A stretch of DNA of 64,000 nt from Flavobacteriaceae bacterium (GTDB taxonomy: Bacteria; Bacteroidota; Bacteroidia; Flavobacteriales; Flavobacteriaceae): contig JAHEET010000005.1 in NCBI GenBank assembly GCA_024640565.1, positions 124,001 to 188,000 on the forward strand, in the 5' to 3' direction. The notes below the pieces were generated by a model. It saw nothing but the letters and a program-made list of their open reading frames with translations, was not told where the DNA came from and searched no databases. Position numbers and translations under genes: made by a program. Of this stretch, positions 1 to 64,000 are shown one piece after another. Numbering within the stretch: the stretch's first letter is position 1; each line of letters begins with the position of its first letter.

Positions 1-574
1 TGTTGGTGACATTCTTTTTATTTTCACCAAAAGAACGATTGCCAATAATTGGATTGTCTGGATTTGTATTGATGTCTACAACAGGGGCAAAATTAATATG
101 AATCCCCAATCTTTTGCAGTGTGCTCCAACTCGTTGGCCAAATTGCTCAATGAATGAATTCTCTTGAATGGCCCCTAATGTCATGTTCCAAGGATAGCGA
201 AACGTGTTTTTTAAACGCATATCCAACCCCCATTCACCATCGATACCAATGAGTAAAGGTACTTTGGATAAGGCTTGGTATTTATTGGTTAAAACAGCTT
301 GTTTTTTGGGAGTTCCTTGCATGAAAATTAAATTCCCTACATGGTACTTGCGAATCAATTCTGAAATAAAGTCTTCGTGTTTTTGATCCAGGTTTGAATA
401 GGCTTGCACCATAAACAACTGCCCTATTTTCTGATCAACCGTCATTGTAGTCATCAAGCTATCTACCCAAATTTGTTGGGCTTTAAAATCGACTGCTCTA
501 AGCGGGGCAACACTTTGAGCACACAGGTTTGAGACTACCGCAATACAAAATACGAAAAGCAGCTTATTTTTCAT
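1..574 (-). CDS. Glycoside hydrolase family 3 (beta-N-acetylhexosaminidase-like), partial, N-terminal part
   Basis: Reverse translation gives ...RYPWNMTLGAIQE..GQRVGAHCKRLGIHINFAPVVDINTNPDNPIIGNRSFGENKKNVTN, a typical GH3 signature; open at window edge. Confidence 0.85.
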   Translation of the reverse strand, partial: MKNKLLFVFCIAVVSNLCAQSVAPLRAVDFKAQQIWVDSLMTTMTVDQKIGQLFMVQAYSNLDQKHEDFISELIRKYHVGNLIFMQGTPKKQAVLTNKYQALSKVPLLIGIDGEWGLDMRLKNTFRYPWNMTLGAIQENSFIEQFGQRVGAHCKRLGIHINFAPVVDINTNPDNPIIGNRSFGENKKNVTN

Positions 575-593
575 GTGGGTATTCATTCAATAT

Positions 594-1079
594 TTAAACC
601 AAAAAACGTTTGTGCCAGCTTTTACTTGCGGCAACTTCCCAGTGGTTTTCAAAATCTTCTTTTGTAGCAATCATATTGTTAAAAACAATGGTTGATGCGG
701 TTATTTTTTTGGCTTTGGCATAACGCTGAAAAATAGGCAATTTCACAATATTAATGGTTTCATTGTCTTTAAAACTTATGTTCATTTTGTCCATTAAATC
801 CAATTTTAATTCGGCTTGTAGGCCTTGTACAAATCGAACAGAACTATCGATGGAACAGCCAGAAACATTGTTAAAACTTTCATCAACTGCCAATACCAAA
901 AACTGGTTGTATTTAATCGTAAAAGATCCTTTTAAATCGTCTCCATGGCGCGTCCATTGATTGATAAATGCTTCTGCTTTTTCTGAAATGAATTCGACTT
1001 CTTTAGCCGTAAATTCTCGATCGGATTGGTAGATCCAAACACGTGAATTGTTGGGTAGGTTTTTATAATGGGTAAACAT
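594..1079 (-). CDS. Conserved hypothetical protein (161 aa)
   Basis: Intact ORF in the same orientation as neighbours; resembles short flavobacterial conserved proteins. Confidence 0.7.
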   Translation of the reverse strand: MFTHYKNLPNNSRVWIYQSDREFTAKEVEFISEKAEAFINQWTRHGDDLKGSFTIKYNQFLVLAVDESFNNVSGCSIDSSVRFVQGLQAELKLDLMDKMNISFKDNETINIVKLPIFQRYAKAKKITASTIVFNNMIATKEDFENHWEVAASKSWHKRFLV

Positions 1080-1094
1080 GTTGAATGTTTTAAA

Positions 1095-1922
1095 TTATCT
1101 TAAATTAAACTTTTGTTGCAAAGCTTGTAATTTTTCAGCCTCCGATAGACGCTCCTTGGGAGCTTCCATGCTTTCTTTAATTTCTCGCAATACTTTTTTT
1201 GTATACAAGGGAAAATCTGCTTGCTGCATCCAGTTATGATATCCTGGATTTTCTCTTAATACAGCTTCCACAGTTCGTCCTTTGTATTTTCCAAATGAAA
1301 AGATAGGTTCTCCTTCTTCATTCCTTAGTATAAAACCTGCAAAATCGGCTCTTTTCCCATGTGATGAATAGGCACTTAATGCTTCTACAGAGTTCTCAAT
1401 ATCATCATATTTTTCTAATTGCGCTAATAAAATTTCATAGGTTGCATTGGTGTCTGCTTCTGCACCATGGGCACCTTCCAAGACTTTACCACAATAAAAT
1501 TGATACCCTGCCCCCAAGGTTCTTTGCTCTTTTTTATGAAAAATAACTTGCACATCAATGGCCTTCCTATCTTTCATATTAAAATCAATTCCGGCGCGCA
1601 TAAGCTCTTCTGCTAGTAACGGAATATCGAATCTATTTGAATTGAATCCCGCTAAATCACAGCCGGCAATCATGTTGTCAATTTCTGGAGCTAGCTCTTT
1701 AAAAGTAGGTTCCGTAACCACTTGCTCATTGGTGATTTTATGAACTGCAGTTGCTGCTGCTGGAATTTCTACTTCTGGATTTACCAACCAGGTTTTACTT
1801 ACTTTATTTCCGTTTGGAAAGACTTTTAGAATTGAAATCTCTACAACTCGATCTGTTGCAATATTGACTCCGGTAGTTTCTAAGTCAAAAAATACTATGG
1901 GTTTGGTTAAGTTTAGGTGCAT
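1095..1922 (-). CDS. 3'-5' exonuclease, DNA polymerase III epsilon-like (DEDD/DnaQ fold)
   Basis: FFDLETTGVN...VHKITNEQV...GFNSNRFDIPLL...HGAEADTNAT exonuclease motifs. Confidence 0.9.
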   Translation of the reverse strand: MHLNLTKPIVFFDLETTGVNIATDRVVEISILKVFPNGNKVSKTWLVNPEVEIPAAATAVHKITNEQVVTEPTFKELAPEIDNMIAGCDLAGFNSNRFDIPLLAEELMRAGIDFNMKDRKAIDVQVIFHKKEQRTLGAGYQFYCGKVLEGAHGAEADTNATYEILLAQLEKYDDIENSVEALSAYSSHGKRADFAGFILRNEEGEPIFSFGKYKGRTVEAVLRENPGYHNWMQQADFPLYTKKVLREIKESMEAPKERLSEAEKLQALQQKFNLR

Positions 1923-2198
1923 CTTTTATTTTTTTGCGCTTTTTTTTTATAAGAAATCGGGTATTTCCTAAATTCTGTTATAGAAAATAAGTAAGCATAA
2001 AGATATGAAAAATAGTGGTTTTGAGCATGAAAAGAAATCCCATCTGTAAAACTAATTGCTGGGCACGACTTTCCTTAAAATCGAAAAAATACGTTGATGG
2101 CTACTCAGAAAACAGAAAGGAGTTCAAGCGGCCCACTTTTTTTTGAAAACCCACTATTTTAGGGGCTTACAATGCTCTTCAAAAAAAGGAGGTATTCC

Positions 2199-3377
2199 TT
2201 AATATTCAAAAACTCCATACGGACTTTTGATGGTCAATTTTTTTGTCTCAGCAGCAGCCACGCTCCCTACTATTTGGGCATTTACATTATAGGATTTGGA
2301 AATAGCTATAATCGCGTCTGCAACTTCTGGTGCAACATAAATTTCCATCCGGTGTCCACAATTAAAAACTTGATACATTTCTTTCCAATCGGTATTGGAC
2401 TGTTCTTGTATCAATTTAAATAAAGGGGGCACTGGAAATAGGTTGTCTTTTACAATATGCAATTGTTCTACAAAATGTAAAATTTTAGTTTGCGCACCTC
2501 CTGAACAGTGCACCATGCCATGAATTGTTTTGGAATCGAATTTGGATAAAATTTCTTTAATAATTGGAGCATAGGTTCTTGTTGGCGACAAAACTAGTTT
2601 TCCTGCATCTATTGGCGAATTTACAACAGCATCTGTTAATTTAGTGTTTCCAGAATAGACCAAGTCTTTGGGAACTGCCGCATCAAAACTTTCCGGATAT
2701 TTATCGGCAAGGTAATTGTGAAAAACATCGTGTCGAGCAGAGGTTAAACCGTTAGACCCCATACCGCCATTGTAGGCTGTTTCATATGTCGCTTGTCCAA
2801 AAGATTCCAATCCAACAATGACATCGCCGGGTTGAATATTGGCATTGTCTATTACCTCCGAACGTTTCATTCTTGCTGTTACGGTAGAATCTACAATTAT
2901 GGTTCGCACCAAATCGCCAACATCTGCCGTTTCTCCTCCAGTTGAGTGGATGGTGACACCAAAGTTTTTTAAATCTGCTATTAACGCTTCTGTTCCGTTA
3001 ATAATTGCCGACAAAACTTCTCCTGGAATTTTACTTTTGTTACGACCAATGGTCGAGGACAACATAATATTGTCTGTTGCTCCAACACATAATAAATCGT
3101 CAATATTCATGATCAATGCATCTTGTGCGATGCCTTTCCATACAGAAATATCACCAGTTTCTTTCCAATACATGTAGGCCAAAGAAGATTTTGTTCCAGC
3201 GCCATCTGCATGCATTATCAAACAATAATCTTCATCGTTTGTTAAATAATCGGGAACAATTTTACAAAATGCTTTTGGAAACAATCCTTTATCGATGTTC
3301 TTAATAGCATTGTGTACATCTTCTTTCGATGCAGAAACGCCTCTTTGTGCGTATCTTTTGGAAATTTCTTGACTCAT
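2199..3377 (-). CDS. purM: Phosphoribosylformylglycinamidine cyclo-ligase (AIR synthase)
   Basis: 392 aa; HADGAGTKSSLAYMYWKETGD, STGGETADVGDLVRT, MVHCSGGAQTKIL AIR-synthase motifs. Confidence 0.88.
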   Translation of the reverse strand: MSQEISKRYAQRGVSASKEDVHNAIKNIDKGLFPKAFCKIVPDYLTNDEDYCLIMHADGAGTKSSLAYMYWKETGDISVWKGIAQDALIMNIDDLLCVGATDNIMLSSTIGRNKSKIPGEVLSAIINGTEALIADLKNFGVTIHSTGGETADVGDLVRTIIVDSTVTARMKRSEVIDNANIQPGDVIVGLESFGQATYETAYNGGMGSNGLTSARHDVFHNYLADKYPESFDAAVPKDLVYSGNTKLTDAVVNSPIDAGKLVLSPTRTYAPIIKEILSKFDSKTIHGMVHCSGGAQTKILHFVEQLHIVKDNLFPVPPLFKLIQEQSNTDWKEMYQVFNCGHRMEIYVAPEVADAIIAISKSYNVNAQIVGSVAAAETKKLTIKSPYGVFEY

Positions 3378-3445
3378 GGTATGGATTGTGTTGTTGTTGC
3401 AAATTTAGTCTTTTGATTAAAAAAAGCTACAATTTGGGAATGATT

Positions 3446-5629
3446 TTATCTGGTAAAAAGCAATTCTCTGTATTTTGTTAAAGGCCATAAATTATCATCC
3501 ACCATGGTTTCCAACTTATCACAATGATATCGTATTTCTTCGAAAAAAGGTTTTACTTGATTGCAATACAACTCGGCAGATTTTAATCCGCTATGCCTGT
3601 TGGCATTTTTACGTTCTTGGGTCATTTTATTTACCAAAGCATTGATTTCGGTAATATGGTTTGAAATGACCATAATTAACTCTATTTGCTCTTTGGCAAT
3701 GTTTTTGAAATTCTCACCGAAGATTTCCTTTAAATTCTTAGTGTTTTCCAACAGCGTATTCTGATAAATAATCGCAGTGGGCACTACATGATTTCTAGAA
3801 ATATCTGCCAACACTCTGCTTTCTATTTGTATTTTCTTAGTGTATGCTTCGAGCTCAATTTCATAACGCGCTTCTATTTCTACTTTGCTCATCACCTCCA
3901 TGTCTTCGTACAAGTCAATCACGGCTTTTGATGTTTTGACTTTCAATGCTGCTGGCGTAGTTTTGTTATTACTTAATCCGAGTTTTTTAGCTTCTTTTTC
4001 CCAAGCATCTCCATAACCATCCCCTTCAAATCGAATCTTTTTGGAAGCTTTGATGTATTCTCTTAAAACGTTGAAGACAGCTTCGTCTTTTTTCAGGTTT
4101 TTGACCTCAATTAATTGGTCTACCTCAATTTTAAATTCTTTTAATTGTTGAGCAACGATTGTATTTAGCACAGTCATTGGAGTCGCACAATTGGACCATG
4201 AGCCTACCGCTCTAAACTCAAATTTATTTCCTGTAAAAGCAAATGGAGAGGTTCTGTTTCTGTCGGTATTGTCTAATAAAATCTCAGGAATTTTACCAAT
4301 AATATTTAATTTTAAATCTGTTTTTTCTTGGGGTGATAACTTCCCTTTGGTGACATTTTCTAATTCATCCAACACTGCAGATAACTGACTTCCTATAAAC
4401 ACCGACATAATTGCTGGTGGTGCTTCGTTAGCTCCTAGGCGGTAATCATTGCTAGCAGATGCAATGGAAGCTCTAAGTAACTCTTGATTTTTAGAAACCG
4501 CTTTTATCGTGTTCACAAAAAATGTTAGGAACTGCAAGTTTTTCATAGGTGTTTTTCCAGGACTTAACAAATTGACCCCCTTGTCTGAGCACAAGGACCA
4601 ATTGTTATGTTTTCCTGAGCCGTTAATTCCTTTGAAAGGCTTTTCATGAAACAGTACTTTAAAATGATGACGCTTAGAGACTTTCTCCATCACATCCATC
4701 AACAAGGAGTTATGGTCTACGGCCAAATTGGCCTCTTCAAAAATAGGTGCCAATTCAAACTGATTGGGGGCTACTTCATTGTGTCTTGTTTTTACAGGAA
4801 TCCCCAACAACATGCATTCTTGTTCTAAGTCTTGCATAAAACTCATTGCCCGTGCCGGAATGGTTCCAAAATAATGATCATCTAATTGTTGCCCCTTGGC
4901 TGGAGAATGCCCTAAAAGGGTTCTACCAGTCAATAAAATATCGGGTCTTGACAATGCCAAAGCCTCGTCAATTAAAAAATATTCTTGCTCCCATCCTAGA
5001 GTTGCATTTACTTTTGAGACATTCTTATCAAAATATCTACACACTGCAGTAGCCGCTGTATCAACAGCTTGCAAGGCTCTCAATAAAGGCGTTTTATTGT
5101 CCAATGCTTCTCCTGTGTAGGAAACAAAAATAGTTGGAATACACAAAGTGGTTTCATAAACAAATGCTGGAGATGTTGGATCCCAAGCAGTGTATCCTCT
5201 TGCTTCAAAAGTATTTCTAATGCCTCCGTTTGGAAAACTAGAAGCATCGGGCTCCTGTTGTACCAGTTGCTCACCATCAAATTTTTCTACGGGTAATCCG
5301 CCGTTCACAGTATCAAAAAAAGCATCATGCTTTTCTGCGGTTGCGCCTGTCAAAGGTTGAAACCAATGCGTATAATGCGTCGCTCCTTTTGACATTGCCC
5401 AATCTTTCATACTCACGGCAACTTGATCTGCAATTTTACGATCTATTCTTTTGCCATGAACAATTGCGTCCATTACACTCTCATAGGCAGCACTGGATAG
5501 GTATTGTTGCATCGCATTTTTATTAAAAACATTGTTCCCAAACAAGGAGGATCTTTTTTCAGACGCAACAATTTTTATCGGTTTTCTATTTAAAGTTTCT
5601 TGTAAAGCATTAAATCTAATGATTGACAT
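3446..5629 (-). CDS. glnN: Glutamine synthetase type III
   Basis: 727 aa; GWEQEYFLID, NEVAPNQFELAPIFEEAN, FHEKPFKGINGSGKHNNWSL; length typical of GSIII. Confidence 0.95.
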   Translation of the reverse strand: MSIIRFNALQETLNRKPIKIVASEKRSSLFGNNVFNKNAMQQYLSSAAYESVMDAIVHGKRIDRKIADQVAVSMKDWAMSKGATHYTHWFQPLTGATAEKHDAFFDTVNGGLPVEKFDGEQLVQQEPDASSFPNGGIRNTFEARGYTAWDPTSPAFVYETTLCIPTIFVSYTGEALDNKTPLLRALQAVDTAATAVCRYFDKNVSKVNATLGWEQEYFLIDEALALSRPDILLTGRTLLGHSPAKGQQLDDHYFGTIPARAMSFMQDLEQECMLLGIPVKTRHNEVAPNQFELAPIFEEANLAVDHNSLLMDVMEKVSKRHHFKVLFHEKPFKGINGSGKHNNWSLCSDKGVNLLSPGKTPMKNLQFLTFFVNTIKAVSKNQELLRASIASASNDYRLGANEAPPAIMSVFIGSQLSAVLDELENVTKGKLSPQEKTDLKLNIIGKIPEILLDNTDRNRTSPFAFTGNKFEFRAVGSWSNCATPMTVLNTIVAQQLKEFKIEVDQLIEVKNLKKDEAVFNVLREYIKASKKIRFEGDGYGDAWEKEAKKLGLSNNKTTPAALKVKTSKAVIDLYEDMEVMSKVEIEARYEIELEAYTKKIQIESRVLADISRNHVVPTAIIYQNTLLENTKNLKEIFGENFKNIAKEQIELIMVISNHITEINALVNKMTQERKNANRHSGLKSAELYCNQVKPFFEEIRYHCDKLETMVDDNLWPLTKYRELLFTR

Positions 5630-5664
5630 ATGAGTAATTTTTGATTGAATAAAATTTAATAATA

Positions 5665-5672
5665 CAAATATA
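5665..5672 (-). promoter_or_regulatory. Putative Bacteroidota -7 promoter box for glnN
   Basis: CAAATATA on + (TATATTTG on -), about 35 nt upstream of the glnN start. Confidence 0.55.
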
Positions 5673-5799
5673 CCCTTTCAATTTTAGGGATTAAATAATT
5701 TTATCAACATTTTCACGATTTTACCCCCTATTTTTTTGATAGCTCGTCAAAAATTTTCATTTTTGCAATGTTAATATTACTCATTTATAATTCTTTACA

Positions 5800-6825
5800 A
5801 TGGCAAAAATTAAATTAGAATACATTTGGTTAGATGGTTATTATCCAACTCAGAACATGAGAAGTAAAACCAAAGTAGAAGAACATGAAAATTTTCAAGG
5901 AACGCTTGAAGAGCTCGGGAACTGGTCTTTTGATGGTTCCTCCACAAAACAAGCCTCTGGAGGTGCTTCTGACTGTTTGTTAAAACCGGTTGCAATTTAT
6001 CCAGATCCAACAAGAAGAAATGGATATTTAGTAATGACTGAAGTTTTAAACGCTGATGGTACACCACACGTTTCTAACGGAAGAGCAACGATTGAAGATG
6101 AAGACAACGATTTCTGGTTTGGTTTTGAGCAAGAATACTTTATCATGGATACCAAAACACAATTGCCTTTAGGATTCCCTATTGGTGGTTATCCAGCTCC
6201 ACAAGGAATGTACTACTGTTCTGTAGGAGGAAAAAATACACATGGTAGACTTTTAGTTGAAGAGCATGCAGATTTATGTATTGATGCTGGCCTAAACTTT
6301 GAAGGAATTAACCAAGAGGTTGCTTCTGGACAATGGGAATACCAATTGTTTGCAAAAGGTGCGAAACAAGCAGGAGACGAAATTTGGATATCTCGTTACT
6401 TATTAGACCGTTTAACAGAACAGTACGGTTACTACATCGAATACCACCCAAAACCTTTAGGCAAAGATATGGATTGGAATGGTTCTGGAATGCATGCTAA
6501 CTTTTCAAACAGCGTTTTAAGAGAGTGTGGTTCTAAAGAAACATACGAAAAAATCTGTGAAGCTTTTAGACCGGTAGTAAAAGAACACATTGAAGTGTAT
6601 GGTGAGTTTAACGACCAACGTTTAACTGGTGACCATGAAACTGCGTCTATTAACGATTTCTCATATGGAGTTTCTGACAGAGGGGCTTCAATCCGAATTC
6701 CAATTATTACCGTTGAAAAAGGATGGAAAGGTTGGTTAGAAGACAGAAGACCTGCTTCAAACGGAGATCCATATAAGATTGCTGGTAGAATTATTAAGAC
6801 TGTAAAATCAGCGAATATTAGCTAG
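5800..6825 (+). CDS. glnA: Glutamine synthetase, eukaryotic-type (GSII-like), 341 aa
   Basis: EYIWLDGYYPTQNMRSKTKV, WSFDGSSTKQA, NGSGMHANFS, TGDHETASINDFSYGVSDRGASIRIP. Confidence 0.93.
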   Translation: MAKIKLEYIWLDGYYPTQNMRSKTKVEEHENFQGTLEELGNWSFDGSSTKQASGGASDCLLKPVAIYPDPTRRNGYLVMTEVLNADGTPHVSNGRATIEDEDNDFWFGFEQEYFIMDTKTQLPLGFPIGGYPAPQGMYYCSVGGKNTHGRLLVEEHADLCIDAGLNFEGINQEVASGQWEYQLFAKGAKQAGDEIWISRYLLDRLTEQYGYYIEYHPKPLGKDMDWNGSGMHANFSNSVLRECGSKETYEKICEAFRPVVKEHIEVYGEFNDQRLTGDHETASINDFSYGVSDRGASIRIPIITVEKGWKGWLEDRRPASNGDPYKIAGRIIKTVKSANIS

Positions 6826-6843
6826 ATTTCAACATAAATACAC

Positions 6844-6874
6844 AAAAAAGGCTCGCAAATTGCGAGCCTTTTTT
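6844..6874. terminator. Intrinsic terminator (bidirectional) between the GSII-like gene and the antiporter gene
   Basis: AAAAAAGGCTCGCAAATTGCGAGCCTTTTTT. Confidence 0.9.
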
Positions 6875-6893
6875 ATGCATTCAATTATTTTTT

Positions 6894-7826
6894 TTAAAGC
6901 GTTCTGTAAATAAAAATCCCATAAAGTAACAGCAATACAAAACCGTGTTTCCAATTCAATTGAAACCTTTTTGGTAAAAGAACAAAAGGCAGTATTAAAA
7001 AAGAAACTCCCAACATCCAGAAAATATCATTGCTCAACAAACCAAGATCTGAAACTGCAACGGGAGTTACTATGGAAGTAATGCCTAAAACGGCTAAAAT
7101 GTTGAAAATATTAGACCCAATTAAGTTTCCTAGTGAGATGGCTTTCTCTTTCTTTATAACGGCAATAATGGAAGCGGACAGTTCAGGAATACTGGTTCCT
7201 ACAGAAACGACCGTAACCCCAATGACACGTTGACTCACTCCAAAATCTTCAGCCATTGATTTTGCACCTGCTACCAACAATTCCGATCCTGCCCATAGAC
7301 CTACGCCTCCGATGCCTAAATAAAATAATAGATACGGTACAGAAAGTACAGCTTCAACTTCTGGAAGATCCTCTTCAAAACTCGTCTTTTGAAAGCGCAA
7401 CAAATACACTAAAAACAACACGAGTAGACTAAACAAGATGATTCCTTCATAGCGAACAATCTGCTGATCGCCTGTTAAAAAGAAATACAACAATCCAGAT
7501 GCCAGCATCATTACTGGCCAGTCTGTCTGGTAAAAACTTTTCTGAATCTTCATGGCTCCAAACAACAGGGTAACTCCTAAAACAAAACCTAAATTTGCGA
7601 TGTTAGAACCAATTACGTTCCCTAGTGCCAAATCGGGTGCACCATTTAAAGCGGCTTTAAGGCTTACAATAAGTTCAGGGGCAGACGTGGCAAAGGAAAC
7701 CACCGTCATACCAATGACAATTTTAGAGATGTTTAGTTTTAAGGACAAAGCAACCGAAGCTTTTAACAACCAGTTCCCTCCATAAATCAACAACAACAGA
7801 CCTCCGATTATGAATAAAAAATTCAT
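6894..7826 (-). CDS. Calcium/sodium antiporter (CaCA family)
   Basis: 310 aa with duplicated GNVIGSNIANLG / GNLIGSNIFNILAV and SFATSAPELIVS / SVGTSIPELSAS alpha-repeats. Confidence 0.93.
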   Translation of the reverse strand: MNFLFIIGGLLLLIYGGNWLLKASVALSLKLNISKIVIGMTVVSFATSAPELIVSLKAALNGAPDLALGNVIGSNIANLGFVLGVTLLFGAMKIQKSFYQTDWPVMMLASGLLYFFLTGDQQIVRYEGIILFSLLVLFLVYLLRFQKTSFEEDLPEVEAVLSVPYLLFYLGIGGVGLWAGSELLVAGAKSMAEDFGVSQRVIGVTVVSVGTSIPELSASIIAVIKKEKAISLGNLIGSNIFNILAVLGITSIVTPVAVSDLGLLSNDIFWMLGVSFLILPFVLLPKRFQLNWKHGFVLLLLYGIFIYRTL

Positions 7827-8055
7827 CTATTTATTTTTTAGCGAAGATACATTTTTATCAGTTTTTAGAAAGCGAAAAGCGCAAAAGGTCTCTAAAGAGA
7901 ACAAAAGCGTTTTTTTATCCCTTAAAAGAAACACTAAAGAATTTTTTCTTTCAACCAAATAGAAAGTAAGCAATGCCTGAATAAAAAAGCAACGCGATCT
8001 CTAAATCTGACTTGTTTATTTTTTTTAGTAAATTTGACCTGCAAACAACTCCGTT

Positions 8056-8208
8056 ATGAAAAAACAAATATTTAAAGGAATCGCAAAAGTGAACAAAGTC
8101 ATTTTCCCATCCTTTACCAAAAAGCAATTAGATATTTCCAAAGCAACAAAGTTCCAATTGGCCATCATAGGTTGGAGAGCTTTTGTGACGATGAACGCAA
8201 TTGACTAA
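8056..8208 (+). CDS. Small conserved-type protein (50 aa), not in supplied ORF list
   Basis: MKKQIFKGIAKVNKVIFPSFTKKQLDISKATKFQLAIIGWRAFVTMNAID*; ends 11 nt before the next gene, same strand. Confidence 0.65.
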   Translation: MKKQIFKGIAKVNKVIFPSFTKKQLDISKATKFQLAIIGWRAFVTMNAID

Positions 8209-8219
8209 ATTTTAAAATT

Positions 8220-8450
8220 ATGACAACAGCACATATCAAAGTATTCTCAGGATCTTCAATCCTAGTAAAAGGCTTAGCAGTTCGTTTAGAAGATAGCAAT
8301 ATTGGATCTATTACAAAAGATCACATTCATTCTGGTACGCTTGCAGGCTTTGGTACCTTGGGTAGAATGGTGGAATTGTTCATCTTAAACACCGACTTGG
8401 AAAAAGCCACCGCAATTCTCGAGGCTTACAAAGAAGAAATTAATTCATAA
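8220..8450 (+). CDS. DUF2007-like putative signal-transducing protein
   Basis: 76 aa; KVFSGSSILVKGLAVRLEDSNIGS...FILNTDLEKATAILEAYKEE. Confidence 0.75.
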   Translation: MTTAHIKVFSGSSILVKGLAVRLEDSNIGSITKDHIHSGTLAGFGTLGRMVELFILNTDLEKATAILEAYKEEINS

Positions 8451-8488
8451 AAAGAGTAAAATAGCTTTTCTTATTTAAAAATTGCTCC

Positions 8489-8496
8489 TATATTTG
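8489..8496 (+). promoter_or_regulatory. Putative Bacteroidota -7 box upstream of tRNA-Arg
   Basis: TATATTTG located 12 nt 5' of the tRNA. Confidence 0.65.
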
Positions 8497-8508
8497 CACC
8501 CTCAAAAA

Positions 8509-8582
8509 GGCCATGTGGCGCAACTGAATAGCGCACTTGATTACGGCTCAAGAGGTTGCAGGTTTGAATCCTGCCATGGTCA
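8509..8582 (+). tRNA. tRNA-Arg(ACG)
   Basis: Cloverleaf: acceptor GGCCATG/CATGGTC, anticodon arm CTTGA-TTACGGC-TCAAG, T-arm GCAGG-TTTGAAT-CCTGC; CCA not encoded. Confidence 0.93.
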
Positions 8583-8585
8583 CAA

Positions 8586-8623
8586 AAAAAAGCAACTAAC
8601 TTATAATAAGTTAGTTGCTTTTT
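8586..8623. terminator. Intrinsic terminator after tRNA-Arg
   Basis: AAAAAGCAACTAACTTA TAA TAAGTTAGTTGCTTTTT. Confidence 0.88.
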
Positions 8624-8682
8624 AATTAGGTGTAAAATGAACACTAATTGCATCTGGAACATCGGATAACACCGTTACTTCC

Positions 8683-8955
8683 TTACTCTAAATACCTTCT
8701 GAGGGCAACTCTGTGCTCTGGAATTGATTTGTCGTAGTTTTCAACCACCGTTTCTATAATTTTGGGTTTGAGTTTGCCAATTTCATGGCGACCTCCATAC
8801 CGGGATACAAAAAGTGTGTAACTGTCTTCTTTTTTTTCAAAAATTAAATAGTGGGTATTGTTCAGTTCGGTGTAGGCAATTTGATTGCCCGAAAAAACAT
8901 CCGATTCGTCTTTAAAAAATGCTGAAAACTGATAATATTTAAAAATATTTTCCAT
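8683..8955 (-). CDS. Hypothetical protein (90 aa)
   Basis: Intact ORF 2 nt from clpS on the same strand. Confidence 0.65.
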   Translation of the reverse strand: MENIFKYYQFSAFFKDESDVFSGNQIAYTELNNTHYLIFEKKEDSYTLFVSRYGGRHEIGKLKPKIIETVVENYDKSIPEHRVALRRYLE

Positions 8956-8957
8956 GT

Positions 8958-9242
8958 TTAAATTAATTCAGCAGACAAGCCTAATTGTAATAGTTTTGAG
9001 CATTTTGGTTCTAGCTCTCTAAATTCACCTGATTTTACGGTGCATTTTCCTTTGTAATGCACCAAATATGCACATTGCTCTGCTTGCTCTACCGTATGAT
9101 CACAAACAGCAACTAAAGAATCGATAACAAAATCGAAGGTATTTACATCATCATTGTGCAAAACAATTTCATGCTGAAATACTTCTTGTTCAAGGGTATC
9201 GACTTCTTCTTGTTTTTTTTCTTTGGTGCTCATCATCCTCAC
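8958..9242 (-). CDS. clpS: ATP-dependent Clp protease adaptor ClpS
   Basis: IVLHNDDVNTFDFVIDSLVAVCDHTVEQAEQCAYLVHYKGKCTVKSG. Confidence 0.93.
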   Translation of the reverse strand: MRMMSTKEKKQEEVDTLEQEVFQHEIVLHNDDVNTFDFVIDSLVAVCDHTVEQAEQCAYLVHYKGKCTVKSGEFRELEPKCSKLLQLGLSAELI

Positions 9243-9246
9243 AAAA

Positions 9247-10083
9247 TTACAACTTATTATATTTTAAAGCAACCCAATTATTTCTTTCGAGGGTGGTTTC
9301 CAATTTCAATTGGTATTTAGAAACTGCTGCATCTATCATAGGAATGTCTTCTTTGTAAAAACCACTCAAGAGCAATACCCCTTTTTCATTGAGGCAATTG
9401 GTATAGACCTCCATGTCCATCAACAAAATATTTCGATTGATATTTGCAATAATTACATCGTACTTTTTATCGGTCAACAACGTCGAATCTCCTTCAAAAA
9501 CAGAAATATGCTCGCAATTATTGCGTGCTACATTTTCAATAGAATTCAAATAACACCAGTTGTCAATATCAATTGCATCGGTTGGCTTGGCCCCTCTCAT
9601 CTCGGCAAAAATGGCTAGGATTCCAGTACCACATCCCATGTCCAATACTTTTTTATTTTCCAGTTCAAGTTGTAATAAGTGCTGCACCATCATGTGGGTG
9701 GTTTCATGATGCCCAGTTCCAAAACTCATTTTGGGTTCAATAACAATAGCATATTTCAAATTCGGATTTTCATGAAATGGGGCACGAATACTTACCATGT
9801 TATCTACCTCAATCGCTTCAAAATTCTCTTCCCATGCTGCATTCCAGTTGGTTTGGGCTACTTCATGCTGGGTATAAGCTATCGAAAACTCGTCTGAATT
9901 CAAGATAAAAATACCTTCTAGAAGCGCCTCGTTCCAGTTTTCTTTTTGAATGTAGGCAATAAGACCCTTATCATTCTCTACGAAACTTTCAAAACCAACA
10001 TTGCCCAACTCTGCAATTAGAATCTCGGTTGCGGGCTCTTTTGGGGTAACGGTAAATTTGTATTCTATGTAAATATTGTCCAT
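9247..10083 (-). CDS. prmA: Ribosomal protein L11 methyltransferase
   Basis: EPKMSFGTGHHETTHMMVQ...VLDMGCGTGILAI...IIANINRNILL. Confidence 0.94.
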   Translation of the reverse strand: MDNIYIEYKFTVTPKEPATEILIAELGNVGFESFVENDKGLIAYIQKENWNEALLEGIFILNSDEFSIAYTQHEVAQTNWNAAWEENFEAIEVDNMVSIRAPFHENPNLKYAIVIEPKMSFGTGHHETTHMMVQHLLQLELENKKVLDMGCGTGILAIFAEMRGAKPTDAIDIDNWCYLNSIENVARNNCEHISVFEGDSTLLTDKKYDVIIANINRNILLMDMEVYTNCLNEKGVLLLSGFYKEDIPMIDAAVSKYQLKLETTLERNNWVALKYNKL

Positions 10084-10113
10084 AAATAAGTGCTAATTCT
10101 ATTCAAAAAAAAA

Positions 10114-10142
10114 TGCATCAAGATTTTAAAAATCTTAATGCA
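10114..10142. terminator. Putative intrinsic terminator between tpiA and prmA
   Basis: TGCATcAAGATTTTAAAAATCTTaATGCA preceded by an A tract. Confidence 0.55.
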
Positions 10143-10183
10143 AATTTATTCCTTTTCTTTAAAAGAGCGTTGAATAACTTCTT

Positions 10184-10942
10184 TTATATTGCTTTAATGA
10201 TGGCTGTAAAATCTGCAGCGTTTAAAGCAGCACCACCTATTAATCCACCATCTACATCTGGTTTCGAAAAGATCTCTACCGCGTTTGCTGGCTTTACACT
10301 CCCTCCATATAAAATAGAAACGGCATCTGCGACATCTTGGCTGTATTGTTCTTTAATGATATTGCGAATAAATGCATGCATTTCTTGTGCTTGTTCTGGA
10401 CTCGCTGTCTCGCCCGTACCTATTGCCCAAACGGGTTCATAAGCCAATACTATATTTTTCCATGCAGCAGCTTCTAAATGAAACAATGCATTTTTTAGTT
10501 GACTTTCCACTACGCTAAAGTGGTTTCCCGATTTACGATCTTCTAACAATTCTCCAAAACAGAAAATTGCTTCCATATTGTTTTCTAGAGCGGCCGTAAC
10601 TTTCTCGGCTAAAAGGGCGTCCGTTTCACCAAAATAAGTTCTTCTTTCTGAGTGCCCCAGGATCACAGAAACAATCCCAACACTTTTTAACATGTCTGCA
10701 GAAATTTCACCTGTAAAAGCTCCCTTTTTTGCTTGGTGCATATTTTGTGCGACTACTTCAATATTGGAACCCTTTGCTTTTTCACAGCCACTAAAAAGGT
10801 TTACAAAAGTAGGCGCTACCAATACTCGGGTGTTTTCTAAAGAAACGTCCTTCAAGGAGGTTTGAAGCTCATTAATGAGCGTAGCTGTTTCTTCAATCGT
10901 ATTATTCATTTTCCAGTTTCCTGCAACAATTTTAGTTCTCAT
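10184..10942 (-). CDS. tpiA: Triosephosphate isomerase
   Basis: VAGNWKMNNT, SVILGHSERRTYF, VLAYEPVWAIGTG, ILYGGSVKPANA. Confidence 0.97.
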   Translation of the reverse strand: MRTKIVAGNWKMNNTIEETATLINELQTSLKDVSLENTRVLVAPTFVNLFSGCEKAKGSNIEVVAQNMHQAKKGAFTGEISADMLKSVGIVSVILGHSERRTYFGETDALLAEKVTAALENNMEAIFCFGELLEDRKSGNHFSVVESQLKNALFHLEAAAWKNIVLAYEPVWAIGTGETASPEQAQEMHAFIRNIIKEQYSQDVADAVSILYGGSVKPANAVEIFSKPDVDGGLIGGAALNAADFTAIIKAI

Positions 10943-11032
10943 GGTGCTAATGTTTAGTCGGTTTTAAAAATGTAAAATTAAGAAATGGAACAGAAAAAAA
11001 GCAGGTGAAAAAGAAATAGTTACGATAACGAT

Positions 11033-11533
11033 TTATTGGACTTCTTTCAATGCGGCAAGAATGCTTTTGTCTGAGGAGTTTGTTGCCTTAAAAAGGGAAA
11101 TTGCTCCCGTTTCATCAATGACCATATACCGCGGTATCCAACTTAAGTTGACAAAATCTACAAAGGCACCATTACGCATTCCTGTGGGTATATTATAATG
11201 TTCTCCACGCATCTGAAAGCGTTGAATCCCTCTTTTCCATGCGCTATTTTTTTTATCGACAGATAAAAATAAAAAAACAACTTCTGGAAACTCACGCTGT
11301 AAACGAGTGATGGTTGGCATTCCTTTAATACAATCGGCGCACCAGGATGCCCATATATCAATCAATACTTTTCTTCCTTTGTAATTGGAAAGAACCTCTT
11401 TCAATGTTGCTTTTTCACCCCCAAGGGCGGTTAAAACCGTTGCATTGGCTGCATTGGAAAATTGGGTAGGAGTTTCAAAATTACAGCGAGGCATGAAAAT
11501 TGCAAGTACAAGTAATAGAATGTATTTTTTCAT
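11033..11533 (-). CDS. TlpA-like thioredoxin-fold protein
   Basis: MKKYILLLVLAIFMPRC signal region; VLIDIWASWCADCIKGMPTI CxxC motif. Confidence 0.87.
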   Translation of the reverse strand: MKKYILLLVLAIFMPRCNFETPTQFSNAANATVLTALGGEKATLKEVLSNYKGRKVLIDIWASWCADCIKGMPTITRLQREFPEVVFLFLSVDKKNSAWKRGIQRFQMRGEHYNIPTGMRNGAFVDFVNLSWIPRYMVIDETGAISLFKATNSSDKSILAALKEVQ

Positions 11534-11535
11534 AA

Positions 11536-12609
11536 TTATTGCAATCGAATTCTTGGGTCTAACCAACTATAAATAATATCTACAAGTATATTAATGAGTA
11601 TGAATAAAGTAGCAATAACCAACACACTTCCCATAATTATCGGCAGATCCAGCGTGTTTAATGCGTTTACAATCTCCTTCCCAAGCCCGTTCCAATTAAA
11701 AATATATTCAATAAAAACAGCGCCTGCCAACATGGAGGCAAACCACCCAGAAATTGCGGTAACTACTGGATTTAGTGCATTTTTAAGGGCGTGTTTTCTT
11801 ACAACATTAAAGGTACTTAGTCCTTTTGCCCTAGCGGTTCTTATGTAATTTTCATTGAGCACTTCTAGTAATGAATTTCGCATTAATTGAATGATCACTG
11901 CCAGCGGCCGAATTCCTAAAACAATGGCTGGCAGGAGTAGGTTTTTAAGTTGCAAAGTACTTCCTTCTCCAAAATCATCCACTTCATACAAACTACCGGT
12001 CATTTCTAGACCAGTAAACTCATGAAGGACAAAACCGAACAACCAGGCAAATAAAATTGCTGAGAAAAAGGAAGGAACACTCATTCCCAAGGTACTGATG
12101 ATGGCTGTAATTCTATCGAAAAAAGAATCTTTGTAAATGGCGGATAACACCCCTAAAAACAACCCAATAATAATGGCAATTGAAATAGCGGAAAGGGCCA
12201 AAATGGCGGTATTTGGGAGTGTTTCGCGAATCACTGTAGCCACTTTTTTACCGTTTTTTTGAAACGATGCTCTCAAATATGGGAATTTTAATACAACGGT
12301 TTGATTTTGGGTTGAAAAAAGTGAATGATACGAAAACGTATTGGCGGATAAAGCCGTATAATGCGCTGCTGAATTACTATGAACAGAGATTGGAGAAAGG
12401 TCGTTTAAATAATAAAAGTATTGGGTAAGCAAGGGCTTATCGAAACCATATTTTTGTTGAATTGCTTGCAATTGTGCAGTATCTTGGCGCTGATCTAAAA
12501 GCATTCTTGAGGGGTCGCCCAAAAGATTGAAAAGAAAAAAAATCACGGTTACAACACCAAACAGGGTAAGGAATCCATAGAAAATTTTATTTAAAATATA
12601 GCCAATCAT
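11536..12609 (-). CDS. ABC transporter permease, DppB/OppB-like
   Basis: 357 aa; FNLLGDPSRMLL, LSAIYKDSFFDRITAIISTLGMSVPSFF, NYIRTARAKGLSTFNVVRKHALKNALNPVVT (EAA-loop). Confidence 0.93.
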   Translation of the reverse strand: MIGYILNKIFYGFLTLFGVVTVIFFLFNLLGDPSRMLLDQRQDTAQLQAIQQKYGFDKPLLTQYFYYLNDLSPISVHSNSAAHYTALSANTFSYHSLFSTQNQTVVLKFPYLRASFQKNGKKVATVIRETLPNTAILALSAISIAIIIGLFLGVLSAIYKDSFFDRITAIISTLGMSVPSFFSAILFAWLFGFVLHEFTGLEMTGSLYEVDDFGEGSTLQLKNLLLPAIVLGIRPLAVIIQLMRNSLLEVLNENYIRTARAKGLSTFNVVRKHALKNALNPVVTAISGWFASMLAGAVFIEYIFNWNGLGKEIVNALNTLDLPIIMGSVLVIATLFILINILVDIIYSWLDPRIRLQ

Positions 12610-12671
12610 TAAAACAAAGATAGTAGAAAGTCCTAAAAAAATGTACCTTTACAAAACTTTTATTCGCAAAG

Positions 12672-13496
12672 ATGACTACACAAGAATTGGTTGTTGAAAT
12701 ACACAAAAAAAAATCTTTTTTATGCATTGGTTTGGATGTCGATATGACAAAAATTCCAGCTTATTTACTTGAAGAAGAAGATCCTATTTTTGCTTTTAAC
12801 AAAGCCATTATAGATGCAACAAACCACCTATGTGTTGCCTACAAACCCAATACAGCTTTTTATGAAGCCTATGGAATTAAGGGCTGGATCTCTTTGCAAA
12901 AAACAATTGCATACCTCAATAAAAACTATCCAGAAATTTTTACGATTGCAGATGCAAAGCGAGGAGATATTGGGAATACATCTACCATGTATGCCAAAGC
13001 TTTTTTGGAAGACTTGGCTTTTGATTCCGTTACCGTTGCTCCATACATGGGAAAAGATTCTGTGGAACCCTTTTTGGCATTTGAAGACAAACACACGATT
13101 CTCTTGGCATTAACATCGAATGAGGGTGCTTTTGATTTTCAAACCAAAAAAATCAATGATCACGAAGTATATCAACATGTTTTAGAAACTTCTAAATCTT
13201 GGAAAAACGCAGCGAATTTAATGTATGTGGTGGGGGCTACAAAGGCCACTTACTTCAAAGAAATTAGAAAAATCATTCCAACTTCCTTTTTATTGGTCCC
13301 AGGTGTGGGGGCTCAAGGTGGGAATTTGCAGGAGGTGTGTAGATATGGGATGTCAGAAAATATAGGTTTGCTTATCAACTCCTCTCGAGGTATTATTTAC
13401 GCAGCAAATGATGAAAATTTCGCAAATGCAGCAGCAGGAAAAGCAAGAGAACTACAACAACAAATGGCGGTAATCTTGGCGGGTAATACGATCTAA
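12672..13496 (+). CDS. pyrF: Orotidine 5'-phosphate decarboxylase
   Basis: [39 protein letters not shown]. Confidence 0.95.
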
Positions 13497-13514
13497 ACTT
13501 CTTGAATGCAAATC

Positions 13515-13718
13515 TCAAGAAAATTCTTTCTCTAAGTAAGAAACCCTACTTATTTTACTCAAAATTTTCATGGCTTTAAAGGCGGCATTGTCGCTTTTAT
13601 TTTCATCAATATAGCGGTAATTGTCAGACTGCTCTACAAGCCTACGATACCTTTCTTCAAGATGTTTTTTATAACTAAGTAGTTGGTTTATGCGCGACAT
13701 TCTTCTTTTTTGAGGCAT
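13515..13718 (-). CDS. Hypothetical protein (67 aa), basic
   Basis: Intact ORF in intergenic space, no competing ORF. Confidence 0.6.
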   Translation of the reverse strand: MPQKRRMSRINQLLSYKKHLEERYRRLVEQSDNYRYIDENKSDNAAFKAMKILSKISRVSYLEKEFS

Positions 13719-13768
13719 TTAAATATACACAAATAAAAAGAACAAACAAGAAACAGTACGTTTAGCAC

Positions 13769-15394
13769 TTAAATTTTAAGGATTTTATAGGTAGAAGTCG
13801 CTCCTTTTGAAGTGAATTTTAGCATGTAAACACCTTTGTTAAGTGAAGATAAATCGTGTTCTTCTGTTGATGCATTTTGAACGAAAGAGGCAACTTTCTC
13901 TCCCAACAAAGAGTAAACCGATCCTTTTACACCAATAAGATTCGGATGAACTTGGATGGTTACGTTATTGACAACAGGATTCGGATACACTTTGATAGCA
14001 TCCAAACTCGCATCTTCTTTAACAGACGCAGTCCCTTCTTGATAAACACGTACATAATCAATAATCATATCACTCTCGGTAAAAGAAGCGATAATACTCG
14101 GCTGAATGGCTGTATTCAATAAAATATATTGATCTGCATCGAAAGGCCATGTACTGGCGTTTCTTACTTCTGGCTGATAGGTATAGTGATGTACACCGTC
14201 TACTTTAAAAACCATTTTTGTCGGATACCACTCTAAAGAATACACATGATAGGCAGTAGAAGCTGTAGGAATAGTTTGTCCTCCGTGATTGACCGTTCCT
14301 CCATGGCTTGATGGGGTATGCATGGCGCTTTGAACAAAGTTTTGATTGGTTCCCCAATGTTCCATAATATCAATTTCTCCACAAGCTGGCCAACTTACGG
14401 TTCCATACCCTTGAGTCTGCCAGTAAGCACCCGTTTCTGAAATATTTTTCCCCAACATCCAAATGGCTGGCCAGGTTCCAACACCTGTTGGTAAAATGGC
14501 TCTTACTTCTACTTTCCCATAAGTAAAAGCGAACTTCGAGTTCAACCTTGCAGATGTATACTGCTTGGTATGCCCCTGGTCTGTATAGGTTTCTTTTTTT
14601 GCAACTAAATGCATGGCTCCATTGGAGAGATAAGTATTATCGATTCTATCTGTATAGTGCTGTATTTCTCCATTATACCAGCTTCCACCGGAAGGCAACT
14701 GGGTTTGATGAAACCATTTGTCTGAATCGATAGCTCCTGAACCATCAAACTCATCGGACCAAATTAATTGGTCATAAACAGCATCATCACCCGAACCTGG
14801 ATCTGAAGTGTCTTCTAACACGCCATCGTAGATAAAATCATCAATGTAAGCGGTTACAGTGCTTGAATTATTCTCGTCATTCACCTGCAACAATACACGA
14901 TTAAAATCGGTTCTTGCAATCGGTGGTCCAGAATTTGCATTGTAATTTAAGTAACTGTCATTTTCAAAATCAAAAGTAAGGGTTTGCCATTGATCTAAAA
15001 CAAGTGTTTTAATAATTTCAGATTGTGTTTCCCATACTGCTCCTATGTTTGCATTTTGTAATTTTAAAGAGAGTTGATTGGTTTCATTTCCAGAGATGCC
15101 ACTCGAGGGAACGTATATTTTCAAAGAAAAAGTATGCCCCGTTGATAAATCAAAATTAACGGGTGTATCAAAACGAACATTGGCATAAGCGCCTCCAGTA
15201 TCGGTATATTTTAAAACGGTATTTGAAGTATTGATTCCCGTTTGAAAAGGGTTTGAAAACTCAGTATCAATTCCACAATCATCCCCTGCCCAAGTTGTGA
15301 TGGTACCGTTTCCTTCAAAGTCATCCTCAACGGTCTCTTGCGCACTGAAGTGTAACGAACATACTACTAGTAAAGCGGTCAATATTTTTTTCAT
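13769..15394 (-). CDS. Secreted GH16 endo-beta-glucanase (laminarinase-like) with N-terminal carbohydrate-binding-like domain and T9SS sorting domain
   Basis: LIWSDEFDGSGAIDSDKW...GEIDIMEHWG (GH16 ExDxxE); C-term VYPNPVVNNVTIQV...LNKGVYMLKFTSKGATSTYKILK. Confidence 0.93.
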   Translation of the reverse strand: MKKILTALLVVCSLHFSAQETVEDDFEGNGTITTWAGDDCGIDTEFSNPFQTGINTSNTVLKYTDTGGAYANVRFDTPVNFDLSTGHTFSLKIYVPSSGISGNETNQLSLKLQNANIGAVWETQSEIIKTLVLDQWQTLTFDFENDSYLNYNANSGPPIARTDFNRVLLQVNDENNSSTVTAYIDDFIYDGVLEDTSDPGSGDDAVYDQLIWSDEFDGSGAIDSDKWFHQTQLPSGGSWYNGEIQHYTDRIDNTYLSNGAMHLVAKKETYTDQGHTKQYTSARLNSKFAFTYGKVEVRAILPTGVGTWPAIWMLGKNISETGAYWQTQGYGTVSWPACGEIDIMEHWGTNQNFVQSAMHTPSSHGGTVNHGGQTIPTASTAYHVYSLEWYPTKMVFKVDGVHHYTYQPEVRNASTWPFDADQYILLNTAIQPSIIASFTESDMIIDYVRVYQEGTASVKEDASLDAIKVYPNPVVNNVTIQVHPNLIGVKGSVYSLLGEKVASFVQNASTEEHDLSSLNKGVYMLKFTSKGATSTYKILKI

Positions 15395-15573
15395 GGGGCT
15401 ACAATTATTTACTCAAAGAAAGAAACTTTTTTATGGCAACGCAAAAAAAAGACCTATACAACTACCATACATAAGTGCGTTGAATTGCTAAAACACTCAC
15501 TATGAAATTATTAGAAAACAAAAAAAACGTTAGTAATTCAGAATCAACCATACCCAAGTTAGGTAATTTTTGA

Positions 15574-15738
15574 CTAGTAAAAATTAGCTGTTTTTTTATC
15601 AAAGCCATAGGGACAATGTTTGCAACCACTTTTACAACAATGCCCTCTTTTTAGATGGTATTTCTCGGTAAAAACTTTATACCCCTGGGCATTTACGTAA
15701 TAATCTCCTTCTTCTAAAGGTATTCGCTTGTTATACAT
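15574..15738 (-). CDS. Small Cys-rich DUF5522-like protein (54 aa), not in supplied ORF list
   Basis: MYNKRIPLEEGDYYVNAQGYKVFTEKYHLKRGHCCKSGCKHCPYGFDKKTANFY*. Confidence 0.8.
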   Translation of the reverse strand: MYNKRIPLEEGDYYVNAQGYKVFTEKYHLKRGHCCKSGCKHCPYGFDKKTANFY

Positions 15739-15766
15739 TTTACAAAAATAAGGGTTTCCCCCTAAA

Positions 15767-15793
15767 AAAAAGCGTTCAAAGAGAACGCTTTTA
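15767..15793. terminator. Intrinsic terminator
   Basis: AAAAGCGTTC AAAGA GAACGCTTTT. Confidence 0.8.
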
Positions 15794-15798
15794 CATTT

Positions 15799-16341
15799 TT
15801 ATTCTATTCGGATAGTGGGTGGATATTTCGCAAGAATTTCGTTGACAAATTCTTTGATTCGGCGTTCTTTTTTTTCGCGACTCTGCATGCGTAAAGCTCC
15901 TGTACCAATTCCTTGCCAGATCAATTCTTTCTTTTTCCGATCTATAAAATCAATAAAAAGCGTTCCCTCAGAATATTGCGAAATACTCATATTTGTATTC
16001 ATCCCATTCATCATCCAAGGGTTCCATCCCCAGCCAAAACCATAGCCAAAATTATTTTGATTGACGTTTACTTTTTCTCTTGATTTGGTAAAAATACTCA
16101 CCAGCATCTCTGGATTTTCAGATTTGGTAAATCCTTTTGCCTTTAATTCTGAAGAAATGGCGCGTAAAATTCTTTTTTTATCCAAATCAGAAATACCCGA
16201 TTTATCAATTCCGGGCTTGTAAAAAGCAAATGTTTTGTACTTTTTAAAATCTACATTCTCGTCATAATCTGCGAGAACTTTCACAGAATAACAAGAAGTT
16301 AGAAATGCAAGGCTAAGAAATAAAAACAGGTAGTTTTTCAT
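15799..16341 (-). CDS. DUF4136-like lipoprotein
   Basis: LAFLTSCYSVKVLADYDENVDFKKYKTFAFYKPG; lipobox and DUF4136-type opening. Confidence 0.82.
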   Translation of the reverse strand: MKNYLFLFLSLAFLTSCYSVKVLADYDENVDFKKYKTFAFYKPGIDKSGISDLDKKRILRAISSELKAKGFTKSENPEMLVSIFTKSREKVNVNQNNFGYGFGWGWNPWMMNGMNTNMSISQYSEGTLFIDFIDRKKKELIWQGIGTGALRMQSREKKERRIKEFVNEILAKYPPTIRIE

Positions 16342-16351
16342 AATATTACTT

Positions 16352-18340
16352 TTAAATTATCGTGTTTATTAAGGCATCGTCTACTATATTTGGCAAGGTA
16401 ACTTTTAAATTTTCCTCAGATTTCATTGCTCTGTTAATCGCAAATAAAGCTGCTTCATTTCTAGCCCAACTTCTTCTTGAGATTCCATTAGTAACATCCC
16501 AAAAAAGCATAGATTCCAATCGCTTCGATGCAGACTTAGAACCATCAATAAGCATGCCAAAACCTCCATTAATCACTTCTCCCCAGCCTACACCTCCTCC
16601 ATTATGGACAGAAACCCAAGTAGCACCTCTAAAACTATCTCCAATTACATTTTGAATTGCCATGTCTGCAGTAAACTTAGAACCATCATAGATATTGGAT
16701 GTTTCGCGGTATGGCGAATCGGTTCCAGAAACATCATGGTGATCTCTTCCTAAAATGACATTTCCAATTTCTCCTCGTTTAATAGCTTTATTGAATGCTT
16801 TTGCAATCTTTATTCGCCCTTCAGCATCTGCATATAAAATTCGTGCTTGAGACCCTACCACCAAGTTGTTCTTTTGTGCACATTGTATCCATTGAATATT
16901 ATCGGCCATTTGTTGCTGAATCTCTGGAGGTGATTGCTGTTTTATTTTCTCTAATACCCTACAAGCGATTGCATCTGTTTTTACCAAATCTGCTGGATCT
17001 CCAGATGCACATACCCATCTAAAAGGTCCAAAACCATAATCAAAACACATGGGCCCCATAATGTCTTGCACATAACTCGAATATTTAAAATCTACCTTAT
17101 TGTCTGCCATCACGTCGGCTCCTGCCCTGCTAGCTTCTAGTAAAAAAGCATTTCCGTAATCGAAAAAATAGGTACCTCTGGCAGTGTGTTTATTAATCGC
17201 GTTTGCATGTCTTTTCAATGTTTCTTGTACTTTTTCTTTAAACAATGCTGGGTTTTCTGCCATCATTGTATTGGCTGCCTCAAAAGAAAGATCCGCCGGA
17301 TAATACCCCCCTGCCCATGGATTGTGAAGGGAGGTTTGATCAGAGCCTAAATCGACATGTATCCCTACTTTATCAAATTTTTCCCAAACATCCACAACAT
17401 TCCCCAAATAGGCCAATGAAACTACTTCTTTTGATAATTTTGCTGATTTTACTCTAGCAACTAGCACATCCAAATCCGTTATTTTCTCATCAATCCAACC
17501 TTGATTCAGTCGTATTTGAGTAATTTTTGGATTTACTTCCGCACATACGGTGATACAGCCTGCAATGGTTCCTGCTTTGGGTTGTGCTCCAGACATTCCT
17601 CCCAAACCAGAAGTCACAAAAAGATTCCCAGCAGGAGTTTTATTAATTTTTCGAAAAGCATTCAACACCGTAATGGTTGTGCCATGAACAATTCCTTGAG
17701 GACCAATATACATATAACTACCCGCTGTCATTTGCCCATACTGAGACACACCCAATGCGTTCATCTTCTCCAAATCGTCTGGTTTGGAATAATTGGGAAT
17801 TACCATTCCGTTGGTCACCACAACTCGAGGTGCATTTTTATGCGATGGGAATAATCCCATTGGATGCCCAGAGTACATGGTCAATGTTTGTTTGTCTGTC
17901 ATCTCAGAAAGGTATTTCATGGTTAATAAATACTGTGCCCAATTTTGGAAAACAGCACCATTGCCTCCATAAGTAATCAATTCATGTGGGTGTTGGGCAA
18001 CAGCATAATCCAAATTGTTCTGAATCATGAGCATAATTGCTTTTGCTTGGGTAGACTTTCCTGGGTATTCAGAAATTGCTCTAGCTTTCATCTCATATTC
18101 CGGGCGAAAGCGATACATGTAAATACGCCCATAGTTCGCCAATTCTTCCGCAAATTCTGGTAATAATGTGGCATGATGCTTTTTGTCAAAATACCGAAGT
18201 GCATTTGTAAGGGCTAATTTTTTCTCGGAAGAAGTTAAAATATCTTTTCGTTTTGGCGCATGATTTATTGCGACTTCATATTCTTTTTTTTTGGGCAAAA
18301 CGTCTGGAATTCCTTGTTGTATTTGAGCGGCAAATGTCAT
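16352..18340 (-). CDS. hutU: Urocanate hydratase
   Basis: 662 aa; YGGNGAVFQNWAQYLLTMKYL, SGLGGMSGAQPKAG, HNGGGVGWGEVINGGFGM. Confidence 0.95.
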   Translation of the reverse strand: MTFAAQIQQGIPDVLPKKKEYEVAINHAPKRKDILTSSEKKLALTNALRYFDKKHHATLLPEFAEELANYGRIYMYRFRPEYEMKARAISEYPGKSTQAKAIMLMIQNNLDYAVAQHPHELITYGGNGAVFQNWAQYLLTMKYLSEMTDKQTLTMYSGHPMGLFPSHKNAPRVVVTNGMVIPNYSKPDDLEKMNALGVSQYGQMTAGSYMYIGPQGIVHGTTITVLNAFRKINKTPAGNLFVTSGLGGMSGAQPKAGTIAGCITVCAEVNPKITQIRLNQGWIDEKITDLDVLVARVKSAKLSKEVVSLAYLGNVVDVWEKFDKVGIHVDLGSDQTSLHNPWAGGYYPADLSFEAANTMMAENPALFKEKVQETLKRHANAINKHTARGTYFFDYGNAFLLEASRAGADVMADNKVDFKYSSYVQDIMGPMCFDYGFGPFRWVCASGDPADLVKTDAIACRVLEKIKQQSPPEIQQQMADNIQWIQCAQKNNLVVGSQARILYADAEGRIKIAKAFNKAIKRGEIGNVILGRDHHDVSGTDSPYRETSNIYDGSKFTADMAIQNVIGDSFRGATWVSVHNGGGVGWGEVINGGFGMLIDGSKSASKRLESMLFWDVTNGISRRSWARNEAALFAINRAMKSEENLKVTLPNIVDDALINTII

Positions 18341-18366
18341 AAAAGTTCTATTTTCAAAATCTAAAA

Positions 18367-18374
18367 CAAATATA
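18367..18374 (-). promoter_or_regulatory. Putative -7 box for hutU
   Basis: TATATTTG on - strand, about 27 nt upstream of the start. Confidence 0.55.
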
Positions 18375-18470
18375 TTTCTTTTTTAAATACTTTAATTAAC
18401 TATTCAAAAAAATAGCGTTTCTTTTAGGAAATCCGTAAATTGCACCTTGAATTTTCTATCAAATTTACGA

Positions 18471-21400
18471 ATGGAACAAATTAAACCCCATAAACCAATC
18501 TATAAAGTAAGAATTGTAACAGCTGCCTCCCTTTTTGATGGACACGATGCCGCGATCAATATCATGCGAAGAATCATCCAATCTACCGGAGTAGAAGTCA
18601 TTCACCTTGGACATGACCGTAGCGTGGAAGAGGTCGTCAATTGCGCCATTCAAGAGGATGCCAATGCCATAGCAATTACCTCTTACCAAGGAGGGCATAA
18701 TGAGTATTTTAAATACATGTTCGATTTGTTGAAAGAAAAAGGTGCCAGCCACATCAAAATATTTGGTGGCGGAGGTGGTGTAATTCTTCCTGAAGAAATT
18801 GAAGAATTAATGTCTTACGGGATTGCACGCATCTATTCTCCAGATGATGGACGTGCCCTGGGGTTGCAAGGAATGATTAATGATTTAGTACAACAAGCAG
18901 ATTATGCAATTGGAAATGTACTAAATAATGAATTGAAACACTTAGCAAAAAAAGAAATTGGCAGCATTGCTCGTATTATTTCTGCGGCTGAAAACTTCCC
19001 TGAGGTAGCCAAAGCAACCTTAGAAAGCATTCACCTAAAAAATAAAAACTCAAAAATACCTGTCCTAGGAATTACGGGTACTGGTGGGGCTGGAAAATCC
19101 TCTTTGGTCGATGAATTGGTCCGTCGTTTTTTAATGGATTTTCCTAAAAAGACAATCGGAATTATTTCTGTAGATCCCTCAAAAAGGAAAACATGGGGTG
19201 CACTCTTGGGCGATCGAATTCGAATGAATGCCATTCAAAACGAACGTGTTTACATGCGCTCTTTGGCCACACGTCAATCCAACTTAGCGCTCTCAAAATA
19301 CGTGAATGAGGCGATCCAAGTTTTAAAAGCTGCCGAATTTGATTTAATAGTTTTAGAAACTTCTGGTATTGGGCAATCGGATACTGAAATTATTGAACAT
19401 TCAGATACCTCTTTGTATGTAATGACTCCTGAATTTGGCGCTGCAACTCAGTTAGAAAAAATTGACATGTTGGATTTTGCAGATTTAGTGGCCATTAATA
19501 AGTTTGACAAACGCGGTGCTTTAGACGCAGTAAGAGATGTCAAAAAGCAATACATGCGCAACAACAATTTGTGGCACATACATCAAGATGATCTTCCAGT
19601 ATACGGCACCATTGCTTCCCAGTTCAATGACCCCGGAATGAATACGCTGTATAAAAAACTCATGGATAAGTTGGTGGAAAAAACGGGTGCTGATTTAAAA
19701 TCTTCATTTGAAATTACGCCTAAAATGTCTGAAAAGATATTTGTAATTCCACCTGCAAGAGTTCGATATCTATCAGAAATTGCAGAAAGCAACAGAGCCT
19801 ATAACAAAAAAGTAAATTCACAAGTGGAAGTTGCTCAAAAACTATATGGAATCTATCAAACAATTTTATCAATTACCGAAAGTAACCAAACTGTAAAAAC
19901 CTTCAAACCAGCGAAGTCTTTTTTAACAAAAACAGGAATTGATAGCGATGCAATTCTAGCGCTCGAATCGATTCAGAACGACATTGAATTTATTCAACTT
20001 TTATTTCAACAATTTGAAAAAGTAAAATTGAATCTGAACCCCTACAACTGGGAAGTCATTCTCAACTGGCCGGCGAAAGTTCAAAGATACAAGCAACCAA
20101 TTTACACGTTTAAAGTAAGAGATAAAGAAATCAATATTGAAACCCATAGCGAATCATTATCGCATTCGCAAATACCCAAAATTGCATTGCCCAAATACCA
20201 AGCTTGGGGCGATTTGTTGCGTTGGAATTTACAGGAAAATGTGCCCGGAGAATTTCCCTACACCGCCGGACTTTATCCTTTTAAACGTATGGGCGAAGAT
20301 CCTACCAGAATGTTTGCTGGTGAAGGAGGTCCTGAAAGAACCAACAGACGTTTTCATTATGTGAGTTTGGGCATGGATGCGAAAAGACTTTCTACAGCTT
20401 TTGATTCTGTAACTCTTTATGGAAATGATCCGGGGGTTCGCCCAGATATCTACGGAAAAATTGGAAATGCAGGGGTATCCATATGCTGTCTGGACGACGC
20501 TAAAAAACTGTATTCTGGTTTTGATTTGAGCCACCACATGACATCTGTTTCGATGACTATTAATGGTCCAGCTCCCATGTTATTGGGTTTCTTTATGAAT
20601 GCAGCAATAGATCAAAATTGCGAAAAATACATCAAAGAGCACCAATTGGAAAAAGAGGTGGAAGCAGCTTTTGTAGCTATGTACGATGCCAAAGGACTAG
20701 AAAGACCTCTTTACCAAGGCTCTTTACCGGAGGGAAACAATGGTTTAGGCCTCATGCTTTTGGGACTTACTGGTGATATGGTTTTACCGCATGAAGTGTA
20801 TCAACAGATTAAAAAAGAGACCTTAACGCAAGTTCGAGGAACCGTACAAGCAGACATTTTAAAAGAAGATCAGGCACAGAATACCTGTATTTTTTCTACT
20901 GAATTCGCGCTACGATTAATGGGAGATGTACAAGAATATTTCATTGAAAAACAAGTGCGAAATTTTTATTCGGTTTCGATTTCTGGGTATCATATTGCTG
21001 AAGCGGGCGCAAACCCTATTACTCAATTGGCTTTGACATTGTCCAACGGATTTACCTATGTTGAGTATTACTTAAGTCGTGGTATGGACATCAATCAATT
21101 TGGCTCCAACTTGTCTTTTTTCTTTTCCAACGGAATAGATCCTGAGTACTCGGTAATTGGGAGAGTTGCCCGTAAAATTTGGGCCAAAGCAATGAAACAT
21201 AAATACGGAGCCAATGCAAGAGCACAAATGCTGAAATACCATATTCAAACCTCTGGGCGCTCTTTGCATGCTCAGGAAATTGATTTTAATGACATTCGAA
21301 CGACGCTGCAGGCGCTGTATGCCATTAATGACAACTGCAATTCTTTGCACACCAACGCCCATGACGAAGCCATTACAACTCCTACGGAAGAATCGGTGCG

Positions 21401-21935
21401 AAGAGCCATGGCCATTCAATTGATTATTAACAAAGAATTGGGATTGACCAAAAATGAAAATCCAATTCAAGGAGCCTTTATTATTGAAGAATTGACGGAT
21501 TTGGTGGAAGAGGCCGTCTTATTAGAATTTGACAGAATTACAGAACGTGGTGGTGTTTTAGGCGCTATGGAAACCATGTATCAACGTTCAAAAATTCAGG
21601 AAGAAAGCCTGTATTATGAAACCTTGAAACACAATGGTGAATTTCCAATTATTGGGGTAAATACTTTCTTAAGTTCAAAAGGGTCTCCGACCATTCAACC
21701 TGCAGAAGTGATTCGTGCAACAGCATCAGAAAAGCAATTTCAAATTCAAACAAAAGAGCACCTGAATAAGGTGAACTTTGAACAAGTAAAAGTACAACTA
21801 GCGCAACTGCAAAAAGCGGCAATACAAAATGACAATGTATTTGAAAAATTAATGGAAGCTACCAAAGTTTGCTCTTTGGGACAACTTACGGAAGCCTTGT
21901 TTAAGGTTGGCGGACAGTATCGCAGAAACATGTAA
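18471..21935 (+). CDS. icmF: Fused isobutyryl-CoA mutase / methylmalonyl-CoA mutase family protein (B12-binding + MeaI-type GTPase + mutase)
   Basis: Single [28 protein letters not shown] (B12), [21 protein letters not shown] (P-loop), [30 protein letters not shown] (mutase); start set at MEQIKPHKP. Confidence 0.92.
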
Positions 21936-21970
21936 GCAATGAATTGTATTCCGTAAACATTTTTACTCAA

Positions 21971-22001
21971 AAAAAAACCGTACCATTGGCGCGGTTTTTT
22001 T
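21971..22001. terminator. Intrinsic terminator after icmF
   Basis: AAAAAAACCG TACCATTGGCG CGGTTTTTTT. Confidence 0.65.
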
Positions 22002-22020
22002 ATGCGTTCTGAGATAAAAG

Positions 22021-22662
22021 TTAATACTTTTCGTAGGTTGTTTGTGCTGTTTTTAAGTAATTGACAATGTGGTCAATGGTTCGTTGCTTTGCTTTCTCTA
22101 AAGTTGTGGTAAAATTGAAAAAGAAAACGGAGGCTTCCCCAATGGCGATAAAATCTAGAATTTCTTTGTCGTTTTTGGTATCATACACCGCTACCTTGAC
22201 ATTGATCAAGCAATATTCAACAGAAGTGGAAGTATCCATACCTCCCATGCCGTTCATTCCCCCTATATTTCCAGACTGTCTCCATTCATATCTATTTGTA
22301 ATTTCGAAATTCGAAAAGTGAATGACATAATCGGCATCTGCAGTATTTAAAGAAGCATACGTCACCTTTGAAATGTCGTATGTGACATCTCCAAAAACCT
22401 TGCTTGCTTTTATTTTTTTTGGAAAAATCATTTAAATACTGACTGGAAAAAGCTGCTTTTTCTTCGTAATTTTTTTGGAAGGTATTGGTAAACTCAAGCA
22501 CTTTAATGTCATCAGTAGCAATGAGGATGACTTTCTTTGTTTCTGGGGTTTCAATCTCTGCTTTCTTTGAAATGAAAGTAACGTATTGTTTAGTCACCTT
22601 GCAGGAAGCAAAACTAAAAAAACGAGGATCGTTACTAAAAATAGGTAGGAATTTCTTTTCAT
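22021..22662 (-). pseudogene. DUF4136-type lipoprotein gene, disrupted by two homopolymer frameshifts
   Basis: MKRNSYLFLVTILVF//FSFASCKVTKQYVTF...SQYLNDFSKK//KIKASKVFGDVTYDISKV...; the three pieces lie in shifted frames at a T7 run (A7 on +, 22616-22622) and an A8 run (T8 on +, about 22413-22420). Confidence 0.75.
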
Positions 22663-22825
22663 ATTCTTTTTTTCAAACTTACAACTATTTTAAAAATTCA
22701 TGTAGACTAAGATTGAAAACTGAGATCATGTCCCAAAATGAGGCTTAGAAAAGAAGTTTTTTACCTGCATTTGCATCTTTTTCTTACCTTTTATGTCTAT
22801 TCAATGAACTTTAAAATCAATAATT

Positions 22826-22933
22826 ATGAAAAATCATAAAAACCAATGCACTTGCACCTGTGAGGCATGTGTGAATAATGAATGTAAAAATTGCACATGT
22901 ACAAATTGTTCTTGCACATCGTGTAATTGTTAA
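22826..22933 (+). CDS. Metallothionein-like 35-aa Cys-rich peptide, not in supplied ORF list
   Basis: MKNHKNQCTCTCEACVNNECKNCTCTNCSCTSCNC*; 11 Cys in 35 residues, CxC/CxxC spacing. Confidence 0.8.
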   Translation: MKNHKNQCTCTCEACVNNECKNCTCTNCSCTSCNC

Positions 22934-22971
22934 AATGAAATTTGTATACTCTTAAAGAAGTTGATAAAAAA

Positions 22972-23511
22972 ATGACAACAAAACAAGTTTGGGCAAATTA
23001 TCACGCAGATCTTAAACGATTTATCATCAGCAAAGTAAAAAATAAAACAATTACTGATGATATTTTACAAGATACCTTTGTAAAAATTCACACCAAATTA
23101 CACACTCTCAAAGACATCAAAAAATTAAAATCTTGGTGTTTTACAGTCGCTAGAAATGTTATTTTAGATCATTGGAAATCCAACAATAAAACTTTTGAAA
23201 TTGCCAATTTTGAATCTGAAATTGCCATTCAAGAAAAAATACACACCGAAGAAGATTGCTTGCAAGGTCTTTTAAAAAACTTGCCAAAAAAATACAGAGA
23301 TCCTTTATTTCTATCTGATATTCGTGGATTAAAACAACAAGAAATCGCAAATCAGTTAGAGCAAAATTTAGCAACGACAAAGTCACAAATTCAGCGCGCT
23401 CGAAAACTAATTGCCAAAGGGTTTATAGATTGTTGCGGATTTGTAATGAATAAAGACGGAAATTTAGTTGGCGAGATACAAGATAAAAAAGATTGCACTT
23501 TTTGTAGGTAA
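22972..23511 (+). CDS. ECF RNA polymerase sigma factor, SigZ-like
   Basis: MTTKQVWANYHADLKRFIISKVKNKTITDDILQDTFVKIH...LKQQEIANQLEQNLATTKSQIQRARKLI...CCGFVMNKDGNL..CTFCR tail. Confidence 0.9.
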   Translation: MTTKQVWANYHADLKRFIISKVKNKTITDDILQDTFVKIHTKLHTLKDIKKLKSWCFTVARNVILDHWKSNNKTFEIANFESEIAIQEKIHTEEDCLQGLLKNLPKKYRDPLFLSDIRGLKQQEIANQLEQNLATTKSQIQRARKLIAKGFIDCCGFVMNKDGNLVGEIQDKKDCTFCR

Positions 23512-23536
23512 AAAACTTTTAGAGTACTACACCTCC

Positions 23537-25510
23537 CTATCGTCTTCGCTTGGGTGCTCTGCTCACTTTCTTTTTACGTTTGTTAAAAGGAACCGGTACA
23601 GCATCATCAAAGGTGTTTTTTGCCTGTTTCGCCTGTTTGTTCTTTTTCCAAGAATTGTTCTCGGGCAATAAGCGTTGTAACAAATCTTGCCTTCCTACTT
23701 TGTTCAAAGTTTTTTTAATCCACGCTTTGTTTTCTTTCTTGTACCAAAAGAAAAACTTGTGCTGATCTTCTTTCTCCTTTTTGGTTTTTGGAGTTTTTGT
23801 GGGTTTTAAAGTATAAGGATGGTAGCCTGAATAATAGATAACCGTGGCTACTGTCATTGGCGTGGGTGTAAAACCTTGGACTTGCTCTAACTGAAAGCCC
23901 ATATCTTTGGTTTCTGCTGCTAAATTGGCCATATCCTCTACTTCACTTGCTGGATGACTGGAAATAAAATAAGGAATCAATTGCAAGTTCAATTTTTTCT
24001 TGATATTGATTTTATCGAAACGCTCTTTAAACTTATGGAAATAAGTAAACGAAGGCTTTCGCATCAACTTTAAAACCGGATCAGACGTGTGTTCTGGAGC
24101 TACTTTTAAACGTCCAGAAACGTGTTTGGTCATTACCTCTTCTGTGTAGGCATCCAACTCTTTTGGGTCTGCATTTTTATTGAATTCAGGCACCAACATA
24201 TCATGGCGAATTCCACTTCCAATAAACGATTTTTTAATCTTTGGATGCTTATCTACTGCTTGATATAAATCCGTTAATGGTTTGTGTGAGGTATCTAGAT
24301 TGGAGCAAATTACTGGAGAAATACAACTTGGTGCCACACATTTATCGCAAATGGATTGTACTTTTCCTTTCATCTGATACATGTTTGCCGAAGGGCCTCC
24401 AATATCTGACAAATAACCTTTAAAATCGGGCATATTTGCTACTTTATCTACTTCTTTCAATACCGATTCTTGACTTCTACTGGCAATAAACTTCCCTTGG
24501 TGTGCAGAAATTGTACAAAAACTACAACCACCAAAACAACCTCGATGAATGTTTATTGAAAACTTGATCATTTCAAAGGCCGGTATTGGTCCTCGTTTGT
24601 TATATTTTGGATGCGGCAAACGCGTAAAAGGCAAATCGAAAGAACCGTCAATTTCCTTCTCTGTCATGGTTGGAAATGGCGGATTAATCACCAACGTTCT
24701 TCCTTCCACTTCTTGTAAAATTCGTCGTGCTTTTAATTTATTGGATTCTTGTTCTATAACTTTAAAGTTAGCGGCAAAAGTCTTTTTATCTGCCAAACAA
24801 GCTGTGTGAGAATTGATAGTCACATCTTCCCAATCATTTACAACAGGAATTTTCTCCTCGTTTTGATTGATTAATACGGCCGTTTGCTTGATGTTTTTTA
24901 AACTTGAAAAAGGCACGCCTTTTTGAAGCAATGATACAATTTCACGCAATGGTTGTTCGCCCATTCCATAGACCAACATGTCTGCTTTGGAAGTTTCTAA
25001 AATGGTTGGTAAGAGTTTGTCGGACCAATAATCGTAATGTGTTACACGTCTTAATGATGCTTCTATTCCTCCAATTAAAACGGGAACATCTGGGAATTTT
25101 TCTTTTAATATTTTAGCATATACAGAGGTTGCATAATCTGGGCGAAACCCTTTATCACCATTGGGTGTGTAGGCATCTTTGTCTCTGCGTTTTTTACTTG
25201 CAGTATAATTACTCACCATGGGGTCCATACATCCACCTGTAGCGCCAAAAAACAAGCGAGGTTTCCCTAGTTTTTCAAAATCTTGCAAATTATCATTCAC
25301 ATTGGGCTGCGGAACAATGGCAACACGCAAACCATAACTTTCTAAAATACGCCCAATGACTGCAGGCCCAAAAGAAGGATGATCTACATAAGCATCTCCA
25401 CTAAAGAGAATTACATCCAATGCTGACCAACCACGAAGCTTTACTTCTTTATTTGTTGTTGGTAACCAATCGGTTAGTTGTAATTTCTTTGCTTGTTCCA
25501 TAAGATGCAA
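23537..25510 (-). CDS. YgiQ family radical SAM protein
   Basis: 657 aa; SINIHRGCFGGCSFCTISAHQGKFIASRSQESVLKEV; LPTTNKEVKLRGWSALDVILFSGDAYVDHPSFG. Confidence 0.95.
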   Translation of the reverse strand: MHLMEQAKKLQLTDWLPTTNKEVKLRGWSALDVILFSGDAYVDHPSFGPAVIGRILESYGLRVAIVPQPNVNDNLQDFEKLGKPRLFFGATGGCMDPMVSNYTASKKRRDKDAYTPNGDKGFRPDYATSVYAKILKEKFPDVPVLIGGIEASLRRVTHYDYWSDKLLPTILETSKADMLVYGMGEQPLREIVSLLQKGVPFSSLKNIKQTAVLINQNEEKIPVVNDWEDVTINSHTACLADKKTFAANFKVIEQESNKLKARRILQEVEGRTLVINPPFPTMTEKEIDGSFDLPFTRLPHPKYNKRGPIPAFEMIKFSINIHRGCFGGCSFCTISAHQGKFIASRSQESVLKEVDKVANMPDFKGYLSDIGGPSANMYQMKGKVQSICDKCVAPSCISPVICSNLDTSHKPLTDLYQAVDKHPKIKKSFIGSGIRHDMLVPEFNKNADPKELDAYTEEVMTKHVSGRLKVAPEHTSDPVLKLMRKPSFTYFHKFKERFDKINIKKKLNLQLIPYFISSHPASEVEDMANLAAETKDMGFQLEQVQGFTPTPMTVATVIYYSGYHPYTLKPTKTPKTKKEKEDQHKFFFWYKKENKAWIKKTLNKVGRQDLLQRLLPENNSWKKNKQAKQAKNTFDDAVPVPFNKRKKKVSRAPKRRR

Positions 25511-25629
25511 AAATAAGGAGAAATTACGATAACTATTACTAGTTCTGGGAGTTTCTCAAAAAGGATAAACCTACATTAAAAATACGCTAAAAATTTTATT
25601 TAAAGCACTACATTTCGTTTGAAAAAACG

Positions 25630-26367
25630 CTATTCTTCTACAATTAAATGGGGAACATTTACAACATCCCAATCTATCACTAAACCACCGGCCAAAGATT
25701 TTGCGATTTCTTTTCCATAGAGAAATTCACACAAATACAATGCCGCTTCAAAGGATTTTGCACCCCCTGCTGAAGTAAGATATTTTCCATCTCTTACAAA
25801 TAAAACATTTTTTCGAATGTCCAATCCAGGAAACATTGCACGCATAGTATCAATGTCGCTTGGAAATGTTGTTGATACGCTATCTTCAAGCAATCCAGCT
25901 TTGGCCAGAACAAAGGCACCGTCACAATGGGAAGTGATGAAGATTGCTTCTTTATCTACCTTTCTAACAAAATCGAGCATCACCTTGTCTTCCAGATCAC
26001 TGTCCAAATGATGTTCAGCGGAGGGCACCACTAGAATATCAATCTTTGGCAATGTATCTTTGAGATAATTATAATCTGGCAAGATTCGCATCCCTTCAAA
26101 AGTGGTAACCGGCGCATCCGTATTTGCGACTGTAAACACATTCATTGCTTTGATGTTTTCCCTGTAGATTGTGTGCTGAAAGATATCATACGGCGCAGTA
26201 AGTTCCGTATTAAAAGTTCCATCCATGATTAAAAAGGCAACATTGTATCGATTCGCTTCTAATGTCGGAAAGTTTTTTGAAATGCGAATCTCTTTACTAT
26301 TGGTTTCAATGGATTGTTTGCAACCAAAACCCACAATAAATATCACCAAAATAAATAGACCTCTCAT
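25630..26367 (-). CDS. DJ-1/PfpI family (glutamine amidotransferase-like) lipoprotein
   Basis: IFVGFGC-type lipobox; NVAFLIMDGTFNTELTAPYDIFQ; FITSHCDGAFVLAKAGLL nucleophile elbow. Confidence 0.88.
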   Translation of the reverse strand: MRGLFILVIFIVGFGCKQSIETNSKEIRISKNFPTLEANRYNVAFLIMDGTFNTELTAPYDIFQHTIYRENIKAMNVFTVANTDAPVTTFEGMRILPDYNYLKDTLPKIDILVVPSAEHHLDSDLEDKVMLDFVRKVDKEAIFITSHCDGAFVLAKAGLLEDSVSTTFPSDIDTMRAMFPGLDIRKNVLFVRDGKYLTSAGGAKSFEAALYLCEFLYGKEIAKSLAGGLVIDWDVVNVPHLIVEE

Positions 26368-26514
26368 TTTTTGTCTTTTTTTTTAAAAGGTCTAAATTAT
26401 TAAAAAACAAGACACCTTTTCTATTTTGATCGTAAATAGTAATATTTAATTTCCTAAAAAAAAAGTATATTTAAGGTAGCCTATCTGGTTAACCAATTCT
26501 AAAACCCTTTAAAA

Positions 26515-29076
26515 ATGAATAAAATCACGCTCTATATAGTTAGTTTGTTTTTGACAGTTTCAGCATCTAGTCAAACAACCTATAATATTAGTAATCCCCA
26601 AGACTTAGAGAGCAACACCTATGTAGCTGGAGATGTAATTATCCTAGAAGACGGTATCTACAATTCCGATGAACGGATCGATTTTATGGGGAATGGAACC
26701 GCAGAAAATCCAATAACTTTTAGAGCAGCAACGCCGGGAGGTGTTATTTTTTCTGGAGGTTTACAAATGAATATTGGTGGAGATTACCTAGTGGTTGATG
26801 GATTTCACTGGAAAGGCGGTTACGGAGCGAGTAATTTTATTCAATTTAGAAATGGTTCTGTCTATGCCAATCATAGTACCATTCAAAATTGTGCAATCGA
26901 TGGTTTAGCGCTAAGTCCAGATGATATTGCAGACGATGGGACTACCTCTATCACCAAGCACCGATGGATTGTACTTTACGGTACTTACAATACTGTAATT
27001 AATTGTTCTTTTATGAACAAAGCAAGTGCAGGGGCATTAATTTTAGCCGAATACCAGTACAACGCAGAAGCAGATCCGTGTGCAACCGTAGGACATACAA
27101 TTAGCAACAACTATTTCTACAAGTATGAAAAAATTGACAACAGCTTAAGCAATTCTGGTGATAGCGAAACCATTCGCATTGGATCGAGTGGCAACCAAAA
27201 TGTAAATAGTGAAGTAACTGTAAGCAACAACTATTTTGTTGAAGCGGACGGCGAGAATGAAATCATTTCAAATAAAAGTAAAGGAAATCGCTTTACAAAT
27301 AACACTTTTAGAAGATGCAGGGGCTCTTTGGTCTTGCGTCATGGTTCGGAGGCTACGGTAAATGAAAATTACTTTTTAGGCGAAGACGTTGATGGTACTG
27401 GGGGCATCAGAATTAGTGACAGCAATCATGAAATTACTAACAATTACATTCAAGACTGCATCACTGTAGCGGAGCAAGCAAAATGGAATAATGGAATCAC
27501 ATTTATTGGAGGAAGTGCCAATGCAGCGGTATCCTGCACAAGTACCAATACCTCAAATGGGTATCAAAAATCTGAAAATTTAATCATTTCCAACAATACG
27601 ATTATCAATTCAAATGCACCTTTGTATTACAATACAGATAAAGGAACTACTGACCCGACTGGAAATGTTTCAAACAATTTAATTTATTTTGTTGCAGGGA
27701 ATGCAAATTTATCAGATGTTATTTCAGGGGATACTGCTACTGCTTATGACGATCTTGGAACTTCATTAACGTATACCGGAAATGTTTACACAGGAACTTC
27801 GCTAGGTGAAACCAATACAGGTTTTTCTGAAGAAACAGGGATTACCGCTAACGCTGACGGTGAAATTTTTACTTTTTCTGGAACGGGATCTGCTGGTAAA
27901 GGAGCAAACTTAGGTTCTTACATTCCTTTGACAGATGATAGTGTAGGCTACGGAATTGGAGCTTGTTTTCTAGATTACTTAGGCGCAAACATCACGGATG
28001 GCAATTGCACAATAGAAATCCCTGAGACACTAACTGTGAGTAGCTTGCAGACACTTCCAGCAGACGCCGCTAGCTATGAAGTTACTGTAACAGCAAATGT
28101 AAGTTGGACCGCTTTGTCTAATGATGCTTGGATAACTATAGATACAAATTCAGGTACTGGAAATGCAACTGTTTCCGTATCTTTAACTGCAAATACAGCA
28201 ACCAGTAACAGAAGTGGAACCGTAACTTTCACACAAGATCCTGGAGGGGATGACCTAATAAGAAATTTAACCGTTACTCAAGAAGGCATTGATCTAACGG
28301 ATCTGTACCCCTTAATCAATGATGTCCCTGGAGGGGGCCCTGTTTCAATTCATTCCTTTTCAAGCGATAACGCAAGTGATAGTCCTCCCGAAGTAGCAGT
28401 GAATACCCTAGACAAAGTAAATACGAGTGCATCTATATGGGCAGCTCAGGATGGAGCTATTTTAACAGGAGATTATAGAGGCGATGGAGAATATATTATT
28501 TATGATTTAGGGACTGAATATAATCTTAATTTAATCCAATTTAGCACCACAAATAAATCAGATTCTTTTGGCTACCAAATTTGGGTATCCACAACAGGAA
28601 CAGCAGCAACTGACTTTACAATGTTGTTGCCAACTTCTGGAGATTTAATATTCACGGCAACCAATACAATGGATTTCAATCAATATGAAATTACAACAAG
28701 CGCACGCTATGTTAAAATGATTGGATTCGGTCGATTTAATAGTACTGGAGATACTAGAACTAGTGCTTGGAGTACGATTGCTGAAATTGAATTTTTTGGT
28801 ACTGAAACGTTATCTTTAGAGGAAACTTCTTTTGAAAATCAATTACAACTTTTCCCAAATCCAACAAGCGAGCTTATCAACATCAAAACCCAGCTAAATA
28901 CGCTCGATACAATTAAGATATTGTCCTTAACGGGTGAAAAGATCCTAGAAATGGATGTAAAGGCAACTGAGACTGCATTCAATATAAACGTTTCAAAACT
29001 GGCAAAAGGTACTTATCTTTTAGTGTTTTTTAAAGAAAATAAATTGAAAGCTTCCAAAAAAATCATTATTGAATAA
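26515..29076 (+). CDS. Secreted polysaccharide lyase family 6-like (alginate lyase/chondroitinase B-type) with BACON and F5/8C-like domains and T9SS sorting domain
   Basis: Beta-helix N-half (ISNPQDLESNTYVAGDVIILEDGIYNS...ENPITFRAATPGGVIFSGG), BACON-like ADAASYEVTVTANVSWTALSNDAWITID, C-term LFPNPTSELINIKT. Confidence 0.88.
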   Translation: MNKITLYIVSLFLTVSASSQTTYNISNPQDLESNTYVAGDVIILEDGIYNSDERIDFMGNGTAENPITFRAATPGGVIFSGGLQMNIGGDYLVVDGFHWKGGYGASNFIQFRNGSVYANHSTIQNCAIDGLALSPDDIADDGTTSITKHRWIVLYGTYNTVINCSFMNKASAGALILAEYQYNAEADPCATVGHTISNNYFYKYEKIDNSLSNSGDSETIRIGSSGNQNVNSEVTVSNNYFVEADGENEIISNKSKGNRFTNNTFRRCRGSLVLRHGSEATVNENYFLGEDVDGTGGIRISDSNHEITNNYIQDCITVAEQAKWNNGITFIGGSANAAVSCTSTNTSNGYQKSENLIISNNTIINSNAPLYYNTDKGTTDPTGNVSNNLIYFVAGNANLSDVISGDTATAYDDLGTSLTYTGNVYTGTSLGETNTGFSEETGITANADGEIFTFSGTGSAGKGANLGSYIPLTDDSVGYGIGACFLDYLGANITDGNCTIEIPETLTVSSLQTLPADAASYEVTVTANVSWTALSNDAWITIDTNSGTGNATVSVSLTANTATSNRSGTVTFTQDPGGDDLIRNLTVTQEGIDLTDLYPLINDVPGGGPVSIHSFSSDNASDSPPEVAVNTLDKVNTSASIWAAQDGAILTGDYRGDGEYIIYDLGTEYNLNLIQFSTTNKSDSFGYQIWVSTTGTAATDFTMLLPTSGDLIFTATNTMDFNQYEITTSARYVKMIGFGRFNSTGDTRTSAWSTIAEIEFFGTETLSLEETSFENQLQLFPNPTSELINIKTQLNTLDTIKILSLTGEKILEMDVKATETAFNINVSKLAKGTYLLVFFKENKLKASKKIIIE

Positions 29077-29165
29077 CTAAGGTTTCGAATCTTTTGATAA
29101 AAGAGACCACATTCGTATTTCTAATTTGTAAATTCACACACTCAAAATTCAAGAATAAAAATTAA

Positions 29166-31076
29166 ATGCAAAATCAAATTATAAAAGTATTTGTAATGCT
29201 TTTCAGTACTGCGATGCTACTAAGCTGTAATCCAGCCAAAAAAGACAGGTATGTAGAAAATCATTATAACAAAAAAGAGGTAGCGATTACCATGCGAGAC
29301 GGTGTAAAACTACACACAGTTATTTATTCTCCGAAAGATACTTCCAAAGCGTATCCTATTTTACTACAAAGAACGCCGTATAGTGCTGGCCCTTATGGAG
29401 CAGGAAAAATGAAAACCAAAATTGGTCCAAATGTACACTTAATGAAAGAGGGGAACATAATAGTATACCAAGATGTTCGAGGACGTTGGATGAGTGAAGG
29501 GGTGTACGACAACATGCGCGCCTATCTTCCAAATAAAAAAGAAAACGAATCGGATGAGGCTTCTGATACCTATGATACGATTGATTGGTTGGTGAAAAAT
29601 ATTGAAAATAATAATGGAAATGTGGGTACTTGGGGAATTTCATATCCTGGTCACTATGCCACCGTTTCTACAATTGATGCCCATCCTGCTCTTAAAGCAG
29701 CTTCTCCGCAAGCTTGTATTGGTGATTTTTTCTTTGATGATTTCCACCACAATGGTGCTTTTTTATTGAGCTATTTCAAAGCCATTTCGTTGTTTGGAAC
29801 TTATAAAGATACCCCAACAGACAAAGCATGGTATTCTTTTCCTGAGATGAACTCAAATGATCAGTATCAATTTTTTCTTGATAAAGGACCTTTGAAAAAC
29901 CTAAACGAATATTTTCAATATGAAAAATTAGATATGCAAACTGCATCTACGAAAACAGTAATAGATGATTTTTTCTGGAAAGAAATTACAGAGCACCCAA
30001 ATTATGATTCTGTATGGCAAAGCAAAGGAATCATTCAACATTTAGACAAAGTACCTGCTTCTGTAGCAACGATGATTGTTGGAGGATGGTTTGATGCTGA
30101 GGATCTGTACGGCCCCTTAGAAACCTACAAAGCCATTGAAAAGAATGGAGTTGGCAATTACAATACCCTAGTTTTTGGTCCCTGGGATCACGGGAAATGG
30201 GCAAGAAATGTAGTCAAAAATACTGTAGGTAATTATTATTTTGGCGATTCTATTTCCTTAAAATTTCAAAAGGAAATTGAAACCAATTTTTTCAATCACT
30301 TTCTGAAAGGTAAAGGAGATCAAAAGACCGGTTTGCCGGAAGCTTATGTTTTTGATTCTGGAAAAAAAGAATGGAAAAGTTATGCGGCTTGGCCACCAAA
30401 CAATGTGGTAAAACAAAACTGGTTTTTATCGAATAACCAGTCCTTAACCTCAGAAAAAAAAGCGACAAACGGAATTCAATTCATTAGCGACATTAAAAAT
30501 CCTGTTCCCTATTCTGAAGATATTAAAACAGTGTTCATACCAAGAAAATACATGACAGATGACCAACGATTTGCTGGACGAAGACCAGATGTTTTGGTTT
30601 TTGAAACAGAAATTTTAACGGAAGATCTTACCCTAGCGGGTGATATTTTAGCAAAATTAAAAGTAGCCACTACTGGTACGGCTGCCGATTGGATTGTAAA
30701 GGTTATTGATGTGCATCCAACAGACACAGAAGAGAATAACAATGCCCTACAGGACCATTTAAAAATGAGCAATTATCATTTAATGGTTCGAAGCGAAGTA
30801 ATGCGTGGCCGTTTTAGAAATAGTTTCGAAAACCCAGCGCCTTTTGTCGCCAACAAAAAAACGGAAGTAAATATTCAATTGCAAGATGTTTTTCACACCT
30901 TTAAAAAGGGTCATAAATTACAAGTGCAAGTGCAGAGTACTTGGTTTCCTTTAATAGATTTGAATCCACAAACCTATGTAGACAATATCTTCCTAGCTAC
31001 CGAAGAAGATTTTAAAACGCAAACGCATACTGTTTTTACAGATTCGAGTATTGAATTTTCGGTGTTGAAAAAGTAA
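29166..31076 (+). CDS. CocE/NonD (X-Pro dipeptidyl-peptidase S15) family hydrolase, lipoprotein
   Basis: MRDGVKLHTVIYSPKD, YQDVRGRWMSEGVY, GTWGISYPGHYATVS (Gx[ST]Y nucleophile), GPWDHGKW. Confidence 0.93.
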   Translation: MQNQIIKVFVMLFSTAMLLSCNPAKKDRYVENHYNKKEVAITMRDGVKLHTVIYSPKDTSKAYPILLQRTPYSAGPYGAGKMKTKIGPNVHLMKEGNIIVYQDVRGRWMSEGVYDNMRAYLPNKKENESDEASDTYDTIDWLVKNIENNNGNVGTWGISYPGHYATVSTIDAHPALKAASPQACIGDFFFDDFHHNGAFLLSYFKAISLFGTYKDTPTDKAWYSFPEMNSNDQYQFFLDKGPLKNLNEYFQYEKLDMQTASTKTVIDDFFWKEITEHPNYDSVWQSKGIIQHLDKVPASVATMIVGGWFDAEDLYGPLETYKAIEKNGVGNYNTLVFGPWDHGKWARNVVKNTVGNYYFGDSISLKFQKEIETNFFNHFLKGKGDQKTGLPEAYVFDSGKKEWKSYAAWPPNNVVKQNWFLSNNQSLTSEKKATNGIQFISDIKNPVPYSEDIKTVFIPRKYMTDDQRFAGRRPDVLVFETEILTEDLTLAGDILAKLKVATTGTAADWIVKVIDVHPTDTEENNNALQDHLKMSNYHLMVRSEVMRGRFRNSFENPAPFVANKKTEVNIQLQDVFHTFKKGHKLQVQVQSTWFPLIDLNPQTYVDNIFLATEEDFKTQTHTVFTDSSIEFSVLKK

Positions 31077-31079
31077 TCC

Positions 31080-31535
31080 ATGACCTCTACAGAAATTGCA
31101 CTTTTGTTAAACAATGACCTAGAAAAAATCACCAGAATTGGCGAAATTATAGGAAAGAAAATTCCTGAAAGGGATGTGTTTACAGCGCTAAATGACTACG
31201 AGAAAACATTTATTTACATTGATATTTTTGAAAATCATACTACAAATGGTGGGTTTGAAGAATTTTTCTGGAATTCTTCGGGACAGTTTTCGCATGAAAT
31301 ATTAGCCGCTTATGAGGCCGTTGGCGCAACAAAAACAGCCACCTTAATTTACAACGCTTTTACAGAATTCGGCGAAATCCCAATCCCCAAAGACAATGCT
31401 TTCAGAAAAAAAATTCTTACCGAATTAAATTCGGATGCCTGGGAGACTTTGGACCAAGCATTTTATAAAAGTAAGGAAGCTATTGTGCCGTTGGTTCTAA
31501 ATTTTGTGGCAAAAAACAGTGCTCATTTTGATTGA
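31080..31535 (+). CDS. DUF4375-like protein
   Basis: FENHTTNGGFEEFFWNSSGQFSHEILAAYEAVGATKTATLI. Confidence 0.75.
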   Translation: MTSTEIALLLNNDLEKITRIGEIIGKKIPERDVFTALNDYEKTFIYIDIFENHTTNGGFEEFFWNSSGQFSHEILAAYEAVGATKTATLIYNAFTEFGEIPIPKDNAFRKKILTELNSDAWETLDQAFYKSKEAIVPLVLNFVAKNSAHFD

Positions 31536-31685
31536 TAAACGCGATACCTTACTAAGCAATCTGATGTCCTTCTTCTTTTTAATTGTTTGTGCGATGCTGT
31601 AAAATGATATATTTACTTGATATAAATATGTAAATTATCTTCTTTCTTGTACTTTAGAGCGAAAATGTGGAAATCTCAAAAAATC

Positions 31686-32963
31686 ATGAAAAAAAATTTT
31701 AAAAAAAGAGTATTCATTTCCATACTTCTTTTGCTCGTGCTGTATGTTGCGAATATTTTTATAAGTACAGGTTTTTTTAGAACGATTGAAAATACTTTTG
31801 ATGGAAGTATTTTACAAGAAATAAAAATAGCGGGTGCGGAAGATATTACTATCAGTCAAACAGATCATTTTGCGATTGTCTCTGCTACTACAAGAAAAAA
31901 TATTCCACCAACACAACAAGAAAGTGGCGGACTGTATTATCTAGACCTAACCAATCCTAATAGACAACCAATAGTACTTACAAAAAACTTTGAAAAGCCT
32001 TTTGCTCCTCACGGAATTTCAATCTACAAGAACAATCATAGTTATACTGTTGCAGCGATCAATCATACCAAGGAAGGAGATTTTATTGAAATTTTTGAAT
32101 TGATTGGTCGGGAATTAACACATCAAAAAACATTGAAAAACGAACGCATCTTTAGTCCAAATGACCTTGTACTTTTAGATGAAAATCGTTTTTACTTCAC
32201 CAATGACCACAAATACAAAGAAGGCATGTTTCGCTTAGCGGAAGACTACTTGGGATTAGCCGTTTCAAATGTGGTGTATTATGATGGGGAGAATTACAGC
32301 GAAGTTGCAGATGGAATTGCCTATGCAAACGGGATTAATTATGATGCAAAAAGAAGGTTGATATTTGTAGCATCTCCCAGAGATTTTTTGGTGAAAGTAT
32401 ATCAAAAAAATGAAGATCATAGCTTAACATTCATTGAAAATATTGACTGTAAAACAGGCGTTGACAATATTGAATTTGATACGGAGCATAACCTCTGGAT
32501 TGGTGCACATCCAAGTCTATTGGATTTTAGCGCCTACGCAAAAGGAACGCGACCAATTGCGCCCTCAGAGATTCTAAAAATCAATTATATTGAAAGAGGT
32601 GACTACAACATCGAACAAATATATATGGAAGACGGGGCAACAATGGCTGCTGCTACAGTAGCCGCTCCATACGGAGATCTTATTTTGGCAGGGAATGTAA
32701 TGGATACAGAATTTTTAATTCTTAAAAGCAATAAAATACTGAGCAAAAAACGACCATTTTCGGGAAAAAAAATGAAACTCCACCACGAGAATAAAGTCTT
32801 GTACCTTTTGGATGGAAAAGAAATTGCTTCCGAAGATTTAAATGAGATTCCCGCTACACAAATAAAATCTGTTGCTGTCTATAAAGGAGCAAAAGAGGTT
32901 TCAAAATATACCAACAAAAAATACGATGGGGTCATTCTCATTGAACTAAAAAAAGAAAAATAA
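31686..32963 (+). CDS. Paraoxonase/SMP-30-like beta-propeller protein with TonB-plug-like C-terminal motif
   Basis: FSPNDLVLLDENRFYFTNDHKY...ANGINYDAKRRLIFVASPRDFLVKVYQ...CKTGVDNIEFDTEHNLWIGAHP; C-term IKSVAVYKGAKEVSKYTNKKYDGVILIELKKEK. Confidence 0.85.
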   Translation: MKKNFKKRVFISILLLLVLYVANIFISTGFFRTIENTFDGSILQEIKIAGAEDITISQTDHFAIVSATTRKNIPPTQQESGGLYYLDLTNPNRQPIVLTKNFEKPFAPHGISIYKNNHSYTVAAINHTKEGDFIEIFELIGRELTHQKTLKNERIFSPNDLVLLDENRFYFTNDHKYKEGMFRLAEDYLGLAVSNVVYYDGENYSEVADGIAYANGINYDAKRRLIFVASPRDFLVKVYQKNEDHSLTFIENIDCKTGVDNIEFDTEHNLWIGAHPSLLDFSAYAKGTRPIAPSEILKINYIERGDYNIEQIYMEDGATMAAATVAAPYGDLILAGNVMDTEFLILKSNKILSKKRPFSGKKMKLHHENKVLYLLDGKEIASEDLNEIPATQIKSVAVYKGAKEVSKYTNKKYDGVILIELKKEK

Positions 32964-33577
32964 TGCGAAAAATCATTTCCTTAATTACCCTGATATTACT
33001 GATGTCGGCATGTAATTCTCAAAGAAAAAAAACCTTGATTGGTGCTACTGAATACCAACAAAAACTCAATGAAAATTTTAAAGATGGCTCTAAGTCACCT
33101 TTAAAAAAGAAGGATTTAAAAAACTTTAAAGGCCTCGAATTTTATCCTGTAGACAGCTCGTTTATTGTAACTGCTAAATTAACCAAAACAAAGGATGCTA
33201 CAACTTTTGAAATGGCGACTACAACAGACAGGAAACCATTGTACAAAGAATATGGTATTTTAACTTTTACCTTAAAAGGAGTCGATTGTTCGTTAACGGT
33301 TTACCAAAGTCAAGATGATCTCCGGGATGAAAAATACAAAGATTTCCTCTTTTTACCTTTTACCGACGATTCTTCTGGAAACGTATCTTATGCTGGAGGA
33401 CGTTGCATGGATGTGATGACAACGGACGAAAATACGGATGGAACGATTGTTTTAAATTTTAACAACACCTACAATCCTTATTGTGCATACAATGAAAAGT
33501 ACTCTTGCCCATTAACACCAAGACAAAATCACTTGCCGCTGGTGGTAAAAGCAGGAATTCAAGTTTTTAAGAAATAG
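32963..33577 (+). CDS. DUF1684-like lipoprotein
   Basis: LLMSACNSQ lipobox; LFLPFTDDSSGNVSYAGGRCMDV..NFNNTYNPYCAYNEKYSCPLTPRQNHLPL. Confidence 0.88.
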   Translation: MRKIISLITLILLMSACNSQRKKTLIGATEYQQKLNENFKDGSKSPLKKKDLKNFKGLEFYPVDSSFIVTAKLTKTKDATTFEMATTTDRKPLYKEYGILTFTLKGVDCSLTVYQSQDDLRDEKYKDFLFLPFTDDSSGNVSYAGGRCMDVMTTDENTDGTIVLNFNNTYNPYCAYNEKYSCPLTPRQNHLPLVVKAGIQVFKK

Positions 33578-33618
33578 CGATCTCAATTTCAGAATCGTTT
33601 TTCTAAATACGTTACGGT

Positions 33619-34320
33619 TTAAGAGTCGATAGAAATATCACTTATGAAATCTAATTTTATGGCTTTTGCTAAAGCCTCCAGATGGGATTTCCGAACTTTC
33701 AATTTTGTAGTTGCGTGTGCTTTTTTATTTAATTTTGAAAACATTTCTGCAACTTTTATAGCGGTCTCCATCAATTGTGATTCTGGAACAATACGATCTA
33801 AAAAACCAGCAGTGAGGGCTTGTTTTGAATTAAATATCTCTGCATTGTTTATACTTCGATTCAGGTACACTTCTGACAAACGAGATTTTGCAATTGCAAT
33901 GCCAGCATGGTGCATGGTCATCCCTATCATAACTTCATTTAAACCAATTTTAAAAGGGCCATCTACGCCAATTCTATAATCGGATGACAATAATAAAAAA
34001 GCGCCTTTAGCAATCGCATGTCCGGAACATGCAATGACAATCGGTTGAGGAAAAGACAGCATTCGTAAAGATAATTCCGATCCTTTGGTAACTAATTCTT
34101 TTGCAGATTCTGGAGATTTTGTCATTATTTTAAGATCAAATCCTGCAGAAAAAATACCGCTTTGACCTGTTAAAATAACAACTTTATTTTCTTTTTCAGC
34201 AGTATCTAAGCTGCTATTTAAACCTTCAATAACTTTATGATTGATGGCATTTGCTTTTCCATTTACAAGGGTAATAACAGCATATTGCGCTTCGGATTGG
34301 TAAGTAACAAATTCGTTCAT
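33619..34320 (-). CDS. Enoyl-CoA hydratase/isomerase family protein
   Basis: VNGKANAINHKVIEGL, LTGQSGIFSAGFDLKIM, IACSGHAIAKGAFLLLSSDYRIG crotonase motifs. Confidence 0.9.
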   Translation of the reverse strand: MNEFVTYQSEAQYAVITLVNGKANAINHKVIEGLNSSLDTAEKENKVVILTGQSGIFSAGFDLKIMTKSPESAKELVTKGSELSLRMLSFPQPIVIACSGHAIAKGAFLLLSSDYRIGVDGPFKIGLNEVMIGMTMHHAGIAIAKSRLSEVYLNRSINNAEIFNSKQALTAGFLDRIVPESQLMETAIKVAEMFSKLNKKAHATTKLKVRKSHLEALAKAIKLDFISDISIDS

Positions 34321-34363
34321 TGATAGTGAAAAATTAGTGATAAATAGCGATTTTAATTGCTGT

Positions 34364-34735
34364 CTAAAGAAATTTTACTACAAAAATTCCTGCGAACACG
34401 GCTAAAAAACCGATCACAAAACTGGCAATGCTATAAACCGCAAAGCTTGTAAAATCTCCCGATTTTAAAAACAAGTGATTCTCATAAGCAAAGGTTGAAA
34501 AGGTGGTAAATCCACCACAAAAACCAGTGGCAAGTAGTAAGGTTGAGTTCTGGCTGAGGGTTTCATTTTTAGCTACTAGCCCCAAGATAATTCCAATCAA
34601 TAAACTTCCTAAAACATTGGCTGCAAAAGTTCCGTAGGGCATGCCATTTTCGGTTGCATTCAACCATTTTCCAATGGCATAGCGTAAAACGCTACCAAAT
34701 CCACCGCCAACAAATATAAAAAGCAATTGTTTCAT
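34364..34735 (-). CDS. crcB: Fluoride ion transporter CrcB/Fluc
   Basis: GGGFGSVLRYAIGKWLN, GTFAANVLGSLLIG, TGFCGGFTTFSTFAYE. Confidence 0.95.
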   Translation of the reverse strand: MKQLLFIFVGGGFGSVLRYAIGKWLNATENGMPYGTFAANVLGSLLIGIILGLVAKNETLSQNSTLLLATGFCGGFTTFSTFAYENHLFLKSGDFTSFAVYSIASFVIGFLAVFAGIFVVKFL

Positions 34736-34787
34736 TATCGTTTCATTTATCAACCCTTGGATTGTTTTTTTTATTGAAATAAAGGCA

Positions 34788-35330
34788 CTAGTCTACCAAG
34801 TGAATCATGGCAAAAACAGCATAATTAATCATGTCTTGATAATTGGCATCAATGCCCTCAGAAACAATAGTTTTCCCTTTGTTATCCTCAATTTGTTTGA
34901 CCCTTAATAATTTTTGCAAAATGAGGTCGGTCAATGAGGAAACACGCATATCACGCCATGCTTCTCCATAATCATGATTTTTATTGAGCATTAATTCTTT
35001 GGTAATCGTACTATGCTTGTCAAACAATAGGGTGGCTGCTTCTGTATTTAAATCTGGGGTTTCTACAACGCCATTTTCTAACTGAATTAAGGCCATGATG
35101 GAATAGTTGATAATTCCAATAAATTCCGATTTCTCACCTTCAGCTACTTTCTGCACCTCGTTTTCTTGCAACTGACGAATTCTTTGCGCTTTGATAAAAA
35201 TCTGATCGGTTAGTGATGGCAATCTTAAAATGCGCCATGCACTTCCATAATCGCTCATTTTTTTTATGAACAAACTTCTACATTCGGTTATTACTGCGTC
35301 ATATTGTTTTGAGGTTTCCTGCATCTTCAC
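34788..35330 (-). CDS. DUF1599 (nucleotide modification associated domain 1-like) protein, internally duplicated
   Basis: DYGSAWRILRLPSLTDQIFIKAQRIRQLQ and DYGEAWRDMRVSSLTDLILQKLLRVKQIE repeats. Confidence 0.85.
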   Translation of the reverse strand: MKMQETSKQYDAVITECRSLFIKKMSDYGSAWRILRLPSLTDQIFIKAQRIRQLQENEVQKVAEGEKSEFIGIINYSIMALIQLENGVVETPDLNTEAATLLFDKHSTITKELMLNKNHDYGEAWRDMRVSSLTDLILQKLLRVKQIEDNKGKTIVSEGIDANYQDMINYAVFAMIHLVD

Positions 35331-35413
35331 TATTTAAAAAAAGTATTTCATCAAATGTAGTAAATCTTAAAAGCATTTCATTTATTTTTACCTGAAATTT
35401 ATAAATCTCCTTT

Positions 35414-35995
35414 ATGAATAAAATTGTTGTTTTTTGTGGCTCTAGTTTGGGATTTAATCCGATTTATAAAGAAGCTGCGATCGCTTTAGGAAATTATTTT
35501 GCCCAAAACAAAATTGGACTGGTCTATGGTGGAGGGAAAATTGGAATGATGGGCGTATTGGCATCTACGATTTTAGCGCAAAAAGGAGAAGTAATTGGGG
35601 TGATTCCAAAACTTTTAGAAAAAGAAGAAGTCCTTCACACGGGCGTAGAAGAAATGATTGTTTGTAAAACCATGAGTGAGCGAAAGGTAATTATGAGCAA
35701 ATTGGTGGAGGGATACATAACCTTGCCTGGAGGTTTTGGTACTTTGGATGAACTTTTTGAAGCACTGACTTTAGCGCAATTACACATTGAGCAAAAACCC
35801 ATTGGACTGTTGAATATCAATGGTTTTTTTGATGCAATACTACTCCAATTGGATAAAATGGTGGAAGAAGGATATGTAAAACAAGACAATAGAAACCTAT
35901 TAATTGTAGAGACCTCAGTGCCTGAATTGATGAAAAAAATGCACCAATATACCGCTCCAAAAAAAAGTCATGTAATTCAAAAAGTTGTTTCATAA
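35414..35995 (+). CDS. LOG family Rossmann-fold protein (TIGR00730-like, putative lysine decarboxylase fold)
   Basis: GGGKIGMMGVLA, LPGGFGTLDELFEALTLAQL. Confidence 0.93.
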   Translation: MNKIVVFCGSSLGFNPIYKEAAIALGNYFAQNKIGLVYGGGKIGMMGVLASTILAQKGEVIGVIPKLLEKEEVLHTGVEEMIVCKTMSERKVIMSKLVEGYITLPGGFGTLDELFEALTLAQLHIEQKPIGLLNINGFFDAILLQLDKMVEEGYVKQDNRNLLIVETSVPELMKKMHQYTAPKKSHVIQKVVS

Positions 35996-36817
35996 ATGAC
36001 CATTAACTGCAAAGGAAATTTAATCGATTTGTCGCACCCCAAAGTGATGGGTGTTTTAAACATTACTCCCGATTCGTTTTATGATGGTGGCGCCTATAAA
36101 AATGAAGCTGCGATTCTTGATCGGGTAAAAAAAATGCTTTCCGAAGGTGCTACTTTTATTGATGTAGGTGCATACTCTTCGCGACCAGGAGCTGCACATG
36201 TTTCGGAGGAGGAAGAGTTAAAAAGAATCCTTCCTGTGATTCGGTTGTTGGTTGAAAATTTTCCAAAAATCCTTATTTCTGTGGATACCTTTAGAAGCAA
36301 AATCGCCGAAGAATGTGTCTTGGCAGGTGCGGCAATAATCAATGATATTTCTGCCGGAAATATGGATCCTGAAATGTTTCAAACTATTGCCAAATTGCAA
36401 GTTCCATATATTGTAATGCACATGTTGGGAACACCTCAGAACATGCAAAAAAATCCGGTTTATGAATCGGTTACTCATGAATTAATTTCATTTTTTGCAG
36501 AAAAAATTCATCAACTGCATGTATTAAAGGTAAATGATGTACTTATTGATGTGGGTTTTGGCTTTGGAAAAACACTTGCACACAATTTTGAATTGCTGAA
36601 AAACTTAGCACTTTTCAAAAACCTAGAAGCTCCTATTCTCATTGGAGTTTCCAGAAAATCAATGCTGTACAAAACCTTAGATATTTCTGCACAGGAAGCA
36701 CTTAATGCAACAACATCTGCAAATACCATTGCCCTTCTAAAGGGTGCAAATATTCTTCGGGTTCACGATGTGAAAGAAGCTGTTGAAGCCGTTAAAATTG
36801 TCACTCAAATTCGTTAA
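35996..36817 (+). CDS. folP: Dihydropteroate synthase
   Basis: VMGVLNITPDSFYDGG, FIDVGAYSSRPGA, DVGFGFGKTLAHNFELL, LIGVSRKSM. Confidence 0.96.
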   Translation: MTINCKGNLIDLSHPKVMGVLNITPDSFYDGGAYKNEAAILDRVKKMLSEGATFIDVGAYSSRPGAAHVSEEEELKRILPVIRLLVENFPKILISVDTFRSKIAEECVLAGAAIINDISAGNMDPEMFQTIAKLQVPYIVMHMLGTPQNMQKNPVYESVTHELISFFAEKIHQLHVLKVNDVLIDVGFGFGKTLAHNFELLKNLALFKNLEAPILIGVSRKSMLYKTLDISAQEALNATTSANTIALLKGANILRVHDVKEAVEAVKIVTQIR

Positions 36818-37047
36818 TCAGGCGCAAAAAAAAAGCTAATAGTATCCTCATTCTGATAATTTCCTAACTTTTTTTAGCAATAATTTTAATTGTATTTCTT
36901 AAAAATATGGTTGCGTTTTAAAAAAAATTGGCAGTTCATAAAAGATTTCAGAAATCGGTATCCTTTGTTGTTATCCAATATAGAAATTAGGGACTAATAT
37001 TGCCATAGCGAAATTTATTAGTATTTTAGCACAAATCAATTTCACTT

Positions 37048-37824
37048 ATGTTCGATTTTATTGAGTTTTCTCCCTTGGATGTTTTAGATATTGTATTTGT
37101 AGCAACGCTGCTGTACTATATCTACAAACTTTTAAAAGGAACCGTAGCCATTAATATAGTGATTGGAATTGCTTTTATCTTCTTAATCTGGCAAATTACC
37201 CTAGCGCTAAGAATGGAAATGTTGAGTGGAATATTAGGCTACTTACTGTCTGGGGGAGTCATTGCGCTGATTATTGTTTTTCAACAAGAGATTCGGAAAT
37301 TTTTATTGATGATTGGAACCACCAATTTTTCAACAAAAAAAAGTTTCTTAAAACAATTGAAATTTTTACAGACAGAAATCGCTTCTGAGATCGATACCGA
37401 TACGTTGGTAAATGCTTGTAAAAATTTATCAAAAACAAAAACGGGAGCACTTATTGTTATTGAGAATACGAACAGTTTAGATTTTTTGATTAATTCTGGT
37501 GATGTGATGAATGCCTTAATGAATGACGCCATCTTACAAAGTATTTTTTACAAAAACAGTCCATTACATGATGGAGCAACCATCATTAGAGATAATTTCA
37601 TAGTGGCTACACGCGTGGTACTTCCGGTTTCTAGTAGTGAAAAAATTCCTGCTCGCTTTGGATTAAGACACCGTGCAGCTATTGGTATTTCAGAGAAAAC
37701 AGATGCCGTTTGTTTGTTGGTTTCGGAAGAGACAGGAGAAGTTTCTTATATTAAAGACGGTGAATTTGTGCTCTTTAAAGACTATAACGAGCTGAATCAT
37801 AAAATGAAAAAAGATTTTAGCTAA
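37048..37824 (+). CDS. cdaA: Diadenylate cyclase CdaA (DisA_N domain)
   Basis: Three N-terminal TM segments; KNSPLHDGATIIRDNFIVATRVVLPVS (DGA) and RFGLRHRAAIGISEKTDAVCLLVSEETG (RHR). Confidence 0.95.
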   Translation: MFDFIEFSPLDVLDIVFVATLLYYIYKLLKGTVAINIVIGIAFIFLIWQITLALRMEMLSGILGYLLSGGVIALIIVFQQEIRKFLLMIGTTNFSTKKSFLKQLKFLQTEIASEIDTDTLVNACKNLSKTKTGALIVIENTNSLDFLINSGDVMNALMNDAILQSIFYKNSPLHDGATIIRDNFIVATRVVLPVSSSEKIPARFGLRHRAAIGISEKTDAVCLLVSEETGEVSYIKDGEFVLFKDYNELNHKMKKDFS

Positions 37825-37840
37825 CAATTTCTAACGATAT

Positions 37841-39607
37841 TTAGAATGTCAATTCTGTACTAAATTGCTTGTCGTATAAGTTTTTATAATATCCGTTTTC
37901 TTTTACCAATAGTTCTTGATGTGTTCCTTCTTCTACAATAAATCCTTTGTCCATTACAATAATTTTATCGGCTTGCTTTATGGTTGCTAATCGGTGAGCA
38001 ATAACTATTGAAGTTCGATCTTTCGTAATGGTTTCTGTAGCAAACTGAATCATTTGTTCTGCATAGGAATCTACAGATGACGTTGCTTCATCTAAAATTA
38101 AAATACTAGGGTTGCTCACATAGGCGCGTAAAAAAGCAATGAGTTGTCTTTGCCCAGAAGAGAGCATCCCTCCTCTTTCTTTTACATTGTAGTTATAATT
38201 CCCTGGCAGGGTCATAATAAATTTGTGAATTCCAATTTGCTTGGCTGCAAGGGTAACTGCTGCCAAAGAGATTGAACTATTTTTTAAAGTTATATTATTT
38301 AAAATAGTATCGGAAAACAAAAACACATCTTGTAAAACGATGGCTACTTGTTTTCGTAAAGAGGCTAATTCATAATTTTGAACGGGAACCGTATCTATGG
38401 CAATTTCACCGCTATCAATTTCATAAAAACGATTGATTAAATTGATGATGGTAGATTTTCCTGCGCCTGTAGCGCCAACTATAGCCACTGTTTGTCCTTC
38501 TTTTACATCTAATGAAATGCCTTTTAAAACTGCTTCTCCTTGGATGTAACTAAAGTGGACGTTTTCAAAGGTGATATTACCTTTTAAATTTTCGGCTTTC
38601 AAAGTTCCTTGTTTTACAATGCTACTATGAGTGTCAATAATATTAAAAACACGTTCACCAGAAACAATTCCCATTTGTAATTGATTGAACTTGTCTGCAA
38701 TTTGACGAAGGGGTTGAAACAACATTTGCGCATACATGATAAATGCAAAAATTTCTGCCACACTTGCTACTGACTGATCTACCACTTGAAGTCCTCCAAA
38801 CCAAACCAACAAACCAATGGCTATTGATGAAAATATTTCTGCAATTGGGAAGAAAATGGAATAATACCAAATTGTTTTTATATAGGCTTGTTTGTGCTTA
38901 TTATTAATTTCTTTAAAGTTGTCGTACTCAATTTTTTCTCTGTTGAAAAGCTGTACAATTTTCATTCCAGTAACCCGTTCTTGCACAAAGCTATTTAGGT
39001 TAGCGACTTGATTTCTTACTTCTTGAAACGTCGCTTTTATGGCAATTTGAAATCTTTTTGTTGCATAAATTAGAATGGGTAAAACTGACAAGGTAATCAA
39101 TGCCAATTGCCAATTTATGACCAACATAATTACTATCACTACCAACATTTTTAAAAGATCACTGGTAATCTTAAATACCCCTTGTGTAAAAAAAGCGGAA
39201 ATTGTTTCAATATCTGAGACCACTCTTGTTACTAGTTTTCCAACGGCATTCTTATCAAAATAAGCCATTTTAAATTGTAAAATGTGTCGAAATATTTTGG
39301 TTCTAATATCTTTAATAATGTGCTGTCCCACCCAATTGGAAAAATAAATAAATGTAAATTCGAGTAAAACCTCAATTCCCAAAACACCAAACATCAATAA
39401 AACATAATACAGCAATGCATTGCTATCTTTTGGAATTACTCCTTCATCAATCGTTAGTTTGAGAATGTAAGGCCTTGCTGCAGCAAAAAAAGAGAGTAAA
39501 ATAGTAGCGAAAGCAGCCGTAAAAAAGTAGAGTCGATATCTTTTTACAAAACCCATAAGTCTTGAAAATATTTTTATATCGAATGCATTTCCTGTATTAT
39601 CTGCCAA
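37841..39607 (-). CDS. ABC transporter ATP-binding/permease protein (MsbA/MdlB-like)
   Basis: Six-TM plus Walker A GATGAGKSTIIN, signature LSSGQRQLIAFLRA, Walker B ILILDEATSSVD. Confidence 0.95.
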   Translation of the reverse strand: MADNTGNAFDIKIFSRLMGFVKRYRLYFFTAAFATILLSFFAAARPYILKLTIDEGVIPKDSNALLYYVLLMFGVLGIEVLLEFTFIYFSNWVGQHIIKDIRTKIFRHILQFKMAYFDKNAVGKLVTRVVSDIETISAFFTQGVFKITSDLLKMLVVIVIMLVINWQLALITLSVLPILIYATKRFQIAIKATFQEVRNQVANLNSFVQERVTGMKIVQLFNREKIEYDNFKEINNKHKQAYIKTIWYYSIFFPIAEIFSSIAIGLLVWFGGLQVVDQSVASVAEIFAFIMYAQMLFQPLRQIADKFNQLQMGIVSGERVFNIIDTHSSIVKQGTLKAENLKGNITFENVHFSYIQGEAVLKGISLDVKEGQTVAIVGATGAGKSTIINLINRFYEIDSGEIAIDTVPVQNYELASLRKQVAIVLQDVFLFSDTILNNITLKNSSISLAAVTLAAKQIGIHKFIMTLPGNYNYNVKERGGMLSSGQRQLIAFLRAYVSNPSILILDEATSSVDSYAEQMIQFATETITKDRTSIVIAHRLATIKQADKIIVMDKGFIVEEGTHQELLVKENGYYKNLYDKQFSTELTF

Positions 39608-39610
39608 AAT

Positions 39611-40336
39611 CTAATATTTTATTGCTGTTAAAAATAACCCTTTTGCTGGAACGGATAGTCCGGCTTTACTTCTACTTTTACTTTCTATAATTTTCCTAAA
39701 ATCTTCTACAGATTTCTTTCCCGACCCAACTTCTAGCAAGGTTCCTACAATAGCTCTTACCATATTTCTCAAAAATCGGTTGGCAGAGATATGAAATGTT
39801 AATTCGTTTTCTTTTTCAATCCAAACGGCATGTGTAATATCGCAATCAAAGGTGTGCACGTCTGTTTTTACTTTTGAAAAAGATTCAAAATCTTGATATT
39901 CTAGCAATAGTTTTGCCGCTTCGTTCATCGCCTTTACATCAAACTTTTGAGAATGAATTTGCCATGAAAAATCTAAAGAAAAAGGATCTCTTCCCAAACA
40001 TATCCTATAGAGATAGCTTCTACTTAGAGCATGAAACCGAGCGTGCATTTCTTGATTTACTGAAAAAACTTTAGAAACAACAATATCTTCTGGCAAAATA
40101 GAATTTAATTTAAAAACAACATTTTCGTCCAATTTTTGGTCCACATCAAAGTGTGCAAACATTTGCGAGGCATGCACACCGGTATCGGTTCTTCCGGCAC
40201 CTACCACACTAATTTCTTCTTGTATCATAGTGCTTAATGCACTATTAACTTTTTGTTGTACAGATATTACGTCGGGTTGAATTTGCCAACCGTGATAGTT
40301 TTTTCCGTTGTAAGAAAGTTCTATAAAATATCTCAA
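39611..40336 (-). CDS. truA: tRNA pseudouridine(38-40) synthase
   Basis: IELSYNGKNYHGWQIQP, GAGRTDTGVHASQ, FLRNMVRAIVGTL. Confidence 0.96.
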   Translation of the reverse strand: MRYFIELSYNGKNYHGWQIQPDVISVQQKVNSALSTMIQEEISVVGAGRTDTGVHASQMFAHFDVDQKLDENVVFKLNSILPEDIVVSKVFSVNQEMHARFHALSRSYLYRICLGRDPFSLDFSWQIHSQKFDVKAMNEAAKLLLEYQDFESFSKVKTDVHTFDCDITHAVWIEKENELTFHISANRFLRNMVRAIVGTLLEVGSGKKSVEDFRKIIESKSRSKAGLSVPAKGLFLTAIKY

Positions 40337-40399
40337 TAATTGTCTTTTTTGAAGAACTCAAAATTACGAAATTTATTTTGTTATTAGTATTTTTGTACC

Positions 40400-40897
40400 G
40401 TGAAGAAAATCTTATTACTCTCCGATACGCATAGTTATATTGATGATCAAATATTAAAGTTTGTAAAACAAGCAGATGAAGTTTGGCACGCCGGTGATAT
40501 TGGCAATTTGGAGGTTACAGATGCAATAAAAGCAATCAAGCCTTTACGGGCAGTTTATGGAAATATTGATGCAGCAGATGCACGCGCAGAATTCCCTTTG
40601 GATAACCGTTTTGAACTTGAAAAAGTGCGCGTTTGGATTACGCATATTGGTGGGTATCCAAACAAATACAATCAAAGGATTCGGAAGGAAATAAGCGAAA
40701 ATACTCCTCAGATTTTTATTGCAGGACATTCTCATATTTTAAAAGTTCAATATGACAAAAAATTAAATCTTTTACTCTTAAACCCGGGTGCAGCTGGGAA
40801 TCATGGGTTTCACAAAATAAGAACAATGCTCCGATTTAATCTTGACAATGGAGCCATAAAAGCAATGGAAATTATAGAACTGGCAAATCGGGGTTAA
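40400..40897 (+). CDS. Metallophosphoesterase, YfcE/MJ0936-like (GTG start)
   Basis: LLLSDTHSYID, HAGDIGN, VYGNIDAAD, GHSH motifs. Confidence 0.92.
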   Translation: MKKILLLSDTHSYIDDQILKFVKQADEVWHAGDIGNLEVTDAIKAIKPLRAVYGNIDAADARAEFPLDNRFELEKVRVWITHIGGYPNKYNQRIRKEISENTPQIFIAGHSHILKVQYDKKLNLLLLNPGAAGNHGFHKIRTMLRFNLDNGAIKAMEIIELANRG

Positions 40898-41648
40898 GCA
40901 ATTTTGTTGTATTTAAAATAGGAAGGTTAATTTCAATTCTTGTTCCTCCACCTATTTCAGAGTCTATATTCATAATACCTTTTAGCATAAAAACTCGTGC
41001 CTCTATTTGATTGATTCCAATACCATCTTGGTTTCTCCTTTTTTCAGGATCAAACCCTTTCCCATCATCTGTAATAACAATCTTTAAAGTTGCGCTGTCT
41101 TCTTTTAATAAAATAACTGCATTTTGTGCCTCACTGTGCTTCATTACATTATTAATCAACTCTTGTACAATATTATATACTTTATTTTCAAAGGTCATGG
41201 AATAGCGATTGTCACTATCCAAGTCTGTATGAATTTTAATTTGAGAGTTCGAATACATTTCTGGAATGTCTTTAATCGCGAATGGAAGTCCAAACTTATG
41301 CAAGACAGAAGAGTGCAAAGTATGGGATAAATCTCGAACTTCCTTGGAAGCGAGTTCGACTATTTTCTGTGCTTTTAGAAGTTCGAGTGGAACTTTAGCT
41401 TTGTATTGATTTATGGAAGCTTGTATGTGTATGGATCCCGAAGATAAAAGAGCACTCACATTATCATGTAATGCAACAGCAACCAGTTTTCTATGCGCTT
41501 CTTTGCCATCTAAAGTAGCATCTAAAATTCTTAAATGTGATTCTGCTTTTAATTGTTTTATTTTTTCTTCTTGTTTAAGCTTAATCCGTAAAAGTTTTAC
41601 TTGTCTAAATTTATAGTACGTAACAATGAATAACAAAACAGCTATCAC
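40872..41648 (-). CDS. Histidine kinase (NarL-partner HisKA_3/HATPase_c), lacking an N-terminal sensor; GTG start assumed
   Basis: VALHDNVSALLSSG, NIVQELINNVMKHSEAQNAVI, ITDDGKGFDPEKRRNQDGIGINQIEARV; one TM. Confidence 0.8.
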   Translation of the reverse strand: MIAVLLFIVTYYKFRQVKLLRIKLKQEEKIKQLKAESHLRILDATLDGKEAHRKLVAVALHDNVSALLSSGSIHIQASINQYKAKVPLELLKAQKIVELASKEVRDLSHTLHSSVLHKFGLPFAIKDIPEMYSNSQIKIHTDLDSDNRYSMTFENKVYNIVQELINNVMKHSEAQNAVILLKEDSATLKIVITDDGKGFDPEKRRNQDGIGINQIEARVFMLKGIMNIDSEIGGGTRIEINLPILNTTKLLNPDLPVL

Positions 41649-42040
41649 ATAAGCTCCAAAACGAATCCAGCATTGTTTTTAACTTCTTGTTGCAACCGTT
41701 TTACTTCTTCTTGTTTGATCCCCAGTTCTTTTCCAAGCGCACCAAGTTGCAATACTTTTTTAACAATTTGCACATCGTCATAACTAGATAACAGAATTGT
41801 TTTATGAGGTATGTTCTTGCGTTTTAAATATTTTAAAACTTCGATACCGTCTATAACTGGCATACTTATGTCGAGAATTAAAACATCAATTTCATTCTTT
41901 GAGACCCAGTCAAGAAGTTCTTTTCCAGTAAGAGAATATCCATCTACTTCAAGACTGTCATCGGTTTTAATGAGTGCGATGATTCCTTCAATTAGTATCT
42001 TATGATCATCTGCAATATGAACTTTTATTTTATTTCCCAT
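41645..42040 (-). CDS. Response regulator receiver domain without output domain (truncated/chimeric)
   Basis: IADDHKILIEGIIALI, DVLILDISMPVIDGIEVLKYL, HKTILLSSYDD; then abruptly LGKELGIKQEEVKRLQQEVKNNAGFVLELM, no HTH. Confidence 0.8.
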   Translation of the reverse strand: MGNKIKVHIADDHKILIEGIIALIKTDDSLEVDGYSLTGKELLDWVSKNEIDVLILDISMPVIDGIEVLKYLKRKNIPHKTILLSSYDDVQIVKKVLQLGALGKELGIKQEEVKRLQQEVKNNAGFVLELM

Positions 42041-42082
42041 TATTTATGATACAATATTAGCGGCTTTATTTTGGTTCTACAA

Positions 42083-42146
42083 TCCCCATTTATAGGGATA
42101 TTTTGCATCTCACTGTTTTCAGGGATGCACTCCCTATTTTCAGGGA
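42083..42146. promoter_or_regulatory. Cluster of TCCC(T/C)-N6-(A/T)GGGA palindromes upstream of the two-component locus
   Basis: TCCCCATTTATAGGGA (42083-42098) and TCCCTATTTTCAGGGA (42131-42146), plus half-site TTTTCAGGGAT (42116-42126). Confidence 0.55.
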
Positions 42147-42237
42147 TATAGCTTCACTTAAGTGACTGTTTTTAAGGTGTTTAAAAATAATGAAAAAAAA
42201 TGATACTAAACATAGATTTATAATTTTTATCTATAGC

Positions 42238-42268
42238 AAAAAAAACCGAAGAAAGATCTTCGGTTTTA
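42238..42268. terminator. Intrinsic terminator
   Basis: AAAAAAACCGAAGA AAGA TCTTCGGTTTT. Confidence 0.75.
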
Positions 42269-42295
42269 GGTCGCACTAATATACTAATTATTCGA

Positions 42296-42727
42296 TTATC
42301 GCAATCTATCTACAGATTTGACAAGATCTTCATCCTTTTGTATAGCCTTATTTGCAAAAACAACAAATACGATTGCTATAATCGGGAGAAACATCCCAAT
42401 ACCCTTCTCTGAAATTTTCATTTCTCCAGGTAAAGTTAGAGATACATATATTAATAATCCTAATAATAAAAGGTTTATCAAAATTGAAATTCTTCCAAGT
42501 ACAAATTGGAGCTGTCTTCTTTTGTAGAAGAAAATAGCGACACAAGTACTGAAAGCGGAAAGTAAAAATAATAAAGAAATTCCATTTAACAATAAAGAAT
42601 CTTCTTTAAAAAGATCGATAACAAAAGTGGTGTGTTTTGGAGTGCTCCACAAATTGAATACAAAAATAAACCCTCCAGAAATGGCGGTTGCGAGCAGTAA
42701 ATAGATGGACTGTATTCTTTGTATCAT
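42296..42727 (-). CDS. DUF4293-like membrane protein
   Basis: MIQRIQSIYLLLATAISGGFIF..., four TM segments, VFANKAIQKDEDLVKSVDRLR tail. Confidence 0.85.
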   Translation of the reverse strand: MIQRIQSIYLLLATAISGGFIFVFNLWSTPKHTTFVIDLFKEDSLLLNGISLLFLLSAFSTCVAIFFYKRRQLQFVLGRISILINLLLLGLLIYVSLTLPGEMKISEKGIGMFLPIIAIVFVVFANKAIQKDEDLVKSVDRLR

Positions 42728-42798
42728 AGGAACTTATCGAGTAACAAAAGTATCGTTTTCTTTTTTAAAAAGAAAGTCAAAAACTAAAAAAAAAATCC

Positions 42799-42806
42799 TA
42801 TATTTG
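42799..42806 (+). promoter_or_regulatory. Putative -7 box for rho
   Basis: TATATTTG about 113 nt upstream of the start, implying a leader of roughly 105 nt. Confidence 0.5.
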
Positions 42807-42918
42807 TTACAACAAACCCCATCACTCTATTGTATAGCACCATATACAATACTTCAAAAATCAAATAATCTTACAGATTTCCTTTAATGGAATATAAATT
42901 AACATAACAACTATATCA

Positions 42919-44631
42919 ATGTTCGAAATTTCTGAACTGAAAGCAAAAACACTTGCCGATTTACAAGTAATTGCCAAATCTATTGGACTGTCTAAAACAA
43001 GTCAACTAAAAAAATTAGATTTAGTATATCAAATTTTAGACACACAAGCAGCCAACCCTGTAAAGGTTGTTGCGCCAAACAAGACCAATGACCAGGGAGT
43101 AAAGCTGCCAAAGCCAAAGCGAAAAAGGGTCACAAAAAGCCCTGAAAACACTTCAAATCCTTCCGTAACAAAAACAGTTGAGGGCAATGTACCTCAAGCA
43201 AAGAAGGTACATCGGGTTGAAAAAACAGAAAGTGCTGTCCCTGAGAGAAGTGGAGTTCCCGAAGAAAAGGTGGCTGCGATAAAGGATCATGACACGGAGA
43301 AAGAAGTAACAAAAACACCTCATAAGCCACAACATCCTAAAAAGAATCAGCAACACACAAAGGGCACACCACCAAGGCAAGCACATCCAAAAAACCAACA
43401 AAACAACGCCCCACAAAACAATAAAAACAAACACAAAGAAAATTCGAGAGACAAAAATCAGGCAGTCAGTAAAGGCAATCGATCTAACAATCGATATAAA
43501 GATCCAGATTTTGAATTTGATGGAATTATAGAGAGTGAAGGTGTTTTAGAAATGATGCCCGATGGGTATGGTTTTTTACGTTCTTCTGATTACAATTATT
43601 TGTCGTCTCCGGATGATATTTATGTCTCACAATCGCAAATCAAATTATTTGGAATAAAAACGGGAGATACCGTTCGAGGGAATGTTCGCCCGCCAAAAGA
43701 AGGTGAAAAATACTTTCCTTTGATTCGAGTTTCAAAAATAAACGGTCTCAATCCAAACATTGTTAGAGATCGAGTTTCTTTTGAACACTTAACGCCACTT
43801 TTTCCACAAGAAAAATTCAACCTTGCAGAGAAAGGGAGTTCATTGTCAACTAGAATCATTGATTTATTCTCTCCATTAGGAAAAGGGCAACGAGGGATGA
43901 TTGTTGCACAACCCAAAACGGGAAAAACCATGCTTTTGAAGGATGTTGCCAATGCCATTGCAGCCAACCATCCAGAAGTTTATCAAATTGTACTGCTTAT
44001 TGATGAGCGTCCAGAAGAAGTTACAGACATGAAACGAAATGTTCGTGGAGAGGTTGTTGCTTCTACTTTTGATGAGCCTGCAGACAAACACGTGAAAGTA
44101 GCCAATATTGTTTTAGAGAAAGCAAAACGATTGGTAGAATGTGGACATGATGTTGTAATTTTATTAGATTCAATAACTCGATTGGCAAGAGCCTACAACA
44201 CGGTAGCTCCTGCCTCTGGAAAAATACTTTCTGGAGGAATTGATGCAAATGCTTTGCACAAACCAAAACGTTTCTTTGGAGCTGCTAGAAATATTGAAAA
44301 TGGAGGTTCTTTGACAATTATTGCAACGGCACTTACAGAAACTGGTTCTAAAATGGATGAAGTTATCTTTGAAGAATTTAAAGGTACTGGAAACATGGAA
44401 TTACAATTAGACAGAAATATTTCGAATCGTAGAATCTATCCTGCAATCGACCTAATTAAATCTTCTACTCGTAGAGATGATTTATTACTGGATGCCAAAA
44501 CGGTTCAAAGAATGTGGGTATTGCGAAAATATCTCGCTGACATGAACCCTGTTGAAGCCATGGAGTTTATCAACGAAAGAATTAAGTTCTCAAAAAATAA
44601 TGATGAGTTTTTAATCTCTATGAATGGTTAA
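42919..44631 (+). CDS. rho: Transcription termination factor Rho with extended disordered N-terminal insertion
   Basis: [62 protein letters not shown]-rich insert at about residues 55-195. Confidence 0.97.
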
Positions 44632-44653
44632 TTCATAGCGTTCATCAAAGCAC

Positions 44654-44688
44654 AAAAAAATCCCGCTCAAATTGAGCGGGATTTTTTT
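44654..44688. terminator. Intrinsic bidirectional terminator
   Basis: AAAAAAATCCCGCTCAAATTGAGCGGGATTTTTTT. Confidence 0.92.
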
Positions 44689-44706
44689 GTGTGATATAGT
44701 ATTCGT

Positions 44707-46800
44707 TTATTGGTTTGCACCATACAAAGCGCTTCCTCTATTATCGTTAATGGTGGCAGCACTTTTTAAGGCTTCATACATCTTAAAAGTTTGCCTTTTT
44801 CTTGCGTCGGCAATTCTTTTTCTTTCAGCATCATAATTTGGTAAGGCTGTTGGCAATTCTTTCTTGGTAACAACAAAGGCATATACTCCTTTACTTCCTA
44901 CTACCTTGGTATACAATTTGTCTTTACCTGCATAAAACATAGCACCTACTACTTTAGGTTCCGCTCCTGCTCCTGAAAGCGTTGTACTTTTTAAACTTAT
45001 ATTGCTAGCGTTTCTCACGGATGTTTTGTTTGCATTTGCAATTTCAGCTAAAGAAGATCCCGTCATTTTCGCAGACAGTAACGTTGCTTTCTTTTCTTTC
45101 AATAAAATAGCACGCACTTTGGACGCTTCCTTAGCAACTGGCGCAGTTCCTTTTTTGGTTTTTGCCGTAATGAAAACAACTACATGACCATTTTCTGTAT
45201 CAAAACGTTGAAAATCTCCTACTTCTACATCTCCAAAAGCCCAAGAAACGATGCCTCTTTCTTTTCCAAGACCTGGCACGCTTTCATCTAAAACCTTCAC
45301 TCCAATGGCTGGTCTGGCAGTATAGTTATTTGCTTTTGCAACGTCATAGAAATTGCCATTTTTTGAAACTTCCAATGCAAATTTCTCTGCATTTTCAAAC
45401 ATTACATTTTCTGTAGCTTCCGAAGGCACAATCTTTTTTGCAATGGTTGCTAATTTCATTGCGCTTTGCTTGTTCTTTTGCGCATCCACTCGAATGATGT
45501 GAAAACCAAAAGGAGTTTTTACTACACCAACAGAACCTACTTTTTTGGCAAAGGTAAAATCACGAAATGCAGGAGTCATTCTTGCATAGTTAAAGTAACC
45601 TAAATCACCTCCTTTTTCAGCATTTGCTTTGTCTGATGAAAATTGTTTGGCCAAAGTTTTGAATTTTCGTTTGCTTCTTTTAACAACTGCTAAAATACTA
45701 TCGGCTAATTTCTCGGCCTGTGCTTCTGTTCTTGTAATGTCTGGTGTAGCTCTTTGCGATCCAACAAAAGGAATTAAAATATGACTTGCTTTTACAGAAT
45801 CTGGCATTTGTACCACCTCAGTAATTTTTGTCATTTTAAAATATCCGCTTTCTTTATAAGGTCCAAAAACATCCCCTTCTTTTCCATCAAAAATGGTCGC
45901 TGCAACTTCTACAGGAACTTGATTTTTAAATTTAAAGATCTCATCTAAGTCCAAATCTGAATCGTTGTCTAATAAGAATGCAACGTTATTTGTTGTTGTT
46001 TTAAACTCTTCTTTTAACGAACTTAGCTCACTTTTGATTGCTTCTTGGTCTTCTGCAGTCGCTTTTGTATCAAATTTCACATAAGATAAATCTCTTGAAG
46101 CTTCTACTTGGAAGTCTTTTTCGTGATCGTTGATAAAGGAAGCAATTTCACTGGTAGAAACCTTTACAAGGCTGTCTGCCAATGAAGTGAATGGAAGATA
46201 CACGAATTGTGCATTCAATTTTGTGTTGTTGTTTAGGTAATTGTTTTCTCCTTCTTTTAAGGAAGCACCCAAGCCAGCTGTTACTAAGTTGTTGTAGGTA
46301 TTTCTTTCAGAATTATCTTTAATTTGCTTGATGTAGTTGTTCCAAGCATTGGACAATTGTGTGTTATTGGTTTCAATATCTTTTAAGAATTGTTTTACTT
46401 TGGATTCGTCGAAAATACCTGCTTCATTTAAAAACTCAGGGTTTCCTTGCACGGATTGTGAATTCAACACTTCCATCCAAACATCGTTTTCGCCAACAAC
46501 TATCCCAGCTTTTTCTAATTGAGCTTGGTATATTTTTTTACGAACAATATTATCCCAAACTGTTTTTGTAGCCTGTATATCAGAGACACTACTTCCTGTT
46601 TGTGTTTTATAGGCTTCCAATGCCGTTGTAAATTCTTGTCGAGAAATTACGTCGCCATCTACTTCTCCTATTTCATTTACTTTGCTAGAATTGAATAAGT
46701 CTCCTAAGGTAGAAGGGTCTAATACAAATGCAAAAAGTGCCAAACCAATTATGATGATTAAGAACATTGAACGTTCTCTAATTTTTGATAAAACTGCCAT
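44707..46800 (-). CDS. SurA_N/PpiD-type peptidylprolyl isomerase
   Basis: MAVLSKIRERSMFLIIIIGLALFAFVLDP, parvulin VKASHILIPF...DKANAEKGGDLGYFNYARMTPAFRDFTF. Confidence 0.93.
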   Translation of the reverse strand: MAVLSKIRERSMFLIIIIGLALFAFVLDPSTLGDLFNSSKVNEIGEVDGDVISRQEFTTALEAYKTQTGSSVSDIQATKTVWDNIVRKKIYQAQLEKAGIVVGENDVWMEVLNSQSVQGNPEFLNEAGIFDESKVKQFLKDIETNNTQLSNAWNNYIKQIKDNSERNTYNNLVTAGLGASLKEGENNYLNNNTKLNAQFVYLPFTSLADSLVKVSTSEIASFINDHEKDFQVEASRDLSYVKFDTKATAEDQEAIKSELSSLKEEFKTTTNNVAFLLDNDSDLDLDEIFKFKNQVPVEVAATIFDGKEGDVFGPYKESGYFKMTKITEVVQMPDSVKASHILIPFVGSQRATPDITRTEAQAEKLADSILAVVKRSKRKFKTLAKQFSSDKANAEKGGDLGYFNYARMTPAFRDFTFAKKVGSVGVVKTPFGFHIIRVDAQKNKQSAMKLATIAKKIVPSEATENVMFENAEKFALEVSKNGNFYDVAKANNYTARPAIGVKVLDESVPGLGKERGIVSWAFGDVEVGDFQRFDTENGHVVVFITAKTKKGTAPVAKEASKVRAILLKEKKATLLSAKMTGSSLAEIANANKTSVRNASNISLKSTTLSGAGAEPKVVGAMFYAGKDKLYTKVVGSKGVYAFVVTKKELPTALPNYDAERKRIADARKRQTFKMYEALKSAATINDNRGSALYGANQ

Positions 46801-46919
46801 ACGTAATTTATTTATTTTTCTGGAGGCGAATATACGATTTGGGTTTTAATGTTGCAACCGAATTCCTACTTATTAATCGCCAATAAAGATTTATTTAAGG
46901 TGGGGATCTTGAGAAAAAA

Positions 46920-48185
46920 TTAGTCTTCTTTGTCTACGACTTGCAGGCGAATCTCTTCTATTTTGGAAGCACTTACTTCTAAAATTTCGAATTCAAAATT
47001 ATCGATGACCACAATTTCATTTTGTTCTGGAATGTTTTCGGTTGCGTTAATAATAAAGCCGCCAAGGGTTTCATAGGCTTCTTCTTTTGGAATGTTTAGA
47101 TCGTAACTTTCATTTAAATAATCGACCTCTAAACGTGCCGAAAAATGAAATGTATTTTCCGAAAGTTGTTCTTCTGTAAACTCTTGTGAATCGTGTTCAT
47201 CTTCAATTTCACCAAACAACTCTTCTACAATATCTTCCACTGTAATAATTCCAGAAGTGCCGCCATATTCGTCGATTACCACAGCCACACTCTTTCTTTT
47301 TTTCATTAAACTGTTTAGAATGTCATTGATCATCATCGATTCTGGAACAAATTCTACAGGCAATAAAATTGCTTTTATGGTCTTTGGCTTTTTAAAAAGT
47401 TCGAAGGCACTCACATAGCCCACTACATCGTCTAAAGAACTATTGTATATTAAAATTTTAGAATGCCCCGTTTCAATCAAACGCTGTTTTAAATTGGCTA
47501 CCTTATCATGAATTTCCAAAGCAACAATCTCGGTCCGAGGCACCATGATCTCTCTTGCTTTTAAATTTTGAAATTCCAATGCATTTTGAAAAATTTGAAT
47601 TTCAGAATCCATTTCTTCCCTTTCGTTTCTCACTTCCAGTTGCTCGGTAATGTAGTTACCTAATTCTTGTTTACTAAATTCAGTTTGTTGTTTGTCTGGA
47701 TTTAACTTGAATAAAACACGAAGAAAAAAATCTGAAATTAGCGTAATAAATTCTGAAAAAACATGAAATAGATGGTAGAAAAGATAGGCAGGAACAGCAA
47801 AGATTCGCATGACCTCATTGGAATAAATTCTAAAAATTGCTTTGGGTAAAAACTCTGCAGTAACTAAAATTATTAATGTAGATATAATCGTTTGAACCAA
47901 TAAACTCGAGAATTCATTCAAATAATTTTCTGGGAGCAGCGTTACCAGTACTTGGCCCATATAATAACTATAAATGACCAATGATATGTTGTTTCCCACC
48001 AACATTGTGGTGATAAATTTTGACGACTTCTGAGTGATTTTATTTAAAATCTTAGAAATAAACCCAGCTCTTTTTTTCTCTAATTCGATGTGTAACTTGT
48101 TTGCAGACACAAAAGCAATTTCCATGCCCGAGAAAAATGCTGAGAGCACAATTGAAATGACAATAATAACGATTTCCATTTCCAT
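46920..48185 (-). CDS. CNNM/CorC hemolysin family protein (DUF21-CBS-CorC_HlyC)
   Basis: IVLSAFFSGMEIAFVSANKL; REIMVPRTEIVALE; VVIDEYGGTSGIITVEDIVEELFGEIEDEHD. Confidence 0.93.
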   Translation of the reverse strand: MEMEIVIIVISIVLSAFFSGMEIAFVSANKLHIELEKKRAGFISKILNKITQKSSKFITTMLVGNNISLVIYSYYMGQVLVTLLPENYLNEFSSLLVQTIISTLIILVTAEFLPKAIFRIYSNEVMRIFAVPAYLFYHLFHVFSEFITLISDFFLRVLFKLNPDKQQTEFSKQELGNYITEQLEVRNEREEMDSEIQIFQNALEFQNLKAREIMVPRTEIVALEIHDKVANLKQRLIETGHSKILIYNSSLDDVVGYVSAFELFKKPKTIKAILLPVEFVPESMMINDILNSLMKKRKSVAVVIDEYGGTSGIITVEDIVEELFGEIEDEHDSQEFTEEQLSENTFHFSARLEVDYLNESYDLNIPKEEAYETLGGFIINATENIPEQNEIVVIDNFEFEILEVSASKIEEIRLQVVDKED

Positions 48186-48202
48186 AAAGGAGCGTGTCTT
48201 AA

Positions 48203-48406
48203 CTAGTTGTTGGTGTTGTTTCTTTTTTCGATCTTTTTTCGAAAACGTCTTTTAAGTAAAAAAACGAAGGTAATAAAAACTGAGAAACCAATAAGTATCA
48301 TTGCTTTACCACTCTCAGACCCCAAGGCAAACAATCCCTCTACCAAGCAGATTGCAGCGAGTACTAGATATCCATATTGAAAAAACTTCCACATTGTATT
48401 CATCAT
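48203..48406 (-). CDS. Small membrane protein (67 aa)
   Basis: Two predicted TM segments; between lptC-like and CNNM genes, same strand. Confidence 0.7.
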   Translation of the reverse strand: MMNTMWKFFQYGYLVLAAICLVEGLFALGSESGKAMILIGFSVFITFVFLLKRRFRKKIEKRNNTNN

Positions 48407-49012
48407 TTATTCTTCGTTTGTTTCTATATCTCCGATGACATTTTTTGCCAAATGCTTACTCAAATCTTCTTTGCATTCAAAGCCAACTCCCTTTACAATA
48501 CTGGTTGGTGTTGTAAGTACAAAAGCTTTTTCTGAGTAAAAATAGGCCGTTTTTTGATCCCACAGCAGCCGTTCTGTTTCCAATCTCGATTTTTCTGTGT
48601 GATTGACTACGACTACATTTCCTCTGATTTCTGAAACCTGTGTTTTGGAATAGGATCGCGCATAATCTCCTGTGATTGTTACAGAATCATTACTTTTTTT
48701 ACTGAAATTTACAATTTTTATTCCAATTGGAAACTCATTATAAGGATGGTTTTTTCGATTGGTAAAATCATGTAAAAGCGGTGTCATTAGTTTTGAGGTA
48801 ACCCTACCAGAATCTTTATACACATGGTACGCATCTTTTGCAACTCCAATGGGTAAATTTTTATCCGCCAAAAAATCACGTACTTTTTTGGAATCGTTTG
48901 TGCATGAAAAAAGCATTCCAATTGTTAAGACAACAGGAATGCTTTTTTGTATTATTTTCGTTGTAAACACCACAATTATTTGGGTACACTTACAGATTCT
49001 CCGATCCAACAT
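48407..49012 (-). CDS. lptC: LPS export ABC transporter periplasmic protein LptC-like (lipoprotein)
   Basis: TIGMLFSCTND lipobox; VTITGDYARSYSKTQVSEIRGNVVVVNHTEKSRLETERLLWDQKTAYFYSEKAFVLTTPTSIVKGVGFECKEDL. Confidence 0.88.
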   Translation of the reverse strand: MLDRRICKCTQIIVVFTTKIIQKSIPVVLTIGMLFSCTNDSKKVRDFLADKNLPIGVAKDAYHVYKDSGRVTSKLMTPLLHDFTNRKNHPYNEFPIGIKIVNFSKKSNDSVTITGDYARSYSKTQVSEIRGNVVVVNHTEKSRLETERLLWDQKTAYFYSEKAFVLTTPTSIVKGVGFECKEDLSKHLAKNVIGDIETNEE

Positions 49013-50316
49013 TTTACAACAAAAGAACTACCTGGTTCAACACCAGCAGTAAAAATCATTTTCTTGTTGGGTGCATTTCCTTTGTAAGTTCGAATGTATT
49101 TTTTTGCCAAAACACTGATACTTGGATCTACCGCAGCTGCTTTTCTTGCTTTGTCTAGAGCGGCTACATAAGTCATTCTTTTTTCAAATTCTCCATTCCC
49201 ACACTGGTTTACACTTGACGCATACAAGGTGGCAATTAACAAATACGCTTTTCCTAGGTTTGGATTGAATCTTAATGCTTCTCTTGCCAAACTTCTTGCC
49301 TTTAACTTTTGTCCTTTTTTTGAAGCATATTGTGCAAACTTTAACTTGAAATTTGCTTTCTTAATTGGATCTAGCTCTAAGTCGAATGCTTTTTGACGCA
49401 TTTGATCAGCACCAGCGTTGTCGCCATTTTTTTCTAAAACAACAGCCACAAAAGAATACGAGTCTGATGATGGAGAGGCTTCTGCATAGGCTCTTGCAAG
49501 CTTTTCATATAAAGGATCTTCTGTACATTCTTTTTTATACATTCTACTCACGGCTCTTTTTAACCATGCAGCATTGGATTTGTTCATTTCAAAATCTCTC
49601 GTATACAAAGGAATCAATCTTTCACAGGTAGATAATGTGATGATCATATTATCCAACCCTGCTTCTACTTGCCCTAAAGCTTTCGAATTTACAGAATACA
49701 TTCGTAATTGTTTCTTCTCTGATTTATCTAAAGCAACACTATCAGATATTTTCTTATACAAGGGGGCTAATTTTTTTGCATAGCCTTCCAATTTGTCTCC
49801 TACAGACTCTACAACATCATCGTATGTATCGAATACTTTTTGAGGGTTGGTTTCTTTGTTTCTATCGGTCATTCCTTGAAAATACTTGTACAAGTTCTTC
49901 ACACCCATTTTAGTTGGGTCAATATTGTATGCTTTCTCTAAGATTGAAAAAATAACGTCTGCATCTGCTAATTTGTTTTTAGACAAATAGGTAGCATAAT
50001 CACTATGTACTTTTGCAGGGTTCTCTTTTGGGAAATATTGCAATCTTTGCTCATATACTCTTTTTGCTAACGCTGGATCTTTTAAAACATCCTCGGCCAT
50101 ATTTGCACCATACTTGTAGATATTTACAGATAAATCTTGGCAATTGTCCATTAAATAATTCCAATTTACAAGAGCATCCTGATACTTTTTTGACTTGTAA
50201 TCTCCTTTAAAAAGATTGTATTTAATTTTACATTCTCTTTCCGCATCTTCCTGCGCATTTGTTTTTGCTGTTGTCATAAATAACATTGCAGCTAATAAAA
50301 ACGTAACTTTCTTCAT
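48976..50316 (-). CDS. Tetratricopeptide repeat protein, secreted
   Basis: MKKVTFLLAAMLFMTTAKTNAQ signal peptide; TPR-like NPNLGKAYLLIATLYASSVNQCG. Confidence 0.87.
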   Translation of the reverse strand: MKKVTFLLAAMLFMTTAKTNAQEDAERECKIKYNLFKGDYKSKKYQDALVNWNYLMDNCQDLSVNIYKYGANMAEDVLKDPALAKRVYEQRLQYFPKENPAKVHSDYATYLSKNKLADADVIFSILEKAYNIDPTKMGVKNLYKYFQGMTDRNKETNPQKVFDTYDDVVESVGDKLEGYAKKLAPLYKKISDSVALDKSEKKQLRMYSVNSKALGQVEAGLDNMIITLSTCERLIPLYTRDFEMNKSNAAWLKRAVSRMYKKECTEDPLYEKLARAYAEASPSSDSYSFVAVVLEKNGDNAGADQMRQKAFDLELDPIKKANFKLKFAQYASKKGQKLKARSLAREALRFNPNLGKAYLLIATLYASSVNQCGNGEFEKRMTYVAALDKARKAAAVDPSISVLAKKYIRTYKGNAPNKKMIFTAGVEPGSSFVVKCWIGESVSVPK

Positions 50317-50332
50317 TCTAATATAGTTTTTG

Positions 50333-51634
50333 TTAATCAATTCTTCTTTTCTGAAACCAGGCTTGTCTTCCCACCGCATTCAAGGACAGTCCAATTCTTA
50401 CATTAAAATAATTCTCTTGAATTAAGTTGTTGGTGGTGGATCCTTTTTTTCCAAACTCAAAGCCTAAATTTAGATTGGAAAGTTTTCTTCCCATTGGCAA
50501 CCCTAAACCAAAAGACATGCCAAAGTCATTTACCTTCGTAAAATTAGTCCCTAACGCTGATCCGTCTATAGACAGTCCGGTATTTTCATAACGCATTCCT
50601 GCTCTGTAGGTAACACGGTCCCAATAACTAGAAATCGATGTTGCTTTGGGAGTATAATACCCTCCAAGTGAAATCCGATCAGAGGCATCGTACCTAAAAG
50701 TGTTTCCGGTTCTATTTAAAAATCCTGAGGTTTGTATTGCATTTTGGCTTTCATATTCAAATCCTGCATGCCATTTGTCTAATTTCCCAATTCCAAATCC
50801 AAAAATTGTTTGAACTGGTAAATTGTATTTTCCTTCAATGGTGGCCACTTCTTGTTCATCTCTTATAATCTCCGCTCCATTTACGGTCGTAGAAAGTGTA
50901 TAAAAACGTTCGGTTCCTTCTACCTCCAATTCACTTCCAAATCTAAACGTACTTCCCAAATTTAGAGTTAAATCATTCTTTAGTTTGGTCGTGTACTGCG
51001 CTCCTAATTTCACATTTCCTCCTCGAATTGTTGAAGTTTCATTGTACCGCGTCGCATATATCACATTTGCAATTTGGTTTGAAAGGATGTTCTCTGTACT
51101 TCCAAAACTAAAATCTGCTTCTATTCCTACTGAAAGTCCTTTGTATACTTTCATACCAAAACTTCCATAAATTCTGTTAATACCTCCAGTACCTGAAAAA
51201 ATTGAAATTTCTGTTGGATCGCCATCACTATTAAGCGTGGTATTTGATAAAGAATACCCTACAGAAGACAAGGGCTGCATTCCTAGAGAAAAACCTGCTT
51301 TTTCACCAATAGGAAAAGCCAATGCAAAATAACTTAAGCTGGTAGCATTTACTGTCTGAGAGGCCTCATTGGTCTTCACCGTCAAATCTTTACTTAACAA
51401 ACCGAAAGAATACGTTGTGAACCTTAAATCTGAATAAGCAGCAGGATTGGTAAAGTTTAAATATTGTGAACTGTTAAAAGCTACGCCAATACCTCCCATG
51501 CTTGCCTGTTCTATTGTTCTTGAACTAAATTCTTCTCCAATACCAAAAAAAGAATATGGGGAAGAAGTGGTTCTTTGACCGAGAGCGATGCTTGAACTTA
51601 TTAATAGAAATACAGTTAGATATTTTTGAATCAT
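50333..51634 (-). CDS. Outer membrane beta-barrel protein (FadL/PorV-like)
   Basis: Signal peptide plus alternating amphipathic strands; SIALGQRTTSSPYSFFGIGEEFSSRTIEQASMGGIGVAF. Confidence 0.8.
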   Translation of the reverse strand: MIQKYLTVFLLISSSIALGQRTTSSPYSFFGIGEEFSSRTIEQASMGGIGVAFNSSQYLNFTNPAAYSDLRFTTYSFGLLSKDLTVKTNEASQTVNATSLSYFALAFPIGEKAGFSLGMQPLSSVGYSLSNTTLNSDGDPTEISIFSGTGGINRIYGSFGMKVYKGLSVGIEADFSFGSTENILSNQIANVIYATRYNETSTIRGGNVKLGAQYTTKLKNDLTLNLGSTFRFGSELEVEGTERFYTLSTTVNGAEIIRDEQEVATIEGKYNLPVQTIFGFGIGKLDKWHAGFEYESQNAIQTSGFLNRTGNTFRYDASDRISLGGYYTPKATSISSYWDRVTYRAGMRYENTGLSIDGSALGTNFTKVNDFGMSFGLGLPMGRKLSNLNLGFEFGKKGSTTNNLIQENYFNVRIGLSLNAVGRQAWFQKRRID

Positions 51635-52359
51635 TTGCTTTTGTTAAAAATCAATATTTCATTCAATCCGTGAAGGAGAAAATTTTGATTCGCAAATATG
51701 CTACTTTTTAATTGCTTTGACAAGAAATTTGCATCTCCTCCTGTTAAAACTACTGTTAAATCTAAAAATTTCGTGTCATAACGAGAAATTACCCCTTCAA
51801 TTTCAGAAAGAAGCCCATTTACAACGCCAGCATGAATGCTTTCATTTGTTGAATTTCCAATAAAGTCGATGGGAGCTTGTACTTCTAGTGAGGGCAATTT
51901 TGCAGTGAATTGATGTAGGGAAGCATAACGCATTTTTAAGCCCGGAGAAATGGCACCTCCAAGATAAGTGGCCTCTTTATCAATAAAATCATACGTAAGA
52001 CAGGTTCCAGCATCAATGACCAAAACATTTTTCTGAGGGAATTTTTTTTGAGCAGCAACCATCAAAGCTATGCGGTCAACCCCCAGAGTAAGCGGTGTTT
52101 CATAGGTATTGGTATAAGGCACTTCCATTTGTGATGAAACTACCGAAAAAGGGACAATTTTACAGAGCTTTTGGAGTTCAATTTTCGGAATTAAAGCCAC
52201 TGAAGAAAGAATTCCATGGGCAATTGTATATTTTTTTAAAATTTCTGTGATTTTGGAAAGCAGTTCTTTTGTATCAAAAACAAACAGTTCTATAAGTTTA
52301 TCTTCTTCAAAAACAGCAGCTTTCACTCTTGTATTCCCAACATCTATACTTAAATTCAC
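51631..52359 (-). CDS. coaX: Type III pantothenate kinase (GTG start)
   Basis: VNLSIDVGNTRVKAAVFE, NVLVIDAGTCLTYDFID, YLGGAISPGLKMRY, VVLTGGDANFL. Confidence 0.94.
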   Translation of the reverse strand: MNLSIDVGNTRVKAAVFEEDKLIELFVFDTKELLSKITEILKKYTIAHGILSSVALIPKIELQKLCKIVPFSVVSSQMEVPYTNTYETPLTLGVDRIALMVAAQKKFPQKNVLVIDAGTCLTYDFIDKEATYLGGAISPGLKMRYASLHQFTAKLPSLEVQAPIDFIGNSTNESIHAGVVNGLLSEIEGVISRYDTKFLDLTVVLTGGDANFLSKQLKSSIFANQNFLLHGLNEILIFNKSK

Positions 52360-52434
52360 AATTGGCTTTTTTATGAATTTCAAAAATACAATAGATTTTT
52401 TTAAATTTTCCTTAGTAGATGTGAAAAAACATAT

Positions 52435-52442
52435 TATATTTG
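52435..52442 (+). promoter_or_regulatory. Putative -7 box for tRNA-Phe
   Basis: TATATTTG 16 nt upstream of the tRNA. Confidence 0.6.
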
Positions 52443-52458
52443 CCACCGCTAAGGCAAT

Positions 52459-52531
52459 GGTACCTTAGCTCAGTTGGTAGAGCAAAGGACTGAAAATCCT
52501 TGTGTCCCTGGTTCGATTCCTGGAGGTACCA
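52459..52531 (+). tRNA. tRNA-Phe(GAA)
   Basis: Acceptor GGTACCT/AGGTACC, anticodon arm AAGGA-CTGAAAA-TCCTT, T-arm CCTGG-TTCGATT-CCTGG. Confidence 0.96.
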
Positions 52532-52540
52532 CAAAATTAT

Positions 52541-52579
52541 CCCGTAACTCATTTACAAACAATGAATTACGGGTTTTTT
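52541..52579. terminator. Intrinsic terminator after tRNA-Phe
   Basis: CCCGTAAcTCATT TACAAAC AATGAATTACGGG TTTTTT. Confidence 0.85.
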
Positions 52580-52682
52580 GGTTTTTAGGGTTGCTCCAAA
52601 GGTTGCTCGGGAGGTATAAAAAGATAACGGTAAAGGGGTTATACTATAACACCTAAAGTTTAGTTATTAATAACTTAAGTAA

Positions 52683-52848
52683 CCTATTAAACAACGAATT
52701 AAACATTGTGAAGTGTGTAAAGTAGATTTTTCTTCGATATATAGAGTACAATATAAAAACCTAAAGAATGTTTGTTTGTAAAGAGTGTCTTGTAGAAGTT
52801 AAAAAGGAAAATACTAACTTAACACATGGAGGTACTTGGAAACTTTAA
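52683..52848 (+). pseudogene. Remnant of a small CxxC zinc-finger-like protein gene (frameshifted)
   Basis: PIKQRIKHCEVCKVDFSSIYRVQYKNLK // RMFVCKECLVEVKKENTNLTHGGTWKL* in two frames; paired CxxC motifs. Confidence 0.5.
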
Positions 52849-52860
52849 TAGACTTCTTAA

Positions 52861-52911
52861 AAATTAAATTAGTTTAAAACTTGATGCTTAATTTTAGCAG
52901 ATGCGACAGAA
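52861..52911 (+). repeat. Solo right-end remnant of an IS6-family element (same sequence as the end of the full copy)
   Basis: AAATTAAATTAGTTTAAAACTTGATGCTTAATTTTAGCAGATGCGACAGAA identical to 56325-56375 (51 nt). Confidence 0.88.
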
Positions 52912-52941
52912 TCAGAGTATTCTTTAGTAACATATCTTAAA

Positions 52942-52980
52942 AAAAGGCACAATTTATTTTGTAATAAATTTGTGCCTTTT
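52942..52980. terminator. Intrinsic terminator for the leftward T9SS/peptide gene pair
   Basis: AAAAGGCACAAATTTATTACAAAATAAATTGTGCCTTTTTTT on - strand. Confidence 0.88.
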
Positions 52981-53000
52981 CATTTATATAAATATTATTA

Positions 53001-53183
53001 TTATCTAAAGCCTGAACCTGGATCTTCTGGGCTTTGTGCCTGAGCTTTCTGTGGGTTTAATATCATATATGTACCTAATGCAGTTAATGCTGCGTATTTC
53101 CCATAAGATCCAATCTTCTTGACAGCCTCTTTACGTGTGATATCTTCTGGTTTTTTTTGAATGTTTTTAATATTTTTATTCAT
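53001..53183 (-). CDS. 60-aa preprotein with export signal and short proline/glycine-rich tail
   Basis: MNKNIKNIQKKPEDITRKEAVKKIGSYGKYAALTALGTYMILNPQKAQAQSPEDPGSGFR; hydrophobic core then AQA|Q cleavage-like site. Confidence 0.8.
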   Translation of the reverse strand: MNKNIKNIQKKPEDITRKEAVKKIGSYGKYAALTALGTYMILNPQKAQAQSPEDPGSGFR

Positions 53184-53219
53184 GATGTTTTGTTTTGTTG
53201 ATTAATTAAGTGCAGATTA

Positions 53220-55448
53220 TTATAAAACTATCTTTTTGTTTAGTTTTCCGTTTTCTGTTTCTAGTTGAACAATATAAACTCCTTTAGATAAGTTTGGTAA
53301 AGAAATCTCTTTAACTCCTGTTGTGTTGAAGTTTGAAGTCATTACTTGTTTTCCTAAAATGTTGAATAATTTTACACCTGCTCTTCCTTCTGATAATCCA
53401 ACAATTCTTAACGTTGAAGCATTAGATTTATAAATACTTATACTATTTAACAATTCTGTATCTGTAACTAAAGCACTAGATTTAGCATGTAAGTAAAAAC
53501 GACCATCTGTGGAAGTTTCTGAAACTGCAGTAGTATATTCTGCACCTACTTCATCTAATCTAATAAATATACTGTTTAATCTATCTTCTAAAAATACTTT
53601 ATAACTAGAAGGTACATTTAAAGCTTCTGTAGTAAATGTAATCTGAGAATCTGCTTCGGCAGTAACACCAACTGGAATAACCATATCTTCATAATTCTCA
53701 TTTGGTAATGATTGTATCGCTAGTTTTTCACCAGAACCACCTGACACTAAACCTGTATAAACTTCTAATTCAGAAGAATAACCGCTAAATATATTACTAT
53801 CGTAACCATTATCAAAAGATGCTGTTTTACCATCTATATATCTAATTGAAGTTTTTCGATTTAGTTTTCCACTTGCAATAGATAAATCTATTTCGAATCT
53901 ACTATTTGTAGTTTTTAAGAAATTATCACTATTAGACGTGTGGGTCTGCATTGCTTCAGTAAAACTTAAATTACCATCAGAAGTAGCTTTTACAAAAAAC
54001 CCTTGTAGTGGATTTATATGATATGCACCATCAGATTGATTTTTAGTAATCCAAGCTGAATTAGTAGAATCCCAAAGCCAAATAGTACCATCTATTAGCG
54101 ATGAATTTACAGTTAAAACGTTATTGGTATTGTCTGCTGTTAAATTTCCATACAAATACGTTGGATAAGGATTACCTACTAAATTATACCCATTACCACC
54201 TGTAGAAATCCCAATAGTTACATCACCAGCATGTAAATCCCCCATGAAAACCACATCAGATCTTCCAGTATCATTTGATTTGGTGGCCCATCCTTTTCCA
54301 CTTCCCCATATAGAAGATGTATCGTCGAAATTACCATTACTATCGGCATCTGGATTCGATATGTATGTGTATTTTAAACCACTTGCATTTGCGTCATTAT
54401 AATCTCCAAAAGCAAGTCTATCTGGACTGGTAGCTTCAACGGTTTTATTCCTTGAATCATCGAATGTTTTGAACTGTCTTGAATTACTTAAACCCGCTGA
54501 AACTAAAGTCCATTTATCATCTTCCAATCTTTTAACGATTGTTGTTTTTTTACCTGATGTATAGTTTCCACCAAATATTACAGTTGGGAAACTTCCATTC
54601 TGATTATAAATAATCATCCCGTCATCAGATTTACCAAGAGTAATATCATTGATAACTGTTAGTGTATTATTTTGTCTTAAATCAAGATCTTTACCACTAT
54701 CAATGGTTATCGACTTTGCTTCAGCTGCACCCATACTTGTAGGTATTTCTAAGTTGTGTGATATCACAATATCATATTCTGTAGTAGGTATTGTACTAGG
54801 TGTATTTGCAACTGTACCAGATACAGCCCATACAGTCGGATCATTCCAAAATCCATTTTTAGTTGATGTCATAGTAGGAGGTGTAGGTGCAGTTGATGCA
54901 GCTACTATAACATTATCTAAATCAAGATTTGCTGAGGCAGCATTTGTAAATGTAATATAATTAATACCGGTAGTTAAAGCAACCCCTGTCACTGTTTGAG
55001 TAGAATAACTAGAAGCTGTAGCAGTTCCCGTTCCAGAAGCATCATTCCTAATCATCGTAAATGAAGCTAATGTAGAAGAATTACCTCCAGTAGCATCTGT
55101 AGAATTAATTGATATTGTATTATCGTTTGAATCCTTATAATAAGTAAATGTAAAATCATAATTCCCGTCTGCTGTAACAGTTACATTATTAATTATCGTA
55201 CCATTTACACCAGCTCCACTATCACTATCAGCAGCAGTAGGTCTAATTTGGGTTTTTCTCCAATTATCAACTATGTTATTAGTGCCTCCATTCCCAGACC
55301 CGACTATATTTCGGTCATAATGATTATTATTTTGTGAAAGATCACCTGTTTCAACTTGAATAGTTCCTGGCAATGATGTTTGACTATAAATTGCGGAACC
55401 ACTTATAAGCATTGTAGCCATAAATAATTTTGGTAAATTTTTTATCAT
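53220..55448 (-). CDS. Large secreted T9SS-sorted surface protein (742 aa)
   Basis: Signal peptide LFMATMLISGSAIYSQ; C-term LRIVGLSEGRAGVKLFNILGKQVMTSNFNTTGVKEISLPNLSKGVYIVQLETENGKLNKKIVL. Confidence 0.9.
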   Translation of the reverse strand: MIKNLPKLFMATMLISGSAIYSQTSLPGTIQVETGDLSQNNNHYDRNIVGSGNGGTNNIVDNWRKTQIRPTAADSDSGAGVNGTIINNVTVTADGNYDFTFTYYKDSNDNTISINSTDATGGNSSTLASFTMIRNDASGTGTATASSYSTQTVTGVALTTGINYITFTNAASANLDLDNVIVAASTAPTPPTMTSTKNGFWNDPTVWAVSGTVANTPSTIPTTEYDIVISHNLEIPTSMGAAEAKSITIDSGKDLDLRQNNTLTVINDITLGKSDDGMIIYNQNGSFPTVIFGGNYTSGKKTTIVKRLEDDKWTLVSAGLSNSRQFKTFDDSRNKTVEATSPDRLAFGDYNDANASGLKYTYISNPDADSNGNFDDTSSIWGSGKGWATKSNDTGRSDVVFMGDLHAGDVTIGISTGGNGYNLVGNPYPTYLYGNLTADNTNNVLTVNSSLIDGTIWLWDSTNSAWITKNQSDGAYHINPLQGFFVKATSDGNLSFTEAMQTHTSNSDNFLKTTNSRFEIDLSIASGKLNRKTSIRYIDGKTASFDNGYDSNIFSGYSSELEVYTGLVSGGSGEKLAIQSLPNENYEDMVIPVGVTAEADSQITFTTEALNVPSSYKVFLEDRLNSIFIRLDEVGAEYTTAVSETSTDGRFYLHAKSSALVTDTELLNSISIYKSNASTLRIVGLSEGRAGVKLFNILGKQVMTSNFNTTGVKEISLPNLSKGVYIVQLETENGKLNKKIVL

Positions 55449-55528
55449 AATTATTAGTTTTAATAAATTCTATAACACTATATTAAAAACATAATTTTAC
55501 TGAAGTATCCTGCTCTATACTGTTATTA

Positions 55529-55570
55529 GGTAAAAAGGTATAGAAACAAGGTAAAATAGTATAGAAAAAA
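55529..55570. promoter_or_regulatory. 21-bp imperfect tandem direct repeat upstream of the T9SS gene
   Basis: GGTAAAAAGGTATAGAAACAA / GGTAAAATAGTATAGAAAAAA (18/21 identical). Confidence 0.55.
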
Positions 55571-55600
55571 GTAATTAATTTTGTTGGAGTGTAATTATTT

Positions 55601-56377
55601 GGTTCTGTCGCATCTAATGTAATGAAAAATTTTATTTTTTATATTTACAACAAAAAAGATGTTCAAAAGGTCACTGTTTTTCTAAAGCAATCATATTACA
55701 AGCTGTTTACTTCAAATTAAGGTTTAGTCATAGTTATAGGGATGTAGAAGAACTTTTATCTATCAGAGGAGTCAAAGTTGATCATGCTACTATTCAACGT
55801 TGGGTATTCAAATTCACACCCCTTGTAGAACAACAATTCAGAAAGAGAAAAAAAATTAGTTGGAAAAAGGTGGAGACTAGATGAAACCTATATTAAGGTA
55901 AAGGGTGAGTGGAGATATTTATACAGAGCAGTTGATAAAGAAGGGGATACTGTAGACTTTTTGTTAACTAAAAGAAGACACCGTATATCTGCACAGAAAT
56001 TTTTAATCAAAGCCATAGAGAATAATGTTAATCCAGAACTTATAAACATCGATAAGAGTGGGTCGAATAAAGCTGCGATAAAACTATACAATCGAAGAAA
56101 CTATTCAAACATAAAAATAAGGCAATGCAAATACCTCAATAATATTGTAGAACAAGACCATCGAATGATAAAGTGGCGTATTATGCTAGGTCTAGGTTTT
56201 AAAGAATTTGAATCAGCAAAGAGAACCATATCAGGAATAGAAGTAGTTAGAATGATAAAGAAAAATCAACTGGTGAACCCTGAAATTTCAACCTACAAAT
56301 CATTTATATCATTAGCTTCTTGATAAATTAAATTAGTTTAAAACTTGATGCTTAATTTTAGCAGATGCGACAGAACC
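55601..56377 (+). mobile_element. IS6-family insertion sequence, 777 bp, 15-bp perfect terminal inverted repeats, degenerate transposase
   Basis: GGTTCTGTCGCATCT ... AGATGCGACAGAACC; internal IS6-type DDE transposase sequence. Confidence 0.9.
55660..56323 (+). pseudogene. IS6-family transposase, two frameshifts
   Basis: MFK//GHCFSKAIILQAVYFKLRFSHSYRDVEELLSIRGVKVDHATIQRWVFKFTPLVEQQFRKRKKISWK//RWRLDETYIKVKGEWRYLYRAVDKEGDTVDFLLTKRRHRIS...NNIVEQDHRMIKWR...FISLAS*. Confidence 0.9.
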
Positions 56378-56440
56378 CATAACAATTATACTGTTATATT
56401 ACACACCTAAAAATAAAAAATCCTCTTTTTTTATTAGAGT

Positions 56441-57334
56441 TTATTTAATATTGAAATCCAAATTCCAAATTATCGAATATAATTTTTGTGGCTCTAAAAT
56501 TTGCAAGCCTATATTATTATTGTAACTATTTGAAATTCCTGTCATTGGTTCTATAGCAATAACAGGTAAGTCTTTTGGAACAAATAATTGTAAAAAGTTT
56601 TCTTTTACATTACTCTTAATTTGTATCTGATATTTAGGTGTAGAAAATGACACTTTGTTATCTTCTAAAAAAAAGCAATCATCTAACTGTTTGTTATCTA
56701 TTGTAAAAATTTCATCAGTTTTAAAGTTTATAATTTCTTTTGTAATTAAATTTTCATCAAAAACTACTTTTTTATTACTCTTAAATTTTATTACACTTCT
56801 AAATAAATCATCGCTGAAAAAATAAGGGTGCCAGCCTAAAGTAAAAGGAAAAGGACGTTTGTCTATATTTTTAAGGTCAACTTTTAATTGCAAGCTATTC
56901 TCAAATAAAGTATAGGTAAATGATATAAAGTATTTAAAAGGGAACCCTTGACTATGCTTCTTACCTAAATAATTTAAAGTCACAGAACATTTTTTTTTGT
57001 GAGTTTCATATTCAAATAATTTAAACTTTTTATCATATACAATCCCATGTAAAGCATTAATATTATTATCGTTTTTTTTCAATTGAAATTCTTCTTCTAA
57101 AAAAGTATACTTGCCGTCTTTAATTCTACTTGCAAATGGAAATAAAACTGAAGAAGCATATGAAATACCATAGTCAAAATTAGGAATATCTTTAATTATA
57201 AAAACATTGTTACATTTTAATTCTTCTAGCCTACCTCCTTCATTCAAAGAAATTTTTACGCAAGTTGATTTGTCTGAATTTTGTAAAACAATATAAGGCA
57301 AATTGTTTTCAGTTATATTATTAATATGAAACAT
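56441..57334 (-). CDS. Aldose 1-epimerase (galactose mutarotase-like)
   Basis: SSVLFPFASRIKDGKYTF, NALHGIVYDKKF, FTLGWHPYFF. Confidence 0.88.
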   Translation of the reverse strand: MFHINNITENNLPYIVLQNSDKSTCVKISLNEGGRLEELKCNNVFIIKDIPNFDYGISYASSVLFPFASRIKDGKYTFLEEEFQLKKNDNNINALHGIVYDKKFKLFEYETHKKKCSVTLNYLGKKHSQGFPFKYFISFTYTLFENSLQLKVDLKNIDKRPFPFTLGWHPYFFSDDLFRSVIKFKSNKKVVFDENLITKEIINFKTDEIFTIDNKQLDDCFFLEDNKVSFSTPKYQIQIKSNVKENFLQLFVPKDLPVIAIEPMTGISNSYNNNIGLQILEPQKLYSIIWNLDFNIK

Positions 57335-57457
57335 TATATAGATTTAAAAAATTAGTTCACTTGAACTTACTGTTAAATATCATTTGTACCAAGTTTATCT
57401 ATCCATTTAAAGTGTAGAATAAATAGGATATTTTTTTCTTCTACATTTTCTCTTCCT

Positions 57458-58888
57458 TTATTTAGGCTCATTTCCCCAAAGATTTTCCATTTCTTCTAAA
57501 GTTTTACCTTTTGTTTCAGGTATATATTTCATTATAAATAGCATTGCTAACAAACTCATAATACCGTAAACCCAATATGCAAAACCGTGGTTAAACTTTT
57601 CAGTTAAATAAGAATTATCGTTCATCATAGGGAAAGTTAACGATACCAAATAATTAGAAATCCATTGTGCTGCAACCGCAATGGCTAAGGCTCTACCTCT
57701 AATCTTATTTGGAAAGATTTCTGATAATAACACCCAAGTAACTGGTCCCCAACTTACTGCAAAACTTGCCACATATAACATCATACAAAATAAGGCTAAA
57801 TAACCATTATCCCCTGAAAAGAACACAAAACCAAGAGATAACATAGCAATTGCCATACCTAAAGCACCTATAATCATTAATGGTTTTCTACCATATTTAT
57901 CTACAGTTCTAATAGCTATAATGGTAAATAAAAAGTTAACAATACCAACTATTATTGTCATTAACAAAGCTGTATTTGTAGCAGAAGAAATGGTTTTAAA
58001 TATTTCTGGAGCATAATATAATACTACATTAATTCCCACAAATTGTTGAAAAACAGAAAGCAAAATTCCTATCACAATCACTAACCATCCATAGGAAAAA
58101 AGATTTCCAGATGTTTTTTCATCCATAGAACCCTCAATCTCTGTAAGAATATTTGTGCCTTCTTTTTCTCCATTTACTTTTACTAAAACACTTAATGCTT
58201 CTTCTGGTTTCCCTCTTAACACGAGAGATCTTGGAGTATCAGGTACAAAAAATAAAAGTCCCAAAAACAAACCTGCTGGAATAATCTCTGAAGCAAACAT
58301 CCATCTCCAACCAATTTCATTTAACCAAGTATCTGAGCCCCCAGTTTTAGAAATAAAATAGTTCACAAAGTAAACTACCATAAAACCACCAACAATTGCT
58401 AACTGATTAAAAGAAACCAATTTTCCTCTGCTATCTGCTGGTGCAATTTCTGCAATATAAAGTGGCGATAACATAGATGCTAAACCAACACCAATACCTC
58501 CAATAATTCTATAAATAATAAAAGCCGTCGAAAACGTATGATCTAATTTTCCAATAGGAGCTAAAAATATTTCGGGCATTGCTGATCCTAAAGCTGAAAT
58601 CAAAAATAAGATTGCTGCTAAAATTAACCCTTTTTTTCTACCTAACTTTTTACTAATTAATCCTCCAAAAATTCCTCCAATAATACAACCAATTAATGCA
58701 CTAGAAACTAAAAAACCTTTAAAAGCACTTGCTGCATTTTCCGATAAACCTTTATCAATTACAAAAAAACTATCTAAAGACCCCACAGTTCCTGAAATTA
58801 CTCCTGTATCATACCCAAATAATAAACCACCTAATGTAGCGACTAATGTTAGTTTTAATAGGTATACTGAATATGTTGATTTTCCCAT
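57458..58888 (-). CDS. MFS sugar porter (D-xylose/H+ symporter-like)
   Basis: GLLFGYDTGVISGTVGSLDSFF, SKKLGRKKGL, QQFVGINVVLYYAPEIFK, PETKGKTLEEME. Confidence 0.95.
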   Translation of the reverse strand: MGKSTYSVYLLKLTLVATLGGLLFGYDTGVISGTVGSLDSFFVIDKGLSENAASAFKGFLVSSALIGCIIGGIFGGLISKKLGRKKGLILAAILFLISALGSAMPEIFLAPIGKLDHTFSTAFIIYRIIGGIGVGLASMLSPLYIAEIAPADSRGKLVSFNQLAIVGGFMVVYFVNYFISKTGGSDTWLNEIGWRWMFASEIIPAGLFLGLLFFVPDTPRSLVLRGKPEEALSVLVKVNGEKEGTNILTEIEGSMDEKTSGNLFSYGWLVIVIGILLSVFQQFVGINVVLYYAPEIFKTISSATNTALLMTIIVGIVNFLFTIIAIRTVDKYGRKPLMIIGALGMAIAMLSLGFVFFSGDNGYLALFCMMLYVASFAVSWGPVTWVLLSEIFPNKIRGRALAIAVAAQWISNYLVSLTFPMMNDNSYLTEKFNHGFAYWVYGIMSLLAMLFIMKYIPETKGKTLEEMENLWGNEPK

Positions 58889-58950
58889 ATTGTGTTTTTT
58901 AGTTAATTGTTATTTAATTGATAAAGCTTACTTGAAAATAAGTGAATATT

Positions 58951-58988
58951 AAAAGATCATTTAGATTATATAATCTAAATGGTCTTTT
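58951..58988. terminator. Intrinsic terminator downstream of xylA
   Basis: AAAAGAtCATTTAGATTATATAATCTAAATGgTCTTTTTT palindrome. Confidence 0.8.
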
Positions 58989-58989
58989 T

Positions 58990-60306
58990 TTAAATGTATT
59001 GATTGATGATGTTTTCGAACAATTCTTGTTTACCACTCTGTAAATTTAATTCTCCATTTTCTTGTGCTATTTTGTATAAGTCTGTTAATTCTAATTTACC
59101 CGCTTCAAAATCTTTCCCTTTTCCTGCATCAAAAGAACTGTATCTTTTTTCTCTTAAAGCATTGTATACAGAAGAAGTCATGATTTTATCAGCAGTAATT
59201 AATGCTCTTGCAAAAGTGTCTGCTCCACCTATATGTGCATGAAAAACGTCTTCCATATCTGTAGAATTTCTTCTAATTTTTGCATCAAAATTAATTCCAC
59301 CCCCTTGTAAACCTCCAGCTTCTAAGAACACTAACATTGCTTCAGTAGTTTCTTGAATATTGTTTGGAAATTGGTCAGTATCCCAACCATTTTGGTAATC
59401 TCCTCTGTTTGCATCTATACTACCTAGCATTCCTGCTTTTGCTGCTACTGCTAATTCATGTTGCATTGTATGTTGTGCTAAAGTTGCGTGATTAACTTCG
59501 ATGTTCATTTTAAAATCTTTATCTAAACCATACTCTTTTAAGAAACCAATTGCTGTAGCAGCATCAAAATCATATTGATGTTTCATGGGTTCCATTGGTT
59601 TTGGCTCTATAAAGAACGTTCCTTTAAAACCTTGTGCTCTTGCATAATCTCTTGCCATTGTTAAAAACTGAGCCATGTGATCTAACTCACGTTCCATATC
59701 TGTATTTAATAAAGACATATAACCTTCTCTACCTCCCCAAAACACATAATTTTCTCCACCAAGTTTTATCGTGGCATCTAAAGCCAATTTTACTTGACCA
59801 CCTGCTCTTGCAACCACATTAAAATCAGGATTTGTAGAAGCACCATTCATATAACGTGGATTTGAAAAACAGTTTGCTGTTCCCCATAATAATTTTACCC
59901 CACTTTCTGCTTGCTTTCCTTTAATGTAGTCTGTAATAGTATTTAACCTTGCTTCAGATTCTGAAAAAGTTGCGCCTTCTTGCACCAAATCGTAATCGTG
60001 AAAACAGAAATAATCAAAGCCCATTTTGTTGATAAATTCAAAAGCAGCATCTGCTTTATCTTTTGCTGCCTGAATTGGATCTGGTGATCGATCCCAAGCA
60101 AAGTTTTGAGTTCCTGGACCAAAAGGATCTCCTCCTTGTCCACAGAAGGTATGCCAATAAGCAATTGCATATTTAAAATGCTCTCTCATTGTTTTCCCTG
60201 CTATTACTTGCTCTGGATTGTAGTATTTAAATGCTAACGGATTGTCTGACTCTTTTCCTTCAAATTGAATTTTATTGATTCCTTTAAAATATTCTTTATT
60301 TGCCAT
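58990..60306 (-). CDS. xylA: Xylose isomerase
   Basis: 438 aa; [58 protein letters not shown]. Confidence 0.97.
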
Positions 60307-60481
60307 AATACTAATGTGTAATTGTTTTTTTGTTTAATCGTGTAACTGTTTTAAGTACTGCTTTTGCGTTAGAGATTTTAGTGGAAATAGTTTTTTTTAA
60401 AGTACGAATAAAAAGATTGAAACCTTTCGAATTCGCTCAAGATAAATTCCAAGTCCAACCTTTTTCGTGAACGTCCAAACT

Positions 60482-61969
60482 CTATTTATTTAAAACTAAT
60501 TCTAATTCTTTTTTCCAATTGTTATACGCTTCTAAATACGTTTTTTTGTCTTTAAATGGCACGAATGTCATTATGTAATCGTTGTTCATAATAGTTTTGC
60601 TAAAAGATTCGAAATCTCCTTTGTGCAAATTTGCTGCTCTTGCTGCTCCAATTGCACCTGTTGTGTTGTAGATTTCTATTTCCTTCTCCATAAGTGTTGC
60701 AACTGTATTTGCAAAAATTTCTGAACGAAATAAATTATCATTTCCAGCTCTTATTACTGTTGACTGAATTCCATCTGATTTTAAAATCTCCATACCATAG
60801 ACAAAAGAGAAAGCAATACCTTCTAAAGCAGCTCTACATAGATGTCCTTTATGATGATTGTTTAAATTCATATTTACAATTCGAGTACCAATTTCTTTGT
60901 TGTATAACATTCGTTCAGCTCCATTTCCAAAAGAAATTATACAAACACCATCTGAACCTATAGCAATTTCTGAGGCTAGATTATTCATTTCTTCATAAGA
61001 CGAAACTGACAAGTTATTGAGCAACCAACGATATTGAATTCCTGCTCCATTAATACAGAGAAGCTTACCAATTTTTGCTGTTGCTCCTTTTGTATAATTT
61101 ACGTGTGCAAAATTGTTTACTCTAGAACTTTCTTTGGTTGATAAACTTTCTGTTACTGCGTATACAACTCCTGAAGTTCCACCAGTTGCAGCTACTTCTC
61201 CTGGGTTAAATACGTTTAAAGATAAAGCATTGTTAGGTTGATCTCCTGCTCTGTAGAAAATCGGTGTTCCCACTTCTAAACAGCTTTCTTTTGCACCTTT
61301 TTCATCCACTAAAGATTGAACACCAAAAGTGTCTACTATATCTGGTACTAAAGATGGATTGATACCGTAATATTCTAACAAAAAGTTAGCAACTGTATTG
61401 TTTTTAAAATCCCAAAACATCCCTTCGGATAAACCCGAAATCGTTGTGTTTATTATGTTTGATAGCTTATACGCAACAAAATCACCAGGTAACATAAACT
61501 TATATATCTGATTGTAAATAGTTGGTTCATTTTCTTTTACCCATTTTAATTTTGATGCCGTGAAATTTGCTGGCGAGTTTAGTAATTGTGTAGTACATTT
61601 TTCTTTGCCAATTTCAGTAAATGCTTTATTTCCTATTTCTACAGCTCTACTATCGCACCAAATAATACTTCTTCTTAGCAGATTTCCATTTTTATCTATC
61701 AAAACCAAACCATGCATTTGATAAGAAATACCAATACCTTTTATTTGAGTTTTATGAATATTACATTTCCTTTGTAAGTTTTTAATTGCATTACAAATAT
61801 GCAGCCACCAATCTAGGGGTTCTTGTTCTGCCCAACCGTTTTTTTGAGCATACATTCCCATTTCTTCTTTTGGTTCTTGAACAACGCCTATGTTTTTACC
61901 AGAATCTACTTCTACTAAAGCTGCTTTTATAGAAGAACTCCCTATGTCTAATCCTAAATAATAATTCAT
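60482..61969 (-). CDS. xylB: Xylulokinase
   Basis: YYLGLDIGSSSIKAALVE, GISYQMHGLVLID, AGDQPNNALSLNVFNPGEVAATGGTSGVVY. Confidence 0.95.
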   Translation of the reverse strand: MNYYLGLDIGSSSIKAALVEVDSGKNIGVVQEPKEEMGMYAQKNGWAEQEPLDWWLHICNAIKNLQRKCNIHKTQIKGIGISYQMHGLVLIDKNGNLLRRSIIWCDSRAVEIGNKAFTEIGKEKCTTQLLNSPANFTASKLKWVKENEPTIYNQIYKFMLPGDFVAYKLSNIINTTISGLSEGMFWDFKNNTVANFLLEYYGINPSLVPDIVDTFGVQSLVDEKGAKESCLEVGTPIFYRAGDQPNNALSLNVFNPGEVAATGGTSGVVYAVTESLSTKESSRVNNFAHVNYTKGATAKIGKLLCINGAGIQYRWLLNNLSVSSYEEMNNLASEIAIGSDGVCIISFGNGAERMLYNKEIGTRIVNMNLNNHHKGHLCRAALEGIAFSFVYGMEILKSDGIQSTVIRAGNDNLFRSEIFANTVATLMEKEIEIYNTTGAIGAARAANLHKGDFESFSKTIMNNDYIMTFVPFKDKKTYLEAYNNWKKELELVLNK

Positions 61970-62148
61970 TAAAAGAGTGATATTTTTAATATATAAATAA
62001 TAGCAAGAAACTCTATATTTATTACCCTGTACTGTCCTGAGTTAACAGTCTCTTTTTTTACTTTAAAAACGGTATTATTTATAACAAGTTTTGAATTATG
62101 ATAATTTTAAAAAATAACTTTTAATTTTTTTTTTAAGCCTTCTTTTAT

Positions 62149-62172
62149 TTCCATTTGAAATTTCAAATGGAA
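62149..62172. repeat. 24-bp perfect palindrome between xylB and the permease gene
   Basis: TTCCATTTGAAATTTCAAATGGAA. Confidence 0.8.
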
Positions 62173-62240
62173 GGGTAATAATTAAAAATATAATCTTAAA
62201 AAAATCTTTTATTTTTTTGAATATAACCAAAATTAAAAGT

Positions 62241-63641
62241 CTAAATTTTCTGAAAACGTTTGCTAAAAAATAAAAATAAAATACCGCATAGTAACCACGC
62301 AGGAAGTGTTACAAAAGACAAGAACACATCAAACTGAACTGAAATAAAATAAAATAAACCAAAACTAATAGCCCAAGCAAATAGTACAGCGTTATTTATT
62401 TTAATACCAGCTATTTCTGCATAATTTTTTTGAATTCCATACTTTTTTGCAAAAAAATGTTCAAAAACGATAATCGCTCCAAAAGGTGCTAAAATAAAAC
62501 CATAAAGAGCAACAAAGCCAAGTAATTTCATTGCAAATGCAGGAAATAAACCTGCTATAGTAGCAATTATTCCTGCTAAAATCGTAACTTTTGCTGTTGA
62601 TAATTTAGGCAAAATTGCTTGAAAAGCTAATCCTGCTCTATATATAGTTGGGTTGGCAGTAGTCCAACCAGCTAAAACTACAGCTATAATACCAAATACA
62701 CCTATAGCATTATGAGCTAATGGGCCAGGAGCAACAGGTGGTGCCTCACCATTATTTAAAAAGGCTAGTGCTTCTGGAGATTTTAAATATACAGCATATA
62801 ATAATGCCGCAGCTATCCAAGCCATATAATGACCTACATACATTCCGGCTGCTGTTGCCCAACCTGCTCTCGCTTTTTTAGCAAATCTAAATACAGACAA
62901 ATCAGACATACCAACATGCATAGCCCCATTAGCAAACCAAGACCAAATAACAACATGCCAAAAAGTGAATTTTATTTGACCTGGGAAAGGTTCTAAATCT
63001 TCTCCCCAAATATTCCAAAAATCAGAAAAACTACTCACTCCTAATTGATTCAAAGCTACAATTCCACAAGCAAGAAAAGCAATAACAATTATTGGAGACA
63101 TCCAATTTGCTGCTTTTGTAACGGTATCATAACCTCTTGCAGCAATAATAGATATAACAGCACCAATTAAAATTACAATAACAATCCATGTAAATCCATT
63201 TGGCATCGTATCTGTTAATTTTGGCATTGGCATATCAAAAGGAATACCAACTGCAGTTGCTGAAACTGTTATCATAGAACCAGCTAGAAAACAAAATAAA
63301 ATACCATTTGCTAAGTTATAACCTGTAACTAATTTTTTACCACATATTTTTTCTAATTGAAAATATAATGTCAATCTATTTTTAACTGCAATTTCTGCCG
63401 TTAGAAACCTCCAACTTAATACTGCTAATAGATTACCTAAAAGTAAACCAATTATTAAATCGAATGCGCTTACACCTGCTGTTAAAAACAAGGGACCAAT
63501 CATAAATTCAGTACCAGCAGCGTGTTCTCCTGCATACATACCTATAAAGCTTTTCCAGCCTTTTAATTTAGATTTAGGAACAGGGGTTCTTTCAAATTCA
63601 CCTCCATCTACTTCTTGTATTTCTATTGATGCATCAATCAT
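62241..63641 (-). CDS. NCS1-like (purine/cytosine permease family) transporter
   Basis: 466 aa, ~12 TM; GMYAGEHAAGTEFMIGPLFLTAGVSAFDLIIGLLLGNLLAVLSW, ARGYDTVTKAANWMSPIIVI. Confidence 0.82.
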   Translation of the reverse strand: MIDASIEIQEVDGGEFERTPVPKSKLKGWKSFIGMYAGEHAAGTEFMIGPLFLTAGVSAFDLIIGLLLGNLLAVLSWRFLTAEIAVKNRLTLYFQLEKICGKKLVTGYNLANGILFCFLAGSMITVSATAVGIPFDMPMPKLTDTMPNGFTWIVIVILIGAVISIIAARGYDTVTKAANWMSPIIVIAFLACGIVALNQLGVSSFSDFWNIWGEDLEPFPGQIKFTFWHVVIWSWFANGAMHVGMSDLSVFRFAKKARAGWATAAGMYVGHYMAWIAAALLYAVYLKSPEALAFLNNGEAPPVAPGPLAHNAIGVFGIIAVVLAGWTTANPTIYRAGLAFQAILPKLSTAKVTILAGIIATIAGLFPAFAMKLLGFVALYGFILAPFGAIIVFEHFFAKKYGIQKNYAEIAGIKINNAVLFAWAISFGLFYFISVQFDVFLSFVTLPAWLLCGILFLFFSKRFQKI

Positions 63642-63849
63642 AATTTAGTATCGTTGATTTGATTATTGATTTTTGATTTTTTTACATTGGAATTACTAAA
63701 ATACTATTTACGAAAATATTTTTTTCAAATTAAATTTCTATCCTGTACTGTTCGGTTATATAGTAATTTAGAAAATACTGAAAAACTAAATCATTACCTA
63801 CTTTAATTAACAATCTTTTTCTTTTGTTATACCTTATTCTAAACAAAGA

Positions 63850-63872
63850 AACTCAACTAAATTAGTGGAGTT
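63850..63872. terminator. Putative intrinsic terminator
   Basis: AACTCaACTAAATTAGTgGAGTT followed by TTT. Confidence 0.5.
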
Positions 63873-63898
63873 TTCTACATTTCAAATGAAGAGAAATA

Positions 63899-64000
63899 CT
63901 ATTTAATTAAGTGGTCTGGAAAATCTGATGTTTTTTCACAACAAAGTTGTTCCATCACTTGTTGTAATTCTGTTTTTAATAAAGATATCGTATGATTTCC
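63899..64000 (-). CDS. C-terminal fragment of a protein, possibly FMN-dependent alpha-hydroxy-acid (lactate) dehydrogenase
   Basis: GNHTISLLKTELQQVMEQLCCEKTSDFPDHLIK*; resembles the C-terminal helix of that family; open at window edge. Confidence 0.4.
   Translation of the reverse strand, partial: GNHTISLLKTELQQVMEQLCCEKTSDFPDHLIK

Follow-up and report, generated by a model that had tools for sequence, protein, structure and literature searches.

The ECF sigma factor CnrH is restrained by a membrane anti-sigma factor together with a periplasmic sensor. CorE of Myxococcus xanthus is a metal-dependent ECF sigma factor with a Cys-containing tail that works free of an anti-sigma factor, and its class (CorE/CorE2), formerly ECF44, is now designated ECF238; the tail is 38 amino acids long with six cysteines and an invariant CxxC-x7-CxC arrangement, a CxC motif lies in the linker, and copper-dependent activity, which involves no anti-sigma factor, requires both this motif and the C-terminal cysteines (PMC3107203, PMC8999054). 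These two papers report no metallothionein partner for CorE, and no member of the CorE group from the Bacteroidota appears in the 2011 survey. Among the bacterial metallothioneins, MymT also lies within a metal-controlled regulon, that of RicR (PMC10141476).

Here we describe a locus in a 64,000-nucleotide stretch of Flavobacteriaceae DNA (the window) in which a gene for a small Cys-rich peptide precedes that of a SigZ-like ECF sigma factor. The preliminary description had proposed a 35-aa, 11-Cys ORF at 22826-22933 upstream of the sigma gene, and on re-reading of the window the ORF is present, with the translation MKNHKNQCTCTCEACVNNECKNCTCTNCSCTSCNC*. The promoter at 22772-22799 was missing from that description and is the decisive functional context for the locus, whose features are as follows.

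18447-21935, + strand: gene for a fused methylmalonyl/isobutyryl-CoA mutase, ending GGQYRRNM, upstream of the peptide-sigma operon
22021-22431 and 22292-22597, - strand: two overlapping ORFs flanked by the IcmF-type mutase gene and the promoter of the peptide
22772-22799, + strand: ECF-type promoter of the peptide-sigma operon, TGCATCTTTTT-N12-GTCTA, exact
22772-22782, + strand: -35 promoter element, TGCATC followed by T5
22795-22799, + strand: -10 promoter element, GTCTA, after a 12-nt spacer
22826-22933, + strand: type I metallothionein-like peptide, 35 aa, 11 Cys
22972-23511, + strand: SigZ-like ECF sigma factor, 179 aa, with Pfam Sigma70_r2 and r4_2 and no adjacent anti-sigma gene
23242-23259, + strand: His91-x4-Cys96 in the sigma2-sigma4 linker and start of sigma4, candidate metal ligands
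23431-23508, + strand: C-terminal tail of the sigma factor, a candidate module for metal or thiol sensing that contains C154-C155 and C175-x2-C178
23537-25510, - strand: YgiQ-like radical-SAM gene, convergent, next after the sigma gene

The two overlapping reverse-strand ORFs have no Pfam match and look like a single gene split by a frameshift. The mutase gene also lies just upstream of the operon in about a dozen relatives (L017, L019, L020, L033-L035, L038, L040, L045, L046, L049, L052, L054), sometimes tens of bases before the promoter.

The 35-aa ORF is a real and conserved protein-coding gene. The window contains its Cys spacing pattern a single time, none of 100 dinucleotide-shuffled sequences has it, and homologues are found at the same position in 25 of 36 genomes of the genus, as well as in other genera of the Flavobacteriaceae. 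All 11 cysteines are invariant across 29 aligned homologues, whose identity to the window copy falls as low as 47%. In a codon alignment of the 45 copies that carry the core Cys pattern, all 495 Cys positions are retained while TGT and TGC exchange freely, and non-Cys residues are conserved too, despite synonymous sites that are saturated in most comparisons. A peptide with ten cysteines, one having been lost through a short deletion, is present in the genus member G009, which is not among these 45 copies. A chance ORF is ruled out by the co-occurrence with the sigma gene, the invariant cysteines, the codon exchange and the shuffle test.

The peptide has the general sequence properties of metallothioneins, being small and Cys-rich with CxC and CxxC spacing and without F, Y or W. 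However, none of the 29 homologues has a credible match in Pfam or NCBIfam, metallothionein families (including the SmtA/BmtA Pfam family) are absent from their Pfam matches, and a PDB sequence search with the peptide gave no match; a known metallothionein or other described family is thus rejected within these three libraries. A wide spread of type I peptides beyond the family is also rejected: among 289 genomes sampled from the class and 297 from the phylum, they were found only in the genus and family. The earlier claim of an unrecognised metallothionein-like peptide next to a Cys-tailed SigZ-like ECF factor has thus held up, the peptide being real, conserved and outside Pfam and NCBIfam; it adds a metallothionein-like family from a lineage common in the sea, the marine flavobacteria. 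The best explanation is that it is a cytosolic metallothionein, with metal binding predicted. A short, Cys-rich, precursor-like sequence with a YgiQ-like radical-SAM gene downstream in the window might also be read as a RiPP precursor, for a thioether or another kind of natural product, but that reading is extremely improbable: the YgiQ-like gene is convergent, Pfam and NCBIfam give no precursor family match, no maturation enzyme was recognised beside the locus in the window, no recurring maturase gene was seen beside the peptide in relatives when neighbours were read locus by locus, and the promoter of the peptide is common to metal exporters (see below).

The peptide and sigma genes are tightly linked. 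Their presence agrees in 36 of 36 genomes of the genus (25 with both, 11 with neither), and in a family sample of 150 genomes a 33-37-aa peptide of matching pattern is encoded just upstream of all 24 of the closest sigma relatives, such that a short Cys-rich ORF adjoins the close SigZ-like relatives in both samples. One of these 24 pairs is decayed (G189, L046), with a frameshift in the peptide gene and stop codons in the sigma gene, indicating that the pair decays together. The preliminary description had named an intact sigma gene beside a broken peptide ORF, or loss of Cys conservation, as findings that would count against it; no relative seen has the former, and the Cys spacing is kept in 45/45 core-pattern copies. 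The closest named relative among the matches listed is a Polaribacter MAG (L137), with a sigma factor that is 94% identical and a peptide that differs at one residue. One genome carries a partial second copy of the sigma gene (G004:C22:9352-9576), which covers the C-terminal half (query 104-178) at 75% identity and is situated roughly 1 kb downstream of the intact gene.

A sister group of six loci (L055, L056, L057, L060, L276, L277), which we refer to as type II, encodes a peptide of about 37 aa with about 14 Cys and ending in CC (for example MNKCKCTNCDCTKCNCGNCLENNCTCSKCECDKCDCC) before a related sigma gene, and most of the six have a TGTATC variant of the promoter. Unrelated Cys-rich small ORFs of 45 and 59 aa lie by other SigZ-like paralogues, downstream of the sigma gene at L284 and upstream at L292, and the association may therefore have arisen more than once.

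In the window the peptide stop codon is separated by 38 bp from the sigma ATG at 22972. In G005 a PEMT/ICMT-type membrane methyltransferase gene (L005 1704-2309) lies between peptide and sigma, ending 1 bp before the sigma start. The short gap in the window, in which no terminator was found, and this arrangement in G005 favor a single operon. An ORF that is short, rich in Cys codons and directly before a regulatory gene could in principle be a leader peptide that governs cysteine-dependent transcription attenuation of the sigma gene. This is very unlikely, because no terminator-like structure was found between the ORF and the sigma gene, RNA folding is not unusual (z +1.03), an entire inserted gene separates the ORF from the sigma gene in G005, and the Cys spacing is invariant and non-Cys residues conserved over saturated synonymous sites.

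The sigma factor matches both Pfam Sigma70_r2 and r4_2 above their cut-offs, and scores 60.9 bits against the ECF superfamily model TIGR02937 (cut-off 42.9). The earlier label "SigZ-like" is sound in so far as the best NCBIfam models are those for SigZ, but both scores fall below the curated cut-offs (163.3 against 212 bits for NF007215, and 148.8 against 168.65 bits for TIGR02959). The absence of an adjacent anti-sigma gene was also correctly noted, with no anti-sigma-like gene adjoining the sigma gene in the window and the YgiQ-like gene next in line, and the Cys-rich C-terminal tail is as first reported. C154, C155 and C175 are present in 51/51 aligned sigma factors, C96 in 49/51 (the two exceptions being peptide-less rows), C178 in 48/51 (missing from both peptide-less rows and one type II row), and H91 in 45/45 type I rows. 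The combination of C96, C154-C155 and usually C175-x2-C178 is confined to peptide-linked sigma factors, nearly all of which also have H91, and further peptide-less homologues have different C-terminal ends. In a 74-row tree the peptide-linked sigma factors form one side of a single branch (support 98/87), a clustering matched by none of 500 shuffles. An AF2 model (pLDDT 82, pTM 0.45) is confident for each domain and offers candidate ligand geometry only; in it the last helix has C154-C155 at its end, a beta hairpin and C175-x2-C178 come next, and residues 73-88 are disordered. A Foldseek search with this model returned ordinary ECF sigma factors, including the CnrH-CnrY structure 4cxf.

Because the sigma factor has its own covarying set of Cys and His residues it could itself be the sensor, and the best explanation of the analysis is that it is an anti-sigma-free, thiol-based metal-sensing ECF factor, for which metal binding is predicted. 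The same covariation could be taken instead to mean that the peptide is a regulator, with the apo or metal-loaded form binding the Cys tail of the sigma factor and metal or oxidation altering the contact; the obligate linkage and co-loss of the two genes, and the lack of any other anti-sigma gene nearby, fit that idea as well. We regard it as improbable, since the peptide is metallothionein-like and lacks a hydrophobic surface to which a sigma factor could bind, anti-sigma genes usually overlap the sigma gene or sit downstream of it, and a strong promoter common to exporters better suits a bulk effector; a Cys tail alone can moreover suffice, as CorE illustrates. The earlier suggestion that the peptide acts on the sigma factor as its thiol-based sensor partner is thus not supported so far, given the sigma factor's own covarying Cys/His set and a peptide that resembles a target, and a direct partnership between the two is possible but unsupported.

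The promoter has the size and spacing of ECF promoters, with a distance of 17 nt between TGCATC and GTCTA. In the window, as in nearly all relatives, about 26 nt separate it from the start of the peptide gene. Among 50 aligned loci the motif is no more than 80 nt upstream of the peptide start in 49, the peptide ATG follows it by 24-29 nt in 48, and positions T1, G2, T5, C6 and T25-C26-T27 are invariant. A search of the window allowing up to two mismatches gives a single match, which is exact (shuffle mean 0.13), and in the 2.28-Mb genome from which the window comes 22772-22799 is the only site that is exact or has one mismatch. Nine sites in that genome have two mismatches and many have three, which is near the control level, and these are therefore not interpreted as a regulon. 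An exact scan of the species-wide genome collection matched at least 115 stretches; among the matches listed, nearly all of the Flavobacteriaceae stretches are at the peptide-sigma locus, in Polaribacter, Tenacibaculum, Winogradskyella, Kordia, Lacinutrix, Olleya, Gelidibacter, Bizionia and other genera, and those outside the Bacteroidota are mostly chance-like.

The strongest reason for calling this system a metal response is that the promoter is common to CDF, DUF3703 and P-ATPase genes. In 40 genomes of the genus there are 65 matches with at most one mismatch, compared with 10 for a control using the backward pattern, and almost all of the exact matches are at the peptide-sigma operon or its DUF3703 gene. 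In related genomes 13 of 14 genes for ZitB-like CDF exporters have the promoter about 60 nt or less before their start, and 12 of these sites score at least 21, which is where the weaker peptide promoters fall (19-27). DUF3703 genes are also preceded by the promoter; where a genus genome has such a gene, it mostly stands immediately before the peptide, and on 3 of 4 annotated plasmids DUF3703 is beside metal genes (CzcA, CDF, CadR, P-ATPase). The promoter also precedes a Cd/Zn-type P-ATPase gene in one genome and a second CDF gene in G140. In G021 (L246, near 764 kb) a TonB-dependent receptor gene, about 2 kb from a CDF gene, starts 38 nt past a one-mismatch promoter. The streamlined genome of the window itself contains neither DUF3703 nor a close homologue of the ZitB-like CDF and has a single promoter site, and the evidence for metal thus comes from relatives. 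Our literature search, in which most subscription journals were outside reach, found no paper on the peptide-sigma pair, on DUF3703 or on SigZ with a metallothionein.

The shared genes also bear on the choice of metal. Zn or Cd is most likely, because the genes that share the promoter in this clade encode ZitB-like CDF exporters and a P-ATPase of the Cd/Zn family, and not copper or arsenic exporters. It is rather unlikely, though not negligibly so, that the same operon responds instead to Cu(I)/Ag(I), arsenic/antimony or thiol oxidation. In its favor, CxC-rich peptides bind Cu(I) as well, and peptide-less SigZ paralogues with a related promoter lie beside arsM (L251 in G182, with a motif of the same form before arsM) or beside thioredoxin and ArsP_1 permease genes (on an Arenibacter plasmid, L326). 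A motif of the same form also precedes an ArsP_1 permease gene in a Polaromonas MAG (L190). A Mariprofundus MAG (L193) is also among the loci of a possible arsenic branch, which have a SigZ paralogue, a related motif or both. This small sample suggests that the wider SigZ-like group answers thiophilic metal(loid)s. More tentatively, SigZ-type ECF factors as a whole may be anti-sigma-free, thiol-based metal(loid) sensors that share a promoter grammar, TG-Y-R-TC-T4/5 ... GTCT, with one branch for arsenic methylation or export and another, in the Flavobacteriaceae, that captured a metallothionein, the response being switched off either by metallothionein buffering or by contact with the sigma tail.

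For the locus itself, we think it probable that this is a self-contained metal-defence operon in which a metal-sensing, anti-sigma-free ECF sigma factor autoregulates a metallothionein. The sigma factor would sense excess soft metal ions (Zn/Cd most probably, but perhaps Cu or another thiophilic ion) directly, through the Cys and His ligands of its linker and C-terminal tail, and the metallated form would then bring RNA polymerase to TGCATC-T5-N12-GTCTA promoters, although these could in principle be read by some other ECF factor. Its first target would be its own operon, giving both autoregulation and large amounts of the 35-aa metallothionein, which would chelate metal in the cytosol and whose gene seems to be the principal target of the regulon. 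In relatives the same sigma factor would also drive the ZitB-like CDF exporter, DUF3703 and, in the one genome, the Cd/Zn-type P-ATPase. As the metallothionein buffers metal and the exporters remove it, free metal would fall, the sigma factor would lose its metal, and the response would presumably shut off.

The promoter shared with exporters and the linkage to a sigma factor point to a previously undescribed route for switching on bacterial metal defence, with an anti-sigma-free sigma factor proposed to control a metallothionein, a role held by repressors in the known cases. For SigZ-type factors, which are poorly understood, this supplies a testable signal, promoter and set of targets, and with the conserved promoter and Cys/His set in hand the prediction can be tested cheaply.

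Of the described systems, CorE is similar in having no linked anti-sigma factor, in that both the sigma2-sigma4 linker and a C-terminal extension carry cysteines, and in its association with metal-export genes. However, the tail here is about 25 aa with CC-x19-C-x2-C rather than CxxC-x7-CxC, and the linker has H91-x4-C96 rather than CxC; because of this different Cys arrangement we do not class the sigma factor as CorE-like. The SigZ family (TIGR02959/NF007215) provides the best-scoring NCBIfam models over nearly the full length of the sigma factor, but the Bacillus-type SigZ of Priestia has the CC pair without the terminal CxxC, and no Cys-rich gene is annotated beside it. CnrYXH of Cupriavidus similarly involves an ECF sigma factor that controls metal export, but the locus here has neither the membrane anti-sigma factor nor the periplasmic sensor of CnrH. 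The peptide resembles SmtA/BmtA and mycobacterial MymT in being short, about 30% Cys and spaced CxC/CxxC, but it differs in lying outside the Pfam and NCBIfam families, and in being apparently under the control of a sigma factor rather than a DNA-binding repressor.
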